A stretch of 64,000 nt of DNA from Pocillopora verrucosa (taxonomy: Eukaryota > Cnidaria > Anthozoa > Scleractinia > Pocilloporidae), in assembly GCF_036669915.1 (NCBI RefSeq), contig NC_089322.1:15723543-15787542 (forward strand). The letters run 5' to 3'. The translations under genes and the position numbers were made by a program. Positions 1-64,000 of this stretch are shown here, piece by piece. The notes beneath the pieces were generated by a model. The model was given only the letters and a program-made list of their open reading frames with translations, was not told the DNA's origin and ran no database searches. How positions within the stretch are numbered: the first letter of the stretch is position 1; each line of letters opens with the position of its first letter.

Positions 1-1535
1 CATGGCAACTTCAAACTGTGAAGGTAAGTTTTCACGAGCTTTCTGAGACTGTTTTTATCCCGGCATTGACCTTTGTCTGGATGAAGTGGGGGATCGCTTG
101 TTCGTGGAAGCTTTTACGAAATCTATATTTAAGAATTATAAACCCTGTGTTAAAGTTGATAAGTTTTCATTATCATTGAATAAAAACCTTGGCTCCTACG
201 TTTCAGAAGGTCAGTCATGATCAGAGAGATTTTTCATGAGCGTAAGATTACGTTTAACTGTCTTTGGCAATGTCTACTTCCATTTAGACAAACTGTTTGA
301 ATTCAGAATTCTGCCTTTGTAGCGTTTCCCAGTGCTATTGGCGGTGTGTCCAGTCTCATTGAAGACGAGAAGTTCGATTTTGACGTGCCACTCTCGCCAA
401 TTGATTTTGATGTTCGGTAAGTTACACTGCATGTGTGTATCAATTGTTGGTTATCAACCAGAAAGTACGTAAATAGCAATTGTTCCCACAAGATCGGTTG
501 AATTACAGTTGCTTACATGCCATGGCTCCAGCAGGAAATATGAAATATGTTTGTTATTTCTATGTTTTTCGACACACAAATGCGCGTTAGGTCTTAGACA
601 TATACCGGTGGTTGAAGGAGTATACAAAAGTACAAATTTTTCTCGAAGTCTCAATGTAAAAAGGAAGTCAAATTCCTTACAAGCTTTACTCTCCAACAAA
701 GCTCTAATATGAATGCAACCATTTGGCGGCAGGGGGGGAGGGGCATTGGGGCACTCAAATGAAAGGGGAAGGGATACTTGTCAGAGTGTGCAAAATCCCA
801 TTGCAGCTATGAATATCTTGAATTTTTTTTATAACATCAATACCTAAAGAAGTCACAGTAAACTGTTTCTATTTCAAAGTGGTCTCTTGTAGGAGTGAAA
901 AAAAGCTTGGCTTGTGCCAAGAGTTTTCTTCCTGAGGGACTTATTCTAAAATTTCCAATGATCATTCTCTTCTGTTTAGAAGTCTACCCTTCTTTCCAAG
1001 ACTAACCAGCAACCAGGCATGCTCCTCAATGAAGAAAAAACCCTCCTACTCAAAATTCTGCCTTCACCCAAGAGTTATCTTAAAATTATTTTACTGGTAT
1101 ATGCTTTTGAAGAACAACTTGCCAAAAAAGATGGAGGGCTGTATTAGAAAATATTGGCCATCAGTCGTGGCAGCATGGACCAAGGGCAGTAAGGTCTCTA
1201 CAAAGTTAGCTATTACTGGGCCAATATTTCCTGGTATGGCTCATGCAAGGGAGATTGATAAGAAGTTTATTGCATGGCACTCAGACCAAAGTTGTTTATT
1301 TTGGATTTTCCAGCTTTCACAAATAAAAGTGCAAGGATAATGACCTTTTTTTTACAAAATCTTGACCAATTAAAAAACCAATCAGAACACTCAGATTTAC
1401 CTCAAGACTACCTCACCATATAATAATACATAATGCTTTTTCTCCTTTTTTATCAGAGAGATAAATTAATCAGCTAGCAGTATTTCACCACAGTCAACAG
1501 AATTTCCAGATGACATGAACTTCCCTGTTAGTTGT
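1..1535 (+). pseudogene. Truncated duplicate of the 5' part of GTSE1
   Basis: This stretch is nearly base-for-base the same as 27600-29476, the start of the intact GTSE1 gene. Exon 1 (2-23) and exon 2 (323-416, encoding the EDEKFDFDVPLSP segment) keep the ATG, reading frame and GT/AG sites. Exon 3 should begin near 1460, but about 360 bases are missing: the acceptor and first few bases run straight into sequence that matches the region from about 29418. The deleted part encodes the EDEVFFGP motif. Homology ends near 1535 at a break with unrelated sequence. There is no continuation of the later GTSE1 exons downstream, so this is read as a non-functional segmental duplicate. Similarity of introns as well as exons shows it was copied as DNA, not through mRNA. 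Confidence 0.85.
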
Positions 1536-1664
1536 TAGAAAAGTTGTATTATTTGTTATCTAGCTTGTATACATTTCTTTACAGTGCAGGTGTAAACCTA
1601 AACTCAAGCAAAACTGAGAATTATCAGCTAAAATAGATTACTGTGATTTCGGTTTCCCCACTAT

Positions 1665-1876
1665 TTAACCCTTTAATCCCTAAGAGTGACAAGGTTCTAA
1701 TTTCTCCTTACAATATCACCCCTGAATAAAAGGTTTAAGTCAGGAGAATTAAGGAAATGATAAGCAACTAACAAAGCTCTGTGATGGTTTCACAAATTCT
1801 CCTTGGTAGAACCTGGGAAATGTATAGAGAACAGCATGGAGAATATGCATAATGATCTTAGGGTGTAAAGGGTTAA
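1665..1876. mobile_element. MITE of the TTAACCC family, copy 1
   Basis: About 212 bp bounded by a TTAACCCTTTAA start and an inverted AAAGGGTTAA end. Inner segments with TTCTCCTTA and its reverse complement resemble other copies in this window (2736, 3691, 30013, 33847, 53750). There is no coding capacity, which suggests a non-autonomous DNA element. Confidence 0.6.
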
Positions 1877-2042
1877 GAAAGTGAGGGAGGAGAGGGGTGT
1901 TTAATCAAGGGGGGCATTTGTTTGATATTAAGGACTAGGGGGTGGATGCTTACCAGTATTTGGGGGAGGGGAGGGAAGGGCACATATTAAAGCATGGACA
2001 CTAAATCAAGGAAATACAATTTGTATCTGAGGGAAACTATGA

Positions 2043-2330
<288 letters not shown>

Positions 2331-2735
2331 TAAGCACTTAAGAAAATAATTACGCCTCAGGTGGGAAATATTTGGATCATTGTCAATATCTAAGCAACTG
2401 TGCAGCTTTATCAGTACCTACTAATGAGATCTTGGGAGAGAAAATGTTAAAGTTACATCATAATTCAGGTTTATAGACATATATCAGGTATGTTGACATA
2501 AAATTAGCTTGCATATGTTTTAATTACACAAATTTCTCCTTTATTCAGGGTGAAAAAGTGTTTTACTTTGTTGAACCCTCTGAAGAAAATTTCACCAAGT
2601 ATGAAAAATAGGTTTCCTCTGCTCAGCAAAGCGAGGTGTTCTTTGGTGATATGGTGAAGAACTGCTACAAGTGTTCAGTAAAACCAGGCCAAACCATGTT
2701 TATCCCAACAGGTGTGTATGAAATGAAGCAGCCTG

Positions 2736-2945
2736 TTAACCCTTAACTCCCATGAAAGACCAAGACAGAAGTTCTCCTTACAATATCAATACAATATCAA
2801 CCAGAAAAGTGATGAGAATAAAGAACACTATCAATTTGGGGCTAATTAGTTGATCCAATACTAAATTCTCTGAATTAACATTATAGGGATTGTGTGGTTG
2901 ACAGTGAGGAGAATTGCAAATTTGGTCTGGGAATTAAAGGGTTAA
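2736..2945. mobile_element. MITE of the TTAACCC family, copy 2 (in a JmjC intron)
   Basis: A 210-bp element with a TTAACCCTTAACTCC start and an inverted AAAGGGTTAA end. Its interior closely matches the copy at 30013-30223, including the CAATATCAACCAGA and GACAGTGAG segments. It lies in the intron between the second and third JmjC exons. Confidence 0.6.
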
Positions 2946-3521
<576 letters not shown>

Positions 3522-3690
3522 TAAGTCCAATGCTTAAGATCTACCTAGTAATTCTCCCTTTTACCTTCTCTACATTTCTTTGGTGTTATATCACGGTAAA
3601 ACCTTCCCACTGATCCTCTGCCTCTTTTCGTCGCCTGTTTTCTGGATAATCTGTCTAATCTGAATTTTACGTCAATCATTTAGTTGTTGG

Positions 3691-3885
3691 TTAACTCCCT
3701 TAACTCCTAAGATCTAATTCTTAATTCTCCCCTCAAGCTGCTACACATTTTGATGTAAATTAGGGACAAGAATTTTGTGTTAGATCAACTTTAATCTGAT
3801 ACATTTTAGTATTCTCATTACCTGTGTGCCTGATAATGTATAGATATGGGGAGAAGTTACGTTTTAATCGCTTCTTGGGGATGAT
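3691..3885. mobile_element. MITE of the TTAACCC family, degraded copy 3
   Basis: Starts TTAACTCCCTTAACTCCTAAG and runs through a TTAGTATTCTCATTACCTG segment toward GGGGAGAAGTTACG. This is the order found in the copy at 33847-34055. The right end is less clear and lies just before the last JmjC exon. Confidence 0.4.
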
Positions 3886-4637
3886 GCGCATATTCTTGAA
3901 TATTCTCAGGGTTTATAAACTTGAAAGACAACTCAAGACTCCTGATAAATTCCTTCATCCGTGTTTTGAGACGGTAAACTTGGTATGCTGCCGTGTATTT
4001 ACTCGATAAGATAAAAGGTAAGGAAAGGATTTCTATGTGCAGTTTTGTTTTTTAGCACTCTTACGACCAGTTAGATGTCATTATCGACACTATCAGAAAA
4101 TAACGTAATTGCGAAACACGAAAAGTTTACCAAATGCACATATTAGCAATTAAGACCAAAGTAGAATGGTAAATCAACAGGATGCCCGTACTTGATTAAG
4201 CTTCATTTGTGTTCGGAAAGTCTTGAGTATTCATTTTGTTTCCTTTTATAGATTTCTGGGAACATTTCAATAGACCATTTTACGGGAGTTACTACATCAC
4301 GGGGGAGTTACTACATCACGGGCGACGAGCGGGGATAGAAAAAACGACCCAAATATGAGCGGTCAGCCGTGAAACAGCTTTTATAATTCATATAGAGACA
4401 TATAATTTGTTGTTCCAGAGACAATCGTTTTGTTAAGCCGAAATGTTAACAGTTTACTTCACAGTTTAAGCAATTTTTCAAAAGTGTTGATTGAACTCAT
4501 ATCTTTTACTGCTTTAATAAACAATGGAGGCTTCGGAGAGGGAGTCAGTGGCATTTGGAAAGGCACCAAGAATAATTATGTATATGGTTTGTAGCTAGCT
4601 CGACCTCGTAAAGCAAAACATAACTAACCTTTCTGAG

Positions 4638-6648
4638 GTGCAAAGGTCTCTTGATAAATATGTTCGGGAGGATCTATTTTTCGGCCATCCCGAGGAACGA
4701 AGGCCAAAGAAAACAAATAGGCGATACTACCCTTGTCGCCAGGACTTGCGAAACCACATTGCCAAGGCGATTTCAGCAGTGAAGTATTGCGATGACGACC
4801 AAGAAGCATTGGGTAAAAAAATAGAAGATTGGCAAACTAAGTCTCCCAAAAGCAGCTTCTTTTACCGTACCAGAGACGCTGTCATTAACGAAAAAGATGA
4901 ACCAAGACCTAGATCTCCTGAGGAAACCTTCCTCTTTGTACATCAAGAGCCATGGCAACAACGAATGCTTGAAAGATATGGTAGTGAACTGGCCCTGATG
5001 GACGCCAAGTACAAAACGACAAGGTACGCAATTCCACTTTTTTTCGTTTGTGTACATACCAACGTGGGATACAAGGTTGTGGCTGAATTCATATGTCAGT
5101 CCGAAGATCAAGCCTCTATAAGTGAAGCACTTGCCATAATCAAGGGATGGAACCCAGCGTGGAATCCGGCGTACTTCATGGTGGATTATTCCAATGCAGA
5201 AATCGCTGCCCTCGAACAACAATTCCCCAAAAGTTTGGTGTACATTTGTGATTTCCACAGATTACAAGCAATGCACCGCTGGTCCAAGTCAAAGAAGAAT
5301 GGCCTTTCGTCTGCTGAGCAAGAGATATTTTTAGAGCTTATGAAGAGCATCACCTATGCTAGCACAGTTGACAAATTCGAAAAGCGAGTGAATGCCTTGA
5401 AAGAATCCCGGCTTTATTAAGAAAAACCAAATGTTCAGAACTATCTAAACAACACGTGGCTATCATGCCAAGTTCGTTGGGCACAGGCTTTTCGAAAGCA
5501 GCAGGTGACAAACATAGTTAACACCAATAACGGCACTGAGGCGCAAAACAAGCTGTTCAAGTACGAATATCTGCCGAGATCAGTTGACAAATCGGTTTAT
5601 GGCATTGCAACGATGCTGGTAGAATCGTTCATTCCTGACTCGCACAGAAGATATTTGGAAAAGAACCTCAAGTTCAGCGATGCCTATGGAAGATATAATT
5701 CTAGAATACCGACTTATCTTCACAACCGACCACCACAGTTTGTTAAACACTGTTTGGACAGTAGATTTGCCGCTGGTGAATTCACTGAAGCCGACATCTC
5801 ATCCGTAAACTTTCAGAAAGGCCAATTCAGCGTGAAAAGCGCAGCCAACGTGAACAAAAAGGAGCTAGTGGATTTTTCCTATCCTAGTTGCACCTGTACC
5901 TCCTGGAAAAAAAGTAATTACCCTTGCAAACATTTCTTTGCAGTGTTTGCTCGCTACTCTCAGTGGCGATTTGAATCTCTACCCCATCAGTACAGGAGCA
6001 GTGTCTTCATCTCTCTTGATCTGGATCATTTGATTATAAATAAGCATGACAGTAATGCACAGAATTGACATACTTATGTAATTGCTGTATTTTGTTTGAC
6101 TCTGCAGTGCCGTTGCTGATCTCAAAACGGGATGGAATTGCAAGTCATGGCTATGTGTTGAACCACTACATTACACACAGACCGATAGCTATAACTGTGG
6201 TGTGATTGTATGTCTTGTGAGTAGCATAATCACTTGCTAAAGCTCACTTTAATAGGACTGCTTCCTGGTTTCGAATGTATTAAATTTCTCTTTGTTTGTT
6301 TTAAGTTTGCTCGGTGTTTATGTGAGGGGTTGGATATCAATGGAAGTTACGATGTGGACATGGAAAGGGAAAGAATAACGTCTGTCATATTTGGCTCGTG
6401 TTATGATGACCTTGATTGGTAAGTTTTGATGGTGTCAAATACCATTGTTTCTTAAACGCCGCAACACTCTCTTTGACGTCCCATATCTTTTGTTCAATTA
6501 TAGGAGAAATACCGCGGTCTGTAAGATTTGCAAAGACGACGATGGAGAGGATTGGCTTGGGTGCGATAGCTGCAGCCAGTTTTTCCATGCAAGTTGTCTG
6601 GATGTGCCTTTCGCGGAGACGCTTACGCAACATTTCACCTGCCCTTAG
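4638..6648 (+). pseudogene. MULE transposase with SWIM, Ulp1-like and PHD parts, disabled
   Basis: The first coding block, 4638-6068, is one reading frame broken by TAA at 5418-5420. It shows MULE catalytic landmarks: LMDAKYKTTRY (first Asp), YFMVDYSNAEI (second Asp) and the CDFHRLQ signature between Asp and Glu, followed by a SWIM zinc finger (CTCTSWKKSNYPCKHFF). Downstream exons with matching phases follow: about 6106-6216 and 6306-6418 encode an Ulp1/C48 protease tail (HYTQTDSYNCGVIVCL then FARCLCEG), and 6504-6648 encodes a PHD finger (CKICKDDDGEDWLGCDSC...FFHASCL). The protease segment that should carry the catalytic His is missing, the PHD ends at FTCP before its last Cys, and a stop splits the transposase. 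The true start is unclear; an ATG at 4524 is a candidate. Confidence 0.75.
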
Positions 6649-7659
6649 GGTGGCTTCTTGTCAGCACAAGTAGAGTTTAAATTTTAAAGCTGACTATAAC
6701 AACGAACCAGATGATGAACTTAATGTCATGTACAGACCTTAATTTGCAAGATAAGAAATACAGTCCTTGGTAGTCAATTAAGATAGATTTTCACGAGCGT
6801 CAATGGTGCAGAATCGTAACTTGATGGAGCCAACAGTGGACAACATCCCAGAATTCAAACTTTGTGATTTTTTTCTCGGCTTAAACGCTAAGTCAGTTGT
6901 TCAATTGAATAGGAAGAAAAACATTTCGAACGGAAAACAGTATTATTTGCACGTGTGGATCTTTTGAGAAAAGGTCTCCTAAACGAGTGGTCTTGATTGT
7001 AAATATTTAAGGAATGGTAAATACATTAGCCTTAACATGGCTGTTTCTCGAAGCTCAGTGTTTTCCTACTTGCCTTTTCTCCACGTGAATTGGGGGCGAT
7101 TGAATAGATATAATATGCAGTAAAAGAACTTCAGCTGATAGAAATTTTAAATTTCTCATCTTAGGCTGTGGATACAAAATTCAAGTGAAAAGGAAGCCAA
7201 CTGTGACTAATGCTTTGAACAAGTCAAGATACGTTTTTTTCGTCACACAACAAGTTACATAACGTGAATATCATTCTTCTTGATGCCTTTCCCGGTGTCA
7301 CCAATGCCTTTCCCGATGCCTCCGTTGGTTAATAGAGCATTAAAAGTATTGTTCCAGTTAAAGCTTGAGGAAAATTGCTTAACTTTTTAAGTAGCGAAGT
7401 ATAACTTGGTAACATTTCGGCTTTACAACACGATTGTTTTCTGCAACTACAAAACGTACATTTAATTCTTCTTGGTACCTTTCGGATGCCACCGATGCCT
7501 TCATGGTTTATTAAAGCAGTAAAAGATATATGTACAATCAGCACTTTTGAATTGCTTAACATTTTATTTAGCGAAGTAAACTGTTTACACTTCGGCTTTA
7601 CAACACGATTGTTTCCTGATACTACAAATGATCTGTCTATATATGAAGCATGAAAGTTA
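6649..7659. other. Non-coding 3' part of the MULE with a two-unit subterminal repeat
   Basis: No coding region is supported. Two diverged direct copies share GCTTAAC, TAGCGAAGTA and TTCGGCTTTACAACACGATT. One lies near 7370-7450 and the other near 7550-7630, with related GATGCC-rich sequence before each. Subterminal repeats of this kind are common transposase-binding regions in DNA transposons; that role here is inference. Confidence 0.5.
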
Positions 7660-7848
7660 TTTCACCGCTGACCACTCGTATTTGGGTCGTTTTTTCTATC
7701 CCCGCTCGCCATTTTACAGTTCCCGACGCCATATTGGATTAGTAACCGCGCACACATGACAACGAGGCTGGGGTGACTCGTGTAAAATGTCTGCGAGTGA
7801 TTTTGGTGAAAATTCGCACGTGGGTAGTAAAATTGTTTGATTTTTATG

Positions 7849-8150
7849 GAAATGGATGGCCCTAGCCGAAATCTCGACAAAGGTAATTCTTCTTCTAAAA
7901 AAAAGGAAAGCAGTGTGCCGCTTTTTGCTGTTCAAGTACATTTTATGGTCCTAATTGTTTGCCTACGAGCTTGCACTTCTTCAAGTTTCCGAAGGATACG
8001 AACAGAAGACGCCGATGGTGCAATCTCATCAAACGTCAGCATGGGAAAGATGGCTTTTTCGTGACAAATTCAACGGTGGTTTGCTCAGAACACTTTCGAA
8101 AAAAAGACATACGGAAAACTTTAACAGGCCGCTGGGAATTAGAGTCAGGT
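7849..8150 (+). pseudogene. THAP-domain remnant, left arm of the palindrome
   Basis: Translation from about 7905 gives KQCAAFCCSSTFYGPNC, then LPTSLHFFKFPKDTNRRRRW and STVVCSEHFRKKDI. This fits the THAP zinc finger (C2CH) with its FxFP segment and C-x2-H pair. The upstream peptide MDGPSRNLDKGNSSSKKK is in another frame, joined through a run of eight A bases, so one base is missing or gained there. No transposase catalytic part follows. The same sequence with the same A-run is present in the right arm, so the frameshift predates the inverted duplication. Confidence 0.65.
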
Positions 8151-8689
8151 TTGTCTTCAAAAGACTATATTCATCTATCACTACATTTTTTGCTGATCAC
8201 CCTAATGTTGATGTCACTACCACATTGTTTTTATCGGATATTATGTTTATTGGTTGCTCTACTTCGACTTATATTTGAATAAAATATACGAATAAAGGCC
8301 ACCAAAATTAAAAGACTTGATGCGTGCCTCTTTATTTTGTCTTGGACCCAAATTTATTAACCTAAATGAACCCGAATGATCATATGCCTCACAAATTGTC
8401 AAAGTCTGTGCCTTATTGACAAACTTTCTTCCTCCATTACTAAAGTCAACTTATCAACGGTAGTTTAATTGAAATACTCCAACCCACAGACAAAAAAAGG
8501 TTACAAGGACGTTATATAATTTAACCCTTTCACTCGCAGGATCCCTTTAGTTACTCTTCCCACTTTCTGCTTTACATTTCATGTAAACTGGGATGGTTCA
8601 GAACCTGGAAATACATGAAACAACAACATTCGGGTTCATTTAGGTTAATAAATTTGGGTCCAAGACAATGTAGTGATAGATGAATATAG

Positions 8690-9002
8690 TCTTTTGAAGA
8701 CAAACCTGACTCTAATTCCCAGCGGCCTGTTAAAGTTTTCCGTATGTCTTCTTTTCGAAAATGTTCTGAGCAAACCACCGTTGAATTTGTCAAGAAAAAG
8801 CCATCTTTCCCATGCTGACGTTTGATGAGATTGCATCATCGGCGTCTTCTGTTCGTATCCTTCGGAAACTTGAAGAAGTGCAAGCTCGTAGGCAAACAAT
8901 TAGGACCATAACATGTATTTGAACAGCAAAAAGCGGCACACTGCTTTCCTTTTTTTTAGAAGAAGAATTACCTTTGTCGAGATTTCGGCTAGGGCCATCC
9001 AT
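8690..9002 (-). pseudogene. THAP-domain remnant, right arm of the palindrome
   Basis: Reverse-strand copy of the left-arm THAP fragment, with the peptides MDGPSRNLDKGNSSSKKK and NSTVVCSEHFRKEDI. Differences from the left arm are few (for example RKEDI against RKKDI), showing that the arms separated recently. It is non-functional for the same reasons. Confidence 0.65.
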
Positions 9003-9161
9003 TTCGATAAAAATCGAACAATTTTATTACCCACGTGCGAATTTTCACCAAAATCACTCGCAGAGATTTTACACGAGTCAACCCCAGCCTCGTTGTCATG
9101 TGTGCGCGGTTACTAATCCAATATGGCGTCGGGAACTGTAAAATGGTCTATTCCGCCATGA

Positions 9162-9652
9162 CTATTATTGCGCAAGATGATCATCTCACAGCTGGAGCTT
9201 GGGCCGCCTGTGTTTCACCCTGACAAATTTGACGTGAAAATAAGTCAATTGAAAGAAATGCTATTTCAGTTGCTGAAAACCTGCCATTGGAAAACTGAAC
9301 GATTTTTATTACTTTTCCTCGTCTGTTGAGATTAAAGCAAATTATTATTCTGTTTTCTCAGGATTCGTGGCCTTATTTTCATGCCTGACAGGTTTCAATA
9401 GAAATAAATTTTCTGGACAAATCTTTTTGACAATAGCCTTTGAATATAGACTATGACGTTTGTCGGCCACTCCTTAAACTGTGTGGCAGTTCACAAGTGC
9501 GTTTCAAGTGCGTCGTTCTAAGCAGCGGCAAGGTTTACGGATATCTACATAAATCTGTATGGTTTCATTTTTCAGTAAAGACAGTTGAAGAGTCAAGGTT
9601 TCCCAGAGGTTTTAGATAGCATAGCAACCAAAGGAAGTTAACGTCGCTGGAT
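9162..9652. other. Intergenic sequence, nothing identified
   Basis: AT-rich sequence with no supported exon, RNA gene or repeat that I can see. Confidence 0.4.
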
Positions 9653-9962
9653 AATATAAGGTATGTCGTCCAAGAGTAGAGATGTAAATTTAAATTATGA
9701 TGGCTTACTATTTTAATAATGAGTTTCAAATGTTAATAAGTTTTCTCAAGTGCGGGTAAGCTTCGGCATCTCGATGTTTAAACTTTACATAAATTGCTCT
9801 CATTCTATAATATAAGGTATGTCGTCCAAGGATAGAGATATAAATTTAAATTATGATGGCTTACTATTTTCATAATGAGTTTCAAATGTTAATAAGTTTT
9901 CTCAAGCGCGGGTAAGCTTCGGCATCTAGATGTTTAAACTTTACATAAATTGCTCTCATTCT
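9653..9962. repeat. Two tandem copies of a 155-bp repeat
   Basis: The unit starting TAATATAAGGTATGTCGTCC occurs at 9653 and again at 9808, a period of 155 bp, with only a few base differences. Both units contain GCGGGTAAGCTTCGGCATCT and end near CTCTCATTCTAT. A third copy lies at 11399-11552. Confidence 0.85.
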
Positions 9963-9966
9963 ATAT

Positions 9967-11398
9967 TTAACAAATAGAGAAGCCTTGACTGTGCTCTGTT
10001 CTGTTATAAAGCACGCAGGAAGCGGCTAGAGCACGAAAGAAGTGTAGGGAGAAACACGAGACGTAGTCGAGTGTTTCTTCCCACTTCATCCCTTGTTAGA
10101 ATGGTTCAAATAATCTGATTGGCTGTACAAGACTAATGCTGTCAAAAGTGTCAAACCATCAAAGTTCACATTCTACGATAGTTTACAAACTAAAATAGTT
10201 CAGCAAGTCGAATTTAACACTTTTGCCTGAAGTTTTTAAGTCTCTAATACAGAATCTTGAAGTGAAATGTTCAGTTAACTTCAGCCGAATTATGGCTCAT
10301 AAAAACACGCGAGTTTTTTCCACATGACAAGGTAGAAAACAAACTGTTCAAGGCGAGTGTTTTTTGAATGAACGACAGCCGAATTCACCGGAACATGAAG
10401 ATCGCTCGTGATGACAGCGCCGCAAAACTCGGCTGCAGTGACTGATGTGAATTGCCACTCAAGGTATCGGAAAGGATATCAGAGCAAGCTCTTATTTTTT
10501 CCCTCGAAGGGCGGCCGATGTAGTTTCCGAGGCTAGCTTTACTGTGATGACCGGAGATCGCCATGATGAGCGAGCCGCAATGAACTTCAGCATGATCATA
10601 TTCGCTCAGACACCGTCATGATTAGTATGAATTTTAACAATTATGCCAGTCTGGTTATATTTTTCATCATTTCTGTTTTGTTCTGTTTTGTTTTTGAACA
10701 CTGAACTTTATATACTATACGAGTGTTAGCTGTGTTTGATTTTTATTACCGTACGTAAGCTTGCAATCTAACTGAGCGTGAAAATCTTTAAAACTCGGAA
10801 TGTTTATTTTGTTTTTCCTTTGAGGATTTTCGTATCTGCTCACGTTTTAATAACGTAAATTACGGCGCCTGGTATGTTTACAAACCTTTGTTTGATTCTT
10901 CTGTTGCTACTTGCCGGCTCGCTTCAGTTCCGAAATTTCACTTTCAATTATCGGAAAAAAGCTAAAAAGAAGTCCCGGAAAAGGTCGAACATAGTACAAT
11001 TGGCAGATGGCGTGACAGCTGTAGCTCAGCTCTATGCTCTATACTCATAGAGCACGCTCTTTCAACCAATGACAGCGCGCGTTATATCCGAACTTTATTA
11101 TAATATAAAATAATTCAAATAATACGCGCGCTCTGATTGGCCATAAAACTATTTTACATGAGCGTATGTAAACACGGTTTTCGTTCCTCTTTCTTTAGTT
11201 ATTTTATAAAAGAAGTGTAAAATGGTTTCCGTGCTTACATAGCTTGATGTAAACACTTGGGAAGTTGGGAGAACACTCGATAAGCTGGAAACCACTCCAC
11301 TTCGCGTCGTGGTTTCCTACGCTTATCTCGTGTTCTCCCAACCTCCCGCGTGTTTACATCAGGCTATGTAAACACGGAAACCATTTTACATTTCTTCA
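9967..11398. mobile_element. Probable inserted element with foldbacks, between repeat copies
   Basis: This 1.4-kb block separates the second and third copies of the 155-bp repeat. It has a small inverted repeat near 10041-10092 (GAAGTGTAGGGAGAAACAC against GTGTTTCTTCCCACTTC) and a larger one at 11211-11395 with arms of about 88 bp. Phrases such as GTAAAATGGTTTCCGTG and CGCGCTCTGATTGGCC look like those of abundant non-autonomous elements. No coding region is supported. The boundaries are inferred from the repeat copies on each side. Confidence 0.4.
11211..11395. repeat. Inverted repeat (foldback), about 88-bp arms
   Basis: The left arm reads AGTGTAAAATGGTTTCCGTG and continues through GATGTAAACAC and GGGAGAACAC. 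The right arm is its imperfect reverse complement, ending CACGGAAACCATTTTACATT. The loop is about 10 bp around CTTCGCGTC. Confidence 0.7.
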
Positions 11399-11552
11399 AT
11401 ATAAGGTATGTCGTCCAAGAATAGAGATATAAATTTAAATTATGATGGCTTACTATTTTCATAATGAGTTTCAAATGTTAATACGTTTTCTCAAGCGCGG
11501 GTAAGCTTCGGCATCTAGATGTTTAAACTTAAAATAAATTGCCTCTCATTCT
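11399..11552. repeat. Third, separated copy of the 155-bp repeat
   Basis: Begins ATATAAGGTATGTCGTCC and includes GCGGGTAAGCTTCGGCATCT, matching 9808-9962 most closely (both share GCATCTAGATG where the first unit has CTCGATG). Confidence 0.8.
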
Positions 11553-11930
11553 CATTGCAGTAACTTCCTTGCGTTCTCTGATTTCTTCAAAGCGGAATTC
11601 TCGATTCGTAAGAAGATAAAAAAGATACTGCTTTATAGGAATTTTGAAATGTTCTGCTCGTTCGCCGGCGGGTCAAGAGGCGTTCATATGTCTCCAATTC
11701 GCCTGCAATTACTAATGTCATCTGTTTGATCTGAAATTTTGTACAGATCATCTGCATAGAGAGAAGGAGACATCTTAGTCGTGACGGAGAGTGTATGAAG
11801 CGTGTTCAGTCAAGCTTTTTGACAAAACTGGTCTGGAATAACCTTGTAGTATAAAGAACGTTTCAAAGCGAGAAGGACTGAAACTTGAATTCTCATCGTT
11901 CACTTGATCAGGATCATCAGGATACAGAGG

Positions 11931-14900
11931 ATGTACGATAAAAGAACATTTGTGTTGTCTTCAACTTTGTTAACGTTCTTCTTCATTCAAACACGATCGA
12001 CCTCAGGTTAGTGAGAATTTATTGATGTGCTTGTAAGAACATGAGTATTTGATAATGTTCGACCAATGAATCCCCCACGCTATGGGAGATTGTCTTACCA
12101 TGGAAGAAATAACTACATTGTTATAAAAGATTTCTCTAGTAGTTGTTTCCAATAGCCATACATCAGCAAACGAACTACTTCGCCGGCATGAATACATATT
12201 GCTGCGTTAGCATTCGTGGGTGTTATCGCTGTTTGTTTTTACATCTGTAGTTTTGCAATACTCGGTATTGGTTCTTGATATGAAAAGGCTTGTGTAAGAT
12301 TGGTAATAAATGATACGGGGAACAAATTCTTTTATTTACATGTTTTGCGTTCAGAAACCGCTCTGATTCATTTCAACTCTGCGGCTTATTTAATTCAGGA
12401 GTGATTCCATGCGTGATGTAAACAAAGAACTGAGTTCATGCTAATATCGTGAAATGTTTGACTAAAAAGTTATGCCAGAGGTTTCAGTCGTAATTTTCTG
12501 ATGGGTTAGTTAGTTATTACAGCTCACTACTAAAAGAAAATGGCAATTAATACTATTATCGACGAATCATCTGTAGCATTAGTATATTGTGAAATTTCAG
12601 TCTCTCATGCCTGTGATTATGTAAACTTCATTCATCGTACGTGACACCATACAATATTTTGCTCGATCTATTGATTATTACTCCTCAAAATTTGTCAGTG
12701 AGAATAGCGATTTTATCATTTTGGTCCTTCGTGACGATGCGATTTTCGCAAATTCGGTAAATCTTACATAACATGTTAGAATTCATTAGAGCCGCTTGTC
12801 TGAATTAACGGGTTGGGTGAGCGTTAATTTTAGAGACTAAAAACAAAGCAATGAATATTCTAGAAGTGACATTCATTGAATGTAAAAATTTTAAGAGCCG
12901 CGTCGATGGAGCATATCGAAAACGCATATAAATTAATGTCTCTCCTTACAGATTGTACCGACCATTAGCGTTTGGCAATGTCATTATTTGGTTCATTGTA
13001 AGCATTTTTAAAATTTTTGTTTGTCAAAATGTTTGATCACGAGAACTGTACAGTGTAGCTGAAAAATATTTTAGTTCTTACTTTGATAAAAGGAATAACA
13101 ACAATATACATTAACTGATCAAATAAATTTACTTCCTGAGCCGTGCTTTCGTGTTTGTGAGACGTCGCGCCATGAACGATGAGGTCATAAGTACCATGAC
13201 TTTTCTCACGACTGATAGAAAGTGAACATACATATTAGGCAGAAAAATCCGAAGCAAAATTGAAAACATACTCCTGTGCTGTTTTTGCTACTGCCGCTAC
13301 CATACCACAAGGACTTTTTAAATTTTAAGAATGAAACAATGTGTACATCTGCTATTGTGGTAATTTTTCTATTGCCTGACCCACCCCACTCCCCATAAAA
13401 TGAAATTCTAGGCTCAAATTTTTGCTTATCTAAGGTTTTAGTTTTTGATGTGTTTTTAGTAACTATGGAAGCCATAATGGAAACTAATGACTTGAAAACA
13501 GTATTTCAGTCCTCCTGAATAACAGTCTTTGACACTTTTTTGAAGCATCTGAAAGGTCTGAGCATGTCTGCTCTCAGATGTCTGTGTTGGCTAATCCTCC
13601 TTTCTCGCCTATTTTTTGTTGTTATTCTCCGAGATTAAAACGTTTAGTGCCAACTAAGATTGATACACATGATCCATTGGCTGTTTTAAAAGAAAACAAT
13701 ATTGAAAATGGTTGTATTGTATGATTTCCAAGCAGCTCTTAAGTTTCTGTTAGACGAAATGACCTACATGGATTATATTATCTGTGCAAAGGAAATTTCA
13801 CTGAGTGACTAATGGCAGCATAGAATAGGAACTCCCTGTTGCCTTCCTTTCGGAGTATTCCTTCATTTAAGTTTTACCTCAACAAGTTTTTTTTGCGTCA
13901 AAATGTAAAAGGAAACCAACTTCGTAGCGCTTTTAAAACAGATAAAAAAACGGTTGATACAAGATTGACCCAGCCAGATTTTTAAAAAAATTTTAAAAAA
14001 AAACATAGTCTGTCTGCTAAGGCAAGTCGATTACTTAACGCATTGCAGTCCTATAAATCTAGAAGCTCGCCAGTTTAAGAGCGAATGCTTTGAAAACCGC
14101 TGTGCCTTTATTTCCGGCAGTCAACTTTTTCCACCTTGGATGTTTTCAAGACAATCGTACTCGAGCCATACCAGAAATGCTTGGCAAGTGGAGGTTTGAT
14201 AGCAGTGCTATTCAGAGATGTGCACAAGCCGCAAAGGGGGCTGGGTACTTAGTGTTTGGAGTGCAGTATGCAGGGGAATGCTGGTCGGGACCGCTGGCTC
14301 ATGTGACGTACAAAAAGTACGGAACTTCGACCAAATGTGTAAACGGAACTGGTGGGGGTTGGGCACAAGACGTGTACAGGATTGTTAGTAAGTGATAGAC
14401 TTGTGACATCACAAGTGTCGTCCTGCAGGTTCTTCCATTTGCTCGACATCTCTGAAAAACGTTTTTTCTTACGCTAAGGTTCCTTTCGTACCTAACGCTC
14501 TCAATATTTCTTGTGAGATATAAGAATGGTAGGTTGTAGATTTTCCATAGCAAGGTGAATTACGAATCATTAGAACACAAACATAAATGTTCTCTTCAAA
14601 CGCTCACAACGTACTACAGATGGCTTCATTTCACTCAGTCCTGTTTTGTGTTCTAGCGCGCAGCTAGATAACTGTACTCGCAAATAATGTGATTACATTC
14701 TGTTGGCGACGACTGATTCCTTTCTGTTCCCCCCCAAAAAATCATGTGGCCCCAAATATATAACCCTAAAATACATCCCCACCGGCGATGAATAATTTCT
14801 TGTCCCTAAGAACTAAGATAAAAACAAGAAAAAAGTATATGTATACAAGAGTCTTTGTTGAGTGTTGTAATTGGTCATTTAAAACAAATTCTAGGTTTTT

Positions 14901-17900
14901 TTCTGTGATTTCAGATGCTTCACTCATTGCTAACTACGATGTGAAAAGATGTTACGAGGTCGACATCACATTTCACTATCAAATCCAGGGAGGTCTTACA
15001 AGTAGCACCATAAGTAACACCAGAAAGACGTTTTCTGGTCTTTTGAGCGGAATGTCCAGCATTCTCTCGTCTCTCTCCGAGTGCGATGATGTCACAGTCA
15101 CCAGGAAAGATATAATTAACTCTCCACCAGGAGTGAGAAGTGTTTTTTTTAGAATACCACTGACATTTACAGCATCTACAAGTGTGCCAGAAAGTGAAGT
15201 TTCCGAGAAGCTAATTGTCTGTATCAATACTCTATCTGCCTACAAACAATTTTTAGACTCAACTACTCCAAAAATAAAGCAAGGAGATAAGACTTACTCC
15301 ACGTACAATTTATCCTCATTATCAAACAAGACATCATGTTGTGGTGGGGATATACCGCCGCCTTGCTGTGCCGTGGGGTCAATACGGATTAACAGCACCA
15401 AATGTGGTAAGTTGCCAACAACCAATAACCAACATAGCGGTCAAACATGAGGCATGCGCAAATTAGATAGTTTTGGCCAGCCGTGCGCCAAGTTCCCACG
15501 CAAAATTTGAACGAGAAATGTAAAGATACCGCTTCCACGCAATATTCACGCAATATTCACGCAAATGAATTGAAATGTTTACAGAAAACTGCAAAAAGAA
15601 AGAAAACTAGGGAAGTGAAGAACTTGACATTACTCTGACTTAAATATTATTTCATTACGGGTGTTCTGTTGATTTACCGTCAGTTTCGGGCTCTAATTAT
15701 AAAAAAAACTCTATTCGCTTTTGAAATGTCGTGATTTACTGGTTTGTGAGTTTGAGAAGCCTGAAAACACTATGTAAGGCCGCATTGTGTGACACCAATC
15801 GTTTCCATGTTCGTACACAAGAGATTATTTCTCTTGTCGTACATGCGCAGACGTTTGACCACTGTATTATTCTAACTGAACCTCTAACCAAGGCTCGATT
15901 ATCATCCGCTGGTTAGGAATATGGCTACGCTCCTCCCCCAAGAGACCTTCACGGGAGGATCGAAGACGAGACTCGAGAGAATGATTAAAGTCGAGTCTAC
16001 CTCACCTCCAACAGACAGCTTTAAAAAATTTAAACAAACTAAAACGCGCTTAGTTTTGATGTTTCATCTATACTATGTTTTTGAGCCGAAGAAATCCAAT
16101 CAGATTTCTACAAGCTAGCGGCTCATGACAACACAGAGGTGAATTGTCTGCGCTTGGTGGCACTCCATGTGCAGAGGTGGTATCAATTGGTGAGTGATTA
16201 AGTTTATTTCAAATCTAAGCCGAGATAGACATAAATCTTTTGTCCTTCTTTCCTTGTTTAGGCTGCTTGCCTGGGTTTAAATTCGTTCCCGGTAGTCTAT
16301 GTGACCGATGTCCATCAGACACTTATCAGAACAAGCAGGGTCAAAGGTCATGCAAAAAATGTCCAGCAAAGAAACAGACATTTGGAAAAACAGGAATGAC
16401 AAGCGAGTCCAATTGCTCAGGTATGACATTGAACAAAATGGTGTAAGTGAAATAGATATAACGTAAATCAAAGAGTGTACAGGAGCAAGGATCCATTCAC
16501 TACTAGTTCTCTTTCCGTTTTTACTTTGTCAAAATCAGCCTCATCTATATTTTCTTGACTTATTTTCTACTTTACAGACACAAATCCATTGCAGCTCAGT
16601 GACCAGGTCGTTTATCTGCCTTATGACATCAAATCTGAAACTCTCGTCACGAATGTTACTGTCACGGGGCGCTTAGAGTCTTTGGTTCAACCGTTGTTGT
16701 TTTACATGGAGAATGTCACGCAACAACAGTTGTCACGCATTGAGTCAAAACGGAAACGGCGCGATATTGACGACTTTTGTGAAGGTGCTGGCACTGTTAA
16801 GCCAATGAGTTATTTCTGTGTTCATCGTCTGACCGGGGGAATTGAAGTCACGGACGATTTTCAGTTTAAAAATGGTGACGAATTTGATGTAAAAATTCGC
16901 GTCACGGACAGCGATCACTGGGGAAAAACTGAAAACACTGCCAAGATCAAGTTTATTTCACGTGACAATTGCAAAGAAATTCGAGCTTTTTATAAAGATG
17001 CCTCCAGGGAATGTTCAAAGAATGCTTCTTCCGCCAAGGGACTTGATTCCTGCCCAAGTGGAGAGTGCTTACGGCCTTTATTTGACTGGCTAAAGCGACT
17101 CAACTCAAGTGAGATGTTACAAATGGAATGTTCTTTTGATCCTGATAATCTAGCAAATTTGGCCAGGATGTACTCAAAGTGTATTGGTAAGTCACGTGTC
17201 AAGCCTTTTTTGGTATGAGTAAGATACCACCACGTGTCTTCGTCACGTGACTGGATTGTTAACATGATTGGGTTTGTTTCCTCCTCTCGTCCATTTGTGT
17301 TAGCTTATCATATTGATGTTTTGTTTTATGCTCACAGGTCCACCAGTTATTACCGTGGCCCCAAACCCTCAGACTGTGAAAAGAGGCGCCAAAGTCGTTT
17401 TAAAATGCAACGCTTCCAGTCCACTGCCTTTGACCGTCACGTGGTTTAAGAACGGAATGCCAATTGGACAATCGGGTAGCCAACTGAAGATTGACAGTTT
17501 TCAGTATGGTGATCAAGGTGACTATTTCTGCCGCTTCTCGACGTATTTGACTAGCAGACCCACTGCATCAGCTTTAGTCACTATGAAGGGTAAGTGTCCT
17601 CACAAATTTACGTCACTGAAACATTAGTTGAGCAGCGCTTGCTTTTGGGATGATGGTATGTAAGACAGTAATGACGTAAAGAGACAACGACCATAGTCAC
17701 AACAATGAAAACGACGATAACGAACATTGACGATCACCACGAAGATGACCGATGGTGATGATGATAACGATGGCCATGACGATGGTGATACCGAAATGTC
17801 ACGATAGCTATAATAACGATGATGATGAGAACATCGTTAACGGTGTAAATGCGAACGACGATGATAACGACATCGAACGAACGATAACCACGACGGTCAC

Positions 17901-20900
17901 AACGGTACCGAACAATGACGATGAAGAAAACGACTACTGGCATCGGCGGCGAAGATGACGTAAATAAACGATGATTACTGCGACAGTAACGGCGATAACG
18001 AGAAGAAAGACAACAGACGTTTTTGAGACCTGTAGGGGTGAGGTCGCCCGGAGGAAAAATGCAACTGCTCGTGGCGCGCTTTTTCATCAACCAATCAATT
18101 GGAGAGCTCTTTTCTTTGGGCATCGTAAAATAAGCGCTGCAGGTAGAAGAACTGAAGTAAATGGCAAGAAAAATGACTTTGCGATGTTTTTTGGTAGCTA
18201 GTTGATTTCGATGACGACGATGGTGGTAGTATAATGACGCTATTTTTGATTTCTTGACAGTTTCTTTGGAGATGGTAATTTTAGTTATTACGTATACTTT
18301 TTTCTCCAGATACTTTTACATCAAGAGTATCATTTCGAATCGTTAATGAAAAGTTCAAGGATGATTTATTGAATCCAAGAAGCTCAAGCTATTCAGACAT
18401 GCAGATTACAATTGAAAGAAAAGTAAGTTGATTTAAAGGATCTGGAAAATATCCACTAGATGATTCAAATCTAAGGAGAGGCATGAATCAGGGATCCATT
18501 CTTCTTGTGGGTAATTTCGTGGTCTCAAGATACTCCTGACGAAGAGATATTTACTTTAAATCGGGGATGGGTTAAAATAAAGTCCTCACGATGGAGGAAT
18601 TAAGTCTCCTTAGCAGCCTTTATATGTTTTCGTCTTGCCATGTAGAAATCGCGTTGCATGACGGGATCAAACAACAGCTGCAAAATGAAGAATCAGGAAG
18701 GGGCCTAAATCTTGAGCACTTAACTGAAGGTTTTCTTGCCTGATCCTACCTATTCCATTCCTCTTTTGATCAGGCTATTTATTTATTAACATATTTATTT
18801 ATTTATTTTGGCTCGTTCTTTCTCTGTTCCAGCTGCTAAACTACCTCAACAGTGGAAACCCTGGGTGGAATTATGTTGTCAAACTTGTAAAATTCAGGTG
18901 AGTGCTGTCATTTTCTGCTCTTCCTTCATCTAATTTATTTTTCATGGTTCGAATTTCTCTTAGATCTTAGATTTTTTCTTTGTCATAAACTATGATGATA
19001 AGGACAAAACGAAGGAAAGAAAAACTTCTGAACCGTCAATATGTGTTCCCAATAGACTCGCTGAGATATCCGAAAATCCTTGCAGCTGACCTTGCAGGAA
19101 ATTTATACCAGTATAAGTAATATTTTCGGTGGAAAAGAAAAATGACCCACAATATAATAACCATAACTTCTTGTGTCAAAAGTGACATGCTGTTCCCTCT
19201 CATGCACAGGGACCTCGTTTAATAAGTGGGGGTCGACTTGTGATTTACCGCTCAGCTACAAAAATGAAGATACCGTTCCTTACTAAACAGCAAACTAGAG
19301 GCGTTACTGGCTGATAAGCGTACCATGGATAAACATACTGCAACCATTGAAGGTCTCACGCAATAGCGTGACGATAAGGAGTGCTAGTAAGTATTGCGTG
19401 ACCACAAAGAGTTCTTGTGCTAATCGAGTTACTATTGCATGACTAAAGAGCGTGTAAACAATTGCGTGGATGAACACAGCTGGTCAATCATTGTGTTACC
19501 ACCATTCACTTGAAAATTGCAATAGCCTTGGAGGCCATTTCGGGAAGCTTTTATATAAGGCAGGATAATATTTTGGTCCTTTTCACTTCAGTTTTTTTAT
19601 TGCATGTTTTGTCAGGAGCTCATTATGGGTTCCTGTCAGTGTGTAAACTCTATTGGTGTCCGCAACCACTCTTCGCATGGTCACAGCACTAACTGAAAAT
19701 CTCCAGAATGATGTTACCATTACCTATAAAGAGCGAATTCCTTTGTTTCACAGCTCACTGTCTGTCGAAAGAAACCGGCAAAAAAAAATCTATTATGGGG
19801 ATATTTGAGTGGCAGTTAAACTGTTGATTGGTGGAACTTCGTACCCTGTTAAGTTTCCCGTATGGTTCCTCCGCGGCCAATGCCACCCGCGCCCCTTGTG
19901 GCGGAAACTTTACGGACAGGTGGTATGTGGAAGAGCCCGGATGTGAGCCTCTGCAAATTCAAATCTGAAAGAAACAAAGAAACTTAACAATATCGCAAAG
20001 GTAGGTTCATTACTTCAATATATCTGTGTTTTACTCTAACTATGGAGTAAAATCGAGGTACAACCTTAAAATTTTTGTTCCAGGGACCATGCTAGAGAAA
20101 TGTTCTTCCCGCCTACCGATATGTAAGCTCGATTACTGGCCGCTGTTCGGGAAACGAGTCCGCGCTTCTCCCCCCACGGGAAGGAGCGAAGACCGGACTC
20201 GAGAGGGCGGTGGAAATTTAGCCTAAACGATGTGTAGTTCGAAAACAAAAACCAAGATTTCGATACTTTGGTAACCTTTCCTTCTCGTACGAACACATCT
20301 TTGTTTTCAGTCAATTTCACGTGCGGATTAAACACTATTCTTTTAGAGGAAGAAAGATCGTAAATTAACTATTTCTTTCCAATTTCACAGACAAAAGTGA
20401 ACAAACAGAACGCAGCCAAAGTAACTAAAGAAGTGAAAGTTCTTACGTCGGATCCAGATGACATAACGAAGCTGACGCGGTGCTGATAGCTGACGTCATA
20501 GACAGTGTTGTGTTACTGGATGATTCGTTAAATGAGGTAAAACACGAACAGAAAATAAATGGCCAAACTCGGGCGGAGCCAACCGAAATCAGACGCGGTG
20601 GTCCAAAGACGGCTGGAAACAGCAAAACTTCAAATCAAAATCGAAATGAGGTTGATCCGTCCGAAAAACGAACGGATGAATTCCACGACTATCAGTGGGC
20701 AGTCGTGATGTTGCAAAAAAATATCTTATGCCAAAAAATAATTCTTTTTATTGCATGACCAGGAAGAATAACCGCAAGCCTTTCTGCCGAACTTTTGGGA
20801 ACATTTGACTTAGCAACGACACTACCTTTTTCAGTAAGAGCAAGAAATGAAAAAAAGAAAGTCAAAAGAGACAGTGAAAGAAAGGGTGGAACTAAACAGT

Positions 20901-23900
20901 AACGTTCAGAACAACCCTTTATTTACTGCAGTTTCCTTGCCCAAAGTTTATCAAAGCACAATCATCAATATCTCGAGAAAAGTACTTTATCAAGAGGGAA
21001 CTGATCGTCTGTCTTATTTTATTTATAAAATTTTCCCTTTAAGACCGCCCAAGACGTTGTAGATGTTGTCGACAATGTGATGAAGATGAAAAAGAAAGAT
21101 TTACAAGAGAGTCAACGAACCAGTAAATCTTCTTCCAAGTAAGTTCATGCCACAGACTTTTGTTGATCTGACTCGAGGTTCGATTGTTTAACTGTAAGTA
21201 AAATTTTCGTCGGCGAATGTTAGTAAAGTATGGTTCCATCAATGTGTGTTTCAAACTTTACGCCGAGGAATCTTATTCATTGGCGGATTCAAAAGAAGGG
21301 TACGGGTGTCCGTGGGTCCGGGGGTCCGGATTCCTCCTTCTACTTTTTCGTTCCTTCTACCTCCAGTTCCTAAGTACTTGTCTGAAATCAAAATTATTCC
21401 AACCTTACTATGAAACAAACTTATCTTGAAATAATTATTTGCATAGTTCAGCTAGTTCAGCTATTTGCCTAGTTCAGCTCAGAAAAAAAATTTCAACGAC
21501 ATCAACGAAATAATTATTTCATATTTTCTGAATCAAAACATTACCTACCCCGCCTCCTAGAAAATTCCTAAATCCGCCCCTATTATTTTCCCTATTTTTC
21601 TTGAGGTTTTACGTTCTATTCTTTTTTCTTATGAATTCATTATTTAAGGTTTATTCGGGCGTTGGATAAAGTGGCCCGAAATCTTCCACTCTCAGAAGGC
21701 AAAAACTCTCGGCGTCTTATCGCTCCAAGCGTTGCCATCCAATCAAATCGTGTGGACCCAGGCTCTTTTACAGGCATGTCTCTTGCTGTCAAACCACCCA
21801 CTGCTGACCCGAACAAACTGACTTCGGACAACATGGTTAATGAACTTCCGATGGCAGACGTCCAAACGTCAATTACCTTACCGGAAGTGATTTTTGAGAA
21901 CAAGGCTCCTTCCGGTAAAGCAGTAAAGATCGGTTTTGTGATTTATCAGAACGACAAGTTTTTCCAACCGGTTTTGCCGATTGATGAAGAAAGTGGACAG
22001 GAGAATTCTTCAATTGTGAGTCGAGTTATTTCAAGTAGTGTGAAGGATATGACCATTGAAAACCTTACCAAACCAGTTGAATTGGTTTTTGAGCCTGCAG
22101 TCGAAGTGGACACAACCAACGGAGAGTCTGTATGTGCATTTTGGGACTTTGATGCCATGGGTGAGAAACTTTACCTGCTTTCCTTTTTAACTATTTCATA
22201 TTTTAATAATTTCCTTTTCTTTTCCTTAACTTACTCTATGTGTGTCAGCACGGTTAATTTCTTTCAAGGAAACCGAAGATGCCCAAAGATTTAAGCAATT
22301 GTATTACTAAGGTTCTGTAAGTAGAGGGTTCCAACAGACGTCATTGCTGGTTTTCATTTGAGCAAGGCAAAGGGCGTACCCCCCCTTTCTTTCGATAGAA
22401 AGTGAGAAAATATTTCAAGTACTTGCAAGTAACCTGGCTTCTCTTCCCCCCCCCCCTCCACCCTCAAATGCGAGCTGAACGCTTGAAGAGGATCCCCGTC
22501 GAGATTATCTGTTAACGGTAGCTGAGGAAGAATTATAAACGAGAAAAATATCCTGACTTGAAACTTCGTTCCCTTTTAGTTTGTAGACACTTTACCTTGA
22601 ACCTTTGGCCGCATATTTCCGAAGCGTATGTCACAGGTATAGATATTGGTTGATGGAAGTGAGAAACTCCACAGATATCAACTATTTCCTTGCATTTTTC
22701 TTTCTAGGGGGACTGGGCAACTGGTCAGATCGAGGATGCAGACAAGTAAAGATCGAAGCAGGCCGGATATTGTGTCACTGTGATCACATGACTAACTTCG
22801 CAGTCCTATTCTCTGCTGGTGGTCCAAAGAAGCACGTTGAGGAACACGCCAAGGCCTTGTCAATCATCTCTTACATAGGTTGTGCAATTTCATTGGTCGG
22901 ACTTACCCTCACATTGATGACGTATGCGATGTTCAGGTTTGTGCAATGATCCTATACTTAGCCAGTCCAAGTATCTATCTCTCCTTCCCTGAAAATCGAG
23001 CGGGACTTGCCAGAGAAAATAGGGATCAATGTCAGTTTCTGAGAAACTGTGCACCTACCCCTCCCCTAACCCCACGTTAACCCTAACTTGTTATCAGTTG
23101 ACTGTAGTCGGGCCAGGTTGGTGCGCAGTTTCTCAGACACTGATATTGAACCGCCATTAATATGGTTGCCAGTGATGTTTGATGTATCTGGCTCGTGATA
23201 ACGAAATGCTAGACGATTAGAGTGATGATTTCCTCAATAACGGGCTCCTATTCGCTTGTATAATTCGTGTCGTATACGTGGCTGAGGAAAAAAATTTAAG
23301 TCTTAATTTTACGATCGAAATTAAAACGTGTTTACTGGATTTAACCTCACTCCTCCGCAGGAATTTACGTAAAACCAACCAACAGCCAATCCTGATGAGT
23401 TTGTGTGTGTCACTCATGCTACTTCTGATCGTGTTCATCGCGGGCGCAGCGCAAACAGAGAATCTGTTGGGTTGTCGTATTGTAGCAATTCTTCTCCACT
23501 ATTTCGCTCTGGCGACCGTGATGTGGATGGGTGTGGAGGGATATAACATGTACATGTCCTTTGTTCAAGTGATGGGCACTTATCAGTCCAAATTCATGCT
23601 TAAAGCGTCCGCGGTGGCCTGGGGCGTACCTGCTATTACAGTGCTCATCACATTGTCCGCTGCAACAAGTTACTATGGCAACAAAGATGTGTAAGTCATG
23701 GTGCTTTAGTTATTTTGTTTCTCAAAACCCAGCATCATTAAACCTTTCATTATAAATTTCGATACTATATTCGGGTTTCTCCCAAACCGCCATCCTTAAA
23801 TGTTTAGTTACCGTCCCATGTGTCTCTCAAAAGAGGTGATGCGGTGAGCAAGATTTAATGTAATACATGGGCGGCAGAAGTGAAAAGTCAATGGTGGCAA

Positions 23901-24694
23901 GATCGCTTATCATCATTCAACAATGATAATTTCAAATCCACCCGTCGTGAAATATCTTTAAGCTTATTTAGGCTTTGTTGTAAAAAAATCCGGTCTTGTC
24001 TCAATCACACTTTGTACTCCCTATCAAAATTTCTGAATCCGCCCCCAAACTTTTTCCAATATTACGCGCAACAGTCCCATTGCTGATAAGGAACAAAATA
24101 ATTATATTAACCTGATTCCTCTTTTTATTTTCGCGCAGTTGTGTACTTTTTGGTGTGCCCTTCCAAGCTGCTCAGTTTGCTCCTATTCTTCTCGTAATCT
24201 TCATCAACTTCGTAGTTTTTATTCTAGCCATTCGTGCTCTTAAGCATTCTGGTGCCCTGGTCTCTGCGGAGAAAAAATCTACATCCTACCGAAGAGCACG
24301 CACCTCCATCGCAATTTTGCTTCTATTGGGATTGACCTGGGGCTTTGGAGCCCTGGCTGTTTCAAGTGCACAGCTGATCTTTGACTATCTTTTTTGCATA
24401 TTTAACTCACTTCAAGGATTTTTGATTTTCTACTTTCACTGTTTACGGCACCAAGAGGTACGTAGTCAATGGAAGTGGTTCTTGCTTGGTAAAGGATTGA
24501 ATTTCCGGCCTACGGAGACCGATTCTCAAACGGGATACCCTAGGTCGAATACGCAGGGAAAGAATGTTGTTTATGCACCATCTTCGTCGTTGATGATGGA
24601 TAAACCACCACGAAAAGAGACAGTTACTTTTGTTGCTGCTGAATCTCCGCCGTCGTTGGGTTTCCGTCCTGATGTAGTCCCAGATCAAGTTTGA
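11931..24694 (+). CDS. Adhesion G protein-coupled receptor with WSC-like, Ig and GAIN domains
   Basis: Exons with matching phases: 11931-12006, 14121-14387, 14915-15406, 16262-16420, 16578-17186, 17338-17589, 18310-18422, 18833-18897, a segment ending at 20000, 20391-20536, 21044-21138, 21649-22160, 22708-22936, 23361-23690, 24139-24694. Exon 1 from ATG 11931 is a signal peptide. Exon 2 is WSC-like (GYLVFGVQYAGECWSG). Exon 3 is unrecognised and Cys-rich at its end. Exon 4 is a GCC2/GCC3-type module. Exon 5 holds KRKRR at 16748-16762, a furin-type site. Exon 6 is an Ig domain (VVLKCNASS, GDYFCRF). Exons 7-8 look like the start of a SEA domain. The GAIN domain ends in a GPS (CHCDHMTNFAVL), with cleavage expected between Met and Thr at 22791/22792. 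Seven TM helices follow, ending in a 70-residue cytoplasmic tail. Roughly 1300 residues; it would act at the plasma membrane. Two 1-nt frameshifts (near 19964 and 20472) leave it uncertain whether the gene is intact. Confidence 0.85.
12007..14120 (+). other. Long first intron of the adhesion GPCR
   Basis: Lies between the signal-peptide exon (donor GTTAGT) and the WSC-like exon (acceptor TTTATTTCCGGCAG). No further exon is supported. A mixed-purine run near 13980 and plain AT-rich sequence are all I see. Large first introns are common in such receptors and may hold regulatory sites. Confidence 0.5.
17690..18000. repeat. Degenerate GAT/ACG-type trinucleotide repeat tract in an intron
   Basis: Dense imperfect repetition of GATGAT, GACGAT and AACGAC triplets between the Ig exon and the SEA-like exon. 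It creates long chance reading frames rich in His, Asp or Thr on both strands. It is a diverged microsatellite, not a gene. Confidence 0.7.
19850..20000 (+). other. HRM-like exon of the adhesion GPCR with a frameshift
   Basis: One frame gives AANATRAPCGGNFTDRWYVE and then EPGCEPLQIQI before TGA. This looks like a short hormone-receptor-type Cys/Trp segment found before GAIN domains. One frame over, the sequence continues LKETKKLNNIAK to a GTAGGT donor at 20001 in phase 0. That phase joins exactly to TKVNKQNAAKVTKEV in the next exon at 20391. A single missing base near 19964 would restore the join. The upstream acceptor was not identified. Confidence 0.55.
20100..20230. repeat. Dispersed repeat, also found near 15860-15985 and 44930-45065
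   Basis: Shared phrases are AGCTCGATTACTGG, GGAGCGAAGACCGGAC and CTCGAGAG. The copy near 44930-45065 is in the opposite orientation and the copy near 15860-15985 is more diverged. It is a non-coding, medium-copy element in an intron. Confidence 0.5.
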
Positions 24695-25348
24695 GTGCGC
24701 ACACTTAGTCAGAAGAACTTTGAATTAAATGAATTTCTACTAACAAGGACAGTTCGAAGGATCTTTTCCATAGAGTACCTTGCCAGAGGAAAGTTAGCCC
24801 GTGACAGGTTTTCTGTTAGTTGGAACAAACGAAAAAGTGGGCGCACAGAAAATGGCGAAGGTCAGGCAAAAAAAAAAAAGCCGTCGAACTGGGGCTCCGT
24901 CGCGGGATGTCATTGCCGGCTAATGTCCCAGCCGGGTACAACAGGGTTCATGTACCTCTTAATTCCCAATGGATGCGAAAGACTTAATTGGAAGAAAAAT
25001 AATGTCTTTGTTTTTACCCGTCATAAAAACGACTAAAAATGAAAGCGTAGCCGCTATTTACAGTCTAATTCTGTTTTTTTTTTCCCTTTATTCATTTAAG
25101 AGATGCAAGAAGTTTGTTTGTTTGTTTGTTTGTTTGTTTTTAAAGAATACTAAGAGGCTTCTTGTATAGGAGTACATATATATAATCGCTCATGCATAAA
25201 CAGTGTCTCAAAATGGGTTGAACCTGATTGAAGTATGCAATACAGGAGACCATATACCATTGTCGAGTCACATTTCTAATTTTTTTAATATTATTTATCC
25301 GATTTCTATATATCTTAGAACTGTCACCTGAACAATTTGTGTCTAGGA
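24695..25348. other. 3' flank of the adhesion GPCR with a TTTG microsatellite
   Basis: Follows the TGA stop at 24692-24694 and probably includes the 3' UTR. It contains a (GTTT)n run near 25111-25139. No other gene is supported. Confidence 0.5.
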
Positions 25349-25712
25349 CAACCAGGAGCCCATTACACGGAGCTTCCATACCAATTTTACCCTTGAGTAA
25401 ACCCTGTCCCGTATCTTTTTATTTTTAGAACTGAGATATATGGGTGTTATTCAATTTCCTGCGAAAACACGCTGACGTTCGCATAACACCCCCCAAAAAA
25501 TGGTAAACTTTCCACGCTTTTCGCCATTATTAAAATGCTTTCGTGCCGCCTGCATGTGACGTAACAATAAAGGACCACAGCTCTTTTATGATTGGCTAAA
25601 CACCCGCGAAAAACCCCGTGGAAGGCGCCTCTAAAAATAAAAGATACGGGACAGGGTTGACTCAGAGGGTAAGTATGAAAGAAAGAAGCTCCGGATAATG
25701 GGCTCCTGGGAC
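25349..25712. mobile_element. MITE with inverted repeats of about 80 bp
   Basis: The left end starts CCAGGAGCCCATTA and runs through ACCCTGTCCCGTATC to TTTATTTTTAGA. The right end mirrors it from CTAAAAATAAAAGATACGGG to ATGGGCTCCTGG. The inner part is AT-rich, with CACGCTGACGTTCGC. No coding capacity is present, so it is likely a non-autonomous DNA element. Confidence 0.7.
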
Positions 25713-26517
25713 AGCTTATTATTTATCATCATAGGGGAGGGGGGAGGTAATTCTGGAGGATTTATAGACTTATGATGACTTTGAGGCCAGCCATTTACAA
25801 TCATAGGATAAGAACATGTGTAACCAGAAGTGGAATTGATACAAAATAATAAAACGTAATGTCCAACGCCTCGATATTTTAATGAAAATTTCATCGATTC
25901 AAATCCATTCTTAGTTTTCCGAAGATTACATTCCAAAATGTCATAGATATAGATATTTATATATTTAAAATATAGAATAATTTTTACAGCCTTATTTTGT
26001 AAGCCCGATGAGGGACATGATTCTAGTTTTGATTAATTTAGATCTCGATGATTAAAAAAAATTCTTAATATAGATTATTGTAAGTTTATTGTAAGTAGTT
26101 TTACATTCTTGCTGATTAAATTGACGATGCATTCCTGTAATCTTTTGGATGTTATTCACTCCCACCCCTCATGACAAAGCCTGAATTTAGGCCGGGGGGG
26201 GGGGGGGGGCACTGTTAAGTATATGTTGGTGAGCATGAGCCAGCGGAGGGGGTGACATTTTCAACAGAGTAATCAGAATGAGGCCGCACATTTTCTGGGT
26301 TTTGGGGGTTCTGGTGAGCAGAAACGAAAAGATTCTTGGTTAAAAAGCTTCTTCGGTGTTACCAAAAGTGACTGAGATGGGCTCTATAATTAGCTACAGA
26401 ATAGGCCATAATGGGGTAGGGGTTCCGAGAGGTCATATATATATATATATTGATTATATTGATTATAGTCTATCCTTGCGGTATAGCGTTCGATGCTTTC
26501 GCAGAGCGTGGTATGTG
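25713..26517. other. Intergenic, poly-G and TA-rich stretches only
   Basis: Contains a run of about 17 G near 26193-26210 and a short TA run near 26437-26450. No exon or RNA gene is supported. Confidence 0.4.
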
Positions 26518-26665
26518 TGAAACTTGGACAAATCGGTAAGACATAATTTTCTGTGACTCTGAGTTTTACGCTTACGCAATCATCAGAATGACCTGTCTGA
26601 TGATCGCGTAAGCGTAAAACTCAGAGTCGCAGAAAAGTTGTGTCTTATTGATTTGTCCAACTTTC
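26518..26665. repeat. Near-perfect hairpin with 70-bp arms and 8-base loop
   Basis: The left arm (26518-26587) holds GACTCTGAGTTTTACGCTTA. The right arm (26596-26665) is its reverse complement with few mismatches, ending TTGTCCAACTTTC. It directly abuts a TA microsatellite. It could be a foldback element or an element end duplicated head to head. Confidence 0.75.
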
Positions 26666-26678
26666 AGATATATATGTA

Positions 26679-26757
<79 letters not shown>
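26666..26757. repeat. TA dinucleotide microsatellite
   Basis: About 90 bases of nearly pure (TA)n with occasional TATG or TAATA interruptions. Tyr/Ile repeat reading frames over it are artefacts. Confidence 0.9.
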
Positions 26758-26761
<4 letters not shown>

Positions 26762-27439
26762 CCCGTATTTCTTTCTTTTCTTTTTCTTTTTATAGCCGTT
26801 TTTCGAGTAATATTTCGCAATCCCCAGAGAGATGCTTATGTTTTTGGAATTCGTTATAGGTCCTCCTGACATAGAACTAATTTCCCGCCGGTCTCTTGCA
26901 CAGTTCGTTAAATCTCTTAGATATGAGTGAATTTCTAAAATGACCGGAAATCAATGATGAAATTTACCCCTGTCGAGGAAAGTTTGGAGTTAATGTCGAA
27001 GGATGGCTGACGTGCATCAGTGGTAGCCTCTTTTTGGGAGAGATTAAGAGAGAGCGTTGGAAAACAAATTTAGGGGGAGGGGGTGAGCAAATGATCCTTA
27101 GGCAAACAGTTCTAGATTTCGGATTTAATTTCTAGAGAGTGGCATCTCTGGTTTGGATGTAGATTAATGTTGCGGTTTCTTCATGAATTTGCGATTCGTT
27201 CTCTGCTTTATCGTGCAATACATACCATCACCGCACTCGAGAATAAAGAAAATTTCTACAGCTTTAGAATTTCTGTCTTTTAGCGCATGTATTATAACTT
27301 GGATGTATTTTTGTAAAGGAAAGCTATCAGTGCTACAATAAACAATATGTGAGGTGGATGAAATAGAGAGAGAGTTATTTCGAAAGTAATAAACAACCAT
27401 GATGTGGTGTCATTGAAATTGGCCAATCGCAACAAAGTT

Positions 27440-27600
27440 CAACCATCACGTGATAATTTTAAATCGTACCGGGAAGAGCTGGACGCTTCGAACAGATTTG
27501 AACGAGTTTTGAACGTGCTCCACAATTTTTTCAGGAATTTGCAGATTTACCTTAGAAGCACGATATTGAATAAAATGGCTTGTTAAGATCTTCATTCAAC
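27440..27600 (+). promoter_or_regulatory. Putative GTSE1 promoter with E-box and two CHR-type sites
   Basis: Within about 150 bases of the GTSE1 ATG there is a CACGTG near 27449 and two TTTGAA motifs at 27497-27502 and 27508-27513, 11 bp apart. In vertebrates GTSE1 is a G2/M gene controlled through CHR elements (TTTGAA) by the DREAM/MuvB complex. That the motifs work here is inference, since TTTGAA is frequent in AT-rich DNA. Confidence 0.35.
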
Positions 27601-30600
27601 ATGGCAACTTCAAACTGTGAAGGTACGTTTTCACGAGCTTTCTGAGACTGTGTTTTTATCCCGGCATTGACCTTTGTCTGGATGAAGTGGGGGATCGCTT
27701 GTTCGTGGAAGCTTTTACGAAATCTATATTTAAGAATTATAAACCCTGTGTTAAAGTTGATAAGTTTTCATTATCATTGAATAAAAACCTTGGCTCCTAC
27801 GTTTCAGAAGGTCAGTCATGATCAGAGAGATTTTTCATGAGCGTAAGATGACGTTTAACTGTCTTTGGCAATGTCTACTTCCATTTCGACAAACTGTTTG
27901 AATTCAGAATTCTGCCTTTGTAGCGTTTCCCAGTGCTATTGGCGGTGTGTCCAGTCTCATTGAAGACGAGAAGTTCGATTTTGACGTGCCACTCTCGCCA
28001 ATTGATTTTGATGTTCGGTAAGTTACACTGCATGTGTGTATCAATTGTTGGTTATCAACCAGAAAGTACGTAAATAGCAATTGTTCCCACAAGATCGGTT
28101 GAATAATAGCAATTGTTCCCACAAGATCGGTTGAATTACAGTTGCTTACATGCCATGGCTCCAGCAGGAAATATGAAATGTTTGTTATTTCAATGTTTTT
28201 CGACACACAAATGCGCGTTAGGTCTTAGACATATACCGGTGGTTGAAGGAGTATACAAAAGTACAAATTTTTCTCGAAGTCTCAATGTTAAAAGGAAGTC
28301 AAATTCCTTACTAGCTTTATTCTCCAATAAAGCTCTGACCATTCGGGGGCAGGGGGGGAGGGGCATTGGGGCACTCAAATGAAAGGGGAAGGGATACTTG
28401 TCGGAGTGTGCAAAATCCCATTGCAGCTATGAAGATCTTTGAATTTTTCTTGTAACATCAATACCTAAAGAAATCAAAGTAAACTGTCTCTGTTTCAAAG
28501 TGGTCTCTTGTTTGTGCCAAGAGTTTTCTTCCTGAGGGACTTAATCTAAAATCTCGGATGATCATTCTCTTCTGTTTAGAAGTCTACCCTTCTTTCCAAG
28601 ACTAACCAGCAACCAGGCATGCTCCTCAATGAAGAAAAAACCCTTCCACTCAAAATTCTGCCTTCACCCAAGAGTTATCTTAAAATTATTTTACTGGTAC
28701 TTGCTTTTGAAGAACAACTTACTGAAAAAGATTGAGGCCTGTACTAGAAAATATTGGCCATCAGTCTTGGCAGCATGGACCAAGGGTGGTAAGGTCCATA
28801 CAGAGTTATCTATTAGGGCCAATATTTCCTAGTATGGCTCATGCAAGGAAGATTGATAAGAAGTTTATTGCATGGCACTTAGACCAAAGTTGTTTATTTT
28901 GAATTTTCCAGCTTTCACAAATAAAAGTGCAAGGATAATGACCTTTTTTTTTACAAAATGTCGACCAATCAAAAACCAATCAGAACACTCAGATGTACCT
29001 CAAGACTACCTCACCATATAATAATACATAATACTTTTTCTCCTTTTTCTTTATCAGAGAGATTAATGCTGATGAAGAAGATGAGGATGAAGTCTTCTTT
29101 GGTCCTGTGGGTCACAGAGAAAGATGTGTTACTGTTAACAGTGGTGTTCAAGATGACGAGAAATTTAAGCCCTTGAGTCCCCTCAATGGTGAACAAATTG
29201 CAGAACTGTTTAAAGAAGCCACTGCAGTGTCAATATTCATCAAAAATTCTTCCTTAACTCAGAATAATGATAATGTGACAGATGAAAAGGAGAATCGTGA
29301 TATATGTAAGCTTTTATCACAAACATTTACTGTCCAAGATGATAAAAAAGCTGTGTCAGCTGAAAGAGATCTAGAAAATGACCAAAGAACTACAAAATCT
29401 GCTTCTTCCCCTGAGTCAGCTAGCAGTATTTCACCACAGTCAACAGAATTTTCAGATGACATGAATTTCCCTGTTACTCCAAGGAGAATTTTGCAAGAAA
29501 GCAACACCCAGAGTGGAGTGTTTCAGTCACCCTTTAAAGCACGAAAAGCACGTCCTTTGCAAAATACTTCTAAGTTTGCTCAATCCAAGCTTCCCACAAC
29601 ACAGATGACTCTGAAGACTCGTAGTTGTTTTAATTCTGTAAGTATGATTGCAGTGCTGTTTCATTAATGTTTCCCAAACATTCAAAACTTTCAAAATGTA
29701 CCTACAATTTTGCTTAAGATTGGCAGCCCAGTGACTAGAAGCACACTTAAAGCTGCTGATTGTTTCGCACGTTTTAAAACTACAGTACCATAGTCAAACC
29801 TGTGTTAAGCAGCACAGAACTAAGCACTCACCCTGTAATAAGCAGTCAGTTGTCAAAGTCCTGAAATTGTTTCCCCTTAATTGCAGTAACTTTTACCTCT
29901 ATTTAGTGGTCACCTCCATTAAGTGGTCACAGTGAGTCACCCTTCAGTGAGTTTCAATGGCTTTTTTGTACAGTCCCCCACCTGTACTGAATGGTCAGTT
30001 AACCTGGAACCACTTAACACTTTAACTCCTATGAGTGAGCATGACAGAATTTCTCTTTACAATATCAATACAATATCAACCAGACAAGTGACGAGAATAA
30101 AGAAAAATGTTAATTTAGGGATAATTCGTAGATCCAATGCTAAATTCTCTGAACTAACATTATAAGAATTGTATGGTTGACAGTGAGAAGAATTACAGAT
30201 TTGATCTGGGAATTAAAGGGTTACTAATCAAAACTACTTCAAAATTCTTTAAAGTGATTGGCTATCACCAGCCTGATTTGAACACTAATAAGGACAGTGT
30301 ACGTTCTGACTTAAGCTCTGTTTTTGTGTCATTTCTTCAAGCTGTTCAATCTGTTGTTGATTATTCAATTTAGGGCAGAAGTTCAGATTGTTATGAACTC
30401 TTGCTCGTATTAAATCATTTCAGCCTATAAAAGTAGAACATCTGTATGGTCTGAGACGGAAAACTGGTGGTTCAGAGGATGAAAAGGTAAATACAGCTTA
30501 ATGTAGACACAAAGTAGACCTCAAATAAATTAACTTCATCAGTAAGAAGAGGGTTTGTACCTGGCCCGGAAAGTCATGGAATTTTGGTTTAGGACCTGTA

Positions 30601-33355
30601 AAGTCATGGAAACTTGTGGAAAATCTGCGGTCATTCTTATGAGCTCAAAGCAGTGGAGATCTATCTTTGAAAAATTAACCAATAAGTCAAAATGTAAGAT
30701 TTAATTTCAGTAGAAATAAACATTAGCAGGTGTTGTAAGATCTACTCTTGCAGACATTTTTGTTTGCACTGCATCCTTGCGTGATATTTATGCAAATTTG
30801 TGAACCATTTGGAAAGGACCAAAAAGTACACTTGCTTAACTTAGGTAATTTTTTTATTTTTTGAAAAGAAATGGAAAGTCATGGAATTCTCGCTGCTTAA
30901 AAAATGCACAAACCCTATAGGAGTACAGGCAATTTTTGTTTATGGGTATTGGAGATTGAAGATTTCTCTGCCACAGCTGTTTGGAAATTGTTTATCCAAG
31001 CATGGAGAAAATTCTCATGTTACTTCTCTTTAATCTCTAGTTAATACACTTTTCAATTAAAGCCCTGAAGTGGTTTCAAAATGTAGTAAAGACCCTTATG
31101 TTTGTTGAGCTGGGATTAATTTTTCTTCCAATTCATAGATTCCACGAGTTTCACAAAGTGGAATAAAACCTCCAGGATTTGGTTGTCAGCCAAGACGACG
31201 TCGCACAAGTTCATCTTCCTCTGTGTCTTCCACTTCTAGTGCTGTATCAGTTCAATCAAGTGACATGAATGAAACTTTTGTCGTCTCCAAAGGTTCTTCT
31301 TCTGACATTTCATCTATTCCAACTGTCTGTGCACGCAAAGTTCCAGTTACTAAGGCCTGCTTGAAGCCAGTAAATGGAAATAGTGCATTGACAAAGCCTA
31401 CCTTTTCCAGGCCTAAAGGACGACCTCAGCCAGTGAAAGCACTTCCTCAGCCAGTCACTCACAGCAAGAAAGCTCCACCAACACCAACTGATGTTCTGAA
31501 ATCAAAGAAGGTGCCTGGCCACACCCCTGGGCGTCGCTGGAGTGGAATGTGCTCTGAGCAAATGGTCACCAGGTCACAAACACCCAATAGCATACAGAGG
31601 TCCAAGTCATTTAATACACCTGTAAGGCAAAGTAGGAGTAACACTCCAACAGGCCAGGCTGTTAGACGGGCACAAACTCCCACTAAAGGGAAAAGCACGA
31701 CAGTGCCTTTGACTCCAAGGAGAAGAAGTAGTGTCACACCAAGGGCTAGTGCCTCAAAAGTTCAAACATCTGTGCAAAGGCGCAAAAGTGGTACAACAGC
31801 AGCTGTATCCTCAAAGGCTCACAACAAGAATGCCCCCCTACCATCTACACCTGAAAATGCATGTTATGCATCCACTGATAATGTTACTCCACCAAATCCA
31901 GGTAGAGATCATGATTATTGATGCAGTTAAATGCAATTTAATGGAGTTAATAACAAAGAGCATAAGCATTCTCTAGTGGTCAGCGGTTTTCTGCATATGC
32001 ACATGTGTCAGAACTCCAGAACTCTATGTGTGTGCTTTGAGTGTGAACTTGCAGCATTGTGAGGAGTGCCAGCTCATCATCCAGGCAGTTTTCCCCATCC
32101 CTTCCCACTCTCTTTCCACTGTTTATTCATTGTTACAGGTGCCTGTTTCCCTTTCCTGTGAGGGGGCTCATAGCTGAGTTGCTAGGATTTGCCAGCCACA
32201 GGAGAAGTCTCCATCTAGGAGCTGGCTGTTAATAGTAGAAGTTCCTGGATGTTTCAGGCTCCCTACCTCCATTTAGTGATGCCGTTTTTAACTTAGTGGT
32301 AAACTGCCCTTCCTTGCAGAGCAAAACTCAATGCATGATTAGTACACAGGTATGTTTCTGGGGTTGAAGGAAGCCAATCTCCAACTTTATTAGCACACAA
32401 AATGAACTTTGAATCACTTTTGTTTTGACAAATAACGATGGGTACTCAGCCAACACTTAACATAGTGGGTTTGGGAATCAGATCAGAGAATTAAGAATTC
32501 CAAGGCTAAATTTCAGTGGGCTTGGAGTGAAGCTTTTATGTAACATATGCTCCTGTTACATAACACTTTCCCCCACCCCCACTAGTTTTTTTTAATGGAA
32601 AGCCCTTGTAACTGTCAGTTTCTTTACCCTTACCTACTTCAAGTCTATTTACTACTATTAATTTTTTAGCAGCTTCCAGTAATGTTTCAAAAAGAAAGTC
32701 ACTGAGTGCAAATGGCCAAAAAAGACGCTCTCTTCTGCCAACTCCTGTGAAAAACAGGATCACTAGATCCCAGTCACAGAAGTCTAGATCAATCAGCCTC
32801 AACAATGAGCCTCCTGGACCCCTTTCATTCAGCTCCTCCCCGTCAGCTGAAGTCAAACCAAGGAGTTCTGCCTCAAAACCAGATCCAAATCTGCAACTAT
32901 CACACACAAGATTATCTGATCCATTTTCTCCAGCTTCCCAGTTAGTTTCCATCGATCCGAAAAGTGTGAACACCAGTGACCATTCAGTTGTTGGAAATTT
33001 GATTGAATGGTCACCTGCTGTCGCCAGGGAAGTAAGTGAGATTATCATAACACCACAGGTTTAAAGATTGGCATGGTACCAAAGATTGGAGAATGATAAT
33101 AATTATAATGATGATAATGATAGTCTACAGTAACCCTCAAAAAAGACTAGTAAATTTACAGTCTTGATCTTTGATACTATTGATATTCCTGACAGTAATG
33201 ATGAGACACCTGAATTAAAGAAGGCTTCACAAAACAAAGCTTCATTCTTATTAAGACCTTTTATTTGTTCTCTTTGTTTCCCTACCAGTACTCAACAGTT
33301 TACATCATTGTTTCTTCTCTTATTTTTATTGCAGGGAAATCTTATTGACATATGA
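27601..33355 (+). CDS. GTSE1: GTSE1-like, G2 and S phase-expressed protein 1 homologue
   Basis: Exons: 27601-27622, 27924-28017, 29058-29637, 30424-30486, 31139-31901, 32673-33031, 33335-33355. All phases match and give about 633 residues against roughly 720-740 in human. The N-terminal pair EDEKFDFDVPLSP and EDEVFFGPVGHRERC is the GTSE1 hallmark. The centre and C-terminal half are basic, Ser/Thr/Pro-rich and disordered (RSQTPNSIQRSKSFNTPVRQ), as in the microtubule-binding region. A KEN box lies at 29287-29295. SSIP in exon 5 fits an SxIP end-binding motif. Two clathrin-box-like motifs, NLIEW (32996-33010) and NLIDI at the very C-terminus (33338-33352), resemble the LI[DQ][LF] repeats of vertebrate GTSE1. 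The family stabilises spindle microtubules, inhibits MCAK and binds clathrin. An AATAAA lies at 33473-33478. It is convergent with ALG10. Confidence 0.9.
30013..30223. mobile_element. MITE of the TTAACCC family, copy 4 (in a GTSE1 intron)
   Basis: Starts TTAACACTTTAACTCC and ends AAAGGGTTA. The interior (CAATATCAACCAGACAAGTG) matches copy 2 and the fragment at 58138. It lies within the intron before the 63-nt exon. Confidence 0.6.
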
Positions 33356-33479
33356 AGATATCAGAGGAATATATCTGGCATTTAAAGGCCAGATTAAGAG
33401 AAAGACCAGTTTTTCACATACAACAGTACAACAATCAGGACACAATGCTCTTCCAAAGAAACTTAATGTTAATAAAATG

Positions 33480-33846
33480 TGCACTTGTATTTTTTTTTTT
33501 CACAAGTTGTCAAAGGAAATCACCTTAATGATTGTCAAACACATGTAGCATTGAGTTTTGTTGGGTATGCAATGTTTTACATGTATTGTTTTGTTAAAGG
33601 TACTAACTGGATTTTGTCTTGACATTAATACTACTGAATGTGGCTCACATTGAGATTATAAAGTGTACGGTCATAACTTGGTACAGTGTACATCATTCAA
33701 AAATTTAACCATGGAAAGTTACAATGTAGCTGCTGCTGTTATGAGCATTCAAAATTAATATTGTTGTGATACTTCAAGTCAACACTCCACTACATCTGTG
33801 GGGCTGCAAGCTTGATATACTGGTATGTTGAAGAATTTTAGAGATA
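33480..33846. other. 3' flank of GTSE1, no further gene
   Basis: Sequence after the GTSE1 polyadenylation signal. No exon or RNA gene is seen. Confidence 0.4.
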
Positions 33847-34055
33847 AACCCTTTAACTCCCAAGATCAGCTTGTTACTTCTCCTCACTTGCTGCTATACA
33901 ATTCCTTGTAAATTAGTTACAAGACTTTGTTGTTGGAACTAGATAACAATTTCTACCTGATAAGTTTGAGTATTGTTTATCACCTGTTTGCTGGTTAATG
34001 TATTGATTTTATCGAGAGAGGTCATGTTATAATTACTTCTTGGAGTCAAAGGGTT
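33847..34055. mobile_element. MITE of the TTAACCC family, copy 5
   Basis: Starts AACCCTTTAACTCCCAAGAT and ends GAGTCAAAGGGTTG. It lies in the short convergent interval between GTSE1 and ALG10. Confidence 0.6.
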
Positions 34056-34159
34056 GACTGATGTGCCAAAGGGCACAGTTTTGAATTTCCAAGCCTGTAT
34101 GTTTACAAAAGTAGGGATTGTAAAATAAACAATATATTCAATTTCATTTGATCACTTGG

Positions 34160-37100
34160 CTACCACATAAACCTTTGAACTTCCTTAGGACTGTGAGCCC
34201 AACGAAATGGTTTTTCCAAGAACAAGTAGAAAGTAATTGCATTCACAGCTATGTATAACATGCATTCTAAAGCAACTCTTGTATAAGACCCTAGTGGACT
34301 GTGAAGCCGATAGAAAATGTATGGGATGATGTAGTACCGAAATTCCAACAGTTTTTGGGGGACAGTAACCATGGAGACACAGATGTAGAACATAGCTAGC
34401 CATGTTCTTGGTTGTTTTAGAGATAATTGACGGTGAATGCAGTATCCTGAAAATATATACAAAGGTGTAAGAGCATATTTCACCACCCAATGCCTGGCAT
34501 AAAGTTTCCGCCAAATATAAAATGGGTAGTGCCGATTGTCAGCTAGAAGATACTCATGCACATATGTAAATTTGTAAATGATTAAGGTTATGGAAACTGC
34601 AGATAAAAGTAACCCAATAACGTACAATGGTTTCCTGACAATGTTTTTAAAGGTTTTCAAATAGCTTACAATGTCTTGTGGCAAAAGCAGCTGGGAGCTA
34701 CTGAATGCAAGGGTAAAAGTCAGAAGGTAAAACAACTGTGGGAAATTTAAGCATGCCTGATGCTGACTCTTATCGCCGACTACGATTCCACCATTCATGA
34801 CCACAAAAATAGCAAAACATGCTACAACAAAACCATAGGCCCAGAGATATCTGAACACCTTGAAAAAGTTGTTGTAAAATGATTTGATATATTCCTTTAG
34901 TTCTGTGAAAAACGTTGATGAAGCTTTTTCTTTCTCAACTGATTGTAAAGTTCTCAATGCAGTTACTCCGGCTGTGAACACCACCCATATGACATTAGTT
35001 TGACGGACAGCAATTGATGCGGCACCAATCAGGGCTGCAATGAAATGGTTTCCACGGAGACTGAGGTAATACAATAGAAGAACAAAGAAGGTGGAGCTTG
35101 AATCAGTGTAGTAGAGGAATGTAAAGAAATACATCACAGGGAATAATGCCAGGACCAAAGCCGTCACAGAACATTTAATGGGTGAAGAGTTCTCTTCTTC
35201 TGTGGGTTCAGCTCCCTGTTCAGAAAAAAAAATGTAATGAATGACTACCGATTGTTACGCAGTAACCTTTTGTGGCTGAGTTCACTAATGTTATTCACTG
35301 AATAACATCTTTCACTCAAACCACCAGGCTTAAATTTACCATCTTTATTTACACGTACATTGTTATCATTTATAAGCATCAGTGACACTCTTATCCTCAG
35401 CTTTAATAAAGCATTTTAAGTGTACAGAGTACTAATCAGAAGGTCACTGGTTTAAATCATAATTAGGAGAACTTAGAGTTTTTTCTCCAAGTGTGCCTCT
35501 GTCATTAACTGAATAGCATCTTCAACAATTTCCTTCATTTGACAATCAAGCTAAAAGCTCTAATTATACCAACTACACAACACTTTCCAAATTTCTGATC
35601 CATGCAGAATGCTTAATGCATATAAACATAGTCATGACAGTGAACTCAACAAGGAGTTCTCTGTCGCTCTTTTGTTTAACCCTTGACACCCTAAAATCAG
35701 TATGTATTTTCTCCTTACTGTTCTCAACACATTTCTTAAAGGGCATGTAAACCCAAAAATACATGTTTTTCTTATACTATGTAAAAAGTGGCGTAGAAAA
35801 CGAATTTGAAATTAGTTTTGTCCAATTCGACTTATTTTAGGAGAAAATCGGCATTTTCAACTGAAATTCCATTTCCGGTAAAAACAATAGCAAGAAGTTG
35901 TGACGTAAGCGGTGGAACCAAAATATTGCGCAACACATATTCCCCAGTAGAACTGGTATGGGAGTTCGTGTAAGTAGCGGTAGTTCGGAAGATGTTTTTT
36001 CAGAAGATAGCGACTTGAATGCCTTAAGCTTAGTACATGACAGCGCTGGGGATAATCCAGAATCTTCAGGAGAGTCTGGGCCACGTCCTTAACAATATGA
36101 CCCGCATAGGGTTCAACGAAGCGATCCGCACGAAGACAGTACAGAACATGTCGACAGCGATGCGACTGTCTCGGAAACTCAGACTGGTATTTAATTTACT
36201 TTGTGATTTATTTGTATTTAACATGAAAATGCAATAAATCGAGGGTACAATCTAAAGGAATGCAACAGAATTTTTTTTAACTTGAGCTTCTGAAAGTGTT
36301 TTATACAAAATTATCAAAGGTGCGAGTGTGGCACTTGTCAACCAATGCCGACAACTCATGAAAACTCAAGTGTTTGTTGTACGGAAATCGGGCAATTGTG
36401 GCAAAATGACTTGAAACCCAGATAAGTTGTATCACTGAGCATCCAGGTTTTCAGTCAATTTGCCTCGATTTCTGGGTGCTGGAGATGGCCAAGTATGCGT
36501 ACAGGCAGCAGCAAAGCACAGATAATCACACCGGAAACGACTAAGCTAAATATTTTCTGTTTCATCTGTTTTGTTACATTCTGAGATCGATTTACTTGAG
36601 TTGTTTCTGCCATTGATTTAATAATACAGTACTAGAGCTAGTTGTTTTTTGCTTCTTTCCTGGCAGGAAATTTCGCTAAATTGCCTACAGATAGCTTGTT
36701 CGTTGGTGTTGGGGATATCTCGGCAAACACTTTAGGGTCGCTGTGCTATCTTGTGCGGTAAACAATATCCTTCATCTCAGAAGCATTTCCATCGATAAAC
36801 AAGTTGTATCATGTACATTTCCTTGTGTGGCCTTCATAATTATCCAACCCTGTTTGTGTTTGCTTCGATTTGAAATATTGAAAAGATAGTTTTGCAAGCT
36901 GAAATCAGGATCTTTTAAGTTGTACTCAAAATGATGAATGTTGTCCTACTGACCTTTGAATGTATTTTCACTGCTGTGAAAACCGTGACACAAATTCTTC
37001 TGCTGTTTCTCTGCAGGGTTTCTCAAAGGAAGCACCAAGTGGGGCTGGCTTGGATTTTCTTATAGAACATAAGGGTTGATTATGGGATCCTGTATAGAAT

Positions 37101-38824
37101 TCTTTGTATCGAACCGACAAAATTCCAGATCACGTTATTACACACTGATATCAACGAATTCTCTTTCTTTGATACGTGTTTCGAATTCAGGCAAAGGTTC
37201 AGACATGTCAGTGTCTTTTACGGGTCAGCGCTGGCTCCCGAACAACTGGCTTCCCCATAATATTTCATTAGATGAGAAAAAAGATGTTTTTAGAGAACCA
37301 ATAAAGTTATTGTTGTTTAATTAACGAAACATTTTCATGTAAATCAATTTTGTACTTTCTCTGTTGACCTCTAACTTTTGAAGAGCTCAACTTCTTTCTC
37401 AGTTTGGTCGGCCACTTCCGAATTCTCGTCGTCTGCCGACTGTATGGGTCGTTTTTATACTTCCAAATAATTTGCTTCTGGTGAGGCCTGAATCGTCGGT
37501 ACAGCACCAGGAAGAAAAATGACTGCTACAAACAACAGAACGTTCGAACGGCTCGACGACATTGGCTATTTTCACTTGAACAAATTTCACAAATTGTCGC
37601 TTCAAATTTGCGTCATTTGGAAATATTTGCATTGTATGCCCAGTTTTGTTTGAATCAGTACAAAACTGGACGACACAACGCTTCACCATTACGAAAAAAA
37701 TTGCATGTATTGAAGCAAACTGTAAGTAAAAAAATCATGACGAGACCAGCAAACAACGGCTGTAGAAAAGACTCCTTCATGCCTCACGCGATTATAAAAC
37801 GAGACTTTGGAGGGTCCACCCGTGACGTCACAGGAAAGATGGCGCCATTCAAGATGGCGAATGTTTCAAATTTGGAAGAGCTTTTACAAAGTGAAAATGG
37901 ACTTTTGAGAATAAACGAATGGTACCTTTGGTGTACTTGATATATTTACTAAACATCTATGTGAAAAGAAAATGAACGTTTTTTGGGTTTACATGCCCTT
38001 TAAGGTACTAACAAGGAGAAATTACAGAAAAATTTCCGCACAGCCCCATACTTCATTATGCATGTACGTCTTATCGGTGATACACTGAATATAAAGCCCC
38101 ATTTATGGATGCATAATGAAGTATGGGGCTGTGCGGAAATTTTGCCAAAATGACTTAACAATCAAGAGCCTCTTATTCCGGCGCTTATTAGGGCGATCTT
38201 ATTCCTTCATTCTCGTGACCGTAATATTTCATTCAGGGGTGATTATTGTAAGGAGAAATTAGATGCGACTCACTCCAAAGGTCGAAGGGTAGACATGGGA
38301 TCTCAGATGTGAAGGTCCAGCTTTCGATACCTAGTGAGTGACTCAGACCCCACCGCCCCCCTTTCCATTACATAAGTTTTCTGATACCACACGAAGTGAT
38401 TGCGTAAGAAAGTACCTGAGTACTTTACACTATTCATAAAATTCGAAAACCGTACCTGACGTGACTGTCGAGTATTATCGCAGTGAAGAATTAACAGGAT
38501 CTGCCTCAGAAGCAACACGTTACCCATTAGGAACAAAGTATTAACCATCCGTAGAAAAAACGTCGAACACACTACACGTAATTCGTGTCCAACGAAAAAC
38601 GCCAAAGTTCGCAAACATGCGAAGGATATAAAATACAATCCTGGCAATGTTGTTATCTTTGGATCCCATTCATCAAACTTGTAGTTGCAGTATTTCTGGG
38701 CCTGGGGGACATGGAAAATCTCATCCATATACGGCTGTGACTGTTTTGTGTTAAATTGTAGGAAAATACCCATAGAAACTGCAAATAAACTGGAGTACCA
38801 TGCAGAGAACGAAAAGGCCGCCAT
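34160..38824 (-). CDS. ALG10: ALG10, dolichyl-P-Glc:Glc2Man9GlcNAc2-PP-dolichol alpha-1,2-glucosyltransferase
   Basis: Two exons on the minus strand: 38824-38456 and 35215-34160, joined in phase 0, giving 474 residues (human about 473). The start is the ATG at 38824, giving MAAFSFSAWYSSLF. The N-terminal family signature QPYMDEIFHVPQAQKYC is present, followed by many hydrophobic helices, RQTNVIWVVF, and the C-terminal FRWAHSPKEVQRFMW that typifies the DIE2/ALG10 family. The enzyme adds the third, terminal glucose to the lipid-linked oligosaccharide in the ER lumen, which is needed for efficient N-glycosylation by OST. No lesion is seen. The 3.2-kb intron carries a transposon and a split MITE. 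Confidence 0.95.
35434..35530. repeat. Possible degenerate tRNA-derived SINE in the ALG10 intron
   Basis: A box-B-like GGTCACTGGTTTAAATC is followed by TTTTTTCTCCAAGTGTGCC and ATTAACTGAATAGCATCTTC, an arrangement like coral tRNA-derived SINEs. A partial second tail phrase (ATTCACTGAATAACATC) lies near 35292. No good A box is present, so this is a weak call. Confidence 0.3.
35958..36186 (+). pseudogene. Acidic N-terminal exon inside the Kolobok-like element, with a stop
   Basis: From ATG 35958 the frame reads MGVRVSSGSSEDVFSEDSDL and continues acidic to GPRP, then TAA at 36090-36092. It then reads on in the same frame as QYDPHRVQRSDPHEDSTEHV to a GTATTT donor at 36187. The continuous frame on both sides of the stop suggests a former protein-coding exon. 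I do not recognise a domain; the acidic start followed by a P-x-QYxP phrase recalls Zn-domain proteins carried by some animal elements, which is a weak inference. Confidence 0.45.
37399..37689 (-). CDS. THAP-type zinc finger exon of the Kolobok-like element
   Basis: Begins MVKRCVVQFCTDSNKTGHTM, then FPND and SVVCSSHF. These are the C-x4-C start and C-x2-H end of a THAP (C2CH) DNA-binding finger. It starts with an ATG close to the element's right end and reads inward on the minus strand, toward the acidic exon. THAP fingers form the DNA-binding part of Kolobok and P-type transposases. No transposase core follows, so this is a partial gene and possibly inactive. Confidence 0.65.
   Translation of the reverse strand: MVKRCVVQFCTDSNKTGHTMQIFPNDANLKRQFVKFVQVKIANVVEPFERSVVCSSHFSSWCCTDDSGLTRSKLFGSIKTTHTVGRRREFGSGRPN
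38029..38143. repeat. Perfect 34-bp inverted repeat with 47-bp loop
   Basis: The arms 38029-38062 and 38110-38143 are exact reverse complements; the left arm contains TTTCCGCACAGCCCCATACT. Perfect identity suggests either recent formation or a selected hairpin. It lies in the right half of the split MITE, within the ALG10 intron. Confidence 0.85.
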
Positions 38825-41800
38825 TTTGAATGAAAGCACCAAAGCACTATGGGAGCAGACGGACTAGCTCCAGGGTCTTGGAGTAAGCAGCTAACTTTTA
38901 CCTGCACGTGCCCACAACAATAATTTCTTTACTTCAATGCAAGTACTCGATGCGAGGGGGGGCCCGTTGTTCCTCTATACGTTTCTTATGGTAATGACAG
39001 GAGTTTGTCTATAATGGTAGAGAATTTCTTAAGCTGGCGATCATTTCCTTTCCTCTCCTGACATTCATGCTTGATCAGTAGCGATACTGTAAAAAGAGAA
39101 TTTAGATTATAGTCACTCTCAGGGGTTAAATCGACGACAGGGTTACGAGGTTGATCACCGAGGGACTGGAAAACACCTTCTATCTATCTATCTACTTCTT
39201 TAAAATTCCGACGAGTTTTAACAAATATGTGTTTCTCAATGTCAATACTACAAGTTAATGGCACAGAGCACCCAGTCACGGAAATCTAACGTGAGAATAT
39301 GGAAACAGCCCCTAAAGTAATTATGCTTGAACAGTACACTTTATGATCAAAGGTACCACCACCACTTGAAAATTTTTTATTGCTTCGGGGGAGGGAGACA
39401 GAGGATTTTGAGGGATCACAGGGGAAGGGGGACAATCGGTCCTAACAGGATTTAAAGGAAAACTAAAGAAAATTGGCACAGCTAATGAAGGGAGGGGGAA
39501 GGGGGGGAGGGGAGGGAGTAAGGGATCATCAGAATACTGACTTGGAGATCAGATAACTTCTATTGGGACAAAACCAAAATTCTTCGCCCACCCCCTCTCA
39601 GGCCATAAATAATGACCGCCCAGTACGATACACATTTTACTGAACGTTGCTAACTCAAATTGCGTGTCATTTCAGGAAATGGTTAAGACTTATCAGTATT
39701 TAAACTCGATTTATTGCGAGGGGTGTTTTTGCACCCCTATAAGTGAATATTGTGAAACAAAGTACTTTAAGCCTGTTAAAACCCTTAGACACGGATCTAA
39801 GCTTCTTAGAGTTTGTCTAAGGTTAAAGCTGGGCAGTAAGATTTGATAGCTATGAAAAGCGTGCACACGAAGGAAAAAAAACTCGCTAAAGCGATCGAAA
39901 TTACCCACTCAAAAACTAAGGTAGTTGCCCCGTGGCTCCATGATTGCGTGAGTTTTACCCTCTCATGCCGTCAGCTAATGAAATTAAATGAACTGCAGAT
40001 CACTTCCGTCAATAAGCAGCATTTTAGGCCAATCACACGCTTGCGTGTTTTATAGTGAATTTAATTAGCTTCGACTGAGTAATAAGGGTCATTTACTCAT
40101 CTCGACAAGGTGCTTGTTGGATAGCAGGTCTTTGCCACTTAGCGACTGAGCCTTCTTTGCACTCTCTGCATAAATCACAAGACACAGGTAAATGGTATGC
40201 TTTGTAGCTTTATTTTGAATCGTGAAACATCCGACAGATATGTTTTAGATTTGTTCAGAACGACAGCGTGCTAAAGTTGTTAACTTCGCATTTGTTTACA
40301 ATGTCAATTACAGCCTTGATTTGTTGGGCAATCTCTGATCACTTGTTAACGCACCCAGGGTGCTCTATGCGGCCTAAATAAAACAGCTTGCAGCAGTAAA
40401 CGGTTTTCATTCTCGATCACAAAGTTATCCAAGCTTCAGATCACTCGGCTTTGTCTACAGTAAAGAACATTTTCATTATGATAGGGGTGCAGGACAAAAG
40501 AGAGTTGACTAACCTTGTTTCACAATTGAGTGATCGTAATAGCATTATATTGGCGATTCACGCGAGTGTTTCAACACGTGTGTAATTAAGCTCTCACAAG
40601 CAAGAAGATGAGGTAGATTTTGTATTTCGCTCTGGTTCCCAACTGGAAAGACTTCGTCACATGTTTTTGTTTTCAATTCTCTGAAGGGTTAGCGAACGGA
40701 AATGACATTTCTATGAAGTATTAACGAACCACGTTTAGTCCACTTCAGTCGCCTGTTATCTCCCTTAAATAACATTTGGCGTCCATATCCGTAACAAAAA
40801 AGCTTATTAATCTCAGTATTTAACAAAACTATACCGTTTTATTGCTTCTACAACCAAATTATAGGCTGAAAAATTCAAAATACCTCAAGCGGTTTTGTTT
40901 GCTTCATGTCACCACTAGTTTAAGTGTACTGTATATTGTCCTCGAGGGTCAAAAAAGCAGCCTTCTTAAAATACATTGGAAAAAATCCATCAACAGGAAA
41001 AGCCATTTTCAAAAGCATTACAGTTGTTTTAGTTTAATTTTTTATTGCGATTTAAAGGGAAGTTAAAGAGATTTTTCTATGCAAATAGTTGCTCTCTCAT
41101 GATGAAAGAGTTAAAAAAATGAAATACAATCAGAAACATATTTACGCTACGGTTGAGTGGAACCGTCCCCTTTCCTTGAAACCTGTCGAAATAATTTAGC
41201 TCTCCTCATATCTAAACCGCGATTAGTCTGATAAACAATTACTGTTTTTGAATGGTTCCTACACACAATGCCGCGTGGATTGTGAATCAAGGAATCTCAG
41301 TGATTTTCAACTGGCACAGACAAACGTCTTTTGACCATTCCATTCTCTAAAACCACAAGTGCTTCAGGCACTTGGTTAAAAAAATCACTGAATTTAAGTA
41401 CCTAAGTATCAAATATTTACAAACACAAAAAAGGCATCGAAATGCGATTTGTTTCAGAGTTTAACTAGCGATAAGAAGTCGCAAGTCATTTTCAACCGCT
41501 CGAGAAAGGTCTTATTTTTGGAAAACACGGAAAAACCTCGGTATTAAAAGAACGTAGACACGGCTTTTCTTGTGTAAGTTATTGATAAGAACACTTGCTG
41601 AACTCCGTGGGGTGCTGGTTTCTTTTATTTCGGCTGAATATTCTTTTTCCAATTGTTTGCATTCAAGTCATACTTGTCTATGTCGTTGAAATGGGTTCCG
41701 TTAGTACAAACATTTGCGGCCAGGACAAAGGTTATAGACTCTAATTTGAGTCTGTAATTAAAAAGGAGACCGACTTTTCATAGAACAAATTCTATCTTAA

Positions 41801-43637
41801 CCATTAGCATCTCTAAACAAAGCTATCTGTAAATTTTATCGTGCTTTTTTGTTTTATTTGTGGCCAGTTTAGATCAGTTAATTTTTAATTAGCCTGCAGA
41901 AAGTTGATGAAGAATAGTTTGTTTGAATTTTGAGTAATTTGATTTGAAGGCCAATTATATCTTTTGATTTTTTTTAACGTGCGGTAAAATCCTAAGGGCC
42001 TTTTACGCTTGTCTGATCATTATGCTCTGTCTAGCTGCCAAAACACCTAAACAATGTACAAAAATCGCTCAAAAATCCTAATCTCCTTTTCAGAAGAATT
42101 ATTGATTAAGATGAAGCGGGTGCCACGGCATCGCGCCTAACATCGTTTAATGTTTGAATCACATTGCAATATTGATTAAAAATTGTACAAATTACCACTG
42201 ATAAAGTAGTTTTTCGAAAACTCGGGCACAAGAATGACGAACGAAATCCTAGTTTTTCCAAGGCATTTCAGAAAGATGAAACCGACAAATTGAGCTACCT
42301 TGAAAATCAGTCTTTATGGTTTATCTTAGAGACTGCGACCTTAAGCAATCAGGACGGCAACACCGAAGAAGACATCGATTGAAAAGGAATTTATAATTTA
42401 GGTTGGAATTTTGCTTAGGGTTAGATGTGTTTTCCGTCTCTTACGACGCTACACCCCGACTTCACCAGCAGCGTTAACTTAGGTATACGATTTGCTATCG
42501 GGGTTTATGTCCACAGACTAAACAAATTTTGGAGGTCTCACGTTGTTGTTTTGCAGATGACGGCTGAGAAATGTACATAGTTTGAAAACGCACGCGCTGA
42601 GCTTTAATTCTGCCCATTAGAAATCAGTTTTTTTGGCATGTTCTCGTAGCCGTCACCGTCGTGGTTTCATGCTCAAGGGCCCTATTATGATAATCAAAGC
42701 CTCACAAAATTTCTGGAAAAGTGTTTCTGGTTGTTTGGAATTCAGAGAAATTCCATGAAGCAAGTGACTGCGTTGTCAAATTGCGGTCGGTTTATCGATG
42801 GCGCGTGTGGTTGGCTTCTCACCACATGGATTCCCTCGTCTTATCACCTCTTCAGCCTCTCAGTTCACCTTTTGATCGTCTTCTTGGCACCTTATGGAAT
42901 GTGCCATCGGGCTTGTCGCGGTCGAATTGGCAACATTTGCTTCATGTTGCAAACACCTAACATACATGATTTAAAACATGTGTGTTTTAGTACACAATGA
43001 CTTCGATTGAACCACAAACTCTTTATCTGTGGGAAAGTTCATATCGCATGGTTGTTGCAAAATCGTTGGATAATTAGTAAGCAGAGTAGAGCTTGATGAA
43101 AATGAAAGCTGCCATCTTTGGTTCTTACAGCGGCGGAGACTGGGGAGAGATATAAATTTTATATCAAGGGGTGAGCGACAGTAAAAAGGAGTGAGAGGGG
43201 AGAGGTGGGGCAATAGAAATAAATGCGTCTTCTCACCTTTCTCAGTCCCCTCCCCCTCCTCCTACCATCCACTCTACATGGCCGGTTTACTAAACGATCT
43301 TTATTCCCTTGGTAAAACACCTGCATTATGGGGGGGGGGGAGGGGGATGGGGGTTTACAGCATGTCACACCCGGACTACCCAATCAGTTGTTATGTTGAC
43401 AGACATGCACGCTGTATTTTATTGATTGTGAAATTTTTCAAGTTGTGTATATTGTTCAGATTCGCCGGCTCTCTTTATACGGAGATTATATGATTTGAAT
43501 TTTGAATGAATTTTTGAAAATTCATCTCTCAAAGGGTGGTAAATGTCACGGGGGGAGGGGGGGGAGGGGGTTTCACGAACATCTCTCCAGGACTTCCCCA
43601 TAAACAAACCTCTTTCTTGCCAAGAACTCGCAATGAT
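38825..43637. other. Gene-poor interval between ALG10 and the first paralogue
   Basis: No exon is supported. It contains a G-rich dispersed repeat near 39361-39620 and a short TCTA run near 39181-39194. The rest is ordinary AT-rich sequence. The few bases before 38824 on the minus strand should hold the ALG10 promoter. Confidence 0.45.
39361..39620. repeat. G-rich dispersed repeat, copy 1
   Basis: Contains GGGGGAGGG and GGGATCATCAGAATACTGA and ends CAGGCCATAAATAATGACCG. The same arrangement (G runs, GGATCA, then ATAAATAATGxCCxG at the end) recurs near 58550-58770 and 62221-62425. Confidence 0.5.
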
Positions 43638-44485
43638 ATGCAATCTGTTTTTGCTTCAACAAGGCAGCTCTCAACGGTGATCACCCGGAACCAAATCATG
43701 GATTTGATCAATTATTTGTCCGCCGAAGAATGGCAAATTGCAGAAGGAGGGAATTTAGAAGGTACAGAAATGGTGGTTACATTAAATCAAATGGATCAGA
43801 CACACACTGTGCAACATTGAGTGTTACCATAGAGCTAAAAAAAAGCTCATTCATCTAGATACTTCAAATATTTTTTCTTCATTCACAACTGAATTATGAA
43901 TGACAACTCCAAAGAAAACAGAGTTGGGTTAGGACTTGCATAAATCTGAAAAGCGTGCGTAGTCTTTACCCTTCTTTGCGCGCGTGTTTGACGCGCATGC
44001 ACCCCCTTGCACCGCGAGTTTCTTCCACCTCCGTGCCTAATGGAAAGATGCTCGCGTTAGCTCCTTACTTCTTATCGTCCTGCTAGTGATCTGCTAGTGC
44101 GCGCGCAACCCTCGCTTCACGCGAGGGTTAAGCGCGCTAAACCCTACACCCTAACCCTAATCTTTCTCTTTCCTATCTGTTGCATAGGCAAAAATCTCGG
44201 TAATAGGTGAAATTGAAGGTGAGAGAAATGATTAAGTAACAAATGAAATAAACTTTCACAGGTTTTGATGAATACCGCATCATTCGCCGAGCCTCAGAAG
44301 GCCAGGGCAAGTACAAATATTCCGCCTTCGATCCGAAAAAGGAACTTCCGGTGGAGCTCCACATTACTGGAGCGTCAGAATCCAGAGATCCCTTGAAGGA
44401 AATCCAAGTTATAAACCTGCGCGTCGACGGTAACAAATATATCACAGGGATAAACGACAATGGGGATTGTGTCGTAAGGAAATAA
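43638..44485 (+). CDS. Unknown small protein, paralogue A (two exons)
   Basis: Exon 1 43638-43761 and exon 2 44262-44485 join in phase 1 to give about 115 residues. I do not recognise the family. The case for a real gene is its relative on the minus strand at 48184-47318, which has the same exon structure and intron phase. Shared residues include FxEYxIxR, GxxYKYxx, DPLKE, DGNKxxITGI and a final GDCVV. Exon 1 reads MQSVFASTRQLSTVITRNQI and is probably helical. No signal peptide or TM helix is visible, so it is likely cytosolic. The start could lie further upstream in the same open frame. The pair is arranged tail to tail. Confidence 0.65.
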
Positions 44486-47317
44486 GTGCACCCTATAACA
44501 TTCAGTCAAAGTTTTTCGATGCACTGAGAGAATAGCTAAATTGTAAAATTTTTAAAACGTCTTCATTATTTCCGATACCTTATACTGCAGACGGGAGTCT
44601 TTAAGCTATGACGTCAAGTTATTTTACGAAAGTCCGTGAGTTACTCTGACTAAATGATTTTGATAACCCTTAGAGTTTAAAAATCAATGAAATAGTGATA
44701 AACGAGCATATGGAGAAATATGAACGAAAATTGAGACTTAAATAGAAAAAAAAGAAGGCTTGACGTAATCTGACGTAATTTGCGTCAGGCCCTAATCATT
44801 AAAGCTCTGAAAGACGCGCGTTTCGCCCTTGGGTGGATTCAAGACGAGTCAGGGAGAGGTTCTCCGGGGATCGGACCTTCATTATAAGTGCTAGAACCCT
44901 GCCAGACCTCTCGACGATTTGTGTTGCTCAAGGCCTCATATGGGCTCGATTCCCGCCGCTCTCTCCCGTCCGGTCTTCGCTCCTCCCCGAGAAGAGCCAG
45001 CTCGACGCTTCAAGGGGAGGAACGCAGGCTCATATTACCGAACAGCGACTGGTAATCGAGCCTAGACTTCACAATTCCCGCTGGCGAAGAAGAGCTCGTT
45101 CTGAAGCGCTAATAATGAGAGCCTGAGACTTGACCACACCCTTGAAAAACAGAACAAATCGCCTCAAAAAATTTACGTAACTGTCTTTGTGAACTTGGTA
45201 GCTACAACAGTAAAACTCATTTTCCTTTACCAGATATCTTTTGTATAGACATAAAGATTATCATCAAAAGTATCTTTATCAAGGTCAGCAAATCCTTAGG
45301 CCTCCCGTGAAGGAGTGCGAAGAGTAACAAAAGGGGTGCAAAAAACTCTTTAAATCTAAAACTACAGTATATTGCGAGGAGTAACTTCTGGATAAAAACA
45401 ACAAATTCTTGAAGCAAAATTATGAGAAATGAATGACAGACAATGCAGAAAATTTATATTTAGATCTAGAGGCGTTCAATAATGAATTTTTTATGATTAT
45501 CAGCGAGAACAAGAAAACATTCACAATTACTGCCTAATTGTGTGTTTAAATTTGAAACAAATTTCTAAGGATGTATTCTAAATTAAAAATTAGAATAAAG
45601 GAATTTTTATTTCATGTTTTCGCTTTTAAAAACTCTCTTTAAGTACCCACTAGATGTCACGCAAAAGAGGGTTGTGTGGGATGTCACGCGATGGAAGGCT
45701 GTGTGACATCCTGATGTACAGTTGGTATGTAGCCCGCGCAGCGCAGAGCAAGTTTTTGATGCTTAGGAGTCATCCTTTTACCGAAACTTTGGACAAAGAG
45801 AATATATTAGAGAGTTATGAAAAACTGAGTAGCGGTCGGAAATGGGGGCGCAGGGAACCTTCAATTTTCAATCCTAAATCCATTGTAGAGAAGATATGTC
45901 CAATAAAACGACGCATGCCCTCTTTCGATTTCTCCCCCTAGCAATGACAAAATAATCACACAATGACTCTAAATCACGAGACAAGCGTTTTAATGTTCGT
46001 TTACAAGTATTCCATCACGATCAAAACCAAGAACAAAAACAAAAACAAATCTTACAGGACAGAAAATTCTACATATGCGTCAACCCTTATGAAGGAAAGT
46101 CATTATTGCTATAACGTGGAATTTGAAACGCTTAACTGTTTCACGTCATAATACATTCTCTTGGGATTTGGCCTGGTGTGCCGACACTAAATACTGACAA
46201 GAGTAAATAAGGTCTCATTATTTTCTCCTGATTCTGGATCACTCTTTCGAATGAGACCTTTTTTACATTAATTGACAAAGATTCAAACAACAGCTCTATC
46301 ACTTTTATCCCAGTGATGGAGAAAGTACAATAAAAAATAATAGAACTCTGAGGCGAACAAGTGAAAAACCAGTTTCAGTGCTTCAATCTGCTCAGGGAAG
46401 TTTAGCTTTGCTCAAGCCATGGCTGTGATTTTATTTGTGTACATGCCTTCCCGCTTTTTAAAAAAAAAAGTAGTATTAACCAACTTGATTAAAATGATGC
46501 GAAACAACACTCTACTTCTGTTACTTAAAAGTAAGCTTAGTAAAAACCACACATGCGAATAATGCTTTTTACGCACGCTGATTGGCCGGTTCGGAGTGAT
46601 AAGAAAATACTATTCACCTCCAAACAGCCGAAGAGACAAAATCGTACGTCAACAATGAAATTTTCGACCATTTTTTGGGGGGTATACTAACAGAAATAAA
46701 CAATTTTTTCGTTTTTATGTGATATATACTAAAATAATTATTCACCTCAGTGTCGGTGAAAGTGTTGAATATTCGCCTCGCTGCTGTGCGGCTCGGTAAA
46801 TATCCACTTCTATATTCACCTTTGTGAATAATCGATAATTATTGGCCACGGATATCATAAAAATAATTGGAAAAGACTGAAAAGATGAGAAGTCTAAAAG
46901 ATAATTCCTAATCGCTTTACATGAAATAAGGAAAATATTTATCTCATATATACAGTGTTACCTGCGGCAAAAAGGTTCCCTTCCAAAGGAAAGGAACCTC
47001 TATGTGCACACGACTTCTACCTAGAGGTTAAATATAGAGAAAAAGTTGTATCCACGTCCAAAGGTTCAATATGAAATGTTACACAAGCTGTAACAATAGG
47101 CATAGTTTACTGGTAGCCTCGTTTCGGTATCAACTTTAGGGACGGACATTTGCATAACGAGGCAGTTTTGAAGGCAGATATTAAACAAGACTTAGTTTCT
47201 TGGGCCATGAGATTTCTTCGTAACTAAACACAAGCTGAGATACACTACTTTCACAATTCTCACAAAGCAGTTAAAGTGCATTTCTGTGACAAAATGATTG
47301 GGACTCTTGATCTGTGA
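44486..47317. other. Interval between the two convergent paralogues
   Basis: Holds an inverted copy of the 20100-type repeat (about 44930-45065) and a repeat rich in TATTCACCTC near 46560-46860. An open frame at 45654-45941 (95 codons) has no recognisable domain or homologue here. No gene is supported. Confidence 0.4.
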
Positions 47318-48184
47318 TCAGATCTTCACAACGCAATCTCCGCCATTTCTGATCCCAGTTATAAAGATCTTGTTTCCATCCGCGCGCGTCACGATCTCCA
47401 ACATGCGGTATTCTTTCAGCGGGTCTTTCCTCTCGTCACCGCCCTCCAAATGAAATATCCTCGGAGGGGCGTCGTTATCGTCAGCGGCACGGACAGCGTA
47501 TTTATAAACGCTTCCGTCTTTTTGGGAACGTGTGATAATGTATTCTTTAAATTCTAGACCTGAGGAAAAGGGGATTTTGTTTAACCTTGCAATTCGTAAT
47601 GGTAACTAATGTCTAATTTCCTCTCACAGCATCGCTGCTGAATCAAACGCTATGGTCATGAGAATCATGGAAGGAAATGATCACCCATTAAATTTTTTAC
47701 ACCCGTACTTCAGTATGCATATTCTCCATGCTGCTAAATGTGTGTTTCCTAAGGCGCGGTTAAGCAGAATTTGTTGAAATATCAACAACTTCTTTAGTTG
47801 GTGATCGTTTCTTTATTCATTGGTAGAAGTCAAAGGGTTATGAAAGCTCTTTACTGCTTATTAAATTCTGCTTTTTAGTAACAGTATAGAGAATGTGCAT
47901 GCTATTATTTTGGTTTGAAGGGTTACAGACCACAACTCACCAGGCCATGCGCGTCATCACGAAGAATGATAACGCACGCTATCGTGTTTTGTTAGCCAAC
48001 GAGCGGCCCTCATTATTATCTCTTCGGTAAGAGCATTTCTTCACTTACGGGAAAGTATGAAGCCCTGAGCGACACGAGCCGAAAAGAGGTCTGCAAGAAG
48101 TCTGGCATTGATTAGTTCCAGACTCCCGGCAAACTTCTCCTTGACTCGTCTCCAATCTTCCCTCGGGCGGAAAACGTGAGTCAT
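47318..48184 (-). CDS. Unknown small protein, paralogue B (two exons)
   Basis: Exon 1 is 48184-48049 (ATG to a GTAAGT donor, phase 1). Exon 2 is 47559-47318, ending in TGA. Together they give 125 residues. Exon 1 starts MTHVFRPREDWRRVKEKFAG. Exon 2 reads EFKEYIITRSQKDGSVYKYA, then DERKDPLKEY, then RADGNKIFITGIRNGGDCVV. It aligns along its length with paralogue A and has the same intron position and phase. The longer open frame into 48419 is not needed, because the ATG at 48184 gives the match. The function is unknown. Acidic and basic residues alternate and no membrane segment is present. Confidence 0.7.
47699..47935. mobile_element. Degraded relative of the TTAACCC MITE family
   Basis: Contains CAGTATGCATATTCTCCATG, TCTTTAGTTGGTGATCG and an AGGGTTA end, the same order as copy 8 at 53750-53963. 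It lies in the intron of paralogue B. Confidence 0.4.
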
Positions 48185-51100
48185 GAGAGCTTGCGCGCAT
48201 GCTAGTGATCTGCAAGTTATTTTGTGTCTTTCTGAGCCGCAAACGGGAGAGTCTAATTTTTTTGATCAGTTTGATAGAGTGAGGCTGTAAGTATACCGCC
48301 AATGAAAAGTGCTTTCTATTATTATGATTACTGAAAATAACGTCAGAAGAATATGAGTTGAAAACTTTGAAAGAATTGTTACAGATAATTAAAAACAAAT
48401 AATCTCCAACAAATGCCATTCATTCCTTTCTTCAATTCAAACCTTGCTGGGCTGAACATTGGTATCTAAAAATCATGCTTTAGGCATGCATTTGATTGGT
48501 TCACGAGACGGCGCGCGAGATTCGGCGCAAAAGTCGACGTGTTAAAAAACATCCCGACCTTTGAATGGTTAGGAAAAAAGGCGAAAAATTATGACATCTC
48601 GGGCGTTTTCTGTTTGTGTGTTTGTTTTTTTTTTATCGTCGACTATCTACCTACCATCACTAGATGAGTTTCCTACTTCCTGCCAGTGTGTGCTCGAAAG
48701 ATTGTTGATCAGACTCATTCTTGCTTGTACTTGGCAACCTACGAGGATAGAAAATCACCAAACTTGGTTTAAAAGCTCAGAAGGACCCTCGGCTCAGGGG
48801 AAGGGGGGGGGGGAAGGAGAGGCATAAGAGCCTCATTGTCCCAGATTTTGAAAAGTGTGGGAAATACGAAGATTTGGAGGACGAAATAAGACGGGTTGCA
48901 AGGGAAACGGCAGAAATGAGCTTAAGAGAATTGGGGTTGGGTAAAATTTGGCAAAATCCATAAATTTTCAACATGTTATTTGCCATCTCTCTAGAATTTC
49001 CCTGAATGCACTTTAAGTATAACGTTTTTTTTTTGAGCGACGCAGAGTAGCCGTGTGGTTAGGCACTAGTTACCAGTTATCATCGCCGGGGGGAGGGGTA
49101 GTGGATTTTTGGGGAATCACATGGTTTTTCAGGGGGAATGGATGGGGAATTAGCCTTCTCAGTTGGCCCGAGTTCAGTGTCTTGGCTTTGTTATGAATGA
49201 AGCCAACTGGTCTGTCTCCTGCCATTTGGGATTTTTAAACACTATGTTCATTTACAACGTTTGTTTCTAATTTGAATATTTCCGATTTGTCACATAGTTT
49301 GCAAGACGCTTTAGATCATATCTTCAGTGTTCAATTGCGCCATAGAAGTATTCATGGGTGCTGTCTGAACAAAATTTCATGGATCTGTATCAGAGGAAAT
49401 TTAGGGTGTTTCCGTAGACAGCTGACCGAAAAGCCCGTAGGCCCAAAATACAAACATCTGTTTTTCAGAATTGGAGTGTCGGTGGAAAACAAAGTTGCTT
49501 TGATCGAGACGGGAATGAATTAGCCGTTGCTTATCGAATGAAATTACAGAAATAACTCCCCATAGTGACATCCCCCCCTACAGAGACCAAGTTAAAAATT
49601 TCTGCAAAACCACAAAATGCATACTTGTAACTGTTGTCAGTTTGCTGCCCCTTCATTAAACAGAACAGCAACAAACTTACCTGTTCATGAATTACATCTG
49701 ACGCATTTCATTTAATAGCTAGCGAGCATCAACGAAAAGATTAGATAATTCGCTTTGAGTTAATAGCTTCATTAACTAGAGAAAGATTTGGTTTGGATAT
49801 TAACACTTTCGAGATGCGAAGCTCGACGGCAAGAGCAATTTTATACCAAAAAGACGCTTGTATTTATGTATTAAATGTATGTGATCTTTTCAGCCCTAGC
49901 AGAGCGCCATTTCAGTCATGTTAGGACATTTCTGAGAAACAGATGAGAGAACAGATGTGAAACTGGTGTCATTAGTAACAAATAATTAATATGCAAATTA
50001 CGATCATTGGTAAAGAGTAATTAGGATTATGCTCTCTTTCCAAGCAGACAAACAACAGATGACTGTTTCAAATCTAATTGCGAGTCTCCCTCCAATAACA
50101 CTGATGTTTTTTGTGTCTTCTTCGCGAAATCGATCTGCCTGTATTTTTGAAGTGTGCGAAAGGGTTTAAATTAGGGTGTAAATTACTGCTAATATGTAAA
50201 CAAAACAACACATTTTTGCAACAGATAGTTATCTAAGCGTAAAATTATCACAAATTGACCTGGTAAAAGCTAGTACTGTGCGAATCTTTGATATTTTCTG
50301 AACTTCGAAATATTTCATGTCTTTCTCCAAAGCCCCGATATTTCAACTTCAAGACTTAAAACTTAATCGTGATTTAGTATGTAGCGGTTCAAGAGTATTC
50401 CTTAAGAACACAGAAATAGTTTATCATAAGGATGCAGTTTTTTTTTCCAACACATGCAAGTTTTCCAACGCTTTCCAATAGTTGGCTTCGCATATTATGA
50501 TTCACGTTCTCCCTAGGATTTTTCTTAAAACTGAAAGAAGCCCTTGAAAACTGCGATTTCAACCAAGGTGTTAATTTGCTCAGGTGTAGCTCGCAATGGG
50601 GTGTCCTTTAAGCGTAGATAAACAAATAGAGTTTTTAACTGTTTCAAACTGACGTAAAACATACCCGTGATTTCGTATTTCTTACCAACTCATCCTAGTT
50701 CAAGTAGCAGAGGCTGGTGAAACTTACTGCTACTTTTAATCTGACCGGTTTGTCAAGATGAGTGTTACAACAATTACGATTTTTGAATCTATCTAATGAC
50801 AGCATTCTTTGTTTTCAGTTTGTAAATGGTCAAAATGACACATTAAATCAAATCTTTCCCATCGATCAAGGTAGTGATAAGCGCTCGAAATAGTCTGTTA
50901 TTGTATAAACATAAAAAAGTGTACATGAAACTGTAGTTATGTTGCCTCCGCGCGTAGTCACAATTCTCTGATTCACTAACCGGGACGGTACACAGCGGAA
51001 GCGCTCTCATTTTTTTTTCTGGACACGTGTACAAGTTATGAGAGCGTTCCCATTCAGTGTTTCAAACGATTAGCTCTCGATAGACAAAAACAAACCTCAC

Positions 51101-51936
51101 CTGAAGATTTAAAACGCTAAAGGGCAAACCACAGAGTTGCTTGAACGTCACAGCTTGACAGTCTACCTCTCGAATGACGAATGACACAGGTTTGTTGCTA
51201 GATATAAATTACCACTTGACAAATCTGTCAATCAGTTTGTGTCGACTATTGTTCTCGAAAAGTAAAATATTTCAGTTATCAGCAAGCGAGAATCTAAACC
51301 AATAGGGCAATATAACTGTTGTTTCGAAACTTAAATGCTTTTATTCAACTCTACAAACGTGTACACAGTGATAGAAATTGATCCAACTGCGTATAGACCC
51401 AACTAAGGAATAAACCCACAGGCGACAAAATAGTTGGTTAGATTCCTACCGAGATGGACGGACAATATTTACTACACCCCCTGTGGTTTGTTTTTCTTTT
51501 TATGGGCGACACGGGGCGACACACAATTGCTTCTGAAAGCAATGTAATCATTTTAGTCTCAGGTTTCGAGCAGTTTTCAATCGAATGTCGAAAGTAGCCA
51601 GGATTTTATTGGTTTTGCTGTACCACGCCCTGTGATTGGTCCAATGAAACTCGCGCCAACCTCTCCACCAATTAGATGCAGAACTTACACCCAAACGCGA
51701 CTCGGCACTCCCGTTTTCCCGCCCTTTTGCGTGTTTTTACTTTGAATTCTCATTGGCTTCTTGTGGTATTTTTCTTCACGGTGATTGGTCGTTGCGATTG
51801 CTTTATCGAGTGTCGTGCAACGGCCTAAATCGACAGAACGGAGGACAGCCGAGGCTTTGCTACTTGTTAAATAAATGTTATTGGGTAAAAGATTGATTTC
51901 TTTCTATTTAGTCCTTCTAATAATAGTTCATTAATA
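48185..51936. other. Gene-poor interval between paralogue B and TPRKB
   Basis: The stretch just right of 48184 should hold the paralogue B promoter. A G-rich repeat fragment lies near 49085-49150. A cluster of ATTGG/CCAAT motifs lies at 51605-51790. No exon or RNA gene is supported. Confidence 0.4.
51600..51800. promoter_or_regulatory. CCAAT-box cluster
   Basis: ATTGG or CCAAT appears at least five times in about 190 bp (TTTTATTGG, GTGATTGGTCCAATG, TCTCATTGGC, GTGATTGGTCG), along with GC-rich patches. This is typical of an NF-Y promoter. No gene start is visible next to it, since TPRKB ends here on the minus strand. Confidence 0.3.
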
Positions 51937-54879
51937 TTACGCAGCATCTTTGGTTGCTACTCGTGTGATTACGCCGTCTTGCAGCGAACTGCATTGAAGT
52001 TCCTCGTCTGAGATACCATAAATCTGAAAAGAAAAATTAAATGATCAAATTTCATTATTTCTAATATCTTACCAAATTGTGTACCTAGAATCCCCTGTGT
52101 ACATCAAATATTCATTATTGACCCATCTGTTCCCATTTTGATGATAGCAACATCTGTTTGTCATTTGCTCACTTACTGCAGTAATTACAAATAAACTGAT
52201 AAATTATTCCAGATTATTTCTTGATAGCAATCACCTCAGGAATGACTACAGTAGATCTCAAAATGAAATACATCAGTTACCTTCTTTATTTTTCCTTGGT
52301 CAGAAATTGTGCTCAATGCAGTAATAGAAACTTGTTCTCCATTTATAAATTTACTGATTTCTGAAATCTGTGGAGAAATTAAAAATAATGTGTTTGCTCA
52401 TATAATATATACAAGTCCCTTAATGTTCAAAACTAAGCAATTTATACCAAAAGTTTAGACATAAAAATCAACTTCTTTCTTTTTCTATTTTCTTTCATTT
52501 AAGTTCCACAGTTTTTAGGCCACAAACCTACTGTACAAATTAAACTTAGAAATTCTCTGAGAGCCTTAATGTACTTTGTATGTCCAAAAAAACCTTATTT
52601 CTGTCACGAATTTTGCATTCAAGAATCTGTCTCAAAAAAATAATTGACACGTAACATTAATATTCCAGAAGACGTGAATTGTTTCTAATAGTCACATGTA
52701 GCCGAATTCCTCAATAGCACAAGTGTCAATGCTGTGCCTTTCTAAAGTAAAGCCATGCACAAATAACACCATAGACATGATGGTGAATACAACTTGCTAT
52801 TCACTTCTGAACTAGCCAATCAGCACACATGAAAGGCACTGTTCACTTGTGTGGTATATTCTAAGTACTAATATCACAGTCAAGAAGTAGATGACTGTCT
52901 GATGTAGTAAAGTTTTAAAAACTAACAAATGTAGATACCAGGTATGAAACTTATGCAAACCTTTTCGTTGGCATTTTCTTGAGTCACAATGACAACTAAC
53001 ACACTTGTTGTACTGTCCAGTATTCCAAATTTCTTGAAAGATTCATTTATCTAAAAAAACAATCATATAAGATATTTCACACCAGTTTGATGGATAATAC
53101 CTTCCTTTCAATGACAAGATTAACATCCCGGCCATTCTTAGATTCTCCTTTTCCCAGGGTGTTGAAGATTTGACTAAGCACTTAAAATAATCTTAGGTGA
53201 GAATTCAATTCTTATAAGGAAAGCCTGTATAGGCCACTGTATAGGCCACTGTAAGGATGGTAACATCAGTTTTAATATGTTTCTCTGATTCTTTGGCAAA
53301 AGATTCAGTTCCAAACTCACATAAATTCATTATGATACAGGCATATATTAATAAAAAGCTCCATTTCATCAATTCTATAATATGTATTACTCAACACTCA
53401 GGCCAACTGGCCCCATCTGGCTGCAATTCAATACTGTTTCTGTAGAATGAAGTGACTAAGAGTGCAACTACCCCCCCCCTCCCCTGGATGGGATACCAGT
53501 CTATTGCAAGGTTACCCCCCAGCATTTCATCAGGCTTCCCTAACACTTCCCCAGTACTCAGTTACACTCCTGGGTGGAGAGATGCTCTGTGAAAATACAG
53601 TATCTTGCCCAAGAACAGAATACAATGATCCAGCCACAGAATAAAATCAAACCTCTTGACCCACAGTCTAGTGCACTATGCATTAGGATACTGCATCCCC
53701 CACAATGTAACATATACACACAGTCAAGACTGTATCATTTATAATCCATTTAACCCTTTACACCCTAATATCAATATGCATATTCTCCATACTGTTCTCT
53801 ATACATTTCCTAATGATCTGACAAGGAGAATTTGTTTAAAAATCAGGAGTTTCTTTAGTTAATTATCATTTTCTTTATTCTTGTGTGACTTTAATGTGTG
53901 ATTCAAGGGTGATACAGAAAGGAGAAATTAGATGCTTATCACTCTTAGGATGCAATGGGTTAATCCACAAAAAGGGAATTCATTCATAGTCACAATCCAA
54001 AGTGCTTCAAAGACCTGCTTAAAAAAAAATTACTTGCTTTATAGGTGGGGCTATGCACTAATACCTCAGCTAAGTTTCGTCAATGTATTGTTACTTAATG
54101 TATTTTCTTACATTTGTGGAGGGTGACAAATTAAAAACAATCTCTGAATGAAGTGTCTTGGTCTTCATCTTTCCTTGTTGAAACAGTTGCAGAGCTTTGT
54201 GTCCTGCTATTGCCACATGAAATGGGTCTATGATCTAAAAAGCATAATCACAGGCATATACCGTATACAAAATCACTCTCGAGAGAAATACAAAGCCTGA
54301 GACTTTACAGAGTAAACTTTTGGCTAGTCTGCCTATGACATACAGAAGATGCTGGGTAAAATATTGTTACTTTTCAAGCAGCTAAAGTGCAGAATCCCCG
54401 GCAAGTTTTTTCACATCGCATTGAATATAAAAATCTTCCATTGGTTTTATCTCGTACCCCCAAACTTGTCAACCGTCGACTCATATACCATATATATGTA
54501 AGCAAAAGGTGTACATATTTCCATCTTTTTTTTCAAATTGCAACGTATTTAAAAACGGGTGTGTTTATATTCATATGTACGCTTATTGACCTCTGCTTTC
54601 TCTGAAATTCTTCCAAATGCAAGTAAACTTTCTCCTCAAGTCTCAACCGAAGCTTATGTATGGTAACATGTGAGCTAACCCAAGCTATGTACGAAGTTAG
54701 TAAATATACAAGTGAAATGACCGTACCATAGATGCATTTAAAAGGGCAGCTTCTATTTTTCCTTGGATGATCAGTTGCATAAGCTCGCTACTGTTTGTCA
54801 CATCCGTAAATAGAGCCAGATTCGTGGTATAACTCGGGTTACTTTGCACGCTGTATTGGACGATAAACTCTTCCGCCAT
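51937..54879 (-). CDS. TPRKB: TPRKB (Cgi121), KEOPS complex subunit
   Basis: Five exons, all in phase 0: 54879-54727, 54234-54112, 53050-52961, 52367-52281, 52023-51937, giving 179 residues (human 175). Exon 2 holds the family core IDPFHVAIAGHKALQLFQQG and KMKTKTLHSEIVFNLSPS. Exon 3 has SFKKFGILDSTTSVLVVIV. The end has IYGISDEELQ and VITRVATKDAA. TPRKB binds the kinase PRPK/TP53RK (Bud32) in KEOPS, which makes the t6A modification at position 37 of ANN-decoding tRNAs. Length, domain content and splice sites are all normal, so the gene looks intact. The ATG at 54879 is the only in-frame start that fits. Confidence 0.95.
53750..53963. mobile_element. MITE of the TTAACCC family, copy 8 (in a TPRKB intron)
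   Basis: A full copy, TTAACCCTTTACACCCTAAT to GGATGCAATGGGTTAA, with no interruption. It provides the empty-site reference for the Kolobok-like insertion at 35740. Confidence 0.65.
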
Positions 54880-56054
54880 CTTGAAATCAGCTGAGCATGC
54901 AGATCAGCGGCTACGCATTCTAGTACCAATCTTTCTCGGTTACTAAACTCAGGCACGCACTACATGCATTAGTAACTTGCGGTTTTAACATTGTTTCACA
55001 CGTTTTAAGCATTTTACGAAACAACTCCCGAACAAAAAAGGTCCAGCTGTGGTTCATTCCTTATTTGGAGATTCTGAATGGGAACTGTGGGTTCACGGAC
55101 TGATGAAGAAGTTTCAAACCAAGAATATCCTCATGGAAAAGTGAGGAGTGGGTCATGAAGTGTTGAAAGGAAATTCATTATTTTGTTCGTATGTATGTTT
55201 GTTCTTTCCAAATCGAAACTTTGAAATTTATCGAGGTTCGTGGTATGAAGGAAGGAGATGAGCATATATCTTATTGGGAAAACACGGTTCTATAAATAGA
55301 ATGGGACTCTTCTGTTGTTATACTGGTCACGTACGTCATCACTTAAAAATACGCGAGCGAAAGAGAGGGCAGAGAGCTGGAAACCAGCTACAAAAGGCTC
55401 GTTTCAGGGCCACTCGTTCATGAATGCTTGGGACGCTGTGAGGAGCACCGGGTCGGCCTTGTAGAACTCACATAGGAAACAATCAATAATCCTTTACACC
55501 ACTGTGTCGTTGACAATATGACAATAGTTGTTCCTATTCAAGTGAACAAGTTGATTGACATTTGATTAATAAATGATTTGTAATTAACAGGTTGAGGCGT
55601 AGCCGTTTGAGCCAGAAAATTAACCGTTGATCCATAAGCGAAACAGTTTTTGACATAGCGTTTTTTCACAAGCACGTTTACTTCGCTTACCTGTTGAACT
55701 GTTTGGTGACCCGCTTGTTATTCTTTGATAAAAAAAGATTTGGCAGGACAACGCTACAGAAGTAATTCATGTCGTTTACCAGTTGAACTCTGAGTATTTT
55801 CATTACAGTTCTCTTCTATACAATTTCCATGAATCTTTCGTAATGAGATTTCTTACGTATCATAAAATTCCCGTCTATTAGATCCAATAAAAACTTAATA
55901 CGATTTGTAGTCAGTTGTTGAGAGCGAACTATTTTCCCCAAAGCGATTGCAACTCAGATTCTTGCAATGAAAACCAAAGAGTTTACTTTAATTAGAGTTC
56001 GATTTTGAAGGTACAGGCTTGTTAAGTTTCAGTATGATGTAACTTTAAAATGTC
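54880..56054. other. TPRKB promoter side and flank of the coiled-coil gene
   Basis: The first few hundred bases should contain the TPRKB promoter. No other gene is supported in the interval. Confidence 0.35.
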
Positions 56055-59000
56055 TCATCGTCTGCGTCGAAGTCTGGGAATGAAATGCTTAGCCGAACGA
56101 TTAGATTCCTTTGGAAGAAGAACCTACAAACGAAAACAAAAACGAAAAATCAAAAATTAAATTATTTTTTAAAACAAGCGTTGTGCTGGTGATAACTAAT
56201 TACTTGGAAATCTTCAGCGGGATAGCGGAATGAGAATAAAAAAAAACCGCTTTCATTACTAAATTGAAAAGATCTCTGGTTCTTCTTGTTGTGTACTAAC
56301 AGTTTGTTTACATCGAGCAAAAAAAGTAGCCTATTGGAAAATCTTTTATTTCAGCAGGACAATGAAAAAGGATATAGCCTTATGGATCCTTGTTACTAAA
56401 AATGAATATAAAATACCTGAGATTTCAGTGTTTCCTTGAGCTCACAGATTTGAGTCTTCAGATCTTCAAGCTCACTGCAACACAAAGCAACAAAGCTAAA
56501 GAATGATTTATGTTTATTTTTTTAATAAATATCGCATACTAACTTGTTTCAGACATGATTTTATAAACAATGAGTTGTTTTTTCTTCTTCTTCTTCTTCT
56601 TCTTCTTTATAGCAATTAGTTTGATTATCATATTTTTCTTAGATATAAAGGTTGGATTTTTCAGAAGAGGGAGAAGGGGGAAGGACGTCTTTTATTAGCG
56701 TTCATTGAGAATCTAAGAGCTTCCTAATATGTTTCACTAAGTTTTATTTTTTCTGAACCAGAAAGGAGTCAGTCATGTCATGGGGTCATGCACACCTCAC
56801 CCCACTCTCTGCAACGCTCTAGTTTTCGAATACTGCCGTTTATTACTTGGGAAATATAGAATCACGTCAAATCGATTTTACAATTGCACTGGATTCCTCA
56901 AGTATTACTATAAGTCCACTGAACTTACTTGTCTTTTTCGTTAAGCTCCATCTTGGCCTGAAAGCGACGAAAAAAAAAATATGTATGTAAGACAAACTAA
57001 AATAGTGTGATCGGATCGGTCAAGGCTGGAACCTATTGTTAGTCAGGAAGCCACCACGATTGAAAGCTCGCCCCTTACCAGACTTCTCGCAAACAGTAAA
57101 ACAAGAAAACTGCGGCGAAAATAGGCTTCCTATTTTGTAACAGACCTAAACGTCCATTTTGAGTTTTCTTGTGAGAAGAAGAGAAACAAATTTCTTTAGA
57201 TGTTCGGGACAATGTAAAGTTTGTTGTTAAACATGCCTTTTTTTTAATTATTTTTCTTCCCATATCTCTGCAAATGTAGGAAAGACAAAACACAGACACC
57301 CAAAAAAAATTACGGTACAAACTATCGATAAACACTCTTCCTGGCCTACCTCAACACGCCAAATCGAAAATTGCCTCTCTCTCTCAGCAACTCCTCTGTA
57401 ACAAAAATACAACCGTTTTTTATTCAAGCGAAAGACGAAGTTATTCAATTAATTGCACGGGACTTTCTGATTAGTACTTCTTTTTAATCCAAAATTAAAT
57501 AAATCTATTGTAGCCTCAGAAAATTTCATCATCTTCCTTTACATTTCCTATCTGTTTTTTTCCTCTTGACTTTTTACAAGTTGGGTCACCTGTGACATAG
57601 CTGCTAGACGTTTAGTTTCTGACGTTTTCAACTTGAGTGAAAGAGAGTTGTGGTTGAAAGAACATGTTCAAAACATTACCTCTCCATGTCTTTACATTCA
57701 ACTGGGAGGAGCTATGAAAGAAAAAAAACATCTGTTCTCATCAAATTATAATTAGATGTCGCGTAGGAAATTTTTTTTGATTTTGAATTTCAAATTACAA
57801 TTTATCTCTTCCTCTCCCCCCTTTGTACTTTTTTTTTGTATTCACGTGCGAAGCGTAGGATTTCACAAATTAGCCAATCAAATCAAAGAATTCTAACTTA
57901 ATATTGAAAACTGACGTAGACATTTTTCGCGTACTTTTATTGTTTGTTTTTACGGAGTTTATTCAGCTCTTTTTTTTAGCTTTTGTTCGCGCAAATGTGC
58001 TACCCTTTTCTTTGTATTTTTAAGAATTTTCAGAGTTTAGCCAAATGTTGTACTTCATTAAACAAGTTTAATACATAATTTCTACGGAGTTTGGACTCCG
58101 GCCACTTTTTTCGTAACTGGATTTTCTATGTGCAGCTATATGTATACAATATCATGCAGACAAGTGATGAGAATAAAGAAAAATATCAATCATGGTATTA
58201 CTAATTGATCCGATACAAAATTCTCCAAACTAACAAAATGAGGATCATTTGGCCATTTTGCAGACAGTAAGGAGAATTACTAATGAGATCTTAGGAGTTA
58301 AAGAGTTAAAGCAGACAAGCGTTTATTTCCGTAAACTAGTCGCATAAACACTAATGTTTAATTACGTTCAATCAACATTTGTACCAAAGTCAAATCATAA
58401 TTATTCTGACCTCTAACTCCGCGTTGATCTCGTGTTTGGACGCTTTCAGGAGACGTCCCTGTTAATAAATCAACACAACGAAAATTTCATGAAACAATAG
58501 GGGGATAGGTAACAGTATTTAGAGAACGCCAATTATTTTTGGTTTTTAGGGGGGACGGGGAGGGGATCAGTCGTCGCCAACAGAGCGTGAACAGAAGGAG
58601 TACTATAGAAATTGACTGCCAGCAAGAGAGAGGGGGGGGGTCATAGGAATTTTACCTTCTGGGGGAGGGGGTCATAGGAATTTTACCTTCTGGGAGGATC
58701 ATACAGTGACACAATTAGCCAAAATCCTCTGATCCTCCAACCCCCCGACCCCCCCCGGCTATAAATAATGGCCGGTTCCTTCTGATGGCCCTACAGGGAC
58801 GATGATGCAGAGAATTGTGGTTTAAGAAAAAACCAAGATCAGAACTAGAAGTAATCACAGCTTATCGAGTGCGTTCGTGTTAACAGTTGACACTGCAGTT
58901 TGGCGTGGTTTTACCTGTCTGCTATTTTGTCAAGAGAGGCTCAAGCTCCTTATGCAATTATTTGTACCCGAAAATTGCTTTAATTATTGCAGTTTAGTCT

Positions 59001-62000
59001 CTTATCAAAAATTATTTAGGTTTAGTCCAAGAAGTGCGCAATGTAACATGAGCATCACGTCATTCAAGATGGCGCCGAAATGGTAGATGATCCATTGGGA
59101 AAAATTCGTGGAGCTTTCGCTATGGTTACACAGGACACCCAAGAATTCACAGAAACAAATTAGGTAGCGTTCTCCTAAAGTCACAAATAAGGCAGTGTTC
59201 TCCAAAAGTCGAGCGTAATATTTCCCGTATATTTACATAACTGATAACTCTTTGAAACGAAATAACGTGATACAACGTGGCCTGTTTACCTTACCTTTCG
59301 TGCTATTTCTTTCTCTCTTTCGGAAAGCTCTTTCATTGTTCTGTGGAGAATAAAAAAAGTAAGCCGGCCACATTAAATGTAGCTGTTCCCCAGAGACGAC
59401 AAGGAAGCCGTCAATGTAGTTATTCGTTCGTTTAGGACTGCATTAATTCAACAATTTAGAAGACCTGAATCTAGAATTATGAAACCACATCTCTGTGGAG
59501 CCTGATTATGTTTACCTGTATGTCTCAGTTTTCTTCATCTGATAAAAAGAAAAAAAAGATACGAGTTACGTGTTACATGTTAGAGATAGACCTTTACAAT
59601 AGACCCATACTGAAGAGGACTTTCAGATTATACATACCTTTATTGTTTATATATTTTTCTGAGTGAACATTGTGTTTTTGATGAAAAATTTGGGCAAACT
59701 TTTTTTTAATCTCTTGGGAAGCTAACCTTTGAGGCAATCGGTGCACACATTCCTTCCAGGCTTCTTGCTAATTGTGTACGAGTCGCGAACGTTTCCAGTA
59801 TGATGCTTTTGTAATTATTTCATCTTTTCATACAACCTTTCTACAGGTCAGTCCCAAGTCAGTTATGTTTAATGACAGGTAAAAAGCTATCTAAAAAAAC
59901 TTTATCTCCCGTTATCTGTTATTACTATGGCTGTAAACTTGAGCTTAAAGAATGTAGGACATGTATCATGTATCAAAACCGACAACAAAAAGCAGTATGC
60001 GACCTCTGCCATAATAGTGCATTCATACCTTAAATTTCTGTTCAGTTTCGAAACTGTTAGGGATTGCTTCCTAAGAAACAGTAAGGAGAGAATGAAAAGG
60101 CTTGGAAGAATTTCGCTGATTTAGCAAGGTTGCCCTAGCAGTCAGCGAAGAAAGAAGTATTCAGAAGGCTATATGTTTTCTCTTCGGTTTGTATTCGATT
60201 TCTCTTCGGTAGATTTCGGTTTTTCTTCGGTTTCTATAGTTGATGAAGGCGAATTCCGAATCAAAAATCACGTGTTGAAATCGAGAGCAAACAGTCTAGT
60301 AGTCGTTCAAAACTTAGCAACAGGAGAGACTTGTGTTGTTATTTTATTTTGTTTACGACAACAAACTGTTTGATTCCTTACTCTACTCTCTGTGTATCCC
60401 AGAATGGATAGCGAGTAGTGTAGCCAATCAGATTTTGGCATTTGTAATAGAGTGCTAATAGATTTACAATGATTAAATATAGTGTAAACTTGCTCACCTC
60501 CTTTTCTTCAAGTTCCCTTGTTAGTTGTGCAATCTCGCTGTAAATGAAAACGCGATGGTTAGTCGCCTTTGACAACAACTTGTGGACAGCTACGCACTCA
60601 AATATAAGTTCTGGTTTTCCCACGTTCATTACAACTGAGCCAAGATGTCGACCATGGAACACGGGGAGTGATCTCTGGCTGTAAGGATGGATTTTTTGTT
60701 CGGTACAAAAACGAGGCTGTGACGACGTTGGAGAAATATTTGTGAGGCAAGATTTCATTGTGGTCGGTTAATGAAAAACGATTGACTGGCTTTCTCAACC
60801 ACGGTAATAAGTGCAGAGGCTTATCATAGTTTGTCGTACTGGAAAGTTTAGAAGAATTAACGAACTGGTCGCAAACCTCTCTAGGTCTTCCTTTAACTGA
60901 TTCTTTTCCTGCGGATAGAAGAACAGAAAAAAAACATAAACGGCGGCTGATTTCAACCAAAAGCTTTAATCACTGGCCCTTATTTGTGTTTGTATTGATG
61001 AATATCGAAGCCAAAGAAACCGTACATAAAAAACCCCACCCCCCCCCCCTGCGATCTCCCCACATAAAAGCTCAGCTCGACTTAAGTTTAAGGAAGCCCG
61101 AACGAAAGAGTCTAATTACCGTCCACACTGGCGGAACCCTTAGCGGGTTTTACAGTCACAAGCATCTCGGGAAAAGTGACCTATCAAATACATCAAGTCA
61201 GACGTACTGATAAGGAAGTTTTCATTGAAATTTGACTCAGCCTATCAAAATTTGGCGCTCGATCTCCCTCGCAACCTTTTTTGCGACGTCATGCAACACG
61301 AGAGCAAGACAGAGTCACATGACACCACCTAAATGGAGATTTCCCTCAGCATAATAGTAAATAGCTTGAATTGCCTGTGAGCTTCGTCGCGATGGTTTCA
61401 GTAAAAGGCTAAGACACTCACCCGATTATGGGGTGGAAGAGATTGACCCAGCTGCGATAAGTTTTCGTTCTGCATGTAATAAGCCTGTTTTTAAGGTCAT
61501 GTTGGTTTTAAAATTGTCCAGAGTACAAGCGGCTTACACATGATTTTAAAAGCGCATTGCATCACAATGATCAAACCTTGAAATTTAAAAGTGACGATTC
61601 CTTCACGGTCATCAACTGGTTGATCTGTTTTTGAAAGATAAAATATTTAGTTAGTCAGATGGTATCTGATAAAACACACTGCAGGAGCACTTAGTGAACG
61701 GCACGATGGTAGCGGTAGAGAAAAAACCGAGGGAGATTTGGGTCGAATTTGGGTCCAACCCTTCCCCTCTTTTACACTCATTTGCTACAATTGTGCCGGT
61801 TTTTTTATATGCTTCGTTTTATTTGCTGAATGGGGAATGGGGGGGGGGGGGGAACGATATGAAACGGAGGAAAAAGAAGCTTCACAGTCTTCTGGAGAAA
61901 AAAATTCTAATCTTACCTCATTTTTGCAGTTTGTCGCTTTCTCTGTGAGCTTTTCAGCGGTGCTATTCAAGGGGAAGATATTTATAAAGTTTCAGATCCA

Positions 62001-63465
62001 GATCTACCATAAAATGTGAGGTCAACTATTTTTTTTCATTGAACACTGGCAAAAGGATATTAGATGGATCTAACTTGCAGAAAAGAAGAGAGATAAAGCT
62101 TCAGTACTAAAAATTAAACTTCTCCATCGCGATTTTCATTTCTTTTTGTTCGCATAGCACTTAAAGTAAATGTTGCAAAATGATTTGCAATGCCAAAAGT
62201 TGCTACGCATCTTAAGAAAAGGGGAACGGTCGGGGAACGGAGGGGGACCCCTCTTTATAACAGGGTATATAGCGGGGGTCTATAGAAAATTGACTGCCAA
62301 TGAGGGGGATCATTAGAAAACTACAGAGCCTGAGGGGGATCAGATAAAATTTCATTGTCACACACCCTAAAATCCCCCACCCCCTACCCCTCCCCCTCAC
62401 ACAGGGTAATAAATAATGCCCAGTCCCTTTGGTTAGTTAAATTTTTAACGAAATGCGCGTTAGCACCAAAGATGTCGGCTGCTCCCTTGAAGTAAGAGAA
62501 GCCCCACAGTAAAGAAAACCGATTAATTGCACTTGTTAAAGAAAATGCCGAAGAGAGAAAGACAGCTGCAAAACTACGTACTCACCTTCGCAACTTTTTT
62601 ATCTTGTCTACGTTCGCCTAAAATAGGGGGAAAAACCCAGGAAAACAAAGAAGTTAGAATAAAGAAGTAGACTTGACGCAATGAATTGTTTTTTTGAAAA
62701 AAAAAAATTAAACCATCGTTTACTCACAGCATTGATATAATATTTCTCTTCTTGAATCCTGCTTACATTACATTGTCTGAACAAAAAATAAAGAGAACAT
62801 TATTCGGTAAAAAGCATAAACAAACAAATAATTTGGTGTTACCGTTTTACTAGGAGCCCATTACTTTTACTGTATATGAGTATATGTGATACCGGGTGCG
62901 ATAGAAAACAATATTTCGGCAAACACTTGAGAAGAATCCAGAAAAATATGTCTAGGTCTTTTCTCTCCCTCTCGCAAGACCTTTCAATTACGTGCTTATT
63001 TAAAATTTCATCCATAGAAAGCCTTGTTTTAACCGTCTGCAATTTACAAAAATCTTTGAACACTTCGTCAATACGAAGTGTTTTCAGTAAGTTAGTAGAT
63101 AGAGCCACCTCAGGGGCAAATCACATCTCATAATACTCTTGTAGGGTAACACTAAATACAACACCGAGATCGACCCTTTAATGATCTGGAACTGATACTT
63201 GCTTGTAATTCTGCACATGCTCCGCCCGCAATTTAACCAATTCAATCTGTTAAAAAATAAAAAGTGTTTGGTGAAAAACAGTTTCATTAAACCTAACGAT
63301 CCGCCTGGCTCGAAAGACCACTGGTAACTTAAGTTTTTTAACCTAAACTGAGGAGAAAACTTCATTAAATGTTATTTCTTACAATAAGTTTACATTTTCA
63401 CCTTCATGGCACCGGTCTCCGTCTCAAGTCTTTTACGCGCCTCTTTCACAGTCAGTTGAACATCT
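56055..63465 (-). CDS. Coiled-coil protein, 3' portion, many micro-exons
   Basis: Seventeen exons, each with GT-AG sites and compatible phases, in gene order: 63465-63402, 63246-63199, 63036-62981, 62776-62728, 62617-62586, 61962-61917, 61624-61577, 61469-61422, 60908-60877, 60537-60498, 59538-59516, 59340-59295, 58458-58411, 57711-57680, 57395-57350, 56957-56929, 56474-56417, plus the last, 56123-56055 with TGA. The reading is strongly helical and charged, for example VQLTVKEARKRLETETGAMK, NQLKEDLERSEIAQLTRELE and ELEDLKTQICELKETLKSQ. It ends LLPKESNRSAKHFIPRLRRR. Heptad-like spacing suggests a coiled coil. I do not recognise the family. The 5' end is outside the window, so it is partial; a 14-nt micro-exon near 63647-63660 may also belong. 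Confidence 0.7.
56583..56608. repeat. TTC microsatellite
   Basis: A run of about eight TTC units in an intron of the coiled-coil gene. Confidence 0.85.
58138..58312. mobile_element. Partial TTAACCC-family MITE (copy 9)
   Basis: Shares ACAAGTGATGAGAATAAAGA, CAATATCA and GGAGAATTAC with copies 2 and 4 and ends TTAAAGAGTTAAAG. The left end is missing. It lies in an intron of the coiled-coil gene. Confidence 0.5.
58550..58770. repeat. G-rich dispersed repeat, copy 2, with a tandem 35-bp unit
   Basis: Contains ATAGAAATTGACTGCCAGCA and two direct copies of GGTCATAGGAATTTTACCTT, and ends CTATAAATAATGGCCGG. Related to 39361-39620 and 62221-62425. Confidence 0.55.
62221..62425. repeat. G-rich dispersed repeat, copy 3
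   Basis: Contains TATAGAAAATTGACTGCCAA and GAGGGGGATCA and ends GTAATAAATAATGCCCAG, matching the copy at 58550. In an intron of the coiled-coil gene. Confidence 0.55.
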
Positions 63466-64000
63466 CTGCATGGGAATTTAAATGGAAAAGTTTAGTTGTG
63501 CAAGAGAAGGATGTTAACTAATTTATGTCCAGTTATTCAAGTGCACTAAGTAATATTATAGATCAGTAGCATGTGTTCAGCTGACCCCTTCTCTCACTTG
63601 AGAACACTGAACAGGTGCATATTTACATAAAGAGTAACAGGTTTACCTCGATGAAAGAACCTGTTAGTTTTTTCTTTCTTTCAGTACTCTTTTTTTCCTG
63701 ATCTCTATTGTTTCGACCTTTTTTGTTAGTTTCGATCTACGTCACTTGTGAAAAAAACGGGGTTTATTTTTTACCGAAGATGTGCCGGAGCAATTGTTAA
63801 AGGAAACTTAACCAGTAAATTCAAAGGAATTTGGAATCCTGACACACTTAGACTACTGACTACTACAGTAGCTCCAAGCTGTGGCTAAAACAATATGCTA
63901 ATGCTTTTAAAATGATTGATTCTTATTTTTCTCTTTGGTAACTTTTTAAGCTTTCCCTTTTGCTTGTATTCTCTATCTCGCGTAGCGTGCGTGCGTGCGA
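63466..64000. other. Window edge, upstream part of the coiled-coil gene
   Basis: Intronic sequence of the minus-strand coiled-coil gene. Apart from the tentative 14-nt exon near 63647-63660 no coding segment is supported. A short CGTGCGTGCGTGCGA run closes the window. Confidence 0.35.

What the first reader, a model, noticed from the sequence alone, without database searches (positions are those of the whole stretch)
4284..7708. Mutator-like element joining transposase, SWIM, Ulp1-like protease and PHD finger
Within one pair of 49-bp inverted repeats lie a MULE transposase with SWIM finger, an Ulp1/C48 tail (QTDSYNCGV) and a C4HC3 PHD finger, linked by introns with matching phases. Ulp1 capture by MULEs is known from plants; here it occurs in an animal element together with a chromatin-reader finger. 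Intact relatives might target SUMO and histone marks.
Basis: partly seen in the sequence, partly recalled or inferred. Interest (0 to 1): 0.8.

Follow-up and report, generated by a model that had tools for sequence, protein, structure and literature searches.

The report
Coral Mutator transposon with SUMO-protease tail
The window holds a broken, twice-deleted copy of an animal Mutator transposon whose better-preserved relatives encode a transposase followed by a SUMO-type protease and a PHD finger; this pairing was already published for related elements in Hydra, so it is a well-documented new member rather than a new kind.

Summary
Window 4284-7708 is a Mutator-like element (MULE) with an exact 9-bp target duplication, long imperfect inverted repeats, a MULE/SWIM transposase frame with one in-frame stop, and three exons that splice in frame into an Ulp1 C-terminal half and a PHD finger. 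The copy is dead: two deletions removed the N-terminal DNA-binding part (~1.56 kb) and the linker plus the protease's His/Asp half (~1.8 kb). A twin elsewhere carries both junctions and a different target duplication, so the deleted form moved in trans. Six of seven siblings that keep the missing segment read His, Asp, Gln, Cys and PHD. Seven of twelve long-frame relatives in the genome were fetched: seven of seven carry Ulp1, five of seven a PHD. A Hydra gene model (P0071) passes Pfam cut-offs for all four domains. Ulp1 and PHD exons differ mostly at third codon positions, like the transposase. One oddity: in the three anthozoan families closest to the window, the PHD stops after its seventh zinc ligand.

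The parts
4275..4283 (.). left 9-bp target-site duplication CCATTTTAC
   Evidence: identical to 7709-7717
4284..4321 (+). family terminal 19-mer GGGAGTTACTACATCACGG, present twice (4284-4302, 4303-4321)
   Evidence: sibling ends carry it once; 158 genome matches to the 20-base end with up to 1 mismatch, 0 to the reversed control
4303..4594 (+). left inverted repeat (imperfect)
   Evidence: 4326-4594 pairs with 7447-7708 at 77% over 278 columns
4600..4601 (.). scar of deletion A: ~1.56 kb lost, including the coding part upstream of residue 89 of P0010 (N-terminal DNA-binding region)
   Evidence: L023 and L024 carry ~1.56 kb between these two bases; same junction in twin L020
4599..6065 (+). transposase reading frame, broken by TAA at 5418-5420
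   Evidence: P0001 97.5% over 367 aa
4995..5264 (+). MULE DDE (RNaseH-like) domain; D at 5001-5003 and 5184-5186, candidate E further on at 5538-5540 (residue roles recalled)
   Evidence: Pfam PF10551, residues 133-222; motif positions
5889..5933 (+). SWIM zinc finger CTCTSWKKSNYPCKH
   Evidence: Pfam PF04434 E=4.3e-5; position
6067..6068 (.). scar of deletion B: ~1.8 kb lost (linker plus Ulp1 half with His and Asp)
   Evidence: L019 carries 1797 bp between these bases; other copies start or end at exactly this base; same junction in L020
6108..6216 (+). Ulp1 C-terminal exon with Gln and Cys (QTDSYNCGV)
   Evidence: 58.5% to P0038 678-718; donor GTGAGT at 6217
6306..6418 (+). Ulp1 last exon (FARCLCEG...SCYDDLD)
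   Evidence: AG acceptor 6304-6305, donor GTAAGT at 6419, frame kept; P0038 708-749
6504..6648 (+). PHD finger exon ending Cys-Pro-stop
   Evidence: Pfam PHD E=8.4e-9; 62.5% to P0038 750-797
7447..7708 (-). right inverted repeat, lacking the last ~23 bp of the family terminus; overlaps a ~180-bp subterminal duplication (7256-7453 / 7448-7628)
7709..7717 (.). right 9-bp target-site duplication CCATTTTAC

Best explanation
Shown: a non-autonomous, internally deleted copy of an animal Mutator transposon family; siblings and relatives give the gene order N-terminal DNA-binding region, MULE DDE transposase, SWIM, linker, Ulp1/C48 protease, PHD finger. Shown: the doubly deleted form sits at two loci with different 9-bp target duplications. 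Inferred from that: it was mobilised in trans by a transposase made elsewhere. Inferred, most likely mechanism: in the autonomous element the N-terminal region binds the inverted repeats and the DDE core cuts and joins with a 9-bp stagger. The Ulp1 domain strips SUMO (or a related modifier) from repair or silencing proteins on the transposon's chromatin, and the PHD finger docks the complex on histone H3 tails, favouring accessible donor or target chromatin.
Against: No intact autonomous copy of the window's own family was found: 29 end-to-end copies among 100 listed of 158 ends are 1.06-3.6 kb, against about 6.8 kb expected. Four of nine inspected copies show no exact duplication (L015, L016, L017; L019's match does not reach its end). 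The sister element's proposed ends show no TSD, and L034 and L036 change frame between SWIM and linker, by intron or frameshift. P0038's gene model skips part of the transposase. The protease's substrate and the PHD's ligand are untested. The P0038 model is of low confidence over Ulp1 and PHD. L043 shows no PHD.
Confidence: 0.72

Rival explanations
1. Ulp1 and PHD are unrelated host gene pieces captured recently, as in plant Pack-MULEs, and do nothing for the transposon.
For: MULEs often capture gene fragments (PMC13317346, passages seen). Several related gene models lack a recognisable Ulp1. The window's protease is incomplete.
Against: The same order recurs in L034-L036, in L041 and L042/L045, in an octocoral gene model and in Hydra and Clytia gene models. 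The exons show a third-position excess, and all four catalytic residues are read in 6 of 7 siblings and 3 of 3 sister copies.
Confidence: 0.07
2. The Ulp1-PHD tail is an anti-silencing module, like the VANC proteins of plant VANDAL MULEs, rather than part of the cutting or targeting reaction.
For: Some VANDALs carry a VANC gene with an Ulp1 domain and lose methylation in trans (PMC13317346, passages seen). A SUMO protease could undo SUMO-dependent silencing (recalled).
Against: Here the domains follow the transposase in the same gene order, not in a separate VANC-like gene. No expression or methylation data were available.
Confidence: 0.35
3. The gene has been domesticated and the family is no longer mobile.
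For: No intact copy of the window's family was seen.
Against: 158 matches to the end sequence, many copies at 93-99% identity, exact TSDs in 5 of 9, deletion derivatives sharing junctions. These are marks of recent transposition.
Confidence: 0.03

Closest known systems
Ulp1-carrying Mutator (MuDR) transposons of Hydra magnipapillata and Branchiostoma floridae (Repbase Reports 2008 and 2009, as cited in PMC2836005)
   Same: Animal Mutator elements with Ulp1; the legend of Figure 1e says Ulp1 and PHD domains of Ginger1 and Mutator transposases are aligned, PHD boxed.
   Different: Hydra proteins P0071 and P0077 are 38-39% identical to the window in the transposase, have a PHD with the eighth Cys and fall in a separate clade. 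The Repbase sequences themselves and the figure were not available to compare.
Ginger1-9_HM (PMC2836005, Table 1)
   Same: Hydra DNA transposon with Ulp1 plus PHD at the C-terminus of the transposase.
   Different: Gypsy-integrase-like transposase, 4-bp CCGG-type TSD; the MULE here has a Mutator DDE with SWIM and a 9-bp TSD.
Kaonashi / KI-MULEs of plants
   Same: MULE-borne Ulp1.
   Different: Plant, non-TIR VANDAL elements, Ulp1 in a VANC-type gene; the word PHD does not occur in the review read in passages (PMC13317346).
RAG2 PHD with the Transib-derived RAG1 transposase (PMC4411706, passages seen)
   Same: A PHD-bearing protein working with a DDE transposase.
   Different: Separate proteins and another superfamily; an analogy for chromatin targeting only.
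Rehavkus elements (PMC6446971, Table 1 and passages)
   Same: MULE-like DDE, 9-bp TSD, PHD finger.
   Different: No Ulp1 listed; a minisatellite; arthropod and annelid hosts.

Membership tests
Mutator-like (MULE) superfamily | 8-11 bp, usually 9-bp, target-site duplication | tested here: met
   exact 9 bp in the window copy and four siblings, 5 of 9 copies inspected
Mutator-like (MULE) superfamily | MULE DDE transposase domain | tested here: met
   PF10551 38.3 bits, cut-off 27.6
Mutator-like (MULE) superfamily | terminal inverted repeats | tested here: met
Ulp1 / peptidase C48 | catalytic His, Asp, Gln, Cys in the window copy | tested here: not met
   only the Gln and Cys half is present; tblastn of P0038 finds no residues 284-677 in the window
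Ulp1 / peptidase C48 | catalytic His, Asp, Gln, Cys in sibling and sister elements | tested here: met
   motifs for all four in 6 of 7 siblings (L013, L014, L016-L019; L015 lacks the Asp match) and 3 of 3 sister copies; L045 by eye
Ulp1 / peptidase C48 | deSUMOylating activity | not testable with these tools
PHD finger | Pfam PHD profile | tested here: met
   35.8 bits, cut-off 24
PHD finger | complete C4HC3 zinc ligand set | tested here: not met
   reading ends Cys-Pro-stop before the eighth ligand; the same stop in L013, L015-L020 and L034-L036, and P0038 ends there
Ginger1 | Gypsy-integrase-like transposase and 4-bp TSD | tested here: not met
   MULE domain and 9-bp TSD
Kaonashi / KI-MULE | non-TIR VANDAL element with Ulp1 in a VANC-type gene | tested here: not met
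   TIRs present and Ulp1 downstream of the transposase in the same gene order
Pack-MULE | captured host gene fragments without transposase coding | tested here: not met
   transposase frame present; Ulp1 and PHD shared with relatives

The most novel reading that the evidence does not exclude
A lineage of cnidarian Mutator transposons, old enough to be shared by stony coral, octocoral and hydrozoan relatives, has kept a SUMO-type protease and a PHD reader behind its transposase as working parts of transposition; two branches of it (the window's and a Hydra-like one) live in the same genome. In the window's branch the PHD has evolved into a form that closes at the protein's last residues with seven zinc ligands. 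The same Ulp1-PHD pair in Ginger1-9 would then be convergent or swapped between two unrelated transposase superfamilies.
Probability: 0.35. Interest if true: 0.65.

Novelty: new member of a known kind. Interest (0 to 1): 0.4.

Why it matters
It gives a genome with many similar copies, deletion derivatives that move in trans, and well-preserved relatives carrying the protease and PHD. The old question why unrelated DNA transposons keep SUMO/ubiquitin-type proteases becomes testable by comparing tail-bearing and tail-less relatives. The kind itself was described by 2010, so the advance is in documentation, not in concept.

Tried and rejected
Recent unrelated gene capture was rejected because the order recurs across families. 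Domestication was rejected because of copy number and TSDs. The 49-bp repeat as the element's terminus was rejected because sibling ends start further out. A viral-contig scan with P0001 gave two pattern matches and no relative. A protein search with P0038 residues 430-797 returned only itself; one with P0077 residues 540-847 returned 8 proteins. Pfam called no Ulp1 in the fish protein P0073, although its last part looks Ulp1-like by eye. The AlphaFold model of P0038 was poor over Ulp1 and PHD, so P0124, which has no transposase core, was used for the fold comparison. The literature searches covered open-licence PubMed Central only. The novelty verdict rests on PMC2836005 (abstract, section 5 in full, other passages; the figure was not held). 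Of PMC6446971, PMC13317346, PMC10027918, PMC4411706, PMC3212892 and PMC12220107 I saw passages (the abstract too for PMC6446971).

A genome-wide copy count of the deleted 1.8-kb segment was requested nine times and never answered; a P0001 protein search twice. Of 12 distinct places with an open frame of 500 aa or more, five were not fetched.
Full report
WHAT IS THERE. Window 4284-7708 is bounded by an exact 9-bp duplication, CCATTTTAC. Inside are imperfect inverted repeats (4326-4594 against 7447-7708, 77% over 278 columns; best 93 bp at 85%). A plus-strand frame at 4599-6065, with one in-frame stop at 5418-5420, scores as ZSWIM1-3 RNaseH-like (E=2.3e-12), MULE (1.8e-9) and SWIM (4.3e-5); a match to ALS2CR8 at its start lies just below Pfam's cut-off (28.6 against 28.9 bits).

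THE TAIL. Three more exons follow: about 6108-6216, 6306-6418 and 6504-6648. The two introns between them have GT-AG ends and keep the frame. The first two spell the C-terminal half of an Ulp1-type protease with Gln and Cys (QTDSYNCGV); the third is a PHD finger (E=8.4e-9). Pfam alone sees nothing in the Ulp1 exons. The joined tail matches a Dendronephthya gigantea gene model, P0038, at 54.5% over 121 aa, E=1.2e-50, across both splice points. P0038 scans as C48 peptidase (36.2 bits, cut-off 20.7) and PHD (27.9, cut-off 24), with MULE and SWIM below cut-off; its model skips part of the transposase, the window's 5136-5480.

THE COPY IS DELETED TWICE. The window lies in a 353-Mb assembly at C11:15723543-15787542. 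The element has 164 matches there, 40 of 231 candidates being scored. Against siblings the window lacks ~1.56 kb at 4600|4601 and 1797 bp at 6067|6068. The first holds the coding part before residue 89 of P0010, that is the N-terminal DNA-binding region. The second holds the linker and the protease half with His and Asp. Copy L020 on C6 has both junctions, is 97.6% identical over 3407 columns, and has another target duplication, AGAGAATTT. So the doubly deleted form transposed after it was made, which needs a transposase from elsewhere (inference).

SIBLINGS HOLD THE MISSING HALF. Seven of the thirteen loci (L013-L019) carry the last ~490 bp or more of the missing segment at 96.8-97.4% identity (L019 is the query itself). 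A motif scan reads His in 7 of 7 (in L018 behind a stop), Asp in 6 of 7 (not L015), Gln and Cys in 7 of 7, and the PHD core in 7 of 7 (L019 lacks its first ligands). L009 has the transposase followed by the whole segment at 92.5%, broken by stops and a frame change, then runs into bases that read N. Five of nine copies inspected have exact 9-bp duplications: window, L013, L014, L018, L020. L015, L016 and L017 do not; L019's match stops short of its end. The family end GGGAGTTACTACATCACGGG has 158 genome matches with up to one mismatch and none for the reversed control. Of 100 listed places, 29 inward pairs span 1.06-3.6 kb; the sum of the parts predicts about 6.8 kb. I found no intact copy of this family; 58 of 158 ends were not listed, and a longer copy may have lost an end.

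CLOSE RELATIVES. A P0038 search of the genome gave 64 matches; twelve distinct places have an open frame of 500 aa or more. The three best (634, 669 and 614 aa) were fetched as L034, L036 and L035. All three carry, in order, transposase with SWIM, linker, Ulp1 in several exons, and PHD, with His (GHHWTLLV), Asp (VYIDPIHG), Gln and Cys (QQTDGFNCGV) in 3 of 3 and a PHD ending YCP-stop in 3 of 3. They are 95-98% identical to each other (whose script failed after printing this). They are not shown to be intact: frame changes between SWIM and linker occur in L034 and L036, with different offsets, and L035's linker matches in two frames. The C5 copy is bounded by 85-bp inverted repeats at 97.6% about 7.95 kb apart, without a target duplication at those ends. 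Against L034, differences at codon positions 1/2/3 are 9/6/21 of 33 codons (Ulp1 C exon), 16/13/22 of 35 (last Ulp1 exon), 15/11/35 of 47 (PHD), and for L014's His and Asp exons 25/16/40 of 63 and 9/4/11 of 18; the transposase gives 11/11/44 of 67 and 55/48/111 of 183. The tail has evolved as coding sequence; the excess is weakest in the last Ulp1 exon.

DISTANT RELATIVES IN THE SAME GENOME. Four more of the twelve places were fetched downstream of the match (L041-L044). All four match the Hydra-type tail; the match covers Ulp1 and PHD in L041 and L042, Ulp1 with only the start of a PHD in L044, and Ulp1 alone in L043. A longer fetch of the L042 place (L045) shows SWIM, linker, Ulp1 (SHHWVLV, YLYDSL, QHQNNSDDCG) and a PHD with all eight ligands (by eye) in one uninterrupted 689-aa frame. 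In all, 7 of 7 fetched relatives carry Ulp1 and 5 of 7 a PHD, three of these being the seven-ligand form; five of twelve places were not fetched. They raised the odds of the novel case from 0.3 to 0.35 and lowered the gene-capture rival from 0.08 to 0.07.

WIDER RELATIVES. Of 120 listed homologues, precomputed Pfam shows C48 in two (P0038, P0071) and PHD in three (P0038, P0064, P0071). Hydra P0071 passes the Pfam cut-offs for MULE, SWIM, C48 and PHD; P0077 passes C48 but its PHD is just below (22.8 against 24); Clytia P0064 passes PHD but its C48 is below (17.7 against 20.7). P0122 and P0123 have precomputed PHD and C48 respectively. Nematostella P0078 has the Ulp1 tail. Gene models P0059, P0060, P0072, P0074 and P0075 end without a recognisable Ulp1, by eye and by precomputed Pfam. 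In a FastTree of 69 of 126 proteins plus the window and a few shorter ones, the window groups with P0001, P0006 and Pocillopora P0076 (support 0.99), and the hydrozoan tail-bearing proteins form another clade (0.993) which also holds one Hydra model without the tail. One ancient gain with losses, or separate gains, are both possible. The host is probably a stony coral near Pocillopora (inference).

PHD END. The PHD stops right after Cys-Pro, the seventh ligand, in the window, L013, L015-L020 and L034-L036, and P0038 ends at the same residues; L014 reads on past this point. Hydra and Clytia models P0071, P0077 and P0064 go on to an eighth Cys; P0122 does not. L045 has it. A conserved shortened PHD is the simplest reading; an unseen further exon is not excluded.

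MECHANISM. Shown: architecture, deletion, re-insertion of the deleted form. Inferred: the tail acts in transposition or in escape from silencing. Bao and co-authors suggested that Ulp1 and OTU domains may activate repair factors (PMC2836005, discussion passage). Plant VANDALs with Ulp1-bearing VANC genes lose methylation in trans (PMC13317346, passages).

NOVELTY. PMC2836005 states that Ulp1 is encoded in Mutator transposons of hydra and lancelet as well as plants; its Figure 1e legend describes an alignment of Ulp1 and PHD domains of Ginger1 and Mutator transposases; its Table 1 lists Ginger1-9_HM with Ulp1 and PHD. The MULE survey PMC6446971 has no occurrence of Ulp1, C48, protease or peptidase. 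The finding is therefore a new, well-documented member of a known kind.

Noticed in passing
7709-9146 (with 4269-4283): A large palindrome (arms of 418 nt at 97% and 66 nt at 100%) containing a THAP-domain reading frame (E=1.2e-11). The MULE sits inside its left end: AATAGACCATTTTAC left of the MULE matches GTAAAATGGTCTATT at the far end, so the insertion is nested in another repeat, probably a mobile element.
   Followed up: partly
50-1450 and 27651-29048: Direct repeats about 27.6 kb apart at 92-100% identity, a probable segmental duplication.
   Followed up: no
4284-4321 and 7708: The window copy has its left terminal 19-mer doubled and its right end short by ~23 bp, yet an exact 9-bp target duplication: the transposase may have used a shortened end.
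   Followed up: partly
L016 and L017 (C2:20.004-20.018 Mb): Two inverted copies about 8 kb apart seem to share a flank (CTGCGACTAG right of one and left of the other), as after an inversion by recombination between them.
   Followed up: no
L033 572-2080: Part of the element's 3' region (query 2610-2795) occurs six times at 272-bp spacing, recalling the minisatellites that PMC6446971 lists for Rehavkus and aphid Phantom elements.
   Followed up: no
L045 2362-4428 (C6:11.22 Mb): A distant MULE relative with SWIM, complete Ulp1 and an eight-ligand PHD in one uninterrupted 689-aa frame; its transposase core upstream was not examined.
   Followed up: partly
P0073 (Megalobrama), last ~130 residues: A fish MULE protein with a stretch that looks like the start of an Ulp1 domain (HPHWLNDKVINAYLDTL) by eye; Pfam does not call it.
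   Followed up: partly
14770-38863: Reading frames that look like host genes (adhesion-GPCR-like near 24 kb, ALG10-like at 34-39 kb), by eye only.
   Followed up: no
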